Source: an uncultured Erysipelotrichaceae bacterium
GTDB lineage: Bacteria; Bacillota_I; Bacilli_A; Erysipelotrichales; Erysipelotrichaceae
Assembly: GCA_900315065.1 (NCBI GenBank)
Contig: OMXQ01000013.1
Coordinates: 1-40,017 of the forward strand
DNA length: 40,017 nt
Direction of reading: 5' to 3'
The notes beneath the pieces are model-generated. The model was not told the DNA's origin, did no database searches, and saw only the letters and a program-made list of their open reading frames with translations. The position numbers and the translations under genes were made by a program. Position 1 is the first letter of the stretch; each line of letters starts with the position of its first letter. Positions 1-40,017 of this stretch are shown in pieces.

Positions 1-150
1 TTCTTCTGTATGAATTTGTTAAGAAAGCCAAAGTATTTCACAACAGGTGACATTTTCATTAAACCAAGTAGGGTGACAAAATCATTTGTCCTTAACACCG
101 GGAAGAAAAAGAAGAAAAAGAATCCGGAACAAAGTGCCGCAGATTCATAA
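1..150 (+). CDS. C-terminal end of an unidentified protein (partial)
   Basis: Frame 1 is open from the first base to a TAA at 148-150, giving 49 residues. The peptide begins with a hydrophobic, aromatic stretch (FFCMNLL), continues with mixed charged residues and ends in a lysine run followed by NPEQSAADS. A hydrophobic stretch followed by a lysine-rich tail is typical of a cytoplasmic C-terminus of a membrane protein. The family cannot be named from this fragment. Its stop lies 61 bases before the start of the next gene on the same strand. No T-tailed hairpin was seen between them, so they could be co-transcribed. Confidence 0.42.
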   Translation, partial: FFCMNLLRKPKYFTTGDIFIKPSRVTKSFVLNTGKKKKKKNPEQSAADS

Positions 151-211
151 AAAGAAGAGCCTGAAGAAGAGGATTTGTGCTATTGTAAAGATAACAGCAG
201 GAGATAAAAAT

Positions 212-757
212 ATGGAAGAATTGAAATCCTTATTCTTTACGCCGGAAGCAGTATTGGTCATTGGTACATTTGATGAGAATGGTGTACCGAACGCTATGAA
301 CGCTGCCTGGGGCATCCAGAGTGATTATCATGAAATTACAGTTTTCCTTGGTTCTCATAAAACAACGGACAATCTGAAACTGAAGGGTGAGTGTACAATT
401 GCCTTTGCGACAAGAAGCACAGTAAAAGCCGCAGATTACTTCGGCGTTGAAACCGGCCGCAATGTAAACAAGATTGAAAAAGCAGGCATCGGCTGGAAGA
501 AAGCAGATGATGTAGATGCGCCTGCGTTTGAAGGCTTCCCGGTTGTATTGGAATGCAGAGTAAAGAATCTGAATGAAGACTATACATTGACTGCTGAAGT
601 TGTAAAGACCCTGGCAGATCCTTCCGTATTGACAGACGGAAAGATCGATCTGAAAAAGCTGGATCCGGTTTTCTTTGATGTTTCATCAAGTCAGTATTTC
701 ACTGTCGGAGAAGCAGCAGGAAAAGCTTTCAGCATGGGATTGGAATTGAAGAAATAA
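212..757 (+). CDS. Flavin reductase-like (FMN-binding split-barrel) protein
   Basis: Predicted cytoplasmic 181-residue flavoprotein of the flavin-reductase-like domain family, which binds FMN and passes electrons from NAD(P)H or a partner protein. The N-terminus (PEAVLVIGTFDENGVPNAM) matches the family opening, in which a strand enters the barrel and is followed by a loop contacting FMN. The segment around FLGSHKTTDNLKLKGECTIAF matches the typical second conserved block. The ATG at 212 is chosen because AGGAGA lies 7 bases upstream. A TTG further upstream in the same frame would add a lysine-rich sequence unlike the family and overlap the preceding gene. A carboxymuconolactone-decarboxylase-family gene follows after 23 bases, so the two probably form a small redox operon. 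The substrate is unknown. Confidence 0.8.
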   Translation: MEELKSLFFTPEAVLVIGTFDENGVPNAMNAAWGIQSDYHEITVFLGSHKTTDNLKLKGECTIAFATRSTVKAADYFGVETGRNVNKIEKAGIGWKKADDVDAPAFEGFPVVLECRVKNLNEDYTLTAEVVKTLADPSVLTDGKIDLKKLDPVFFDVSSSQYFTVGEAAGKAFSMGLELKK

Positions 758-780
758 GAAAAACAGGAGAGAACATCAAT

Positions 781-1533
781 ATGATGACAGAAAATGCAAA
801 GAAGTATATTGAAAAGATGGTAACCGGACCGGAACCAGGCTTAGCTGAAACGGATCCTGAATTTGTCGAAAGATTTGCCAATTTCACTTTTGATGAAGTT
901 GTAAATGAACCAGCCGCAAAACTGGATGACAGGACAAGGTTCTTGGCAATCATTGCAACTTTGCTGGGATGCCAGGGACTGGATGAATTCCGGATGATGG
1001 TGCCGGCTGCTTTGAACTTCGGCTTGAAACCGGAAGAAATCAAGGAAGTTGTGTATCAGGCAGTCAATACCTTAGGCATTGGCAGAGTGTATCCTTTCCT
1101 GAAGGCAGTGAATGAAATTCTCAGCGCAAGAGGCATCCGGCTTCCTTTGCAAAGCGGCACAACCACAAGCTATGAAGACAGATTGCAGAAGGGCAATGAG
1201 ATCCAGGTTGAAATCTTTGGTGAAGAGATGAAAGATTCCTGGAAAAAGGCACCGGCAGAAACCCGTCATATTGAAAAGTGGAAAGCTGATAATTGTTTCG
1301 GTGATTATTTCACGAGAAAGTTCCTGTCTCTTCAGGACAGGGAATTGTGTCTCTTCTGTTTCCTGGCTGCCCAGGGCGGCTGTGAAAAGCAGATGGTTCG
1401 TCAGGCAAAGGCCAACATGAAGATCGGCAATGATCGTGCTTTGTTAATCAGGGTTGTCAGTCAATGTGTTCCTTACATCGGCTACCCGCGTTCCATGAAT
1501 GCTCTGCAATGTATTGATGAAGCCTGCAGGTAA
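781..1533 (+). CDS. Carboxymuconolactone decarboxylase (CMD) family protein, two CMD-like halves
   Basis: 250 residues. Residues ~25-115 form a CMD/AhpD-like helical domain with the family pattern of an aromatic helix, ALNFGLKPEEIKEVVYQ, then an N..GIGRVYPFL segment. Residues ~165-250 are a second, more divergent copy ending in VPYIGYPRSMNAL. The family includes gamma-carboxymuconolactone decarboxylase and AhpD-type peroxidases. A clear CxxC peroxidase motif is absent, so peroxidase activity is not supported. In Firmicutes such two-domain proteins often sit beside flavin-dependent reductases, as here. ATG at 781 and 784 are both usable; CAGGAGAG is upstream. A strong terminator follows. The exact reaction is unknown. 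Confidence 0.78.
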   Translation: MMTENAKKYIEKMVTGPEPGLAETDPEFVERFANFTFDEVVNEPAAKLDDRTRFLAIIATLLGCQGLDEFRMMVPAALNFGLKPEEIKEVVYQAVNTLGIGRVYPFLKAVNEILSARGIRLPLQSGTTTSYEDRLQKGNEIQVEIFGEEMKDSWKKAPAETRHIEKWKADNCFGDYFTRKFLSLQDRELCLFCFLAAQGGCEKQMVRQAKANMKIGNDRALLIRVVSQCVPYIGYPRSMNALQCIDEACR

Positions 1534-1544
1534 TAATTCAAAAG

Positions 1545-1582
1545 AAGACATGTCTGCTGAAATAATGCGGGCATGTCTTTTT
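1545..1582 (+). terminator. Rho-independent terminator after the CMD gene
   Basis: A 13-bp stem (arms 1545-1557 and 1567-1579, with two G-U pairs) has a 9-base loop and runs into TTTTT at 1578-1582. It ends the flavin-reductase/CMD unit. Confidence 0.82.
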
Positions 1583-1598
1583 CTCTGCAGAAAGAAAC

Positions 1599-1625
1599 AA
1601 AAAACCAGGTCAGGCGGCCTGGTCT
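1599..1625 (-). terminator. Rho-independent terminator for the minus-strand DUF975 gene
   Basis: Read on the minus strand, an ACCAGG/CCTGGT stem closes a short GC-rich loop and is followed by a run of T (plus-strand A run near 1597-1604). It lies 16 bases beyond the stop of the DUF975 gene. Together with the neighbouring plus-strand terminator it insulates two convergent units. Confidence 0.7.
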
Positions 1626-1640
1626 TTCAGAAAGCATGCA

Positions 1641-3137
1641 TTACATTGCATGCATGATTACATCAGCAATCATGATAACAAACAGAACGATAGAAATGAT
1701 CGGGAACCAGATATTGTCTTTCCGGTGGGTGATGTAATCAAGATACGGAGAGAGAACATAGACAGTACACATGGCAGCACCGCTGCCAGCAATGACGGCG
1801 TTTGGAAGATCGGCAGCCACAAGTTCCGGTACAAAGTGAATCAATACCAGACCGGCAAGCACAATAATCATCGTAAAGATAACATCCGAAATATAGGAAC
1901 CTCTCATCTTTGTGCCAAGTCCCTGTACCAGCATGGCAATCAGGCCGAAAGCAGGAATCCATGGCCCGGTAAGAACAGGTGAGAAAGTAAAGTCATGGTG
2001 CAGGCAGGCAGCTGCCATCCAGAGATAGCCGAGAACAGAATAGAAGACAGCTAAGAATAACAAAGTCGGAATGGAATAAGTCTGATCTGCAGACATATAG
2101 CCGTTGAAGTGTTTCATTTCATTTGTAAACCATGGAGCTAAGCGGGTTGGGTAAACCTCTCCGTTGAGAACCAGGTGGTCTTCATAAGACTGGGACTGGA
2201 GGCTTTCAACGCCCCTGTATACCTTGACTTCCTTCTTTGAGCCGACCTGAATGCCTAAGACATTTGCCAGGAATGCCTTGAAGCCGGACAAAGTGATCTG
2301 GGTTTCACGGATGTAAGCTTCATCCATAGCGTGATCTTTGTATGCAGGAGATAAGACAACCGGGGCAGCTTTTGCATAAAGATACGGGTCATTGAGAAGC
2401 TGCTTTGCCTCTTCATGTTCCTTCAGATAATTTTCTCTTAAGTCAGCCCAGTAATTTGCTTTGATGGATGCGAAGTAAGGATTGACAAAGAAGATGCCGG
2501 CATAGCCGAGCGTGATCACGGAGAGCAGTTCCCAGCCGATCATGGAAAGATAAAGGACAAAGGCTTCAGCTTTATGGCCGTCCATCATTTTACGGGACAA
2601 GAGAATTGCTTCTTTGCCAGTGAGTTTCGGATTTTCCGCAAGAATATAAGGAACCAGCAGATAAGAGAAGAATTTGATAAAGCCGCCGACAATGGTCAGG
2701 CTCCATAAGCCCAGCTGGAATTCAGCGCGGAATGCATGCATGGATGTATTCATGTACTGGCCGGCACTTCTCAGAAAGAAGAAATGAGACATCGGTACTT
2801 TTTCATATGTGCGGGCTTCCGTGTGGAATCTGGCCTGAATGACATTGAGTGACTGCAGGACAAAGATCGTAAGCAGCAGGAATAAGACTGCAATGACAAT
2901 TGCCAGGATCGCAGCACTTGTATTGCCCTCAGCAAACCTTGCTGTAATTACTGTCAGAATGCTGTTCTGGGCAGGTGCTGTTTCCGGATTCTGCAGGTTC
3001 GTCAGAACAAGCTGATCCACATTTCTTGTAATAAAAGGATATACCATTGCCCCGGTGATCAGAGTGATCAGCACCAGGGTGCCGTAGTGGCTTTTCAGTG
3101 ATTGTTTTGCGTTTGTTTTTAATAATTTACGGTCCAT
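1641..3137 (-). CDS. DUF975 family integral membrane protein (long form)
   Basis: 498-residue multi-spanning membrane protein. The first ~250 residues match the DUF975 family: an opening (MDRKLLKTNAKQSLKSHYG), a hydrophobic helix, then the diagnostic block around VPYILAENPKLTGKEAILLSR with KMMDGHKAEAF and a GYAGIFFVNPYF helix. A ~120-residue soluble linker and four further hydrophobic segments follow, so this protein is about twice the usual DUF975 length. The start at 3137 is preceded by AGGAG at the right distance; an upstream in-frame ATG would overlap the promoter. A second, shorter DUF975 protein lies at 29848-30609. Function of the family is unknown. Confidence 0.85.
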   Translation of the reverse strand: MDRKLLKTNAKQSLKSHYGTLVLITLITGAMVYPFITRNVDQLVLTNLQNPETAPAQNSILTVITARFAEGNTSAAILAIVIAVLFLLLTIFVLQSLNVIQARFHTEARTYEKVPMSHFFFLRSAGQYMNTSMHAFRAEFQLGLWSLTIVGGFIKFFSYLLVPYILAENPKLTGKEAILLSRKMMDGHKAEAFVLYLSMIGWELLSVITLGYAGIFFVNPYFASIKANYWADLRENYLKEHEEAKQLLNDPYLYAKAAPVVLSPAYKDHAMDEAYIRETQITLSGFKAFLANVLGIQVGSKKEVKVYRGVESLQSQSYEDHLVLNGEVYPTRLAPWFTNEMKHFNGYMSADQTYSIPTLLFLAVFYSVLGYLWMAAACLHHDFTFSPVLTGPWIPAFGLIAMLVQGLGTKMRGSYISDVIFTMIIVLAGLVLIHFVPELVAADLPNAVIAGSGAAMCTVYVLSPYLDYITHRKDNIWFPIISIVLFVIMIADVIMHAM

Positions 3138-3159
3138 AGAGTTTTCTCCTCGCGTGTCA

Positions 3160-3168
3160 ATTATAGCA
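3160..3168 (-). promoter_or_regulatory. Extended -10 promoter for the DUF975 gene
   Basis: On the minus strand the sequence reads TGCTATAAT, a perfect -10 with the TGn extension. No good -35 is visible, which is normal for extended -10 promoters. The predicted transcript starts about 16 bases before the ATG. Confidence 0.6.
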
Positions 3169-3242
3169 TATGCAGGCTTTTTCATTCTTGTCCCTGTGCG
3201 GGTTTGGGAGGATGATTGGTTTCTGTAAATCCTTCCGCTTTT

Positions 3243-3256
3243 GTAACATATGTTAC
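3243..3256. promoter_or_regulatory. Perfect 14-bp palindrome GTAACATATGTTAC, CRP/FNR-type operator
   Basis: GTAACATATGTTAC is its own reverse complement and is flanked by TT and GGAA. The half-site spacing is that of CRP/FNR-superfamily operators. Its centre (between 3249 and 3250) is 41.5 bases upstream of the transcription start predicted from the -10 at 3279-3284, the classic class II activator position. No -35 hexamer is present at the expected place, consistent with activator dependence. The regulator itself is not in the window. Confidence 0.65.
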
Positions 3257-3275
3257 GGAATTAATCGAAAAAGTT

Positions 3276-3284
3276 TGCTATAGT
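3276..3284 (+). promoter_or_regulatory. Extended -10 (TGCTATAGT) for the DUF438/cupin unit
   Basis: TGC plus TATAGT at 3279-3284 gives an extended -10 and a predicted start near 3291, followed by a GATGAGG ribosome binding site at 3294-3300 before the ATG at 3309. The palindromic operator occupies the -35 position. Confidence 0.6.
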
Positions 3285-3308
3285 TAACCTGCAGATGAGG
3301 TAATTAGT

Positions 3309-4697
3309 ATGAAAACTCTTGATTTCAAAAACAGTGTATATGATCTGGTTCATGCATATCCGGATGTCCGGGATGTATTGGCGGATCTTGGTTTTAAAGA
3401 TATTACGAATCCGATGATGCTGAATACATTCGGCAAGAAGATGACCATCCCCAAGGGTGCCAAAGTCAAAGGCATCGATATGAATGCAGTGATCGCAAAG
3501 TTCAATGAAAACGGTTTTGCGGTCATCAATGCTTTTCCTTCCAAAGAATCTATGGAAAGACAGGCAGAAATCAAAAGCCTGCTGAAGAGACTTCATGACG
3601 GGGAGTCCATGGAAAGCGTTCAGGCAGAATTCAAGCAGAAGTTTTCTGATGTTTCTTCGCGTGAAATTGCCGAAGCTGAACAGGGGCTGATTCTGGAAGG
3701 TGTCAATCCGAGAGAAGTACAGAAATTGTGTGACGTGCATAGTGTCATGTTCCATGGGGCAATCCGGGAAGAAGAGGAAGCACCTGAGCTCAAGGATATC
3801 AAGGGCCATCCTTTATATATCATGTGGAAGGAAAACGATGCAATTGAGGCATTGGCGAAGGAAATCCGCAAGGTTGAACTGGTACCGGAAAATGTGGATC
3901 ATCTGAAAGATCTTCTGAAAAAGATGAAGGGCTTGAAGCAGCACTACGGCAAGAAGGAAGAATTGTATTTCCGCAAGCTTGAAAAGTACGGCATCAGTGG
4001 TCCGACAACGGTTATGTGGGGTGTGGATGATGAAATATATGCCAATATTTCCGGCATGGAAAGGACTGTGAATGCGGAAAATATTTCTTCGTTGTCTGAC
4101 AAGTTGAATAAGACATTGGACAGATTGGAAGAAATGATCTTCAAGGAAGAAAATATTCTCTTCCCGATGGCTGCTGAAAACTTTACCGATGAAGAATGGG
4201 CAGAAGTATATCATGACATGGATGAAATGGGCTATTGCCTGATTACGGATGTGCCTAGATGGGAAAACGCACCTGAATGGCATAATCCGAATGAGATTTC
4301 TTCTTCCGAAACCATCATTCATATGCCGACCGGTTCCTTCAATGCGGCACAGCTGGAAGGGATTCTCAGAACCATGCCGATGGATATTACTTTCGTGGAT
4401 GATCAGGACATCGTCCGTTTCTTTACCAACGGCAAAGAGAGAATCTTCCCGCGTCCGATGAGTGCTTTAGGCAAGGAGCTCTGGGGCTGTCATTCTCCCA
4501 AGACTGTGCCGATGATCAGAAAGCTGATTTCTGATTTCCGCGAGCATAAGCGGACAAGCTATGAACGCATTATTAATAAGGAGAACTTCCTGGTTCTGGT
4601 CAGATACTATGCTATCTATGATCCGGATGGGAAGTATCTGGGGACTCTGGAAACTTCCCAGAATCTGTTCCCGTATAAGAAAGAACTGAGCAGGTGA
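3309..4697 (+). CDS. DUF1858/DUF438/hemerythrin/PAS protein
   Basis: 462-residue soluble protein of the DUF438 type. Residues ~1-65 are a DUF1858 (ScdA-N-like) module beginning MKTLDFKNSVYDLVHAYPDV. Residues ~75-150 are DUF438 (KSLLKRLHDGESMESVQ). Residues ~170-320 are a hemerythrin-like helical bundle with candidate di-iron ligands in GHPLYIMWKEN, HYGKKEELYF and FKEENILFP. Residues ~340-455 are a PAS-like domain (DITFVDDQDIVRFFTNGKERIF). Hemerythrin/ScdA-type proteins in anaerobes bind oxygen or NO or help repair iron centres. The CRP/FNR-type operator upstream suits a nitrosative or redox response; this is inference. The next gene starts directly after the stop, so the pair is co-translated. 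Confidence 0.85.
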   Translation: MKTLDFKNSVYDLVHAYPDVRDVLADLGFKDITNPMMLNTFGKKMTIPKGAKVKGIDMNAVIAKFNENGFAVINAFPSKESMERQAEIKSLLKRLHDGESMESVQAEFKQKFSDVSSREIAEAEQGLILEGVNPREVQKLCDVHSVMFHGAIREEEEAPELKDIKGHPLYIMWKENDAIEALAKEIRKVELVPENVDHLKDLLKKMKGLKQHYGKKEELYFRKLEKYGISGPTTVMWGVDDEIYANISGMERTVNAENISSLSDKLNKTLDRLEEMIFKEENILFPMAAENFTDEEWAEVYHDMDEMGYCLITDVPRWENAPEWHNPNEISSSETIIHMPTGSFNAAQLEGILRTMPMDITFVDDQDIVRFFTNGKERIFPRPMSALGKELWGCHSPKTVPMIRKLISDFREHKRTSYERIINKENFLVLVRYYAIYDPDGKYLGTLETSQNLFPYKKELSR

Positions 4698-4698
4698 C

Positions 4699-5340
4699 AT
4701 GAAAGAAGCAGGTACATTTTCTATCGTTAGTGAAAATCAGCCGGTGCCGGGATGCACAATTTCCGGGGAAATACTCCCGGGTGTCCAGGTTTTCTCACTA
4801 GCAGAAGATACAGACATCAGTGCTGAGTGCTATCCGGTTGAAGTTCTGCAATGGAACCTGACCGGAAAGACAATTCTCAACGATAAGGATGAAAAGAAGG
4901 ATACCGATGTCAATGAGGATGAGGTGGTATTGAAACCGGCATATCATAACATCGGTGTCAAAGCAGAAGAAAATACAATATATCTGGAAATCAGATTCAG
5001 AAAGGAAACAAACATGAATAAAGTAATCAAAGCAGGCGAAGTATTTCAATTGAAAAATCTCGTTCCGTATCAGGACGGGAAGATCGTTAATATGGACATT
5101 GCGTCTGATAACAACATGAAGTTTGTCGTGATGGCATTCGATGCCGGCACCGGTTTGTCACAGCATGCAGCCCCTGGCGAAGCGATTGTCTTTGCGCTGG
5201 ATGGGGAAGGAATCATCGGTTATGAAGGAAAGGAATATCCGATCAAAGCCGGTGAGCAGTTCCATTTTGCCAAGGGCGGTCTGCATAGTGTCAAGGCTGT
5301 GTCAAAGTTCAAGATGGCATTATTGCTGGTATTGGATTGA
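4699..5340 (+). CDS. Two-domain cupin protein, possibly with an internal start
   Basis: 213 residues with two beta-barrel-like halves. Residues 106-213 are a standard small cupin (QHAAPGEAIVFALDGEG, then YPIKAGEQFHFAKGGLHSV), keeping a few of the usual His/Glu metal ligands. Residues 1-105 look like a diverged cupin without the ligand pattern. The ATG at 4699 is one base after the preceding stop. An in-frame ATG at 5014 (Met106) begins exactly at the natural start of the second cupin and has AAAGGA 7 bases upstream, so a short product may also be made. Small cupins often accompany DUF438/hemerythrin genes. Substrate unknown. Confidence 0.75.
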   Translation: MKEAGTFSIVSENQPVPGCTISGEILPGVQVFSLAEDTDISAECYPVEVLQWNLTGKTILNDKDEKKDTDVNEDEVVLKPAYHNIGVKAEENTIYLEIRFRKETNMNKVIKAGEVFQLKNLVPYQDGKIVNMDIASDNNMKFVVMAFDAGTGLSQHAAPGEAIVFALDGEGIIGYEGKEYPIKAGEQFHFAKGGLHSVKAVSKFKMALLLVLD

Positions 5341-5356
5341 ATGTGAATATCATGTG

Positions 5357-5394
5357 CAGGATTTTCTCATGACAGGAGATCCTGTTTTTTTTTT
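5357..5394 (+). terminator. Terminator after the cupin gene
   Basis: Inverted CAGGAT (from 5357) and ATCCTG arms precede a run of about ten T at 5384-5394. An alternative inner hairpin ACAGGA/TCCTGT is also possible. The long T run makes termination likely. Confidence 0.7.
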
Positions 5395-5449
5395 ACTTTC
5401 TTTCTTCTTGTCTTTTTCCTTTTTTTCCTGTTTCTGATGAAGCCTGTGA

Positions 5450-5661
5450 AATATGGCAATGGCATAAAATATTCGCAATAAGTCAGCAGTTCGCCAGTCA
5501 GAGTGTGGAAAATGCAGGGAAATCGCATAAATAAGCACTTTTCCCGTATTTTTGTTTTGTTGTATGTGTTTATTGTTTTATCAGGTCTTCAGTTTTTACC
5601 TTCCTGTTTTCACTACATCGGACTTCGGCTGGAAATTTTGAGCATTCCCTCATAAAAATGT
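5450..5661 (+). repeat. Long direct repeat, copy 1
   Basis: About 210 bp repeated at 5833-6046. The core (5490-5571), from TTCGCCAGTCAGAGTGTGG to the T-rich TTTTGTTTTGTTGTATGTG stretch, is nearly identical in both copies; both end near CCTCATAAAA. No convincing ORF covers it. The strand given is nominal. Confidence 0.8.
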
Positions 5662-5832
5662 GAATCATATTGGAATATTCCCTCATAAAAGTGCTGTATT
5701 CAGACAAAAGTACTGAAAATACAGATGCAGCAGGAAAAATATAATGATGTATCTGAAACGACAATGGATGGTTATCCGCAGATAAGAAATATCTTCAGAG
5801 AGGTTCTGCTTCTTCTTTCTTATTTATGACGG

Positions 5833-6046
5833 AATATGGCGCAGGTGAAAAAGTTCGCTGTAAGTCAACTGTTCGCCAGTCAGAGTGTGGAAAATGCAGG
5901 AAAATCGCATAAATAAGCACTTTTCCCGTATTTTTGTTTTGTTGTATGTGTTTTTGCTTTATCAGATCATCAGGTCTGCAGTTTTTACTTTACTGTTTTC
6001 ACTACATCAGGCTTCAGCTGAGGATTTTGTGTATTTCCTCATAAAA
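5833..6046 (+). repeat. Long direct repeat, copy 2
   Basis: Second copy of the element at 5450-5661, about 383 bp downstream. It has scattered substitutions and small indels outside the core. The left-end motif (AATATGGC) appears a third time at 6090-6097, just upstream of the GH1 gene, suggesting a further truncated copy. The ~170 bp between the copies carries another TTCCCTCATAAAA motif. Confidence 0.8.
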
Positions 6047-6125
6047 GACATATCTTAGAGCTTTCTTGCTGTTTAGATGAATCCATCGAAATATGGCATC
6101 AGTTTTCATAATATTGGTAGTAAAA

Positions 6126-6139
6126 TGAAATCGGTTACA
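6126..6139 (+). promoter_or_regulatory. Catabolite-responsive element (cre)
   Basis: TGAAATCGGTTACA matches the CcpA consensus TGWAANCGNTNWCA at every position. It lies 22 bases before the GH1 start codon and overlaps the likely -10 (TAAAAT at 6121-6126), a position from which CcpA would repress. Confidence 0.7.
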
Positions 6140-6161
6140 TACCAATAAGGAGAATATATAA

Positions 6162-7658
6162 ATGGGTTTTGACAAGAATTTTCTGTGGGGCGGCGCAACA
6201 GCTGCCAATCAATATGAAGGCGGTGTTTTTGAAGGTGGTGCCGGTTTATCTACAGCAGACGTTATGACCAACGGATCACATACAGTCAGACGTCAGGTGA
6301 CATGGAAGAAAGAAGATGGGACAACGGGTTCTTCGCCTTTGTGCTTTGGCTCTGATCTGCGTGATCTGCCGGCAGGAGCAGTGCCTTGCTTACTGGATGA
6401 TGCGAAGTATTATTATCCTTCTCATATCGCTTCTGATTTCTATCATCATTACAAGGAAGATATTAAGCTTTGTGCTGAAGAAGGTTTCAGGTGTTTCCGG
6501 CTTTCCATCAAGTGGTCAAGATTATTCCCGAACGGAGATGATGAGAAAGTCAATGAGGCTGGCGTAGCTTTCTATCGTTCTGTATTTGAAGAATGCAGAA
6601 AGTACGGCATTGAGCCGCTGGTTACTTTGTCTCATTATGAAACGCCATTGGCTCTGGCCGCAAAGTATAACGGCTGGGCTAGCAGACATCTGGTTGATGC
6701 CTTTGTCAGATATGCACGCACCTGTTTTGATGCCTTTGATGGTCTGGTAAAGTATTATCTGACCTTCAATGAAATCAACTGCATCGATGCGGCACCGTAT
6801 GTTACTGCGGGTCTGATTCATGGTTCAGAGCAGAACGTAGCTGCAGCTGCTTTCCATCAGTTCCTGGCTTCTTCTTTAACAGTAAAGGCAGCTCATGAAG
6901 AACATCCGGATCTGAAGATCGGCATGATGCTGGCATTTGGTCCGGTCTATGGGTATACAAGTGATCCGGCTGATCAGTTATTGGCAAAGCAGATGGAAGA
7001 TGAGACTTTATTCTATTCAGATGTGCAGATGATGGGCAGGTATCCGAAGTACAAGTTGAAGGAATATGAAAGAAAGGGCATTATGCTTCCTGTAGAAAAG
7101 GGTGATCTTGAAACAATTGCCAAGTATCCGTGTGATTTCCTTTCCTTCTCCTGCTATGGTTCCAGTGTTGTCACAACCCACATGGAAGATGATCTGAAGA
7201 AGGGTGAAGGCAATGGGGCTGCTTCCCGCAGAGTTGCCAATCCGTATCTTTCCACCAATGCCTGGGGATGGGCTACGGATCCGCAGTGTCTGCGTATTGC
7301 ACTGAATACGTTCTACAACAGATATCATTGTGACTTGTGGTGTGTGGAAAACGGCATCGGCTGGAATGATAAATTCGAAGATGGTACTGTTCATGATTCC
7401 TATCGTATTGATTACATGCGTGCAAACATCCAGTCCATGCGTGATGCAGTTGAGTATGACGGCATTCCGCTGATGGGGTATCTGTATTGGGGCTGCGTGG
7501 ATATGGTTTCCAATGGTGAAGGTGAGATGGCCAAGCGATATGGCCAAATCTATGTCGATGCGGATAACTACGGCCAGGGTTCCATGAAGCGTTCTCTGAA
7601 GGATTCTTATTATTGGTATCAGAAGTGCATCGCTTCCAATGGTGAAGATCTGAAGTAA
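6162..7658 (+). CDS. 6-phospho-beta-glucosidase, glycoside hydrolase family 1
   Basis: 498-residue cytoplasmic GH1 enzyme that hydrolyses phosphorylated beta-glucosides such as cellobiose-6-phosphate or aryl-glucoside-6-phosphates delivered by a PTS. The family opening (FLWGGATAANQYEGG) is present. The acid/base glutamate is in TFNEIN (about Glu204) and the nucleophile in CVENGIG (about Glu396). The phosphate-recognising C-terminal block GYLYWGCVDMVSNGEGEM with KRYG marks the 6-phospho subgroup. The start has AAGGAG upstream. A perfect cre site in the leader indicates CcpA control. No PTS gene is adjacent; the next gene is a sugar-sensor diguanylate cyclase. Confidence 0.93.
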   Translation: MGFDKNFLWGGATAANQYEGGVFEGGAGLSTADVMTNGSHTVRRQVTWKKEDGTTGSSPLCFGSDLRDLPAGAVPCLLDDAKYYYPSHIASDFYHHYKEDIKLCAEEGFRCFRLSIKWSRLFPNGDDEKVNEAGVAFYRSVFEECRKYGIEPLVTLSHYETPLALAAKYNGWASRHLVDAFVRYARTCFDAFDGLVKYYLTFNEINCIDAAPYVTAGLIHGSEQNVAAAAFHQFLASSLTVKAAHEEHPDLKIGMMLAFGPVYGYTSDPADQLLAKQMEDETLFYSDVQMMGRYPKYKLKEYERKGIMLPVEKGDLETIAKYPCDFLSFSCYGSSVVTTHMEDDLKKGEGNGAASRRVANPYLSTNAWGWATDPQCLRIALNTFYNRYHCDLWCVENGIGWNDKFEDGTVHDSYRIDYMRANIQSMRDAVEYDGIPLMGYLYWGCVDMVSNGEGEMAKRYGQIYVDADNYGQGSMKRSLKDSYYWYQKCIASNGEDLK

Positions 7659-7672
7659 ATAATATATTGCTT

Positions 7673-7705
7673 AACAGTGGAGATTCATCTGATCTTCACT
7701 GTTTT
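7673..7705 (+). terminator. Terminator after the GH1 gene
   Basis: AACAGTG-AGAT pairs with ATCT-CACTGTT (12 bp including one G-U) around a 7-base loop and ends in TTTTC. It separates the GH1 gene from the diguanylate cyclase gene. Confidence 0.8.
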
Positions 7706-7729
7706 CTATTGGAAAAGAAAAGGGTTTCA

Positions 7730-7758
7730 TTGAAAACAAAGCCTGAATTTCATAAAAT
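7730..7758 (+). promoter_or_regulatory. SigA-type promoter placing the start at the ATG (leaderless)
   Basis: TTGAAA (7730-7735), a 17-base spacer and TAAAAT (7753-7758). The predicted transcription start, seven bases after the -10, is 7765, the A of the start codon. There is no Shine-Dalgarno sequence before that ATG. Confidence 0.6.
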
Positions 7759-7764
7759 AGAAAC

Positions 7765-9624
7765 ATGAGAAAAATTGCATTTCTGACATATGACTGGAAT
7801 ACAGAAGTGAATTATCAATATGAAAAAGGTGCAGAACACTTTCTGAAGGATCATCCGGATGTCGTAGTTCATGTTTACTACGGCTATGGCAGTTACGGGA
7901 TCAGTGATCCGTCCAGAGGTGCCTACCAGATTTTTGATCTGCCGGATTTCAGCAGATATGATGCGGTGGTCATGCAGGGCAACCGGGTATGGAAAGAAGC
8001 CAATCGTCAGTATGTGGCAGATAAAGCTCATGCGCTTGGGTTACCGTGTGTTTCTATCAACTATCCGCTGAAGCATTGCATCCTTGCCGGTTCTGATAAT
8101 TACGGGTCCTATTATAAGATGGTGGAACATATGATTGTCCATCATCATTTCACCCGGCTCTGGCATATTACCGGTCTGCCTGCTTCCAAAGAAGCGCAGG
8201 AAAGAAAACAGGCATTTCTGGATTGCGTAAAAAAGTATGGATTGACAGATTGCCGGTGTATCGAGGGAGAATGGGAACAGAGTGCAGGCGAAGATATCGC
8301 TGCCGGGCTTGTGGAGGAATTCAAAGAAAAGAAAGACATGCCGCAGGCAATTGTATGCGGCAATGATGATGTGGCACGCGGGGTTGAAAAAGTTTTCCTT
8401 GAAAACGGAATCAGAGTGCCGGAAGATGTTGCTCTTTCAGGTTTTGATAATCTTCTGCTGGCACAGACAGCGGAAGTACGGATTTCCACGGTTGACAGAA
8501 ATTATGAACAGATCTGTTATGATGCTCTGGGGACTGCGCTGGCGGCTGCGGAAGGAAAAGATGTACCTTCGACTGTGTACACAATAGGTAAGATGATTCA
8601 TTCGGCTTCCTGTGGATGCAGCGATGATCTGACAAATCAGGAAAAGATCAGCCGGCGGCTGATGTATGTGAATGATTATCTGAAGAAGTTCTATCGACTT
8701 CATGATTATATGACAGAAATGCTGGCGTCTTCCAACAGTCCGGCTGCTTTGATGGATGCTGTGGAAGCGGGCTCGAAAGAACTGGAAGGCGGTAATTTCT
8801 ATCTTGTTCTGAATGGCCCTTATATTGAAAATTTTCACAGCAGAGCAGATGTCAGACATTATGGAGACAGAATGTATCTGGCAGCAGCGGCTGGTTATAA
8901 TCACCCGCGTAGTGAAAATGATATGTATGAAGTGTTTGACAGATGTGAATTATTACCTGCGCCGTTTGCGGATGAAAGCCGCTTGTTGAACATATATCCT
9001 CTGCATGTCCAGGAAACCTGTATCGGCTATGCTGTATTGGAGGAAGTTTCTCCTTTGATGGAGTTTGATTTCCTGCAGATTCTGTTAACGCTGATTGAAA
9101 ATGAAATAGAAAGAATGCGGCAGCGGAATGTTGTGGAGAATCTGAATGATCTGCTTGCCAAGATGTATGTCAGAGACAGATTGACCGGCTTGTATAATCG
9201 ATTCGGTCTTGAAAAATACGGGATGGATCTGTACGAAAACCTGATGAAAGAACAGGGAACTGCCAATGTCTGCTTTATTGATATAGATAATATGAAGCAG
9301 ATCAATGATACCTACGGGCATGATGCCGGTGATGAAGCTCTGGAGTGTACTTCGTTCCTGATTCAGAAGACTGTTTCCGGAAAAGAAGCATTTGCGATGA
9401 GGTATGGCGGCGATGAGTTTGTACTGATCGGGGAAAAGAAAATGAAGGAAGCCTTGGAAAAGAATCTGGCGTGCATGCAGGTGCCTTCCGGTCGGTTTGA
9501 TCTTTCTTTGTCGCTTGGCGAAATTGAAGTGACGGCAGATCAGGACTGGAATGTTCACGATGCAATTCATCATGCGGATGATCTTATGTATGTGATCAAG
9601 AAGCAGAAGAAGATGTCTCATTGA
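7765..9624 (+). CDS. LacI-type periplasmic-binding sensor fused to a GGDEF diguanylate cyclase
   Basis: 619 residues, no signal peptide and no membrane segment. Residues ~1-290 resemble the effector-binding domain of LacI/GalR regulators (opening RKIAFLTYDWN; later AIVCGNDDVARGVEKVF, then VPEDVALSGFDN) but lack the DNA-binding helix-turn-helix. A middle region (~300-455) resembles a GAF-like linker. Residues ~460-619 are a GGDEF domain with DRLTGLYNR, FIDIDNMKQINDTYGH and an intact YGGDEF; the RxxD inhibitory site is absent. It should make c-di-GMP in response to a cytoplasmic small molecule, probably a sugar, given the neighbouring glucosidase. The start is fixed by the first beta strand of the sensor domain. 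Confidence 0.88.
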   Translation: MRKIAFLTYDWNTEVNYQYEKGAEHFLKDHPDVVVHVYYGYGSYGISDPSRGAYQIFDLPDFSRYDAVVMQGNRVWKEANRQYVADKAHALGLPCVSINYPLKHCILAGSDNYGSYYKMVEHMIVHHHFTRLWHITGLPASKEAQERKQAFLDCVKKYGLTDCRCIEGEWEQSAGEDIAAGLVEEFKEKKDMPQAIVCGNDDVARGVEKVFLENGIRVPEDVALSGFDNLLLAQTAEVRISTVDRNYEQICYDALGTALAAAEGKDVPSTVYTIGKMIHSASCGCSDDLTNQEKISRRLMYVNDYLKKFYRLHDYMTEMLASSNSPAALMDAVEAGSKELEGGNFYLVLNGPYIENFHSRADVRHYGDRMYLAAAAGYNHPRSENDMYEVFDRCELLPAPFADESRLLNIYPLHVQETCIGYAVLEEVSPLMEFDFLQILLTLIENEIERMRQRNVVENLNDLLAKMYVRDRLTGLYNRFGLEKYGMDLYENLMKEQGTANVCFIDIDNMKQINDTYGHDAGDEALECTSFLIQKTVSGKEAFAMRYGGDEFVLIGEKKMKEALEKNLACMQVPSGRFDLSLSLGEIEVTADQDWNVHDAIHHADDLMYVIKKQKKMSH

Positions 9625-9647
9625 TGTAAAAATTTACATATTTTCAG

Positions 9648-9677
9648 AAAAGTTTCATTCCAGGTGAAACTTTTTTT
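9648..9677 (+). terminator. Terminator after the LacI-GGDEF gene
   Basis: A perfect 10-bp stem, AAAAGTTTCA with TGAAACTTTT, closes a 7-base loop and ends in seven T. Confidence 0.88.
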
Positions 9678-9687
9678 CGATATTAAA

Positions 9688-9716
9688 TTGATTTTGCGGA
9701 CGGGGATATCTATAAT
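9688..9716 (+). promoter_or_regulatory. SigA promoter of the liv operon
   Basis: TTGATT at 9688-9693, a 17-base spacer and a perfect TATAAT at 9711-9716, about 27 bases before the AGAGGGAGA ribosome binding site of the binding-protein gene. Confidence 0.8.
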
Positions 9717-9749
9717 TTCGGTATTCTTTACAGGAAAGAGGGAGAAATT

Positions 9750-10952
9750 ATGAAAGTAAACAAGTGGTTAAAAGGTGGACTTGCGGCAGTAATGGCATTG
9801 TCCTTAGCTGCCTGCAGCAATTCAGGTACAGCAGCCGGAGGCGGAGACAAGGGAGGCTCTTCCAAGGGCGGCACAATTAAAATCGGCGGTTCCGGTCCTC
9901 TGACGGGTGACGCAGCCGTATATGGTACAGCTGTCAAGAACGCAGCTGAAATTGCCATTGAAGAAGTAAACAAGAAGGGCGGCCTTCAGTATGAACTCAA
10001 GATGGAAGATGATAAGGCCGACGGTGAACAGGCTGTTACAGCTTATAACAATCTGGTAGACTGGGGCATGCAGGTTTCTCTGGAAACCGTTACATCCGGT
10101 GCCGGTCAGGCTGCTTCTCCTCTGTATCAGCAGGATCATATCTTTGGTCTGACACCATCTGCATCTAATCCTAACGTTGTCTATTCTGACGGCGTCAAGA
10201 TGACAGGTGCTTATGGCAATATCTTCCAGATGTGCTTCTCTGATCCTAACCAGGGCATCGCTTCTGCTGAATATCTGAAGAAGCACACAGATCTTGGTTC
10301 CAAGGTTGGTATTATCTGGAGAAATGATGATAACTATTCCACAGGTCTGCACGACAAGTTCGTTGCTAAGGCTAAGGAATTAGGCCTGGAAGTTGTTGAA
10401 GACCAGACATTTACAAACGGTGCTACTGACTTCTCCGTTCAGGTCAAGAAGGTTAAGGATGCCGGTGCTGACATTGTCTTCATGCCGATCTATTATCAGC
10501 CTGCTTCTCTGATTCTGCAGGAAGCCAAGAAGGAAGGCTATGCTCCTACATTCTTCGGCTGTGATGGTATGGATGGTATCCTGACACAGGACGGCTTCGA
10601 TGCAAGTCTTGCTGAAGGTCTGTATATGCTGACACCGTTCGCTGCTGATTCCACAGATGAAAAGACAGCTGCATTCGTCAAGGCTTACAAGGACAAGTAT
10701 GGTGAAGTTCCGAACCAGTTCGCTGCTGATGCTTATGACTGTGTATATGCAATTGCTCAGGCTTGTGATAAGGCTGGTGTTACAGGTGATATGAAGGCTG
10801 ATGAAATCTGTGACAAGCTCGTTAGTGAATTCACAACAATGAAGTTTGATGGTGTTACAGGTTCTAATGTTACATGGTCCAAGGAAGGCGAAGTAACCAA
10901 GGGTCCGCGTGCCGTTGTAATCAAGGGCGGTGCTTACGTCAGCGCTGAATAA
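9750..10952 (+). CDS. livJ: Branched-chain amino-acid ABC transporter, substrate-binding lipoprotein
   Basis: 400-residue extracellular lipoprotein. The signal peptide MKVNKWLKGGLAAVMALSLA ends in the lipobox LAAC (Cys22), followed by a Gly/Ser-rich tether. The mature protein is a type I periplasmic-binding (Leu/Ile/Val-binding) fold: IKIGGSGPLTGDAAVYG opens the domain, and FGLTPSASNP and VGIIWRNDDNYSTG are in the places expected for ligand contacts and strand order. It delivers substrate to the LivH/LivM permeases encoded directly downstream. Synonymous codon choice is strongly biased, as in highly expressed genes. The exact ligand within the Leu/Ile/Val group cannot be read from sequence. 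Confidence 0.93.
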   Translation: MKVNKWLKGGLAAVMALSLAACSNSGTAAGGGDKGGSSKGGTIKIGGSGPLTGDAAVYGTAVKNAAEIAIEEVNKKGGLQYELKMEDDKADGEQAVTAYNNLVDWGMQVSLETVTSGAGQAASPLYQQDHIFGLTPSASNPNVVYSDGVKMTGAYGNIFQMCFSDPNQGIASAEYLKKHTDLGSKVGIIWRNDDNYSTGLHDKFVAKAKELGLEVVEDQTFTNGATDFSVQVKKVKDAGADIVFMPIYYQPASLILQEAKKEGYAPTFFGCDGMDGILTQDGFDASLAEGLYMLTPFAADSTDEKTAAFVKAYKDKYGEVPNQFAADAYDCVYAIAQACDKAGVTGDMKADEICDKLVSEFTTMKFDGVTGSNVTWSKEGEVTKGPRAVVIKGGAYVSAE

Positions 10953-10979
10953 AGGTTTAGTTTCGAATTGTTAACAGGA

Positions 10980-11005
10980 GGCTGCCGGTAGAAGTACAGG
11001 CAGCC
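10980..11005 (+). terminator. Intercistronic hairpin between livJ and livH
   Basis: GGCTGCC and GGCAGCC form a 7-bp GC-rich stem around a 12-base loop, followed only by a weak T tract (TTGTTGGTTTT). This is the usual arrangement of a partial terminator or 3'-stabilising hairpin that leaves the binding-protein message in excess over the permease message. Confidence 0.6.
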
Positions 11006-11036
11006 CTTGTTGGTTTTGGAAACGGGAGGAAATTGT

Positions 11037-11912
11037 ATGGCATTTTTATCGTATCTGATCAGCGGTCTGGGCCTTGGATCGGTGTATGCAATTATCGCCC
11101 TGGGGTATTCAATGGTCTATGGTATTGCCAAGATGCTGAACTTTGCCCATGGCGACATTATCATGGTCGGCGCCTATGCTGCTTTCTTCATGTTGAATTC
11201 TTTCGGATTGCCGCTGATTCCGGCAATTCTGGTTTCTGTTGTTGTGTGCGTCCTGTTAGGCGTCGTTACTGAAAGGCTTGCCTATAAGCCTTTGCGTCAG
11301 GCGTCTTCCTTAGCAGTATTGATTACTGCCATCGGCGTATCTTACTTCCTGCAGAATGCTGCCCAGCTGCTGTGGGGCGCTGATACCAAGATTTTCCCGT
11401 CTGTCATTTCCCAGGGCGGTTTTGATTTCGGCGGTCTGCATGTTGCATATCTGACTTTGATTACAATTGCTGCAAATATTCTGATCATGGTTCTGCTTTC
11501 CCTCTTTATCAATAAAACAAAGACAGGCCGTGCCATGAGAGCCTGTTCTGAAGACAAGGGCGCTGCTTCTCTGATGGGTGTTAACGTTGACTCTATTATT
11601 TCCATAACTTTCGCCATTGGTTCCGGTCTGGCGGCAATTGCGGCAGTTCTGCTTTGTTCCACTTATCCGTCTTTGTATCCGACCTTAGGTTCCATGCCGG
11701 GCATCAAGGCATTTACAGCTGCTGTTTTCGGTGGCATCGGTTCCATTCCGGGTGCTTTCTTAGGGGGCTTGTTACTGGGTGTCATTGAAATTTTTGCAAG
11801 AGCTTATATTTCCACACAGTTGTCTGATGCCATCGTGTTCGGTGTTCTGATTGTCGTGTTATTGATCAAGCCTACCGGTTTGTTAGGCAAGAAGATCAGT
11901 GAGAAAGTCTGA
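11037..11912 (+). CDS. livH: Branched-chain amino-acid ABC transporter permease LivH
   Basis: 291-residue inner-membrane permease with about eight hydrophobic helices. The opening (LISGLGLGSVYAIIALGYSM), the MLNFAHGDIIMVGAY block and the cytoplasmic loop GRAMRACSEDKGAASLMGVN that contacts the ATPase are typical of LivH, as is the C-terminal PGAFLGGLLLGVIE. The ATG at 11037 is chosen because GGGAGG lies 7 bases upstream; an upstream in-frame start would overlap that site. It pairs with LivM to form the membrane channel. Confidence 0.94.
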   Translation: MAFLSYLISGLGLGSVYAIIALGYSMVYGIAKMLNFAHGDIIMVGAYAAFFMLNSFGLPLIPAILVSVVVCVLLGVVTERLAYKPLRQASSLAVLITAIGVSYFLQNAAQLLWGADTKIFPSVISQGGFDFGGLHVAYLTLITIAANILIMVLLSLFINKTKTGRAMRACSEDKGAASLMGVNVDSIISITFAIGSGLAAIAAVLLCSTYPSLYPTLGSMPGIKAFTAAVFGGIGSIPGAFLGGLLLGVIEIFARAYISTQLSDAIVFGVLIVVLLIKPTGLLGKKISEKV

Positions 11913-11923
11913 GGTGAGAAGAG

Positions 11924-12979
11924 ATGAAGAAAAACAAAAAGTCTTTGAGCCGTAATAAAAAGATGATTACCTCACTGGCAATTGTCACCGTTGCATATAT
12001 CGCCTTGACTGTTCTGAAGAGCACAGGCGGTCTGACCAGAATGTTTACGGCATTGCTGGTACCAGTTACCTGTTATATCGTGGCAGCATTGGGATTGAAC
12101 CTGAACGTTGGTTTCTCAGGTGAATTGAATCTGGGCCAGGCAGGTTTCATGTCCGTTGGTGCTTTCTCGGCTGCCATTGTTTCCGGCATGCTGGAAACTT
12201 CCATTTCTTCCGGTGCTGTAAGGTTGCTGATTGCCATTATTGTCGGCGGCATTCTGGCAGGTTTCATCGGCTGGCTGATTTCCATTCCGGTCCTGAAGCT
12301 GCAGGGTGACTATCTTGCCATCGTGACGCTGGCATTCGGCCAGATTCTGATGTCCATTTTGTCCAACCTCTATGTCGGCGTCGACAGTACAGGCCTGCAT
12401 GCAAGTTTCGTTGATAACAACGTCACTTTGGGTGAAGGTGGAAAGATGCTGATTTCCGGTCCTATGGGTGCAGTCGGTGTTAAAATGGTTTCCAATTTCA
12501 CAGCCGGCTTTATTCTGACCGTGATTGCGATCATCGTTGTGTATCATCTGATCGATTCGCGTCAGGGCCGTGCGATTGAAGCATGTCGTGATAACAGAAT
12601 TGCTGCTGAAACCATCGGTATCAATGTTTCCCGTACCAAGACTTTGGCCTTCGTTGTTTCTGCAGCTTTGGCAGGGTGTGCTGGTGCTTTGTATGGTCTG
12701 AATTATTCTTCCTTCGTTGCGACCAAGTTCGATTTCAATACATCTATTCTGATTCTGGTCTATGTCGTATTGGGCGGCCTGGGCAATGTGACCGGTACAA
12801 TTATCGCTACAACATTGCTGGTTGTATTGCCGGAAGTATTGCGTTTCCTTTCTTCCTACAGAATGCTGATCTATGCAGTTGTCCTGATTGTCATCATGCT
12901 TGTGACCAACAATGAAAAGATCAGAACATTTATGGATAAGCTGAAGACAGGGCGTGCTAAGGAGGCGAAGGAATCATGA
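11924..12979 (+). CDS. livM: Branched-chain amino-acid ABC transporter permease LivM
   Basis: 351-residue membrane permease. A basic N-terminus (KKNKKSLSRNKK) precedes the first helix. LNVGFSGELNLGQAGFMSVGA is the LivM signature, and GRAIEACRDNRIAAETIGIN is the ATPase-coupling loop. It begins 11 bases after livH, and its last codons overlap livG by four bases (ATGA), indicating translational coupling. With LivH it forms the transmembrane channel. Confidence 0.94.
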   Translation: MKKNKKSLSRNKKMITSLAIVTVAYIALTVLKSTGGLTRMFTALLVPVTCYIVAALGLNLNVGFSGELNLGQAGFMSVGAFSAAIVSGMLETSISSGAVRLLIAIIVGGILAGFIGWLISIPVLKLQGDYLAIVTLAFGQILMSILSNLYVGVDSTGLHASFVDNNVTLGEGGKMLISGPMGAVGVKMVSNFTAGFILTVIAIIVVYHLIDSRQGRAIEACRDNRIAAETIGINVSRTKTLAFVVSAALAGCAGALYGLNYSSFVATKFDFNTSILILVYVVLGGLGNVTGTIIATTLLVVLPEVLRFLSSYRMLIYAVVLIVIMLVTNNEKIRTFMDKLKTGRAKEAKES

Positions 12980-13749
12980 GTGAGAAGAAAAATCCGATTC
13001 TGGAAGTACATGATCTGGGTATCGATTTCGGCGGTCTGACAGCTGTCAATGATCTGAATCTGGAAGTTTATCCGGATCAGATTTACGGACTGATCGGTCC
13101 TAACGGTGCCGGCAAGACAACCGTATTCAATATGTTGACAAAAGTGTATCAGCCGACCAGAGGTACCATCAAGCTGGATGGTCAGGATATGGCAAAGCTG
13201 AATCCGGTTGAAGCCAACATGGCTGGTGTTGCCAGAACTTTCCAGAATATCCGTCTGTTCATGAATATGAGCGTGCTGGATAACGTCAAGACCGGCATGG
13301 GCAATTCCACAAAATATGGTTTTATGGATGCCATGCTGAGAACGCCTAAGTTCAGAAGTGAAGAGAAGAGAACTACAGACGAAGCAATGGATCTTCTGAA
13401 ATTGTTTGAACTGGATCAGGAAGCTGATACATTGGCAGGCAACCTGCCGTATGGTGCCCAGCGTCGTCTTGAAATTGCCAGAGCTTTGGCAACGCATCCG
13501 AAGCTGCTGCTTCTCGATGAACCGGCTGCCGGCATGAACCCGCAGGAAACGGAAGATCTGATGGCAATGATCCGCAAGGTTCGTGATCATTTCCATATTG
13601 CGATTCTGCTGATTGAACATGATATGCGTCTGGTCATGGGTATCTGTGAACAGATTACTGTATTGAATTACGGCATGTTATTGGCCCAGGGTACTCCTGC
13701 TGAGATTCAGTCGAACAAGGAAGTCATCAAGGCATATATCGGTGATTAA
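12976..13749 (+). CDS. livG: Branched-chain amino-acid ABC transporter ATP-binding protein LivG
   Basis: 257-residue cytoplasmic ATPase. Walker A is GPNGAGKT (residues 41-48), the signature is the variant LPYGAQRRLEIARAL expected for LivG, Walker B is LLLLDEPAAGMNP and the switch histidine is in LLIEHDMRLV. The long insertion between Walker A and the signature (MARTFQNIRLFMNMSV-like block) is typical of LivG. It energises LivHM together with LivF. The start overlaps the livM stop and has AAGGAGGCG upstream. Confidence 0.94.
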   Translation: MSEKKNPILEVHDLGIDFGGLTAVNDLNLEVYPDQIYGLIGPNGAGKTTVFNMLTKVYQPTRGTIKLDGQDMAKLNPVEANMAGVARTFQNIRLFMNMSVLDNVKTGMGNSTKYGFMDAMLRTPKFRSEEKRTTDEAMDLLKLFELDQEADTLAGNLPYGAQRRLEIARALATHPKLLLLDEPAAGMNPQETEDLMAMIRKVRDHFHIAILLIEHDMRLVMGICEQITVLNYGMLLAQGTPAEIQSNKEVIKAYIGD

Positions 13750-13758
13750 GGAGGAAAT

Positions 13759-14463
13759 ATGTTAAAAGTTGAAAACTTACATGTCCATTACGGCATGATT
13801 GAAGCAATCAAGGGTATTTCCTTCGAAGTCAATGATGGAGAAATCGTTACCCTGATCGGTGCCAACGGTGCCGGCAAGACAACAACCATGCATGCAATTT
13901 CCGGCCTGATCAAGCCGAGTGAAGGATCCATCAAGCTGAATGATGTTGAATTGACAAAGACACCTGCCCACAAGATCGTTACTATGGGTCTTGCCCAGGT
14001 GCCGGAAGGAAGACGTGTCTTTGCCCAGCAGACCGTTGAAGAAAATCTGTTAATGGGTGCTTACTTCAGAAAAGACAAGGATGAAGTGAAGAGAGACATG
14101 GAAAATGTCTATAAGCTCTTCCCAAGACTTGATGAAAGAAAGAAGCAGACTGCAGGTACTTTGTCAGGCGGCGAACAGCAGATGCTGGCTATGGGCAGAG
14201 CATTAATGGCACGTCCTCAGATTCTGCTGATGGATGAGCCTTCCATGGGTCTTTCCCCATTGCTGGTAAAGGAAATTTTCCGTATTATAGTAGATATAAA
14301 CAAGCAGGGTACGACGATTCTTCTGGTTGAGCAGAATGCGAAGATGGCTCTCGGCATTGCAGACAGAGCCTATGTTCTGGAAACAGGCAATATTACCCTG
14401 AGCGGTACCGGCAAAGAACTTGCCGCTAGTGAAAAGGTTCAGAAAGCATACCTGGGAGGCTGA
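13759..14463 (+). CDS. livF: Branched-chain amino-acid ABC transporter ATP-binding protein LivF
   Basis: 234-residue ATPase, the second nucleotide-binding subunit. Walker A GANGAGKTT (34-42), a canonical signature LSGGEQQMLAMGRAL, Walker B ILLMDEPSMGLSP, and VEQN in place of the H-loop neighbourhood, all as in LivF. It starts 10 bases after livG with AAGGAGG upstream. The ribosome binding site of the next gene lies inside its final codons. Confidence 0.94.
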   Translation: MLKVENLHVHYGMIEAIKGISFEVNDGEIVTLIGANGAGKTTTMHAISGLIKPSEGSIKLNDVELTKTPAHKIVTMGLAQVPEGRRVFAQQTVEENLLMGAYFRKDKDEVKRDMENVYKLFPRLDERKKQTAGTLSGGEQQMLAMGRALMARPQILLMDEPSMGLSPLLVKEIFRIIVDINKQGTTILLVEQNAKMALGIADRAYVLETGNITLSGTGKELAASEKVQKAYLGG

Positions 14464-14473
14464 AAATAATACT

Positions 14474-15163
14474 ATGTACGTTAAGGATCACATGACGAAA
14501 AATCCGGTTACCATTTCACCGGACACTTCTATTTCCAAAGCTTTGGAATTAATGCAGCAGGGCAAGTTCCATCGTCTGCCTGTCGTTGACAAGGACAACA
14601 AGCTGGTCGGTCTGATTACCGAAGGTGTTGTTACAGAGTCCACCGGTTCCAATCGCACCGCTCTTTCCATTTACGAGCTGAATTATCTTCTTTCCCGTAC
14701 AAATGTATCCGAAATCATGATCAGAGATGTCGTGACAATTACCAAGGATGTGTTTGTTGAAGAAGCAGCTGAAAAGATGCTGGACCATAATATCAATGTG
14801 CTGCCGGTGGTTGACGAAGAAAAGCGTGTCTTAGGCATCATTACCGAAAAGGACATCTTTGCGACCTTCGTTGAATTGCTAGGCCTGAAGCATCAGGGTA
14901 CCAAGTTTGTCATCAACATGCAGGATACACCTGGCAAGGGTGCTCAGGCTTTGAAGTTATTGGCAGATAATAATGCCAACGTGGAAGCTCTGGGTGTTTA
15001 TCATACGGAAAGAGGCACTGAGTGCTTTATCAAGGCAACTGGTGAAATTTCCGTTGAAGACATGACAAAGATCCTGAAGGATGCAGGTCTTGATGTTGTC
15101 AATATCATTCAGACTACAGATGAAGGCAGAAAAGTAAGTTACGATCCGGAAAAAATCAATTGA
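14474..15163 (+). CDS. CBS-CBS-ACT domain protein (AcuB-like), last gene of the liv operon
   Basis: 229-residue soluble protein. Two CBS domains (residues ~1-60, opening MYVKDHMTKNPVTISPD, and ~78-135, VSEIMIRDVVTITKDVFVEE) form a likely adenosine-nucleotide-binding Bateman module. Residues ~145-215 resemble an ACT domain (GAQALKLLADNNANVEALGV), a fold that commonly binds amino acids. The ATG at 14474 starts at the CBS boundary; GGGAGG inside the livF end is ~14 bases upstream, a little far. Being the last gene of an amino-acid importer operon, it may sense both amino acid and energy state to tune transport; that role is inferred. A terminator follows directly. Confidence 0.85.
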   Translation: MYVKDHMTKNPVTISPDTSISKALELMQQGKFHRLPVVDKDNKLVGLITEGVVTESTGSNRTALSIYELNYLLSRTNVSEIMIRDVVTITKDVFVEEAAEKMLDHNINVLPVVDEEKRVLGIITEKDIFATFVELLGLKHQGTKFVINMQDTPGKGAQALKLLADNNANVEALGVYHTERGTECFIKATGEISVEDMTKILKDAGLDVVNIIQTTDEGRKVSYDPEKIN

Positions 15164-15170
15164 GTCATAA

Positions 15171-15203
15171 GAGGCATGGTCGTCTGACTGTGCTTCTTTT
15201 TTT
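15171..15203 (+). terminator. Terminator of the liv operon
   Basis: An 11-bp stem (15171-15181 with 15186-15196, three G-U pairs) and GTCT loop are followed by seven T. Confidence 0.78.
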
Positions 15204-15213
15204 CGGAAAGCGC

Positions 15214-15242
15214 TTCATTCTCTTTTCGGTGTGCGTTAAAAT
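15214..15242 (+). promoter_or_regulatory. Promoter of pgi
   Basis: TTCATT at 15214-15219, 17-base spacer, TAAAAT at 15237-15242, then the AAGGAGG ribosome binding site of pgi. Confidence 0.5.
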
Positions 15243-15277
15243 GAATTTGTAGTTTGCAATAAGGAGGATCATTCAAA

Positions 15278-16861
15278 ATGGTTGAATGGAAAAATTTCGA
15301 TGAGCTGAAATCCGTCAAGGCTTTGGAAGAAGTCAAAGACGAAGTCAGCCTGAAGGAAGTTCTTGCTGGTGAAGCTGGGGCTGAAAGAGTAAAGAAGTAC
15401 ACAGTTCCAATGGCAGAAGGACTGCACTACAACTATGCCGCAAAACTCGTTGATGACAAAGTCATGGCAGCTTTGAAGCAGTTAGCTGATGAAACCCAGG
15501 TTCTGGACAAGTTTGCTTTGCTTTACAATGGTGAAGTTGTCAACACGGGTGAAAACAGACGCGTTCTGCATCATCTGTGCAGAGGCCAGCTGGGCAAGGA
15601 TGTCATCGCAGATGGTGAAAACAAGCGTGATTTCTATGTTGAACAGCAGAAGAGAATCGCTGATTTTGCCAATGATGTTCATGCCGGTAAAATCGTAAAT
15701 GAAAAGGGCGAAAAGTTCACAACTGCTGTCCAGATCGGTATCGGCGGTTCTGACCTTGGCCCTAGAGCTTTGTATATTGCCTTGGAAAACTGGGCAAAGC
15801 ACACAGGCAACCTGAAGATGCAGGCTAAGTTCATCTCCAATGTTGATCCGGATGATGCGTCTGCTGTATTGGCATCCTGTGATCTGGCGCATACTTTGTT
15901 CGTTCTGGTATCCAAGTCCGGTACAACTCTGGAAACATTGACAAATGAAGCATTCGTCATGGATGCTTTGAAGAAGGAAGGTCTGGATCCTTCCAAACAT
16001 ATGATCACCTGCACAAGCGAAACATCTCCACTTGCCAAGAGTAATGATTTCATCGCTGCCTTCTTCATGGATGATTACATCGGCGGCCGTTATTCTTCCT
16101 CTTCTGTAGTCGGTGCAGGTATCCTGTCTCTGGCTTTCGGTCCGGAAGTTTACGCAGATATTCTTGAAGGCGCTGCTGAAGAAGACAAGCTTGCCAGAAA
16201 TACAGATCTTGAAAAGAATCCTGATCTGCTGGATGCTCTGATCGGTGTTTATGAAAGAAACATCAAGGGCTATGAAGCTACTGCAGTTCTTCCTTATTCT
16301 CAGGCTCTGGCACGTTTCCCTGCTCATCTGCAGCAGCTGGATATGGAATCCAACGGCAAGTCCGTCAACAGATTCGGTCAGCCTGTCAATTATGTAACAG
16401 GACCGATCATCTTCGGTGAACCAGGTACTAACGGCCAGCATAGTTTCTATCAGCTTCTGCATCAGGGGACAAACATTGTTCCGCTGCAGTTCATCGGCTT
16501 CAGGAACAGCCAGCTGGAAAACGATGTTGTCATCGAAGATTCCACTTCCCAGAAGAAGCTGAATGCTAACGTTGTTGCCCAGATCATGGCATTTGCCTGC
16601 GGCAAGGAAGATGAAAATCCGAACAAGGCATTTGCTGGTGAAAGACCATGTTCTCTGATCTACGGCGATCAGCTGACGCCAGGAACGCTGGGTGCTCTGC
16701 TTGCTCATTTTGAAAACAAGGTAATGTTCCAGGGCTTTGTCTGGAATATCAATTCCTTCGATCAGGAAGGTGTACAGCTCGGCAAGAAGCTTGCCAAGAA
16801 GGTATTAGCTCACAATACTGATAGTGCCCTCAAAGCATATGCAGATCTGTTTGAAATCTGA
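15278..16861 (+). CDS. pgi: Glucose-6-phosphate isomerase
   Basis: 527-residue cytoplasmic enzyme interconverting glucose-6-phosphate and fructose-6-phosphate. The phosphosugar-isomerase signatures GIGGSDLGPRAL and VSKSGTTLETLTNEA bind the sugar phosphate; YIGGRYSSSSVVG, a GTNGQHSFYQLLHQGT block and QEGVQLGKKLA are the conserved active-site and C-terminal segments. Length and order fit the long (E. coli-like) Pgi form rather than the shorter ~450-residue form common in Bacilli, as indicated by the N-terminal region NYAAKLVDDKVMAAL and the GENRRVLHH motif. AAGGAGG precedes the ATG. Monocistronic, with its own promoter and terminator. Confidence 0.96.
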   Translation: MVEWKNFDELKSVKALEEVKDEVSLKEVLAGEAGAERVKKYTVPMAEGLHYNYAAKLVDDKVMAALKQLADETQVLDKFALLYNGEVVNTGENRRVLHHLCRGQLGKDVIADGENKRDFYVEQQKRIADFANDVHAGKIVNEKGEKFTTAVQIGIGGSDLGPRALYIALENWAKHTGNLKMQAKFISNVDPDDASAVLASCDLAHTLFVLVSKSGTTLETLTNEAFVMDALKKEGLDPSKHMITCTSETSPLAKSNDFIAAFFMDDYIGGRYSSSSVVGAGILSLAFGPEVYADILEGAAEEDKLARNTDLEKNPDLLDALIGVYERNIKGYEATAVLPYSQALARFPAHLQQLDMESNGKSVNRFGQPVNYVTGPIIFGEPGTNGQHSFYQLLHQGTNIVPLQFIGFRNSQLENDVVIEDSTSQKKLNANVVAQIMAFACGKEDENPNKAFAGERPCSLIYGDQLTPGTLGALLAHFENKVMFQGFVWNINSFDQEGVQLGKKLAKKVLAHNTDSALKAYADLFEI

Positions 16862-16885
16862 CAGAAATCATTCATAAATCTGATG

Positions 16886-16917
16886 AAAGCGGCAGTTTGA
16901 AAATGACTGCCGCTTTT
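16886..16917 (+). terminator. Terminator after pgi
   Basis: A perfect 11-bp stem, AAAGCGGCAGT with ACTGCCGCTTT, 9-base loop and T tail. Confidence 0.88.
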
Positions 16918-16940
16918 ATGATGGAATTATCGTTTTGCCA

Positions 16941-17042
16941 AAAAGAAAAAGAACCGCCCATCTAGCAAATGATCACGGTTCTTTATGAGCTGAAAAGCTC
17001 AGCCTGAGAATCTGGCTGGCTGCTTGTCACAGTGCCATTTCT
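16941..17042 (-). ncRNA. Predicted ~100-nt antitoxin-like RNA, orphan copy (RNA 1)
   Basis: Minus-strand promoter: TTGAAA (plus 17071-17076), 16-base spacer, TACACT (plus 17049-17054), predicted start near 17042. It ends at the hairpin formed by 16948-16956 and 16976-16984 (AAAGAACCG/CGGTTCTTT), which on this strand runs into TTTTTCTTTTT. No intact small ORF faces it; only a relic of the ORF tail lies upstream of the hairpin. Confidence 0.6.
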
Positions 17043-17237
17043 ATTTACAGTGTAACTGAAAATAAATGAATTTCAATCTCCTGTTTTCAAAGTGAAAATA
17101 GCAGACTTTTCAAATCAGATGTGAATATATTAATAGCCTGGAAACAGGCAGGCACTGCACAAGATACTATAGGCGGTTCATCCAATTCCCCGTATTTACT
17201 TACTTTATTTACTTTATAAAAGGGAGGAGGTGAGCTT

Positions 17238-17348
17238 ATGACGATTACTTTTCATATCAGAAAATTTACAATTTCGATACGAATTAGTTTGACACATAAG
17301 AAAAAGAACTGCCTCAAGACCAATGACCGCAGTTCTTTAAAGCTGTAA
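17238..17348 (+). CDS. Small cationic peptide, candidate type I toxin, copy 1
   Basis: 36 residues beginning MTITFHIRKFTISIRISLTHKKKN. It has one of the strongest ribosome binding sites in the window (GGGAGGAGGTGAG, 17222-17234), near-perfectly complementary to the 16S tail. The first 24 codons align with copy 2 (17730); of nine codons that differ, six are synonymous and one is Ile/Val, which argues for a real, conserved peptide. Hydrophobic and polar residues alternate and the tail is rich in Lys/His, so it resembles an amphipathic beta strand more than the helical Fst/TxpA toxins. Its end runs into a hairpin shared with a convergent minus-strand RNA. The C-terminus after Asn24 is unlike copy 2. 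Too short for usual gene callers. Confidence 0.62.
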   Translation: MTITFHIRKFTISIRISLTHKKKNCLKTNDRSSLKL

Positions 17349-17395
17349 AAAGCTTAAAGGGGAATTGGCTGACTGCTTGTTGCAGTGCCTTTTCC
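17297..17395 (-). ncRNA. Predicted ~100-nt antitoxin RNA for peptide copy 1 (RNA 2)
   Basis: Minus-strand promoter TTGAAA (plus 17424-17429), 16-base spacer, TATACT (plus 17402-17407), start near 17395. It terminates at a perfect 10-bp hairpin (17303-17312 with 17329-17338) followed on this strand by TTTTTCTT. The last ~50 nt are complementary to the 3' part of the small ORF and its stop region, as in convergent type I antitoxins such as SR4 or RatA. Confidence 0.65.
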
Positions 17396-17442
17396 ATTTA
17401 CAGTATAGCTGAAAATATCCGATTTTCAATCTGCTGTTTTCA

Positions 17443-17543
17443 AAAGTAAAAGAACCGCCCATCTACCAAATGATCACGGTTCTTTATGAGCTGAAAAGCT
17501 CGGCTTGAGAATCTGGCTGGCTGCTTGTCACAGTGCCATTTCT
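17443..17543 (-). ncRNA. Predicted ~100-nt antitoxin-like RNA, orphan copy (RNA 3)
   Basis: Minus-strand promoter TTGTAA (plus 17572-17577), 16-base spacer, TATACT (plus 17550-17555), start near 17543; hairpin AAAGAACCG (17449-17457)/CGGTTCTTT (17477-17485). Almost identical to RNA 1 in its transcribed part. As with RNA 1, no intact small ORF faces it. Confidence 0.6.
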
Positions 17544-17729
17544 ATTTACAGTATATCGGAAAACATAAGATTTACAATTTTCTTTTTCTCAGTAAAAAAC
17601 AACAGATTTTACTCATCGAGCGTGAATAATTGATTAGCCTGAAAACAGGGAGACACTGCAGAGCAGGCAGGCGGTTCAGCCAAATCCCCGATATTATTTT
17701 TTTGTTTGTGAGAGGGAGGAGGTGGGCTT

Positions 17730-17819
17730 ATGACAATTACGTTTCATATCAGAAACTTTACTGTTTCGATAAGGATCTACTTGACGCATAAGAAAAAGAA
17801 CCGCCCATCTACCAAATGA
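17730..17819 (+). CDS. Small cationic peptide, candidate type I toxin, copy 2
   Basis: 29 residues beginning MTITFHIRNFTVSIRIYLTH and ending KKKNRPSTK. The ribosome binding site GGGAGGAGGTGGG (17714-17726) is equivalent to copy 1. The stop codon lies in the loop of the hairpin (17795-17803 with 17823-17831), so the coding end and the terminator are interlocked. The ~95-nt leader carries CCTG-AAAA-CAGG and a segment (GGCGGTTCAGCCAAATCCCC) that is homologous, in the same sense, to the 5' part of the convergent RNAs. Function inferred from architecture only. Confidence 0.62.
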   Translation: MTITFHIRNFTVSIRIYLTHKKKNRPSTK

Positions 17820-17889
17820 TCACGGTTCTTTAAAGCTATAAAAGCTTAATCGTGTGAAATGGCTGACCGCTTACCGCAGTGCCTTTTCT
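17789..17889 (-). ncRNA. Predicted ~100-nt antitoxin RNA for peptide copy 2 (RNA 4)
   Basis: Minus-strand promoter TTGAAA (plus 17918-17923), 16-base spacer, TATACT (plus 17896-17901), start near 17889; ends at the hairpin shared with peptide copy 2, followed by TTTTTCTT on this strand. All four RNAs share promoter spacing, length and hairpin. Confidence 0.65.
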
Positions 17890-18052
17890 ATTTACAGTAT
17901 AGCTGAAAATATCTGATTTTCAATCTGCTGTTTTCAATGAATGATACGCCTGTTTATGATACTTCATTGTTTTTTCCGGTGCTCAGTTCCTGTGCTGGAC
18001 AATTTGTTTCCGGGTGGCTGATGTCTGTCATAAAGAAAAGAGGAGAATTCTC

Positions 18053-18550
18053 ATGGGAAGAGTATCAATGATCAACCCGGAGGAAGCACCGGAAGAGATT
18101 CAGAAGGCACTTGCCGAACATCTTGCAAAAGGAAGAAAGCTGACCAATGAGAAGCGTACGCTGCTGCATAATCTGCATGCGTTCCTGGCGATTGAAGAGT
18201 CTTCTTATGCTCTGGATGATGATCTGCAGGTATTGATTGGAAAACTGGACGCAGATCTTTATGAATATGCGATTTCAGCTGCCAATGATTGCGTGGTATG
18301 TACGACATATTTCAGCAAACTTCTGCGTGAGCAGCATCATATTGATCCTGATTCCTTCCAGGTGACGCATCGGCAGGAACTTCTGATGCATTTTGCTCAG
18401 AAGATGGGGCATGATCCGAAGCCCATTACTGATGAAGAATTCAATGAATTGAAAAATGATTTCCTGAAAAACGGCGGTAAGGACGGGACTATGGTCGATG
18501 AAGCAAAGGCTGAAGAAATCATGGTGTGTCTGGTTGGGGAAGGGCCATGA
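18053..18550 (+). CDS. AhpD-like carboxymuconolactone decarboxylase family protein
   Basis: 165 residues, helical. The sequence NDCVVCTTYFSKLLRE carries the CxxC pair (Cys80, Cys83) and surrounding pattern of AhpD-type alkylhydroperoxidases, which reduce peroxides through that dithiol; the usual downstream His is not clearly placed. The remainder (KLTNEKRTLLHNLHAF, VTHRQELLMHFAQKMGH) is less typical, so it is a divergent member. The ATG at 18053 has AGGAGA 6 bases upstream. An FMN-dependent hydroxy-acid oxidase/dehydrogenase gene follows 100 bases later with its own promoter. Confidence 0.7.
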   Translation: MGRVSMINPEEAPEEIQKALAEHLAKGRKLTNEKRTLLHNLHAFLAIEESSYALDDDLQVLIGKLDADLYEYAISAANDCVVCTTYFSKLLREQHHIDPDSFQVTHRQELLMHFAQKMGHDPKPITDEEFNELKNDFLKNGGKDGTMVDEAKAEEIMVCLVGEGP

Positions 18551-18611
18551 TGGTGGCCAATCACCATGTCAACGATGCCTTGCGCGTTGATGTCTGATGC
18601 TGGACTTTATC

Positions 18612-18620
18612 TGCTATAAT
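18612..18620 (+). promoter_or_regulatory. Extended -10 promoter of the alpha-hydroxy-acid dehydrogenase gene
   Basis: TGCTATAAT with a perfect TATAAT at 18615-18620; no well-spaced -35. AAGGAGG follows before the ATG at 18654. Confidence 0.6.
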
Positions 18621-18653
18621 TTGCAAAGAAACAAAATAAAGGAGGAATATAAA

Positions 18654-19604
18654 ATGAGTGAAGTAAAAAGTCCGTGGCCGGGCCCGAAGGGATTGATTCC
18701 GGTAACTGACGGGAGTGCCGCTGATGCGAATGTCATTGCCCGTCGTTATATGGATTCTTTGTTAGTTGAGATGAGAGTCATTGATGCGGTGGAAGCAGAT
18801 CTTTCAACAGAAATTTTCGGCAGGAAGTTTGCTTCACCGATTATGATGCCGGCTTTTTCTCATCTGAATCATGTCGGTCAGAACGGCAGAAAACCGATGG
18901 TTGAGTATGCTGAGGCTGCTGCTGAATTGAATGTGATGAACTGGGCAGGAATGGAAACAGATGAAACTTTTGCTGAAATCTGTTCCACTGGTGCTGCTTC
19001 CGTACGTATTATCAAGCCTTTCAAAGATCACAGCCTGATTGAAGAACAGATTGAAGCAGCCAGAAAAGCAGGTGCCATTGCGGTTGGCGTCGATATTGAT
19101 CATGTTTTCGGAAAGAACGGAAAGTATGATGTCGTTGACGGATTGGAGCTTGGGCCGGTAACATTGGCAGATCTGCAGCATTATGCTTCGCTTGCCGGTG
19201 ATCTTCCGTTTGTCGCAAAGGGCGTTTTAAGTGTTCAGGATGCGCTCAAGTGCAAGGATGCAGGCTGTGCCGGTGTCTTTGTTTCTCATCATCATGGCCG
19301 TCTTGCCTATGGGATTCCGCCGCTGGCAGTTCTGCCGGAAATCAAAGAAGCTCTGGCTGGATCAGGCATGAAGATTTTTGCGGATGGGCATATGGATTCC
19401 GGGTATGATGTCTTCAAGGCACTTGCGCTTGGGGCCGATGCAGTTTCTGTCGGCCGTGCCATTCTGCCGGGGTTATTGAAAGAAGGCAAAGAGGGCGTTG
19501 AAAAGCAGCTCAGATTGATGAATCATCAGCTGGCTGAGATGATGGGCTATACAGGATGCGCTGAGGTTGCTTCCATTACAAAGGATGTTCTGCATCGGTA
19601 TTAA
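18654..19604 (+). CDS. FMN-dependent alpha-hydroxy-acid dehydrogenase/oxidase
   Basis: 316-residue TIM-barrel flavoenzyme of the lactate/glycolate oxidase family, oxidising a 2-hydroxy acid to the 2-oxo acid. SPIMMPAFSH contacts FMN, VAKG carries the FMN lysine (Lys189), SHHHGR (211-216) holds the catalytic His and the substrate-binding Arg in place of the usual SNHGGR, and KIFADGHMDSGYDVFKAL plus GADAVSVGRAIL bind the FMN phosphate. It is shorter than the classic ~360-residue enzymes, as are many clostridial relatives. If the electron acceptor is oxygen it would make hydrogen peroxide, which would fit the AhpD-like neighbour, but the acceptor cannot be read from sequence. Confidence 0.87.
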   Translation: MSEVKSPWPGPKGLIPVTDGSAADANVIARRYMDSLLVEMRVIDAVEADLSTEIFGRKFASPIMMPAFSHLNHVGQNGRKPMVEYAEAAAELNVMNWAGMETDETFAEICSTGAASVRIIKPFKDHSLIEEQIEAARKAGAIAVGVDIDHVFGKNGKYDVVDGLELGPVTLADLQHYASLAGDLPFVAKGVLSVQDALKCKDAGCAGVFVSHHHGRLAYGIPPLAVLPEIKEALAGSGMKIFADGHMDSGYDVFKALALGADAVSVGRAILPGLLKEGKEGVEKQLRLMNHQLAEMMGYTGCAEVASITKDVLHRY

Positions 19605-19720
19605 TCGTTATACATTGTTATTTGTTTGTTTGACAGATCAGATATTCAGTTATTAATTACTGGCAATTATCCGTGGATTTTGTTATCATCCTTTTTGTCG
19701 TTTTATCGGGAGGTTTGATA

Positions 19721-20293
19721 ATGAATAAAATTCTGAAGACATTGGCTGTACTTGGGTGCGTTGTTTCTCTGAGTGCGTGTTCATCTTCCGCTGCTTCCAA
19801 AAAAAGCAGTGCAGAAGAAGGCATTAAAGCTGTTGAAACAAAGTATGACAAGAAAGCTGATGTCAGTGCAATGACGTTTGTGGACAATGAGTTCCATGGT
19901 CTGACATTCAGGACACCGGATATCATGCGGGGGCGTAAAGATTCCAAAAAGGAAGAGCTTTCCTTCAGTGTCAAGGGAAACAAAAACAAGCTGGAAGTTC
20001 TGTATGATGATTCTACTGCTTTGGAAGAAGGCACAGCTGAAAAGCTGAAGCTGGATGAAAAGTGGAATCTTTTGAGCAGTGAAGAAAAGGAGATCAATGG
20101 TCTCAAAGTCATTCAGTGCAAGGGTGTAACAACTGTCTTTACCCAGATCGTAGAAGATGCAGATTCTGATCTGTATCTGGTTGAAGCACCGGAAGGCGGC
20201 GTGATTGCTTTTGATTTCATTTATGATCCGGATGGGGAAGAAGATTACGCACCGGTTTATGAAGAAATCGTAAATTCCATCAAAGCAAAGTAA
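19721..20293 (+). CDS. Predicted surface lipoprotein of unknown function
   Basis: 190 residues. A signal peptide (MNKILKTLAVLGCVVSLSAC) ends with a lipobox cysteine at position 20, followed by a Ser-rich tether. The mature part is acidic and probably a mixed alpha/beta domain (DNEFHGLTFRTPDIM, GLKVIQCKGV). It recalls small Firmicutes lipoproteins but no family is recognised. GGGAGG precedes the ATG. A terminator follows. Confidence 0.75.
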   Translation: MNKILKTLAVLGCVVSLSACSSSAASKKSSAEEGIKAVETKYDKKADVSAMTFVDNEFHGLTFRTPDIMRGRKDSKKEELSFSVKGNKNKLEVLYDDSTALEEGTAEKLKLDEKWNLLSSEEKEINGLKVIQCKGVTTVFTQIVEDADSDLYLVEAPEGGVIAFDFIYDPDGEEDYAPVYEEIVNSIKAK

Positions 20294-20312
20294 TTTTATG
20301 AATCAATTTGAG

Positions 20313-20340
20313 AAAGGGACGGGAGACCGTTCTTTTCTTT
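20313..20340 (+). terminator. Terminator after the lipoprotein gene
   Basis: AAAGGGACGG and CCGTTCTTTT form a 10-bp stem with two G-U pairs and a GAGA loop, followed by a CTTT-rich tail. Confidence 0.6.
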
Positions 20341-20349
20341 TGGTATAAT
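20341..20349 (+). promoter_or_regulatory. Extended -10 promoter (TGGTATAAT)
   Basis: TGG plus a perfect TATAAT at 20344-20349, directly after the terminator and before the CAGGAGGTG ribosome binding site of the next gene. Confidence 0.62.
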
Positions 20350-20373
20350 AGGGAAAAATTCAGGAGGTGTTCT

Positions 20374-20826
20374 ATGTCAGGTGACATGATGTTTTATATT
20401 CTTGATGTGGTGATTTTTGCCATGTTTGCAAAGTGGGCGTATAACACTTCAAAAATCAAAGTGAAGACAAAAGTCGGCGCCAGATGGCTGATTCCGGTTT
20501 TCTTTTTTATAATTGCCGGGCTCGGGTTTACAAAATACACAGGGACTTTCAAATATGTCCAGACAGGTGCTTTGATCCTGTTCGGCATCTGCTATTATTT
20601 CCTGGGCAGCGGTTTGTCAGAGGAAGGCATTGTTATGAACGGGGCTTTGACAAAGTGGGAAGATGCCGGCACGGTGACAATATCGGAGAATGATTCCTGT
20701 ATTATTTTCCGTCTGAAGAAAAGAAATGCAGCTTTGTATTTCCGGGAAGAACAGTTGAAGGACGTGCGTGCATTTCTGGCTGAAAAAGCGGTTAAGTCCA
20801 GCAATGACAAGAGTAAAGTTGTCTGA
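20374..20826 (+). CDS. Small membrane protein of unknown function
   Basis: 150 residues. Three hydrophobic segments (about 6-20, 38-54 and 62-78) are followed by a C-terminal cytoplasmic domain with the pattern GIVMNGALTKWEDAGTVTI, then RKKR-type basic residues and YFREEQLKDVRAFLAEK. This topology, membrane helices then a small beta domain reading 'turn on/turn off' of a membrane setting, is like the DUF5673-type proteins, but assignment is tentative. The ATG at 20374 is chosen for its AGGAGGTG. Confidence 0.68.
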   Translation: MSGDMMFYILDVVIFAMFAKWAYNTSKIKVKTKVGARWLIPVFFFIIAGLGFTKYTGTFKYVQTGALILFGICYYFLGSGLSEEGIVMNGALTKWEDAGTVTISENDSCIIFRLKKRNAALYFREEQLKDVRAFLAEKAVKSSNDKSKVV

Positions 20827-20840
20827 AATAAGCATTATTA

Positions 20841-20870
20841 TTGAATGCAGGATTCTTACAGGAATAAAAT
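20841..20870 (+). promoter_or_regulatory. Promoter of the large GGDEF-EAL gene
   Basis: TTGAAT at 20841-20846, an 18-base spacer and TAAAAT at 20865-20870 predict a start near 20877. The possible start codon at 20845 lies inside the -35 of this promoter, so translation more likely begins at 20920. Confidence 0.5.
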
Positions 20871-20919
20871 ATTGGCAGAAATATTCAGGCATGCGAAAGT
20901 TTCTTTCGGGGGAAAGCTT

Positions 20920-23900
20920 ATGGCAGTGATGAAATATGGTGCATTCAGGTCCAGCGGCGAAGTCGTTTCCTGTGAAGAGATCAATCGTGAAAAGTTTACG
21001 GCGTGCATGGATGAATTGAGACTGCTGATGATGAAAGCAGGTAAAGAGAATGATCCTTCGGCAGCTGTGAATGTTTTTCTGGAACAGCTGGCTGGTGTTT
21101 TTCATGCGCATTATCTTCTGATGTTTGAAAAAAATCCAGTCAATCGTTTTGATTGTACTTTCTGTGTCAAAGACGGAAAGAATACCATTGATAAAGCAGG
21201 TCTCCAGAATATGCCGGGGAGTTATTTTCTGGAATTTCTGGATGCTTTTCGCGATTATAAGGGCTATATTATTGCGGATCTGGAAGCTTACAAAGCAGAA
21301 AATGAGCACGTGTATGCTTTTCTGAAAGAAAATGAGATTCACGAAATCGTGTCTTTCCCGATTATCCAGAAGGGCGAGCTGATTGGTTTTACCTGTCTGG
21401 GTAATTTTGATGAAGAGTACCTGGATATTACGGCGATGCTTTTGGGATTGGCTTCCAATTTCCTTTCTCAGGAATTGAGATTGAGAACCAGTCAGGGTTT
21501 CATTGCAGAGCAGGCAAAGCGCGACGGGCTGACCGGCTTATATAGTGCAGATGCTTTTGAGCATTCTCTGGGTTTGTTTATCAGTGCCTTGCATGCAGGG
21601 GTCAGAACCGGCAAGTGGGACCTGGTCTGCCTGAATATTCATAAGTTCAAGGCTTTCAACAATGAACATGGTTTTGAAGCAGGAGATGAACTGCTGCAGA
21701 ATTTCGGTGAAATCCTGAAGAATGCATTTCAGACAGATATAATTACCCGGATGATGGCAGATAATTTTTATGCCGTCATCGAAGATGAAAAAGCCGAAAA
21801 TGCTGTGAAAGGCATTGAAGCGGAAGTAAAAGAGAGAACCCATAATACAGTTTCCATCTATACCGGTATTTATACATTGACTGGCCAGGAGGAAGAAAGC
21901 GGCCTGGCAATGGATCGTGCCAAGATTGCTGCGGATGAAGCCGGCAAGAATTATGCCAGAAGTCTCTGTCGTTTCAATTCTTCCCTGGAAGACAAGTTGA
22001 GAATGGATGCGTATCTGATCGCGCATCTGGATGAAGCAATTGAAAATCATTGGATCAAAGTGTATTACCAGCCGGTTGTCGGTACCTTGTCAGGCAAGAT
22101 TTCTTCCGTGGAAGCATTGGCAAGATGGGATGATCCGGATTATGGTTTCCTGACCCCGGATAAGTTTATTCCGGTATTGGAAAATGCAAGGCTGCTGTAT
22201 AAGCTGGATCTTTATGTATTGGAAGTTGTCTGCCAGATAAATGCGGAGTCAATCAGAAGAAAACAGAGATACGGGCATTCTTCCGTCAATTTATCCCGTG
22301 GTGATCTGCATCTGCCTGATCTGCATGAAAGAATCAATGCGCTGATGGCGAAATACAAAGTTCCGCATGATTCCGTGCATTTTGAAATTACGGAAACCGT
22401 TCTTTCGGAAGATGAAGATGCAATCAGGGAACATATCAGAAGATTCCATGAAGATGGGTATGAAGTCTGGCTGGATGATTTCGGTTCCGGTTATTCTTCT
22501 TTGAATACATTGCATAATTTTGATCTTGATTGTGTCAAAATCGATATGAAGTTCATGCGGACCCAGAATGAGCGGATCCCGATTTTAATGCGTTCCATTA
22601 TTGATATGGCAAAGCATCTGGGCATGTTAACGCTGACGGAAGGCGTGGAAACCCGCGAGCAATACAATTTCCTGAAGTCAATCGGGTGTTCCTTCGTTCA
22701 GGGCTATCTGTATTCAAAGCCGGATACATTGGAAAATCTGATGAAGCGTGAAGATCTGAGGGCAATCGGAGAAGAAAGTCCGAAGGAAATTATTTTCTAT
22801 CGGCAGATTGCCAGGGTCAATGTCCTGAATTCCTATAATCCGATCGGCGGGGATGTAGAAGAAATTCCGCGTGCAATTCTTCGTTTTGATGAAGATCAGG
22901 AAGTTTTCCTTTATACCAATGAACAGTTCCGCAGGTTCTCGGCAAAGATCCTGGGCCATGCCTGGACAGAGTGTGATAATAAGCTTCATGATCAAGGTGT
23001 TTTATATCCGCATTTCAAAGCAATGGCAGATGAGATTTCCAGATCAAAGAAGAGTGCTGCCTATGACTTTGCGGCAAACGGCATGACGGGCAAGTTGTCC
23101 TTTGAATTTATTGCGGATTATCTGGGCCAGAGGGCTTTCTATGTCCGGATTATGAATCTGGAAGAATATCATGCTTCAGCAGAAAGCAAATTCAGAATGA
23201 TTCAGTCAGTATTGAGTTTGTTTAAAACGGTCGGTATCGCTTCGCCAGAAGAAAACAGGTTCCAGGTTCTCTATGGGACCAATATCGGTGCCGGCCGGAT
23301 GGAGAGTCTTGCGCTTTCCAGTGCGTTGGATCATTTCATGGATAAATATATTCCGGAAGATGAACATGAACGATGCCGGGAATTCATGGATATCAGGACA
23401 ATCAAAGACAGATTGGACAAAACACCGCAGGGTGTGATCAATAGTTTCTTCCATCTGCAGCAGCAGGATGGTACATATGATTGGACCAGATTTGTCATCA
23501 GCCGGCTGAAAGTAAATCAGGAAGTTGAGCATTATCTGGTCGGCTTTGGCAGAAATATTGTCGGCTGGGATCAGGCAAGAGTCAGAAATCTGATGGACAG
23601 CGGCAATGTGCCGGCAGATATTGCCTCTGTTTATGAAGGCGATAATTCCATGCAGGAAGAAGCTTTGTGGCATTCATTGATGAGGCAGGACAGACTGGGC
23701 ATGTTCTGGAAAGACAGGAACCGGCGTTTTGTCGGGGCAAATCATGCTTTTTTGAAATACTATGATCTTGATCTGCAGGATCTGCTCGGCAAAAATGATG
23801 AAGACATGAAGTGGCACCCGGATCCGGAACCTTTCCGTCAGGATGAATTGGCAGTTCTGAATGAAGGCAAAGTGATCAACGAAGCAGTCGGTGAGTGCAT

Positions 23901-25380
23901 TGTCCAGGGAGAAGTCAGAAAGATCATGGCTTCCAAGGTACCTGTTTATAAGAATGGTCAGATTATAGGTCTGGTCGGGTATTTCGTCGATATTACCAAT
24001 GTGGCTTCCATTGCCTCTATTTACAATGCAAAGGAAAATACCGACAGGCTGACTGGTCTTCTGAATAAAAACGGCTTCTGGGAAGTTTCCCGCAAAGCAT
24101 CTGAAGCTTACAGCAGGGGCGGTTCTGATTTCGGCATGTTGGAATATCAGGTGGTCGGCACAAGACGATTCCGTGATTCCTATGGTTCTGAAAAATATGC
24201 GGCATTGCTGAGGGCATTCTCTGAGAAGATCAAAGAAGCAGTTCCGGAGAATAGCTATGTGTCTCATGGCTTCGGTGGCAGGTTCAATGTCATGGTGCCG
24301 TGTCATGATATGTCTGAATTGATGCAGTACAAGGCAGAAGCTGATGCGGCTTTGTCAGGTATTCATGTGATTGGCAGGGATACCCCGGTTACCGTTTTCT
24401 TCGTTTCCGGTGCTGCGCTTTACAGCGACTATCTGGATCTGAGTGAAATGAGAACGGCAGCTTTGCGAAGTATGGTGGAAGCAGAGACACTGGACGGCAA
24501 TATCCTGAGTGCAACCGGGAGAAAATCCTACAACCAGCAGGAAATCAGGTCTTATATCCATACTTTGCGCAAGTGCTTCGATATTGTAAGGCTGGTGGAT
24601 CCGATTCATCTTCATTGTCTCCACTTTGACAATAACAAGCTGATCATGAGTGATGATACCTGCTTCAGTGTCTGGAATAAGGAACAAAGATGTTCCAACT
24701 GCATTTCGGCCAAGGCGATCAGTGAAAACAGAAGATTTACCAAGATTGAAGAAAGAAACGGAGATATTTTCTTTGTCATGGCGAATCCGGTCGAAGTCAA
24801 CGGCAGAATCTGCTCGCTTGAGTGCGTAGCGGAAATGACAAACATTGTGCTCAATACGGAAGATTCACTGATTTCCAAGAAACAGCTGGATGTTCTCAAG
24901 GACAAGGTATACAAGGATGCTCTGACCGGCACCTTCAACAGAAGATACTACGAGGAAGTTGCCAAGGGCATGTTCTGTTCAGCCGCAGCTTTCATCGATG
25001 TGAATGATTTCAAGATCTTCAATGATGGGTTCGGTCATGAAGCTGGTGATGAGACATTGCGTAAAGTCGCAGAGGTTCTGCTCAGAAATGTCAGAAAGAC
25101 AGATGCAGTGATCCGCTATGGCGGTGATGAGTTCTTCCTCTTCTTCAGAGATCTGTCAAACAAGGAAGTCTTTGCTGAAAAGCTGAATACAATCCAGAAG
25201 GAAATCAATGAAATCAGGATAACAAGTGCACCTGGTGTCAATGTCAGCGTCAGTATCGGTGCCATCATGGACTTCAATACAGTCGCAAAACTTGTACATC
25301 GTACGGACAAGCTGATGTATGAAGCCAAGAAACAGAAGAATCATCTGACCATACTTGAGCCGGAAAAGAAGAAAGTCTGA
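20920..25380 (+). CDS. Very large GAF-GGDEF-EAL-PAS-GGDEF-Cys-rich PAS-GGDEF protein
   Basis: About 1,486 residues, soluble. Order: GAF-like sensor (~40-190); a degenerate GGDEF (~199-355) with ADNF replacing the active-site motif; an EAL phosphodiesterase (~364-602) keeping EALARW, NLSRGDL, EITE, DDFGSGYSSL, KID, EGVET and QGYLYSKP, so probably active; a weakly defined PAS-like region; a PAS domain (~914-1028); a second degenerate GGDEF (~1042-1150, FGGRF); a PAS-like module with His/Cys clusters (HLHCLHF, RCSNC, ICSLEC; ~1216-1314) that may bind metal or heme; and a C-terminal intact GGDEF (YGGDEF near 1401) with an RKTD inhibitory site five residues before it. It can be predicted to both make and break c-di-GMP. 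Start: 20920 has GGGGGAA upstream; 20845 is an alternative. Confidence 0.9.
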   Translation: MAVMKYGAFRSSGEVVSCEEINREKFTACMDELRLLMMKAGKENDPSAAVNVFLEQLAGVFHAHYLLMFEKNPVNRFDCTFCVKDGKNTIDKAGLQNMPGSYFLEFLDAFRDYKGYIIADLEAYKAENEHVYAFLKENEIHEIVSFPIIQKGELIGFTCLGNFDEEYLDITAMLLGLASNFLSQELRLRTSQGFIAEQAKRDGLTGLYSADAFEHSLGLFISALHAGVRTGKWDLVCLNIHKFKAFNNEHGFEAGDELLQNFGEILKNAFQTDIITRMMADNFYAVIEDEKAENAVKGIEAEVKERTHNTVSIYTGIYTLTGQEEESGLAMDRAKIAADEAGKNYARSLCRFNSSLEDKLRMDAYLIAHLDEAIENHWIKVYYQPVVGTLSGKISSVEALARWDDPDYGFLTPDKFIPVLENARLLYKLDLYVLEVVCQINAESIRRKQRYGHSSVNLSRGDLHLPDLHERINALMAKYKVPHDSVHFEITETVLSEDEDAIREHIRRFHEDGYEVWLDDFGSGYSSLNTLHNFDLDCVKIDMKFMRTQNERIPILMRSIIDMAKHLGMLTLTEGVETREQYNFLKSIGCSFVQGYLYSKPDTLENLMKREDLRAIGEESPKEIIFYRQIARVNVLNSYNPIGGDVEEIPRAILRFDEDQEVFLYTNEQFRRFSAKILGHAWTECDNKLHDQGVLYPHFKAMADEISRSKKSAAYDFAANGMTGKLSFEFIADYLGQRAFYVRIMNLEEYHASAESKFRMIQSVLSLFKTVGIASPEENRFQVLYGTNIGAGRMESLALSSALDHFMDKYIPEDEHERCREFMDIRTIKDRLDKTPQGVINSFFHLQQQDGTYDWTRFVISRLKVNQEVEHYLVGFGRNIVGWDQARVRNLMDSGNVPADIASVYEGDNSMQEEALWHSLMRQDRLGMFWKDRNRRFVGANHAFLKYYDLDLQDLLGKNDEDMKWHPDPEPFRQDELAVLNEGKVINEAVGECIVQGEVRKIMASKVPVYKNGQIIGLVGYFVDITNVASIASIYNAKENTDRLTGLLNKNGFWEVSRKASEAYSRGGSDFGMLEYQVVGTRRFRDSYGSEKYAALLRAFSEKIKEAVPENSYVSHGFGGRFNVMVPCHDMSELMQYKAEADAALSGIHVIGRDTPVTVFFVSGAALYSDYLDLSEMRTAALRSMVEAETLDGNILSATGRKSYNQQEIRSYIHTLRKCFDIVRLVDPIHLHCLHFDNNKLIMSDDTCFSVWNKEQRCSNCISAKAISENRRFTKIEERNGDIFFVMANPVEVNGRICSLECVAEMTNIVLNTEDSLISKKQLDVLKDKVYKDALTGTFNRRYYEEVAKGMFCSAAAFIDVNDFKIFNDGFGHEAGDETLRKVAEVLLRNVRKTDAVIRYGGDEFFLFFRDLSNKEVFAEKLNTIQKEINEIRITSAPGVNVSVSIGAIMDFNTVAKLVHRTDKLMYEAKKQKNHLTILEPEKKKV

Positions 25381-25398
25381 GCACAAAAACAAACAAAG

Positions 25399-25425
25399 AA
25401 CCGGATGAAATATCACCCGGTTTTT
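25399..25425 (+). terminator. Terminator after the large GGDEF-EAL gene
   Basis: AACCGG-A-TGA pairs with TCA-C-CCGGTT (one mismatch) around AATA, then TTTTT. Confidence 0.7.
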
Positions 25426-25442
25426 ATGTGAGACGGATATAA

Positions 25443-25472
25443 CAAAAAAGCATCAGCTTTGGGCTGACGCTT
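25443..25472 (-). terminator. Terminator of the small minus-strand gene
   Basis: On the minus strand, AAGCGTCAGC pairs with GCTGATGCTT (10 bp, one G-U) around CCAAA, followed by TTTTTT. The stem begins at the stop codon of the 25471-25722 gene. Confidence 0.8.
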
Positions 25473-25722
25473 AGAAATCGTAGTGTTTCAGAAGATACCT
25501 TCCGGTTAATTCCTGATAGAACCAGGAACCGCGGATCATTGTCCTGTCATCCCATCTTGATCCATCACAGCGGAATTTCAGAATGGACTGACCATGTTCA
25601 AGGATCTGTTCCTGCCTGATTCCCTCAAGCCAGATCCTGCGGCAAAGAGACCAGTTGACAATGACCATGTCGTTCTTCTTTGAAGCAGATTCGATTTTGA
25701 GATACTGTTTTTCTTTGTTCAT
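25471..25722 (-). CDS. Small soluble protein of unknown function with a self-complementary leader
   Basis: 83 residues, rich in Arg/Lys and Trp (WSLCRRIWLEGIRQEQIL, DGSRWDDRTMIRGSWFYQEL), no membrane segment or signal peptide. No family recognised. It is real by context: a consensus-like promoter with exact 17-base spacing, a GGAGGTG ribosome binding site and its own terminator. The start is the ATG at 25722; a GTG two codons earlier overlaps the ribosome binding site. The start codon can be paired by the leader (see the leader feature), so translation is probably regulated. Confidence 0.7.
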   Translation of the reverse strand: MNKEKQYLKIESASKKNDMVIVNWSLCRRIWLEGIRQEQILEHGQSILKFRCDGSRWDDRTMIRGSWFYQELTGRYLLKHYDF

Positions 25723-25792
25723 ATTCACCTCCGCGCTTACTGCGCATCCGAAGCACTATAAAAAAAGTGCTTCTTTCTAACGTGAATATGAA
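25718..25792 (-). promoter_or_regulatory. Leader fold that hides the start codon of the small gene
   Basis: On the transcript (minus strand) the stretch from 25792 to 25782 (TTCATATTCAC) is the exact reverse complement of 25728-25718 (GTGAATATGAA), which covers the end of the ribosome binding site and the ATG. The 11-bp helix encloses a nested hairpin AAGCACT/AGTGCTT (25772-25751) and a short GCGC stem just before the ribosome binding site. This is the geometry of a translational switch; the trigger is unknown. Confidence 0.5.
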
Positions 25793-25818
25793 TGCAAAGC
25801 ATTCCGCTTTGCGCTCGT

Positions 25819-25847
25819 ATTATGCCTCGGGAAAAAAGAAAAATCAA
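25819..25847 (-). promoter_or_regulatory. Promoter of the small minus-strand gene
   Basis: Minus-strand TTGATT (plus 25842-25847), 17-base spacer, CATAAT (plus 25819-25824); predicted start near 25812, giving a ~90-nt leader with a GCAAAGC/GCTTTGC hairpin at its 5' end. Confidence 0.65.
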
Positions 25848-25895
25848 GCTGTCATATTTGAGAAAAACTGCATACACTGAATAAGAGGAAAACAT

Positions 25896-26744
25896 ATGAA
25901 GAAAATCACACTGAAAGACGGAACTGAAATTCCGGTACTGGGACAGGGAACCTGGTACATGGGAGAAAATCCTGCAAAAAAAGAACAGGAAATTGAAACC
26001 CTCCGCTGGGGCATTGAACACGATATGAACTTGATCGATACAGCTGAAATGTATGGAGAAGGGGCCAGTGAAGAACTGGTCGGGGAGGCAATTGCCCCGT
26101 ATGACCGCAGTAAATTGTTTATTGTTTCCAAGGTTTATCCATGGAATGCCGGCAGAGATCATATATTCCAATCCTGCCGGAATTCTCTGAAGAGACTGGG
26201 CACAGACTATCTGGATATGTATTTATTGCATTGGCGGGGTGATGTGCCTTTTGAAGAAACAGTTGATTGCATGGAGGAACTGGTTGAAGAAGGCCTGATC
26301 AGAAGATGGGGTGTATCCAATCTGGATGTTGATGATATGGAAGAATTGCTGGATGCGGGCGGTGACAACTGCATGGCTGACCAGGTTCTGTATCATCTTG
26401 GCTCAAGAGGAGCAGAAGTGGAATTATTGCCATGGCTGCAGGAACACCAGATGCCGATGATGGCTTATTGTCCATTAGCGCAGGCAGGCAGATTGAAGGC
26501 TTCTTTGTTACAAAATCCGGAAATACAGAAAGTGGCAGACAAGCACCATGTTACAAATGTGCAGATTCTGCTTGACTTTGTATTAAGCAGACCGTATACA
26601 TTCACAGTGCCAAAGGCTTCTTCTCTGGAACATGTCAAAGCCAACCGGGCAGCCGCAGATATCATCCTGGATGAGGAAGATCTGAAGAGACTGGATGCAG
26701 CTTTCCCGAAGCCTGCTTATGTCAATGGTCTGGATATGGCCTGA
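25896..26744 (+). CDS. Aldo/keto reductase
   Basis: 282-residue NAD(P)H-dependent oxidoreductase with the (beta/alpha)8 fold. The catalytic tetrad is present: Asp48 and Tyr53 in LIDTAEMYG, Lys79 in IVSKVYP and His112 in YLLHWRG. MPMMAYCPLAQAGRL is the family's later signature, and VPKASSLEHVKANRAA the cofactor phosphate site. Length and motifs fit the short AKR subgroup of Firmicutes. Substrate cannot be told. It is divergent from the small minus-strand gene and has AAGAGGAAA upstream of the start. Confidence 0.9.
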   Translation: MKKITLKDGTEIPVLGQGTWYMGENPAKKEQEIETLRWGIEHDMNLIDTAEMYGEGASEELVGEAIAPYDRSKLFIVSKVYPWNAGRDHIFQSCRNSLKRLGTDYLDMYLLHWRGDVPFEETVDCMEELVEEGLIRRWGVSNLDVDDMEELLDAGGDNCMADQVLYHLGSRGAEVELLPWLQEHQMPMMAYCPLAQAGRLKASLLQNPEIQKVADKHHVTNVQILLDFVLSRPYTFTVPKASSLEHVKANRAAADIILDEEDLKRLDAAFPKPAYVNGLDMA

Positions 26745-26776
26745 ATAGAAATACTCAACAATTGGAATGAAGCATG

Positions 26777-26806
26777 ACTCTCTTCGTAAGCAGAAGGGAG
26801 TTTTTT
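26777..26806 (+). terminator. Terminator after the aldo/keto reductase gene
   Basis: ACTCTCTTC pairs with GAAGGGAGT (one G-U) around a 7-base loop, then TTTTTT. Confidence 0.8.
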
Positions 26807-27168
26807 CTCTCCTTTTTCACAGGTCGCCTTGCAGGCGACATCTTCCGCTTTCCTTTCCGTTACGCAAAGCACAAAGCTGTCAGTTTTTATGGCAGCAACG
26901 CCTTCCCATATAACTTTGAAGATGTCTGCGAGCTGCTGGATGCAGGATATTGGGGAGAAGATGAGGATTAAGAATAACCTGTACTCCATGCATGTATGGA
27001 AAAATGATCACAAAATTTATACATTCATGCATATAATCTGGAAGAACTGATAAAGAAAAAACATGCACATCGGCAGGATCTTTCCTGTTTTGCTTGTAAT
27101 AAGTTGAAGCTGCCAATTATTCTCTGCTTTCCTGGCAGGAAGCGGGTGAATCAGGTATTTTGCCACAT
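26807..27168. other. Intergenic region with hairpins and a promoter-like box, no clear gene
   Basis: About 360 bp. It holds a GTCGCC-TTGCA-GGCGAC hairpin at 26823-26839, a reading frame ending with PYNFEDVCELLDAGYWGEDED* near 26971 that has coding-like composition but no supported start, an imperfect inverted repeat (ATGCATGTAT near 26991 and ATACATTCATGCAT near 27020), a perfect TATAAT at 27032-27037 without a good -35, and a CAGGA-TCTT-TCCTG hairpin with TTTT at 27073-27090. A strong terminator follows, so a small RNA or a gene relic is possible. Confidence 0.4.
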
Positions 27169-27194
27169 AAGCGCTTCTGGGTGAGGCGCTTTTT
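27169..27194 (+). terminator. Rho-independent terminator upstream of argS
   Basis: AAGCGCTTC and GAGGCGCTT form a 9-bp stem (one G-U) with a TGGGT loop and end in TTTTT. No protein gene directly precedes it; it may end a short transcript or act as an attenuator. Confidence 0.75.
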
Positions 27195-27218
27195 CTTTCT
27201 TTATGGCTTCTTTTTTTA

Positions 27219-27224
27219 TATAAT
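27219..27224 (+). promoter_or_regulatory. -10 box upstream of argS
   Basis: Perfect TATAAT in an AT-rich stretch ~40 bases before the ATG, directly after the terminator. The -35 region is only T-rich, so the assignment is moderate. Confidence 0.45.
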
Positions 27225-27263
27225 AATGGCGCTTTATCAATTGTATTTGCATGGAGGTTAGTT

Positions 27264-28922
27264 ATGAGTGAGATCAGTGAAAAGCTTGTTTCTTCCATCA
27301 GGGCTTCTGTAAAGAGCGTCTTTGGAATTGAACCGGCAGAAAATATGGTCATGGTTGAAAGACCGCGTGATCCGAAGATGGGTGATTATTCCACCAATAT
27401 TGCAATGCGTCTTGCCAGGACCCTGCACAAGGCACCGCGTGATATTGCCAATGAACTGGTGCCTGCTTTAAAGGAAAGCATTCAGGAAGCTGAGTCTGTT
27501 GAAGTCGCAGGTGCAGGTTTTATCAATTTCCGTATTTCCGAGTCTGCATTGAGTGATGTCATCAACGTTGTGCTCAAGGCTGGGGATGATTACGGAAAGA
27601 ATGAAGACGGGAAGCATGAAAAGGTATTGGTTGAGTTTGTTTCTGCCAATCCGACTGGTGATCTGCATTGCGGGCACGCAAGAGGGGCTGCCTGGGGCGA
27701 TGCATTATGCCGCCTGCTGAGTGAAGCCGGGTATGATGTTACCCGTGAGTATTATGTCAACGATGCCGGTCATCAGATTGATATGCTGGCTGAGTCCATT
27801 TTGTCCCGTTATTTTGAATTGTTCGGCAAAGAATATCCGCTGCCGGAAAACGGCTATCATGCCCAGGATATCGTTGAAGTCGCAAAGAAGATCAGAGAAA
27901 AAGACGGTGACAAGTGGCTGAATGCAGATCAGGAAGAAAGATTGGAATACTTCAAGGATGAAGGTATTGAAATGAAGCTGGATGCCATCCGCAAGGACCT
28001 GGATCTGTTCCGTGTTCATTTTGATTCCTGGATGCATGAGCGTTTCTTCTATCAGAACAACAGCGAAAGAATCAATAAGGTACTGGCTGAACTGACTGCC
28101 AAGGGCCTGACATATGAAAAGGATGATGCCCTCTGGTTCAGATCCACCCAGTTTGGTGATGACAAGGACAGAGTTCTGAAGAAGAATACGGGTCTGTTAA
28201 CATATCTCACGCCGGATATTGCCAACCATGTTTACAAGTTTGAAAGAGGCTATGATACTTTGATCAATCTGTGGGGTGCAGATCATCATTCTTATGTAAA
28301 GCGTATGAAGTGTGCCCTGGAAGCCTTAGGCTATGATCCTGACCGCATGATCGTTGATCTGATCCAGATGGTCAGAATGGTATCCAACGGCCAGGAGGTA
28401 AAGATGTCCAAGCGTACCGGCAATGCCATCACAATCAGAGAACTTTGTGAGGAAGTCGGCGTAGATGCGGCCAGATGGTTCTTCGTTTCCAAGGAATTAG
28501 GTACCCAGATGGACTTTGATATGGATCTTGCCAAGTCAAAGACCAATGATAATCCTGTCTACTATGCCCAGTATGCTTATACCCGTATGTTCAACATTCT
28601 GCATAGAGAAGATGCACCTGCATTCAAAGCAGAAGAAAAGTATAGTCTTCTGACAGATCCGAAGGAACTTGCAATTCTGAAGGAAATCAGTGAATTCCCG
28701 AAGGCAGTTGCGGATGCCGCAAAGCACAGAGCTCCGAACAGAATCTGCCAGTATTGCACGAATCTGGCTAAGGATTTCCATAGTTTCTATAATTCCTGCA
28801 GAGTTGTAGACAATGAAAATCCACAACTTACCAACCAGAGAATGGGACTTGTCAATGCCGCCATGATCACAATGAAAAATGCTTTGGATCTGATCGGCGT
28901 ATCTGCACCGGAAAAGATGTAA
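27264..28922 (+). CDS. argS: Arginyl-tRNA synthetase
   Basis: 552-residue class I synthetase charging tRNA-Arg. The N-terminal additional domain (residues ~1-90) includes MGDYSTNIAMRLA. The HIGH-type motif is HCGH (135-138) in NPTGDLHCGHARGAA; the KMSKR motif is in QEVKMSKRTGNAI (about 385), a location expected for this family. The C-terminal DALR anticodon-binding domain ends with MTMKNALDLIGVSAPEKM-like residues. GGAGG precedes the ATG and a TATAAT box is at 27219-27224. No T-box leader was seen. Confidence 0.96.
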   Translation: MSEISEKLVSSIRASVKSVFGIEPAENMVMVERPRDPKMGDYSTNIAMRLARTLHKAPRDIANELVPALKESIQEAESVEVAGAGFINFRISESALSDVINVVLKAGDDYGKNEDGKHEKVLVEFVSANPTGDLHCGHARGAAWGDALCRLLSEAGYDVTREYYVNDAGHQIDMLAESILSRYFELFGKEYPLPENGYHAQDIVEVAKKIREKDGDKWLNADQEERLEYFKDEGIEMKLDAIRKDLDLFRVHFDSWMHERFFYQNNSERINKVLAELTAKGLTYEKDDALWFRSTQFGDDKDRVLKKNTGLLTYLTPDIANHVYKFERGYDTLINLWGADHHSYVKRMKCALEALGYDPDRMIVDLIQMVRMVSNGQEVKMSKRTGNAITIRELCEEVGVDAARWFFVSKELGTQMDFDMDLAKSKTNDNPVYYAQYAYTRMFNILHREDAPAFKAEEKYSLLTDPKELAILKEISEFPKAVADAAKHRAPNRICQYCTNLAKDFHSFYNSCRVVDNENPQLTNQRMGLVNAAMITMKNALDLIGVSAPEKM

Positions 28923-28933
28923 GGAGCTTGAAG

Positions 28934-28967
28934 GAATGTGCATGTTTCATGTGCATCCCTTTTTTTT
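28934..28967 (+). terminator. Terminator after argS
   Basis: GGAATGTGCATG and CATGTGCATCCC form a stem of about 11 bp with two G-U pairs and a 3-base loop, followed by seven T. Confidence 0.75.
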
Positions 28968-28988
28968 GAATGAGGCAGGATTGCGTAT

Positions 28989-29777
28989 ATGTACAAAATT
29001 GTATTCATGGACATTGATAATACTCTTTATTCCCATAAGACTAACCGGATTCCTCCTAGTGCTCTGGAAGCTGTAGAGCTGATGCAGAAGCACGGGATCA
29101 AAGTATTCGGCTGTACCGGCAGACACAGGATTGAACTGACCGGCATGGGCCTGGATGCTTTTCAGCCTGACGGGTGGGTGCTTCTCAATGGTGCCATGTC
29201 TTCAGACAAAGATGGCATTCTTTGTGCAGATGCCATGCATCGTGAAGATCTGGATGTATTGAAAGCAGAAGTCAGAAGGAAGCCTTTTCCTTTGCTTGTC
29301 ATGACGAAGGATCAGGTGTATCTGGTTGCGAAGCATTGGTTTGTGTATAAGATTCTGATCAGAATGAACAAGCGTTTTATCTGGAAGAAGTCCATGGATG
29401 ATATTGCCAATGAAGAAATTCTGATGTTTGTTCCGGTATTGTTTCATAAGAAACTGGCTCGTATTTTATCCGGCATGCCGCATACCGTGTGTGTGAGATG
29501 GACGCCTTATGTTGCGGATTGTTATGACAAAAATGCAGGCAAAGGAGTCGGGATTGCCAGAGTATTGGAAAAATATGGAATCAGGAAGGAAGAAGCTGCT
29601 GCTTTCGGGGACGCTGACAATGATCTTTCCATGTTTGAAGCAGTCGGGCAGGCTGTCTGTATGGGCAACGGCAATGCCAATGCCAAAGCGGCAGCAGATT
29701 ATATTACCAGTGATATTGATGAAGATGGTATTCTGAACGGAGTAAGGCATTTATTTCCGGAATTGTTTGCAAAATAG
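28989..29777 (+). CDS. HAD-superfamily hydrolase, Cof/IIB type
   Basis: 262 residues. Motif I (FMDIDNTL; nucleophile Asp8 and general acid Asp10), motif II (GCTGRHR), the lysine near residue 190 and motif IV (FGDADNDLSMFEAVG) are intact. The ~90-residue cap between motifs II and III is of the C2B type, which defines Cof-like phosphatases of sugar phosphates, flavin or phosphate-ester substrates. Specific substrate unknown. A modest AGGA lies 8 bases before the ATG. Confidence 0.9.
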   Translation: MYKIVFMDIDNTLYSHKTNRIPPSALEAVELMQKHGIKVFGCTGRHRIELTGMGLDAFQPDGWVLLNGAMSSDKDGILCADAMHREDLDVLKAEVRRKPFPLLVMTKDQVYLVAKHWFVYKILIRMNKRFIWKKSMDDIANEEILMFVPVLFHKKLARILSGMPHTVCVRWTPYVADCYDKNAGKGVGIARVLEKYGIRKEEAAAFGDADNDLSMFEAVGQAVCMGNGNANAKAAADYITSDIDEDGILNGVRHLFPELFAK

Positions 29778-29847
29778 GGAGATGCAGCACGCATTTCCTT
29801 TTATTTCGGCTTGTGTTGTATAATGGAACCGCTCAAAGGAGTTTTGT

Positions 29848-30609
29848 ATGCTTGGTTTTCCAAAGTTAAAACAGCAGGCAAAAAAGCTGTTTCGTAATAA
29901 ATACTGGCCGGCAGTGTGGGCAGGTTTTTTATTGGTCATCGCTTCCTGTGATTCGTTTCTTTTTTCTTCTTCCTATCTTCATACCGATGATCCCAATATG
30001 GGATTGCCGGCGCCTTCAGAATTATTGCGGACGGTTACCAGCAGTCAGTTCTTTTATTCAATGACCTTTACGTTGTTTGTGACTTTCTTCTTTTCAGTCT
30101 TTATCGGCAATCCGATTGCTTATGGGGCAAGGTCTTATTTCCGTCATCTCAAAGACGGAAAGACAGAAAACAAATTGTATTCAGGTTTTCAGAAAAAGAA
30201 CTGGCTCAGAGTTTCTGCCTTATTGCTGTGGAAGGATCTGATTTGTTTTGTCTGGGGCTTGTTATTGATTGTGCCGGGTATTATGAAGAGCTATGAGTAT
30301 AAGTTTGTGCCTTATATTCTGGAAGAACATCCAATGATGTCCAGTGCGGATGTATTGAAGTATTCTTCCAATCTGACAAAGGGACACAAGATGGAGCTTT
30401 TCAAACTGGATCTGTCCTTTATCGGCTGGTTTCTGATCCAGGTAGTGACATTTGATCTGGCCGGGATCTTCTATGCAGGGCCATATTTCTATACTACCCA
30501 GGCACTTGCTTATATTGAAATTTCTGAAGCAGCCGCAAAACAGCGCAGAGCGGATGCAGACAGGAATTATAAAAAGAACCGCAGCAGCAGAAAGAAGGAA
30601 AACGCATGA
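29848..30609 (+). CDS. DUF975 family membrane protein (short form)
   Basis: 253 residues with about five hydrophobic segments. The N-terminal motif LGFPKLKQQAKKLFRNKYW and the diagnostic block IVPGIMKSYEYKFVPYILEE, then MMSSADVLKYSSNLTKGHK and the helix DLAGIFYAGPYFYTTQA, identify DUF975. It is shorter than the minus-strand homologue at 1641-3137 and has no soluble linker. AAAGGAG precedes the start and a TATAAT lies at 29819-29824. Its stop overlaps the start of the next gene (ATGA), so it is co-translated with the Rrf2 regulator. Confidence 0.85.
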   Translation: MLGFPKLKQQAKKLFRNKYWPAVWAGFLLVIASCDSFLFSSSYLHTDDPNMGLPAPSELLRTVTSSQFFYSMTFTLFVTFFFSVFIGNPIAYGARSYFRHLKDGKTENKLYSGFQKKNWLRVSALLLWKDLICFVWGLLLIVPGIMKSYEYKFVPYILEEHPMMSSADVLKYSSNLTKGHKMELFKLDLSFIGWFLIQVVTFDLAGIFYAGPYFYTTQALAYIEISEAAAKQRRADADRNYKKNRSSRKKENA

Positions 30610-31055
30610 AATTCTCAACAAGAGGCAGATATACACTGCGTATGTTAAGTGACATTGCTATTCATCAGGAAAACGATGTTTTTGTGTCTTTATTGGAAAT
30701 CAGCAGGAGACAGAATATTTCCTTCAAGTATCTGGAAAGACTCATTCCCCCGTTAGTCAAAGGCGGGTATCTGGAAAGTGCCAAGGGAAGAGAAGGCGGC
30801 TATCGTCTGAAGAAAAAGCCGGAAGATATCTCAATTGATAAAATTCTGACGATTACGGATTCGCTTGTGCCGGTCGCCTGTCTCAAAGGCAATCCTGAAG
30901 AATGCGGGCATTATCAGGTCTGCACAACCGTAGGCATGTGGAAAGCCTTCCAGCAGAACATGCATGCTTTCTTTGCTCAATATACAATCCGGGATCTGAT
31001 TGACGGCAGACTGGCACTGCCAGGACAGACGCTGACAGAAGAACAGGAATCATAA
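30606..31055 (+). CDS. Rrf2-family transcriptional regulator with three cysteines
   Basis: 149 residues. The N-terminal winged helix (MKFSTRGRYTLRMLSDIA, EISRRQNISFKYLERLI, then the wing KGREGGYRL) is a clear Rrf2 domain. Cys92, Cys100 and Cys106 (ACLKGNPEECGHYQVC) are close to the IscR cluster cysteines, so it probably binds an iron-sulfur cluster and senses iron-sulfur status, NO or oxygen. CymR-type members lack these cysteines. Target genes are not evident. It is coupled to the DUF975 gene by a four-base overlap, and a B3/B4-domain gene follows closely. Confidence 0.9.
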   Translation: MKFSTRGRYTLRMLSDIAIHQENDVFVSLLEISRRQNISFKYLERLIPPLVKGGYLESAKGREGGYRLKKKPEDISIDKILTITDSLVPVACLKGNPEECGHYQVCTTVGMWKAFQQNMHAFFAQYTIRDLIDGRLALPGQTLTEEQES

Positions 31056-31082
31056 GCAGAATGACTTATAAGGGGATTGTTT

Positions 31083-31760
31083 ATGAAATGTCAGGCAGAA
31101 AAAGCAGTGATTGATAAAGGTGTCAGGATCCTCTATGCCGAAGTAGAAAATATTGACAATACGCACTACGCAGAAGGATGGAAAGAAGACAGAGAAAAAA
31201 GAATAGAAGCAATCAAAGCTTCCATCCAGGATCTGGATGTACATGCTGATCCGATCCTGGAAGGCTATAATCTTCTTCATGATGCCTTTGGTGTAAAAAG
31301 AAGAAAGACCATCCCGGCCAGTGAGAATCTGATCAGGCTGGTCAGAAAGAACGGAGACCTTTTCTCTGTCAATCAGGCAGTAGATATTTATAATCTGATT
31401 TCATTGGAATCAAAGCTGGCACTCGGCGCACATGATATCGATCACATTGACGGGAACTTTACGCTGAGGTTGACAGACGGAAGTGAATCTTTCATTCCGA
31501 TCGGCCAGAGTGAATCCATCGGTGTCAAAGCAGGTGAATATTGTTATTGCGATGATTCCAATGCAGTATTATGCCGACTGGAAGTAAGACAAGTTGAAAA
31601 GACCAAGGTCACGGAAGAAACCAGAAACATTGTGTATATCGTCCAGGGCAATGAAGCAACGCCATATGAATTATTGCGGAAAACTGCAGAAAAGATCATT
31701 GCGGATACGACAAAGTATTGCGGCGGAAACGGAAAAGTCATTGAACCGGGAATCATCTGA
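31083..31760 (+). CDS. B3/B4 domain protein (PheT B3/B4-like)
   Basis: 225 residues. The central region (SVNQAVDIYNLISLESKLALGAHDIDHIDGNFTLRL) matches the B3/B4 domain of phenylalanyl-tRNA synthetase beta chains, found as stand-alone proteins that may check or hydrolyse mischarged tRNAs. The C-terminal part carries DTTKYCGGNGKVIEPG. The ATG at 31083 follows AGGGG at 7 bases; a TTG two codons earlier is less likely. It is probably in an operon with the Rrf2 gene upstream and the thioredoxin-like gene 2 bases downstream. The function is known only at family level. Confidence 0.8.
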   Translation: MKCQAEKAVIDKGVRILYAEVENIDNTHYAEGWKEDREKRIEAIKASIQDLDVHADPILEGYNLLHDAFGVKRRKTIPASENLIRLVRKNGDLFSVNQAVDIYNLISLESKLALGAHDIDHIDGNFTLRLTDGSESFIPIGQSESIGVKAGEYCYCDDSNAVLCRLEVRQVEKTKVTEETRNIVYIVQGNEATPYELLRKTAEKIIADTTKYCGGNGKVIEPGII

Positions 31761-31762
31761 AT

Positions 31763-32092
31763 ATGCAGGAAATTCATTCTTATTCCCAATTGCAGGAAGC
31801 ATTGAAACAGAAGCTGCAGGTTGTTTTCTTTTCTTCCCATGCGTGCAGTGTCTGCACTGTGGACCTTCCGGAAGTGGAAAAGATCTGTGATCGATATCAG
31901 GTACCTTTGCTGCAGGTAAAGGTGGAAGAAGTACCGGAAGCAGCCGGCCAGAACAATGTCTTTTCTTTGCCCGCAGTGCTTGTTTTCTACAAGAGCAGAG
32001 AAATAGACAGACAAGCCCGTTTCATTGATTTTGAGCGCCTGAAACATTGTCTCCAACAATATCAGAATATTCAGAATCCTTCTTCATTTTGA
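31763..32092 (+). CDS. Thioredoxin-like protein
   Basis: 109 residues with a thioredoxin fold: FFSSHACSVCTVDLPEVEKI has the redox pair Cys28-x-x-Cys31, and FSLPAVLVFYKSREID has the conserved cis-proline. It lacks the WCGPC of true thioredoxin, so it resembles small reductases such as YtpP. It starts 2 bases after the preceding stop, so it is translationally coupled to the B3/B4 gene. Partner unknown. Confidence 0.82.
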   Translation: MQEIHSYSQLQEALKQKLQVVFFSSHACSVCTVDLPEVEKICDRYQVPLLQVKVEEVPEAAGQNNVFSLPAVLVFYKSREIDRQARFIDFERLKHCLQQYQNIQNPSSF

Positions 32093-32111
32093 ACAATAAG
32101 TAGTAATCAGG

Positions 32112-32139
32112 CAGGAATTGTTGACAATTCCTGTTTATT
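32112..32139 (+). terminator. Hairpin after the thioredoxin-like gene
   Basis: A perfect 9-bp stem CAGGAATTG/CAATTCCTG with a TTGA loop, then TTTATT. The T tail is weak, and the loop and arm contain a TTGACA that could be a -35, so it may be a terminator, part of a promoter, or both. Confidence 0.5.
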
Positions 32140-32143
32140 GGCG

Positions 32144-32173
32144 TTGTAATATTGGGAAAAGGTCGTATATAAT
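32144..32173 (+). promoter_or_regulatory. Promoter of the TVP38-type gene
   Basis: TTGTAA (32144-32149), 18-base spacer and TATAAT (32168-32173). A second overlapping option, TTGACA (32121-32126), 18-base spacer and TGTAAT, could act as an upstream start. Confidence 0.6.
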
Positions 32174-32198
32174 ACTTTTCGTTAAATTTGAGGAAACA

Positions 32199-32897
32199 AT
32201 GGCTAAAAAAGTTAAAGCACTGAGTAAAAAAGGCGCAGTATTGATCATTCTCGGATTGATTATCCTGACTGCCTTTGTCATATATAAAGTTTATGGTCAG
32301 ACGCTGATGGATTTGTGGAAACTGCTGGAAACAGGAGACCAGGATGCCTTGGCTGCGTATCTGGATTCCCAGGGCAGATTCGGCGGTTATGTCGCCATCA
32401 TTGTCATCAGTATTCTCCAGGTTGTGAGTATTGTGATTCCGGGTATGATCATCCAGATTGCTTCGGCTTTGATCTACGGATGGTGGAGAGCTTTCCTGCT
32501 TTGCTGGGGAGGATTTACATTGGGCAATGTGATTGTCTTTGTGGTCGCAAGAATCTTCGGCAAATCACTGGAAGTTGTCACTGAGTCCCAGCAGAAAAAC
32601 AGCTGGCTGATGGAAAAGATCAACCAGGGAAATCCGGTTCTGGTTATTGCCGTAGCTTGTATGATTCCAGGTATTCCTAACGGTATTATTCCTTATATTG
32701 CGGCGCGCTCAAAGATTACATTAAAAGGTTTCGCTTCAGCAGTTGCAGGTTCGAGCTGGATTCAGATTCTGCTCAACTGCATCGTCGGCCATTTCTTAAT
32801 CAGAGGCGAGTGGTTCTATGTTATTGCCTCCTTTGCATTGCAGGGCCTGCTGATTTATCTTGTTATCAAAAACAGAGATAAATTGATGAAGGCTTAA
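32199..32897 (+). CDS. TVP38/TMEM64-type (VTT domain, DedA-like) membrane protein
   Basis: 232 residues. A basic N-terminus leads to a first hydrophobic helix (LIILGLIILTAFVIYKVYG), followed by further hydrophobic helices. The VTT/SNARE-associated motif is seen as VIVISILQVVSIVIPGMIIQ, GWWRAFLLCWGGFTLGNV and later CMIPGIPNGIIPYIAARS, including the short re-entrant-loop pattern with G and P. Family members are implicated in lipid scrambling. GAGGAA precedes the ATG at 32199, and a longer ORF upstream starts within the promoter. Confidence 0.85.
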   Translation: MAKKVKALSKKGAVLIILGLIILTAFVIYKVYGQTLMDLWKLLETGDQDALAAYLDSQGRFGGYVAIIVISILQVVSIVIPGMIIQIASALIYGWWRAFLLCWGGFTLGNVIVFVVARIFGKSLEVVTESQQKNSWLMEKINQGNPVLVIAVACMIPGIPNGIIPYIAARSKITLKGFASAVAGSSWIQILLNCIVGHFLIRGEWFYVIASFALQGLLIYLVIKNRDKLMKA

Positions 32898-32898
32898 T

Positions 32899-33027
32899 TT
32901 ATAAACTGTATTTTCTGCTTAATTCAGTAAATACACTTTCAGCGTTTTCAAGTCTGCCTTCAGATGCAGATTTACGTGCATGCGCAAGTCTTGCGAGTAT
33001 TTCATCATATACTGCAGACGGAAAATA
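32899..33027 (-). pseudogene. Truncated antitoxin-like C-terminus
   Basis: The minus strand between TGA (33028-33030) and TAA (32899-32901) is open for 42 codons, and its translation, YDEILARLARARKSASEG followed by RLENAESVFTELSRKY, has the pattern of the C-terminal half of Phd/YefM/ParD-type antitoxins (an amphipathic helix, then 'EGR...EVF.EL.KY'). There is no start codon in frame, so it is likely a fragment. No toxin partner is next to it. It abuts the stop of the TVP38-type gene. Confidence 0.45.
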
Positions 33028-33125
33028 TCATTGAAAAAATGATTCGGAGAAACTTTTTCTGTTTCTATGATTAATAGTTGTTATTCATTCAATGACATTG
33101 GGATTTCCGTCTTTTTATTTGTTTT

Positions 33126-33134
33126 TGCTATAAT
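33126..33134 (+). promoter_or_regulatory. Extended -10 promoter of the phosphoglucomutase gene
   Basis: TGCTATAAT, TATAAT at 33129-33134 with the TGn extension; followed by a GGAGG ribosome binding site. Confidence 0.62.
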
Positions 33135-33170
33135 GAAAGCAGATTATAAATTACTGGAGGATAAATCATA

Positions 33171-34868
33171 ATGTCTAAATACATGGATCGTTATAATGAA
33201 TGGCTGTCTCATCTTGAAGACAGTGATCCTTTGAAAGCGGAATTGCTTGGCTTGAAAGATAATGAAGCAGAAATTGAAGATCGTTTCTACAAGGATCTTT
33301 CTTTTGGTACTGCCGGCTTGAGAGGAAAGCTTGGTGCTGGTACCAACAGAATGAATTTCCTGACGGTAGGCAAAGCAACCCAGGGCCTGGCTGCGTACAT
33401 TGCTGCGCATGGCCAGGAAGCTATGGACAAGGGTGTTGTCATTGCCCATGATCCGCGTCATTTTTCCAAAGAGTTTTCTGAACTGGCTGCTGGTATTTTA
33501 GCTGCTGCAGGAATCAAAGTATATACTTTCCCGGATCTGCGGCCGACGCCGGAATTAGCTTTCATGATCCGCAAGCTCGGTACTGTTTCCGGTATTAACA
33601 TTACTTCTTCCCACAACCCGAAGGAATACAACGGCTTCAAGGCTTATTGGGAAGACGGGTGCCAGGTTTCCAGCCAGGTGGCAGACGGCATGACGAAAGA
33701 AATCAATGCGGTGGATATCTGGACCGGCATTCATAAGAGTGATTTTGCAGAAGGCGTAAAGAGCGGAAAGATTACAGTTCTGGATGAAACCTACGACAGA
33801 ATGTATCTCGATAAGATTGAAAGCTTAGCAATTCATTCCGGTGATGAACTGGATCTTTCCATTCCGTTAGTCTATACACCATTGAACGGCTGCGGTTCCA
33901 TTCCTTTCCGTCAGATGTTGAACGACAGGGGTTTCAATAACTGGAAGATTGTGCCGGAACAGGAAAATCCGGATCCTGATTTTACGACGGTTGGTTATCC
34001 GAACCCGGAAGATCCGAAGGCTTTTGCCTTAAGTGAAAAGTATGGTCGTGAATTCGGGGCTGAATTATTGATGGCAACGGATCCTGATTCTGATCGTTTT
34101 GCGATTGAAATTCGTGACGGCAATGGCAATTATGTTCCGCTGAACGGCAACCAGACTGGGTATCTTTTAGTCAACTATATTCTTGAGGGGCATAAGACAG
34201 CCGGTACACTTCCTGAAAAGGGTGCCATGGTCAAGTCCATTGTTACAAGTACTTTGTCTACATTGATCGCAAAGTCTTATGGGGTTGAGATGTTTGAAAC
34301 TTTGACTGGTTTCAAGAACATCTGCGGCAAGATTCCGTATCTTCATGAACATGGTTATACCTATTTGTTCGGTTATGAAGAGTCTGTTGGCTACGCAGCC
34401 TGCGAAGATATCCGTGACAAGGATGGTATTTCTGCCGGCATGTTGGTAGCAGAAGCTGCAGCTTATTTCAGAAAGCAGGGCAAGACGCTTTGGGATGTCT
34501 TACAGGAAATTTATGCCAAGTACGGGTATTTTGCAGAAGATGAGCCGAATATTGTACTGGATGGTATTCCTGGGGCAGAGCGCATCAGGAGAATGATGAG
34601 CTGGATCCGCAGCAATCTTCCGCAGGAAGTTGCCGGGGCAAAAGTAGTAAAGGTCATTGATTACATCAACGGCTATGAAGATATTCCTGCCCAGAATGCA
34701 TTGCGTTTCTTCCTGGACAACGGGTCCTGGTTTGCGATCCGGCCAAGCGGCACGGAACCGAAGATCAAGTTCTATTTCTATTCCAACCAGGATTCCAGAG
34801 AAAAGGCTCTGGCTGTAAACAAGGCAGTCAGAGAAGAAATTCTGGCATTGATTCAAAGCGTAGAGTAA
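33171..34868 (+). CDS. pgcA: Phosphoglucomutase (alpha-D-phosphohexomutase family)
   Basis: 565-residue enzyme interconverting glucose-1-phosphate and glucose-6-phosphate. The catalytic phosphoserine loop is GINITSSHNPKEYNG (Ser146/147), the magnesium loop is ATDPDSDR, the sugar-binding loop is FGYEESVGY and the phosphate-binding loop is RPSGTEPKIKFYF, all in the usual order. The N-terminal FGTAGLRGKLGAG supports the PgcA/PGM-type subfamily of Bacillota. GGAGG precedes the ATG. It supplies glucose-1-phosphate for polysaccharide and UDP-glucose synthesis, complementing Pgi in this window. Confidence 0.95.
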   Translation: MSKYMDRYNEWLSHLEDSDPLKAELLGLKDNEAEIEDRFYKDLSFGTAGLRGKLGAGTNRMNFLTVGKATQGLAAYIAAHGQEAMDKGVVIAHDPRHFSKEFSELAAGILAAAGIKVYTFPDLRPTPELAFMIRKLGTVSGINITSSHNPKEYNGFKAYWEDGCQVSSQVADGMTKEINAVDIWTGIHKSDFAEGVKSGKITVLDETYDRMYLDKIESLAIHSGDELDLSIPLVYTPLNGCGSIPFRQMLNDRGFNNWKIVPEQENPDPDFTTVGYPNPEDPKAFALSEKYGREFGAELLMATDPDSDRFAIEIRDGNGNYVPLNGNQTGYLLVNYILEGHKTAGTLPEKGAMVKSIVTSTLSTLIAKSYGVEMFETLTGFKNICGKIPYLHEHGYTYLFGYEESVGYAACEDIRDKDGISAGMLVAEAAAYFRKQGKTLWDVLQEIYAKYGYFAEDEPNIVLDGIPGAERIRRMMSWIRSNLPQEVAGAKVVKVIDYINGYEDIPAQNALRFFLDNGSWFAIRPSGTEPKIKFYFYSNQDSREKALAVNKAVREEILALIQSVE

Positions 34869-34874
34869 ACACAG

Positions 34875-34906
34875 AAGGTACATGCCGCAAGGTTGTGTGC
34901 CTTTTC
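34875..34906 (+). terminator. Terminator after the phosphoglucomutase gene
   Basis: AAGGTACA pairs with TGTGCCTT (one G-U), with a GCC-GCAA-GGT inner stem, then TTTTC. Confidence 0.7.
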
Positions 34907-34935
34907 TTTGTCTGTGCTCACGAAGGCTTTTCGTC

Positions 34936-34941
34936 TATAAT
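34936..34941 (+). promoter_or_regulatory. -10 box of the pil operon
   Basis: Perfect TATAAT about 40 bases before pilB, with no well-spaced -35. The leader is A/T-rich and a GAGGT ribosome binding site follows. Confidence 0.4.
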
Positions 34942-34982
34942 ATTGTTGTCAAATCTTTTTTATATGAGTCTGAGGTCCAGCC

Positions 34983-36671
34983 ATGAAAAATTTACGATTA
35001 GGTGAAATGCTGGTTAATGTCGGAATTCTGTCAGAAGAACAGGTTAATCAGGCATTGGCTTTACAGAAAGGTACCGGCAAAAGATTAGGTACTGTTCTTG
35101 TCGAAAACAAGCTTATTACAGAAACACAGTTGATTGATACCCTGCGCATGCAGCTTGGTATTGATTTTATTGATCTCAATAATGCCAAGATTGATCCAAT
35201 CATGGCCAAGTACATTCCTAAGACCATAGCCAGACAATATCGGATTGTGCCGGTCAAGGTTGAGGGTGACAAGTTGTGGATTGCCATGGAAGATCCGCTG
35301 AATTTCCGTGCTTTGGAAGCTGCCAAGGAAGTTTCCAGAAAGCGGGTTATTCCCCTGATTGCTTATTCCAATGCAGTTTCCCGTGCTTTGTCTGTCATTT
35401 ATGAAAATGAAGGTGCTGCTTTGGCAATTGAGCAGATGCAGGAAGAAAGAGGCGTTTCCATTGATGAAGCTGCCAATGCGGCAAAGGCAGAAAGCGACGC
35501 TTCGGCTGCACCTACTGTCAAGCTGGTCAATAGTATTCTGGAAAGAGGCATCGCTGAAAAAGCTTCCGATATTCATATCGAACCAAGAGAAACGGAGATG
35601 GTTGTCAGAATCAGAGTTGACGGCAGATTGAATCAGATTCTGACCATTCCGAAAGATCTGCAGGCTGCTGTCATTTCCCGTTTCAAAGTCATGGGCGGTA
35701 TGAATATTACAGAAAGAAGAGTGCCGCAGGATGGTCGTGCGGTTGCCCGCCGGCCGGATGGCAGAAATATCGATCTTCGTATGAGTACTTTGCCTACGAT
35801 TTACGGAGAAAAGATCGTTATCCGTTTATTGCAGAGAGATCCGAAGATGCTGAATCGAAGAGGCATTGGTATTACGGAAAAAGACAATGCCAAGTTTGAC
35901 AGAGTTCTTGAAAACTCAGCCGGCATGATTCTGATTGTGGGTCCTACCGGATCAGGTAAAACTTCTACTTTGTATACGATGATTCAGGAACTCAGGAAAG
36001 ACGACGTCAATATGATTTCTCTGGAAGATCCGGTAGAATTCCAGATTGACGGAGTTACCCAGGTTGCCATCAATGAAAAAGTGGGCATGACATTTGCGTC
36101 TGCTTTGCGTGCGTGTCTGAGACAGGACCCGGATATCATCTGTGTTGGTGAAATCAGAGATGGTGAAACTGCTGAAATTGCCATGCAGGCAGCGATGACT
36201 GGTCATCTTGTCTTGTCTACTATTCATACAGAAGACGCAGTGAGCGCAATTGACAGATTGAAAGACCTGGGTATTGAGCCGTATCTGATCGGCGGTTCTG
36301 TCAGAGCTATTATTTCCCAGCGTCTGTTGAGAAGAATCTGTCCGAATTGCAGAGAAGAAGTAAAGCCTTCTGCCCAGATGCTTGACCTGGCTGGTATCCG
36401 TCATCCTGAAATGTATCATTTCTATCATGGCAAAGGTTGTCATATGTGTTTTGATTCCGGTTACAGAGGCAGAATCGGCGTGTTTGAAATCTTAACGATG
36501 AATTCCCGGTTAAGAGATGCCATTACTTCCGGTATGAGTTCAACTGAACTGCGCAAGCTGGTCAAAGACCAGGGCGACTTTGTACCGATGCTTGATAACG
36601 CCAGAGATCTGGTTGAAAAGGGTATTACGACTCTGGATGAAGTTGTCCGCAAAGTCGCAACGATCGAATAA
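34983..36671 (+). CDS. pilB: Type IV pilus assembly ATPase PilB with tandem MshEN motif
   Basis: 562-residue GspE/PilB family hexameric ATPase that powers pilus extension. Residues 5-57 are two 24-residue MshEN motifs (RLGEMLVNVGILSEEQ... ALALQ and RLGTVLVENKLITETQ... LRMQ), the c-di-GMP-binding signature. Later domains: Walker A GPTGSGKTS (~320-328), Asp box, Walker B DPDIICVGEIRDGET, His box STIHTEDAVSAIDRL and a zinc site from CPNC (~454) and CHMC (~486). pilT follows 11 bases later. First gene of a pilBTC-pilin group. Confidence 0.95.
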   Translation: MKNLRLGEMLVNVGILSEEQVNQALALQKGTGKRLGTVLVENKLITETQLIDTLRMQLGIDFIDLNNAKIDPIMAKYIPKTIARQYRIVPVKVEGDKLWIAMEDPLNFRALEAAKEVSRKRVIPLIAYSNAVSRALSVIYENEGAALAIEQMQEERGVSIDEAANAAKAESDASAAPTVKLVNSILERGIAEKASDIHIEPRETEMVVRIRVDGRLNQILTIPKDLQAAVISRFKVMGGMNITERRVPQDGRAVARRPDGRNIDLRMSTLPTIYGEKIVIRLLQRDPKMLNRRGIGITEKDNAKFDRVLENSAGMILIVGPTGSGKTSTLYTMIQELRKDDVNMISLEDPVEFQIDGVTQVAINEKVGMTFASALRACLRQDPDIICVGEIRDGETAEIAMQAAMTGHLVLSTIHTEDAVSAIDRLKDLGIEPYLIGGSVRAIISQRLLRRICPNCREEVKPSAQMLDLAGIRHPEMYHFYHGKGCHMCFDSGYRGRIGVFEILTMNSRLRDAITSGMSSTELRKLVKDQGDFVPMLDNARDLVEKGITTLDEVVRKVATIE

Positions 36672-36682
36672 CAGGAGCAGGT

Positions 36683-37774
36683 ATGATTCAGATTGAAGAA
36701 TTAGTCACCATGGCAGCACAAGCCAAAGCATCTGATATTCATTTATCATGCGGGGTACCGCCCAAGTTCAGAATTGACGGTCAGCTGCAGGATGGTACAA
36801 ACGAAGCACTGACGCATGAGGATTGTGAGTCTTATGCAAAAAGACTTGCTGGTGAGAGATATGAAGAAATTGCCGGGATTGGGGAACTGGATGCATCTGA
36901 AACCATTTCCGGTCACCGCGTGCGTATCAATCTGTTCCGCCAGCAGGGTTCCTGTGCGGCTACACTAAGAATTCTTGCGGACAGCATTCCTGCTTTGAAT
37001 ACCCTCGGCTTGCCGCCGGTTGTCAATGAATTTTCTACCTGGCAGAAGGGAATCATTCTGGTTACAGGTGAAACAGGATCAGGCAAGTCTACAACTCTGG
37101 CTGCCATCCTGGATCAGATCAACCACACCAGAAGAGAACACATTATAACGTTGGAAGATCCGATTGAATATGTGTATCATCCTGATCTTTGTCTGATCAA
37201 CCAGCGGAGCATCGGGGAAGATACCAGAACTTACGCAGACGGCTTAAGAGCTATCCTGCGTGAAGATCCGGATATTATCCTGATTGGCGAAATGAGAGAT
37301 AGTGAAACGATTGAAACTGCCATGACGGCAGCTGAAACGGGTCATCTTGTGTTTGCCACATTGCATACAAACAGTGCCGTAGATTCCATTGACAGAATTG
37401 TCGGTACCTTCCCTGCAGAAAGACAGCCGCAGGTAAGATTGCAATTGTCTGCAACACTGAAGGCAGTTCTTTCCCAGCAGTTATTGCTGAGAAAAGAAGG
37501 ACACGGAAGAGCAGCAGCGTGCGAAGCAATGATTGTTACGCCTGCCATCCGCAATATGATCCGGGAAGGAAATACCCCGCAGATGCAGTCTGCTTTGCTG
37601 TCCAGTGCAAATCTTGGTTCCATCACCATGGACAATTGTCTGATCAAAATGGTTAAGGACAACACTATATCCGCAAAGACTGCAGTTGAAGCAGCCGCAG
37701 ATCCTGATTACGTGAAAAAGAATGCCGGAACCGGCGGTTTTCAGGCAAGAACGATTTCCTATCGTACTTATTGA
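36683..37774 (+). CDS. pilT: Twitching motility/retraction ATPase PilT
   Basis: 363-residue ATPase that depolymerises the pilus. Walker A GETGSGKST (~129-137), Walker B DPDIILIGEMRDSET, His box ATLHTNSAVDSIDRI and the C-terminal block QVRLQLSATLKAVLSQQLL are typical of PilT, including the RMRDSE-like motif. It lacks the MshEN and zinc segments of PilB. CAGGAGCAGG precedes the ATG. Co-transcribed with pilB and pilC. Presence of both PilB and PilT suggests retractile, motile pili. Confidence 0.95.
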   Translation: MIQIEELVTMAAQAKASDIHLSCGVPPKFRIDGQLQDGTNEALTHEDCESYAKRLAGERYEEIAGIGELDASETISGHRVRINLFRQQGSCAATLRILADSIPALNTLGLPPVVNEFSTWQKGIILVTGETGSGKSTTLAAILDQINHTRREHIITLEDPIEYVYHPDLCLINQRSIGEDTRTYADGLRAILREDPDIILIGEMRDSETIETAMTAAETGHLVFATLHTNSAVDSIDRIVGTFPAERQPQVRLQLSATLKAVLSQQLLLRKEGHGRAAACEAMIVTPAIRNMIREGNTPQMQSALLSSANLGSITMDNCLIKMVKDNTISAKTAVEAAADPDYVKKNAGTGGFQARTISYRTY

Positions 37775-37794
37775 GAAAGGACGGGTGAAGAAGA

Positions 37795-39009
37795 ATGCTG
37801 ACATATCGCTATAGTGCAATGTCACCGGACGGTGCCAGGGTCAATGGTGTTGTGGATGCTGTTGATGAATACGCTGCTGTTGAAAAAATCAAAGCCAGGT
37901 GCCCGATCGTATTGAAGATAGAACCAGTTAAAACAGGCGGCATCTGGGATATATTGAACGCGGATGTCGGCAGTAAGAAAGTCGATGCCAAAGCCTTGTC
38001 TGTCATGTGTTCCCAGTTTGCCGTTATTCTCAAGTCCGGCATTGCCGTAGACAAGAGCTTGGCCATGATTGCCAGTCAGACCGAAGATAAGAAATTGAAG
38101 AAAATGCTGGAAATGTCAGCGGAAGATGTATCACAAGGTACACCGATGGCAACTGCTTTTGAAAAAAACTATCCTCAGTTACCAGTATTGTTTATTGAAA
38201 CAATCAGAGCTGGTGAAATGTCAGGTACTTTGATACAGAGTTTTGAAAACCTGCAGAAGTATTATGAAAAATCAGATGCCATTGCCAAAAAGACAAAACA
38301 AGCCATGTCTTATCCGATGTTTGTCTTAGCAGTCGCAGTTGTTGTTGTCATGATCATCATGATCAAAGTCATGCCTACAATGACAAGCATGTTTGATGAT
38401 TTCGGCGGTGAGCTTCCACTCATGACACAGATTCTGATTTCCATTACCGACTGGTTCCACGAGTGGTGGTTATTGCTTGTTGGAATCATCCTGATTGCGG
38501 CAGTGATCTTCAACATCTGGAAGAAGAGCGAAAAAGGAAAGCTCAAATGGGCAGAGACAGTATTAAAGATGCCTGTGATGGGCAACATCCAGACACTCAA
38601 CGCTGCGCAGCAATTTGCCCAGTCCATGGCTTCCCTGATTGGTTCAGGTTTATCCATTGCCCAGTCTCTGAGTGTTACTTCCAAGTGTATGGATAACTAT
38701 GCCGTAGGCCTGGATGTAAACGCAATGGTAGAAAAGGTACAGACCGGTTCCAGTTTGTCAGAAGTCATGCATAAAGCAAAATATTTCCCGGATGTTTTGA
38801 AAGAAATGACTGGTGTTGGCGAAAAGACAGGTGAACTTGAAAAGACACTGGAAACAGTTGGTGAGTACTATACAAAGGAAACTGATTATGCCACCCAGAA
38901 AATGATTGCAAAGCTTGAACCTACCCTCCTGATTTTTATGGCAATTATTGCAGGTTTTATTGTGATTGCCGTCTATCTTCCGATGTTTACTATGTATAAC
39001 TATATGTAA
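37795..39009 (+). CDS. pilC: Type IV pilus inner-membrane platform protein PilC
   Basis: 404-residue membrane protein of the T2SSF family. A soluble N-terminal ~60-residue part (YRYSAMSPDGARVNGVVDA) is followed by two homologous T2SSF units, each with the SQFAVILKSGIAVDKSLAMIA or AQSMASLIGSGLSIAQSLSV motif, and three predicted membrane helices, the last near the C-terminus (FMAIIAGFIVIAVYLPMF). AAAGGA lies upstream. It forms the platform on which PilB and PilT act. Confidence 0.95.
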   Translation: MLTYRYSAMSPDGARVNGVVDAVDEYAAVEKIKARCPIVLKIEPVKTGGIWDILNADVGSKKVDAKALSVMCSQFAVILKSGIAVDKSLAMIASQTEDKKLKKMLEMSAEDVSQGTPMATAFEKNYPQLPVLFIETIRAGEMSGTLIQSFENLQKYYEKSDAIAKKTKQAMSYPMFVLAVAVVVVMIIMIKVMPTMTSMFDDFGGELPLMTQILISITDWFHEWWLLLVGIILIAAVIFNIWKKSEKGKLKWAETVLKMPVMGNIQTLNAAQQFAQSMASLIGSGLSIAQSLSVTSKCMDNYAVGLDVNAMVEKVQTGSSLSEVMHKAKYFPDVLKEMTGVGEKTGELEKTLETVGEYYTKETDYATQKMIAKLEPTLLIFMAIIAGFIVIAVYLPMFTMYNYM

Positions 39010-39049
39010 TAAAAAGAGGAAAAAAGAAGGCAAAAGCTGTTCATTTTGC

Positions 39050-39078
39050 TTGCATACCGTTTTTAAATAATTTATATT
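39050..39078 (+). promoter_or_regulatory. Promoter of the pilin gene
   Basis: TTGCAT (39050-39055), 17-base spacer and TATATT (39073-39078); the pilin can be expressed apart from pilBTC. Confidence 0.6.
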
Positions 39079-39091
39079 AGAAGTACAGAGA

Positions 39092-39113
39092 GTCGGTTTT
39101 CATAATAACTGAC
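39092..39113 (+). promoter_or_regulatory. 5' stem-loop of the pilin message
   Basis: GTCGGTT and AACTGAC form a 7-bp stem (one G-U) around TTCATAAT, beginning about seven bases after the predicted transcription start and ahead of the AAGGAG site. Such hairpins can protect mRNA from 5' decay. Confidence 0.4.
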
Positions 39114-39132
39114 ACCAATAAGGAGAAAAGAA

Positions 39133-39549
39133 ATGAAAAAGAATAACAAGAAGGGCTTCACATTAGCAGAATTGTTAATTGTAGTAGCTATCATCGGTGT
39201 TCTGGTGGCAATCTCGATTCCGATCTTCACATCGCAGCTGGAGAAGGCGAGAGAGGCGACTGACCTGGCTAATATTCGTTCTGCTTATGCTGAATGTTCG
39301 ACAGCTGTTCTTACTGGTGAAGCGGATGCAGATGTTAAACCAGCTAAAGACACGGAAGGTAAAGACACTGGCGCTTATTCTAAGAGCGTTGAGATTAGTC
39401 AGACTAAGGCGGACTGGCTTGATTCTAACAAGGATGTAAAAGTGGCCGGAAAAGCAGTATCTACTTTTAAGTGGAAACCTAAGGATGGAGCTAACGGTTC
39501 TGTCACCGTCACAGTTAACAAAGATGGTACGTTTGATGTAACACAGTAA
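39133..39549 (+). CDS. Type IV pilin
   Basis: 138 residues. The basic leader MKKNNKKG is cut by prepilin peptidase between Gly8 and Phe9, leaving the mature FTLAELLIVVAIIGVLVAISIPIF helix start with Glu at mature position 5, which is needed for assembly. Only one cysteine is present (Cys49), so no disulfide-bounded D-region. The C-terminal ~90 residues are Thr/Lys/Asp rich with a beta-strand pattern (VTVTVNKDGTFDVTQ). AAGGAG precedes the ATG. Probably a major pilin. Its own promoter and terminator flank it; no prepilin peptidase gene is in the window. Confidence 0.92.
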   Translation: MKKNNKKGFTLAELLIVVAIIGVLVAISIPIFTSQLEKAREATDLANIRSAYAECSTAVLTGEADADVKPAKDTEGKDTGAYSKSVEISQTKADWLDSNKDVKVAGKAVSTFKWKPKDGANGSVTVTVNKDGTFDVTQ

Positions 39550-39597
39550 AAATGATTCATTGATCTTGTTTTGAAATTCAAAATTGTAGATTTAAGG

Positions 39598-39630
39598 GAA
39601 GCCCTCCGGAGCAATCTGGAGGGTTTCTTC
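39598..39630 (+). terminator. Terminator after the pilin gene
   Basis: GAAGCCCTCC and GGAGGGTTTC form a 10-bp GC-rich stem (one G-U) with a 10-base loop and a TTTCTTC tail. Confidence 0.78.
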
Positions 39631-39683
39631 ATATCATGAGCTATTACGCGCGCCTGTCCATCGCTTGTAATGACCCTAGACTA

Positions 39684-39736
39684 TTGCGCAGAATGAGGCC
39701 ATTTTCCGCAGATTCCAGAACCTGCGGGCGTAATAT
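39684..39736 (+). repeat. Imperfect direct repeat, copy a
   Basis: About 52 bp beginning TTGCGCAGAATGAGG and ending GGGCGTAAT; 75-80% identical to the copy at 39811. The surrounding intergenic stretch (39631-39900) holds no other feature I can support. Confidence 0.65.
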
Positions 39737-39810
39737 AAGAATATGGTTCATCGGCACATAGGGAGACGACCGGGATGGACCACCTGATCTTCAATTTCCA
39801 ACGTGCACAT

Positions 39811-39862
39811 TTGCGCGTAATGAGGTCGTTTTCCGCAATTTTGAGAACCTGTTGGCGTAATT
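39811..39862 (+). repeat. Imperfect direct repeat, copy b
   Basis: Begins TTGCGCGTAATGAGG, central TTTTCCGCAATTTTGAGAACC, ends GGCGTAATT. Its spacing from copy a is about 127 bp. Both look like ends of mobile elements but no transposase is visible. Confidence 0.65.
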
Positions 39863-39915
39863 AAATTTACGGAAAGCATCATCTGATTCTTTTGAGATTA
39901 TGATGGGGGAGTAAT

Positions 39916-40017
39916 GTGGGTATTCAAGAACGGGACTGGTATCAGAGAGACCAGCGCGCAAAAGAATATAAGGCGGCAGGCGTAAAATATAAAAACTCAC
40001 AGGGCTGGTACTACAGA
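39916..40017 (+). CDS. N-terminus of an unidentified protein (partial, runs off the window)
   Basis: A GTG at 39916 follows GGGGGAG (39905-39911) and the frame stays open for 34 codons to the window end: MGIQERDWYQRDQRAKEYK and a Lys/Tyr-rich continuation. The start MGxxERDWY is seen in small Firmicutes proteins of unknown role, but no family can be named. An overlapping ATG two bases earlier is out of frame and stops after 23 codons. Confidence 0.42.
   Translation, partial: MGIQERDWYQRDQRAKEYKAAGVKYKNSQGWYYR

Follow-up and report, generated by a model that had tools for sequence, protein, structure and literature searches.

In the hla mRNA of Staphylococcus aureus and the rpoS mRNA of E. 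coli, an upstream arm of the leader pairs with the translation initiation region, and a trans-acting RNA (RNAIII and DsrA, respectively) is able to displace it. Masked ribosome sites are also found in the mRNAs of type I toxins, for example tisB (PMC7708055), aapA3 (PMC6733600) and timP (PMC11228461), several of which are opened by 5′ processing or refolding. A similar logic is proposed here for an 83-codon orphan gene on the minus strand of a 40,017-nucleotide stretch of DNA from an uncultured Erysipelotrichaceae bacterium (contig OMXQ01000013.1; the whole stretch is called the window below). The proposed layout, an arm of the leader on the initiation region, would be that of hla/RNAIII and rpoS/DsrA, with no candidate trans RNA known at this locus.

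Results

The upstream arm (25792-25782, minus strand) reads TTCATATTCAC, and its exact complement, 11 bp with no mismatch, lies at 25728-25718. Both the sequence itself and a search of the window bear out the perfect match between leader and start region that had been claimed in an earlier note on this DNA, and within the window the arm sequence occurs in these two copies only, even when one mismatch is tolerated. The nested hairpin said to join the arms is likewise present in the fold, with 8 bp formed by GAAGCACT and AGTGCTTC (25773-25766 and 25757-25750). The 11-bp pairing runs from the final base of the Shine-Dalgarno (SD) sequence through the spacer and the ATG into the beginning of codon 2. 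The earlier description placed the helix on the last bases of the ribosome binding site and on the ATG; it covers the ATG and the spacer, but of GGAGG the last base only. What had been missed is that pairing resumes past a 2-nt bulge (25794-25793), where CTTTG (25799-25795) meets CAAAG (25717-25713); with the bulge and these 5 extra pairs the helix may reach up to 16 bp. The features of the locus are collected in Table 1.

Table 1. Features of the leader and of the small gene, with the basis on which each was assigned.
Feature	Position	Strand	Basis
Candidate promoter TTGATT-17-CATAAT; predicted transcript start near 25812	25819..25847	-	pattern scan
Predicted 5′-terminal hairpin GCAAAGC-GGAAT-GCTTTGC; its 3′ strand may alternatively pair with codons 2-4	25794..25812	-	folds
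Upstream (masking) arm TTCATATTCAC	25782..25792	-	sequence, pattern search; prefix folds
Predicted nested hairpin GAAGCACT-TTTTTTAT-AGTGCTTC, juxtaposing the arms	25750..25773	-	folds
Predicted small hairpin GCGC-AGTAA-GCGC, adjoining the SD on its upstream side	25733..25745	-	folds
Shine-Dalgarno GGAGG, last base only in the 11-bp helix	25728..25732	-	sequence
Downstream (start-codon) arm GTGAATATGAA, with ATG at 25722-25720	25718..25728	-	sequence, search
CAAAG, 5-bp extension of the helix with CTTTG 25799-25795 over the 2-nt bulge	25713..25717	-	constrained fold
83-codon orphan ORF (MNKEKQYLKIESASKKND...LLKHYDF)	25471..25722	-	translation
Predicted intrinsic terminator of the small gene, beginning in the stop codon; 10-bp stem, then T run	25448..25472	-	pattern scan

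To judge how rare such a match is, it was compared with 85 further gene starts, taken from the window and from related loci, at which the longest exact complement between leader and start was at most 8 bp. Among 200,000 random leader/start pairings, 11 bp was attained in a fraction of 0.00013 (1.3 × 10−4). By our own arithmetic, this rate corresponds to an expectation by chance of about 0.5% per window (some 35 genes) and of about 0.3 matches per 2.5-Mb genome. The match had been called unlikely by chance; for one gene the probability is negligible, and given the breadth of the scan the 11-bp match is notable and not extraordinary. Total duplex energy (RNAduplex) is a less striking measure, being equalled by 2% of random pairs, and therefore the claim rests on the perfection of the match, its position and the overall fold.

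At −42 kcal/mol (z = −4.94), the minimum-energy fold of 131 nt, which has the 11-bp helix in it, was matched in stability by none of 200 shuffled sequences. The computed cost of opening the initiation region is 17.8 kcal/mol, as compared with 8.0 ± 3.3 kcal/mol (maximum 15.8) for the 85 other genes, which makes it the highest of the 86. In the fold model of the full-length RNA at 37°C, the ATG is unpaired with a probability of 0.001. For GGAGG the mean unpaired probability is 0.34 at the same temperature; the SD core is left about one-third unpaired because the helix takes only its last base. When the arm was removed in silico, the opening cost fell from 17.8 to about 6 kcal/mol. With 5′ truncation to 25786 or beyond, the unpaired probability of the ATG rose from 0.001 to 0.7-0.98, and opening the start cost 9.1 to 5.7 kcal/mol. 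Taken together, sequence and energy models support well a predicted masking of the start codon by the leader.

The order of events was followed by folding a growing 5′ prefix. It can be seen that, first, the 5′ hairpin and the nested hairpin form, with the arm single-stranded until the start region is transcribed; secondly, the 11-bp helix closes once the start region is present. The CTTTG/CAAAG extension competes with the 5′ hairpin: when forced, it gave −40.5 kcal/mol against −44.0 kcal/mol for the unforced fold, and without the first 7 nt it becomes part of the minimum-energy fold.

Upstream of the leader, TTGATT-17-CATAAT is the best −35/−10 pair on the same strand in the interval between the two genes, and the transcript start predicted from it would be the first base of the 5′ hairpin. 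The earlier note had called this promoter good. It matches the consensus at 9 of 12 positions, and two such sites were found where 1.1 are expected, a frequency near chance. On the opposite strand, a promoter-like TTGAGA-17-CATATT (25697-25725, plus strand) overlaps the start of the small gene, with its −10 element within an arm of the inverted repeat; such a site also occurs at chance frequency. An antisense RNA made from it would cross the leader in the direction of the aldo-keto reductase gene at 25896. Beyond the other end of the small gene, a second terminator-like stem lies at 25399-25422, and with its plus-strand T run it would serve as terminator of the gene at 20845-25380, so that the terminators of the two genes would converge between them. 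The latter gene (plus strand) encodes an unusually long protein of 1511 residues, which by eye has the look of a multi-domain cyclic-di-GMP enzyme (GGDEF- and EAL-like motifs).

A good SD, a terminator of its own and its rarity in shuffled sequence make it probable that the 83-codon ORF is a real gene: when the 515-bp gap was shuffled, an SD-ATG ORF of such length arose in 4 of 5000 cases. Of the SD-ATG ORFs in the window with 50 codons or more, nearly all are evident genes or in frame with them; two, this one included, occupy an intergenic gap on their own. (Another lone SD-preceded ORF, of 138 codons, is found at 39133-39549 on the plus strand.) The codon usage score is intermediate: it exceeds that of 98% of wrong-frame segments, but 99.5% of 83-codon stretches from neighbouring genes score higher, and because of the latter value the coding status is probable and not proven; the pattern is as in recent acquisitions or young genes. 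Inspected by eye, the protein looks soluble and charged, with no obvious hydrophobic membrane segment. Structure prediction gave a poor model (mean pLDDT 59), whose matches in the PDB were set aside as noise.

No homologue of the protein was detectable across more than 1,000 sampled genomes, among them its own, 100 relatives and samples of the genus, family, order, class and phylum. Contigs of named genomes, viral contigs, plasmids, phages, the PDB, Pfam, NCBIfam and PHROGs yielded none either, and a PADLOC profile search gave no convincing match. Several matches were rejected: the best one in the order sample (G026) sits inside another gene, one in the phylum sample (G710) runs across two stop codons, one on a Thauera contig (43% over 35 residues) was judged to be chance, and one in phages (26%, E 0.5) was unconvincing. 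As for the leader, a covariance model, which was built on a single sequence and may miss a strongly diverged leader, found this locus alone convincing among 70 genomes of the genus and 309 of the order; one weak match in the genus was not reproduced on its own locus. DNA searches with the leader found no relatives, a distant DNA search in plasmids and phages found none either, and the exact arm pattern was absent from the viral contigs. Upstream of the nearest aldo-keto reductase homologues (about 51-74% identical) the sequence is different and gives no match to the leader model, and homologues of this gene in the genus have upstream regions unrelated to the leader's. As far as these collections show, the locus is species-restricted. 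Neither the protein nor the leader yielded a relative in which conservation or covariation of the arms might show.

Discussion

We favour a reading in which the leader masks its own start codon and the full-length mRNA is OFF for translation as long as the arm is neither removed nor captured, and we give it a probability of roughly 0.45, somewhat short of even odds. The locus would be a self-contained minus-strand unit of about 375 nt, with a promoter near 25847-25819, the orphan 83-residue gene and a terminator at 25472-25448, and the leader would contain a built-in antisense arm. During transcription the 5′ hairpin and the nested hairpin would form early and leave the arm 25792-25782 free; as the start region emerges, the arm would zip onto the spacer, the ATG and codon 2 in a helix of 11 bp (up to 16 bp, with one bulge). 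OFF would then be the default state of the full-length mRNA, and release could come from 5′ processing, from a downstream transcription start, or from a trans RNA or a protein that captures the arm. Selection may keep such a structure in place. Points against this reading are the near-chance match of the promoter, the position of most of the SD core outside the 11-bp helix, the low codon usage score of the ORF, the roughly 0.3 such matches that chance predicts per genome, and a search for relatives that brought up none. The switch idea of the earlier note, with temperature, ligand or protein as trigger, is retained as to the masking by the leader, which sequence and energy models favour, but not as to the temperature and ligand triggers (see below); a protein- or RNA-triggered switch is possible. 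It is a plausible, modest orphan case with control of a known kind.

The arms might instead be a chance or neutral inverted repeat: they would pair in the RNA without being under selection for any regulation, and the orphan gene would be young or in decay. We consider this less likely, although it agrees with the orphan state and atypical codon usage of the gene, with the absence of the leader from the 70 genus and 309 order genomes searched, and with a duplex energy equalled by 2% of random pairs; in addition, about 0.3 matches are expected per genome, and the locus was picked out of a wide scan. Against this, the match sits exactly on the ATG and continues for 5 bp more past the bulge, the whole fold has a z of −4.9, and none of the other 85 genes has so high an opening cost.

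It is also conceivable, but quite doubtful, that the main transcript has its start within the leader, with TATAGT at 25760-25755 as one possible −10, and that an mRNA free of the arm is translated constitutively. This −10-like element lies inside the nested hairpin, and a 5′ end at 25757 would bring the opening cost to 5.7 kcal/mol (a normally spaced TATAGT start would fall some nucleotides further down); the upstream TTGATT-17-CATAAT, for its part, is near chance frequency. However, the best −35 element available to TATAGT matches at 3 of 6 positions with a 15-nt spacing, and the upstream pair is better.

Within the masking reading, a more elaborate form seems improbable, namely an undescribed two-state leader in which the 5′ hairpin GCAAAGC/GCTTTGC competes with the extended arm CTTTG/CAAAG reaching codons 2-4. 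Loss or capture of the first nucleotides would lock the start further or release it, and a previously unknown small protein would be controlled in this way.

There is very little chance that the locus resembles a type I toxin-antitoxin system, with an inactive full-length mRNA and a plus-strand antisense RNA transcribed from TTGAGA-17-CATATT (25697-25725) over the leader. An inactive full-length mRNA activated by processing is typical of the class (PMC11228461; also PMC6733600), and the promoter-like site does oppose the leader. On the other hand, that site is at chance frequency and could serve the aldo-keto reductase gene instead, there is no family match in the profile libraries, and the protein, inspected by eye, looks soluble and charged rather than like a short hydrophobic membrane peptide.

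Least credible of all is control of the ORF by a metabolite riboswitch or an RNA thermometer. The arrangement, two hairpins enclosed by a stem whose 3′ strand holds the start, is like an OFF riboswitch, but the stem is very stable with no ligand, and no Rfam family reached its gathering threshold, the weak matches at a loose threshold being noise far below the cut-off (an RsmY-like match inside the ORF, E 0.04, scored 17.6 bits where the cut-off is 57 and was put down to chance). Metabolite aptamers are normally widespread, whereas this leader occurs once, and a metabolite aptamer is disfavoured for that reason. As in the thermometers ROSE and FourU, a leader helix lies over the initiation region; unlike in these, the helix is a perfect one of 11 bp in a fold of −44 kcal/mol, with no Rfam match. 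In the model, the unpaired probability of the ATG does not exceed 0.007 between 20 and 60°C, and a thermometer was rejected on this modelled melting.

The masking reading brings the locus closest to the type I toxin mRNAs, whose start region, in the nascent or the full-length transcript, is also closed by a leader structure and whose unit is likewise short and of a single gene. It differs from them in that its product is an orphan, apparently soluble protein of 83 residues, the organism and protein being unrelated, and in that the helix covers the ATG more than the SD. On the antisense side there is a promoter-like site at chance frequency, and membership in the class is not supported, as no hydrophobic peptide is evident. 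The general importance is limited by the lack of a known protein function or of relatives. If the masking reading is correct, the locus would represent a compact, default-OFF translation of a species-restricted small protein by a control best known from type I toxins, and would show how an orphan gene stays silent from transcription onward.
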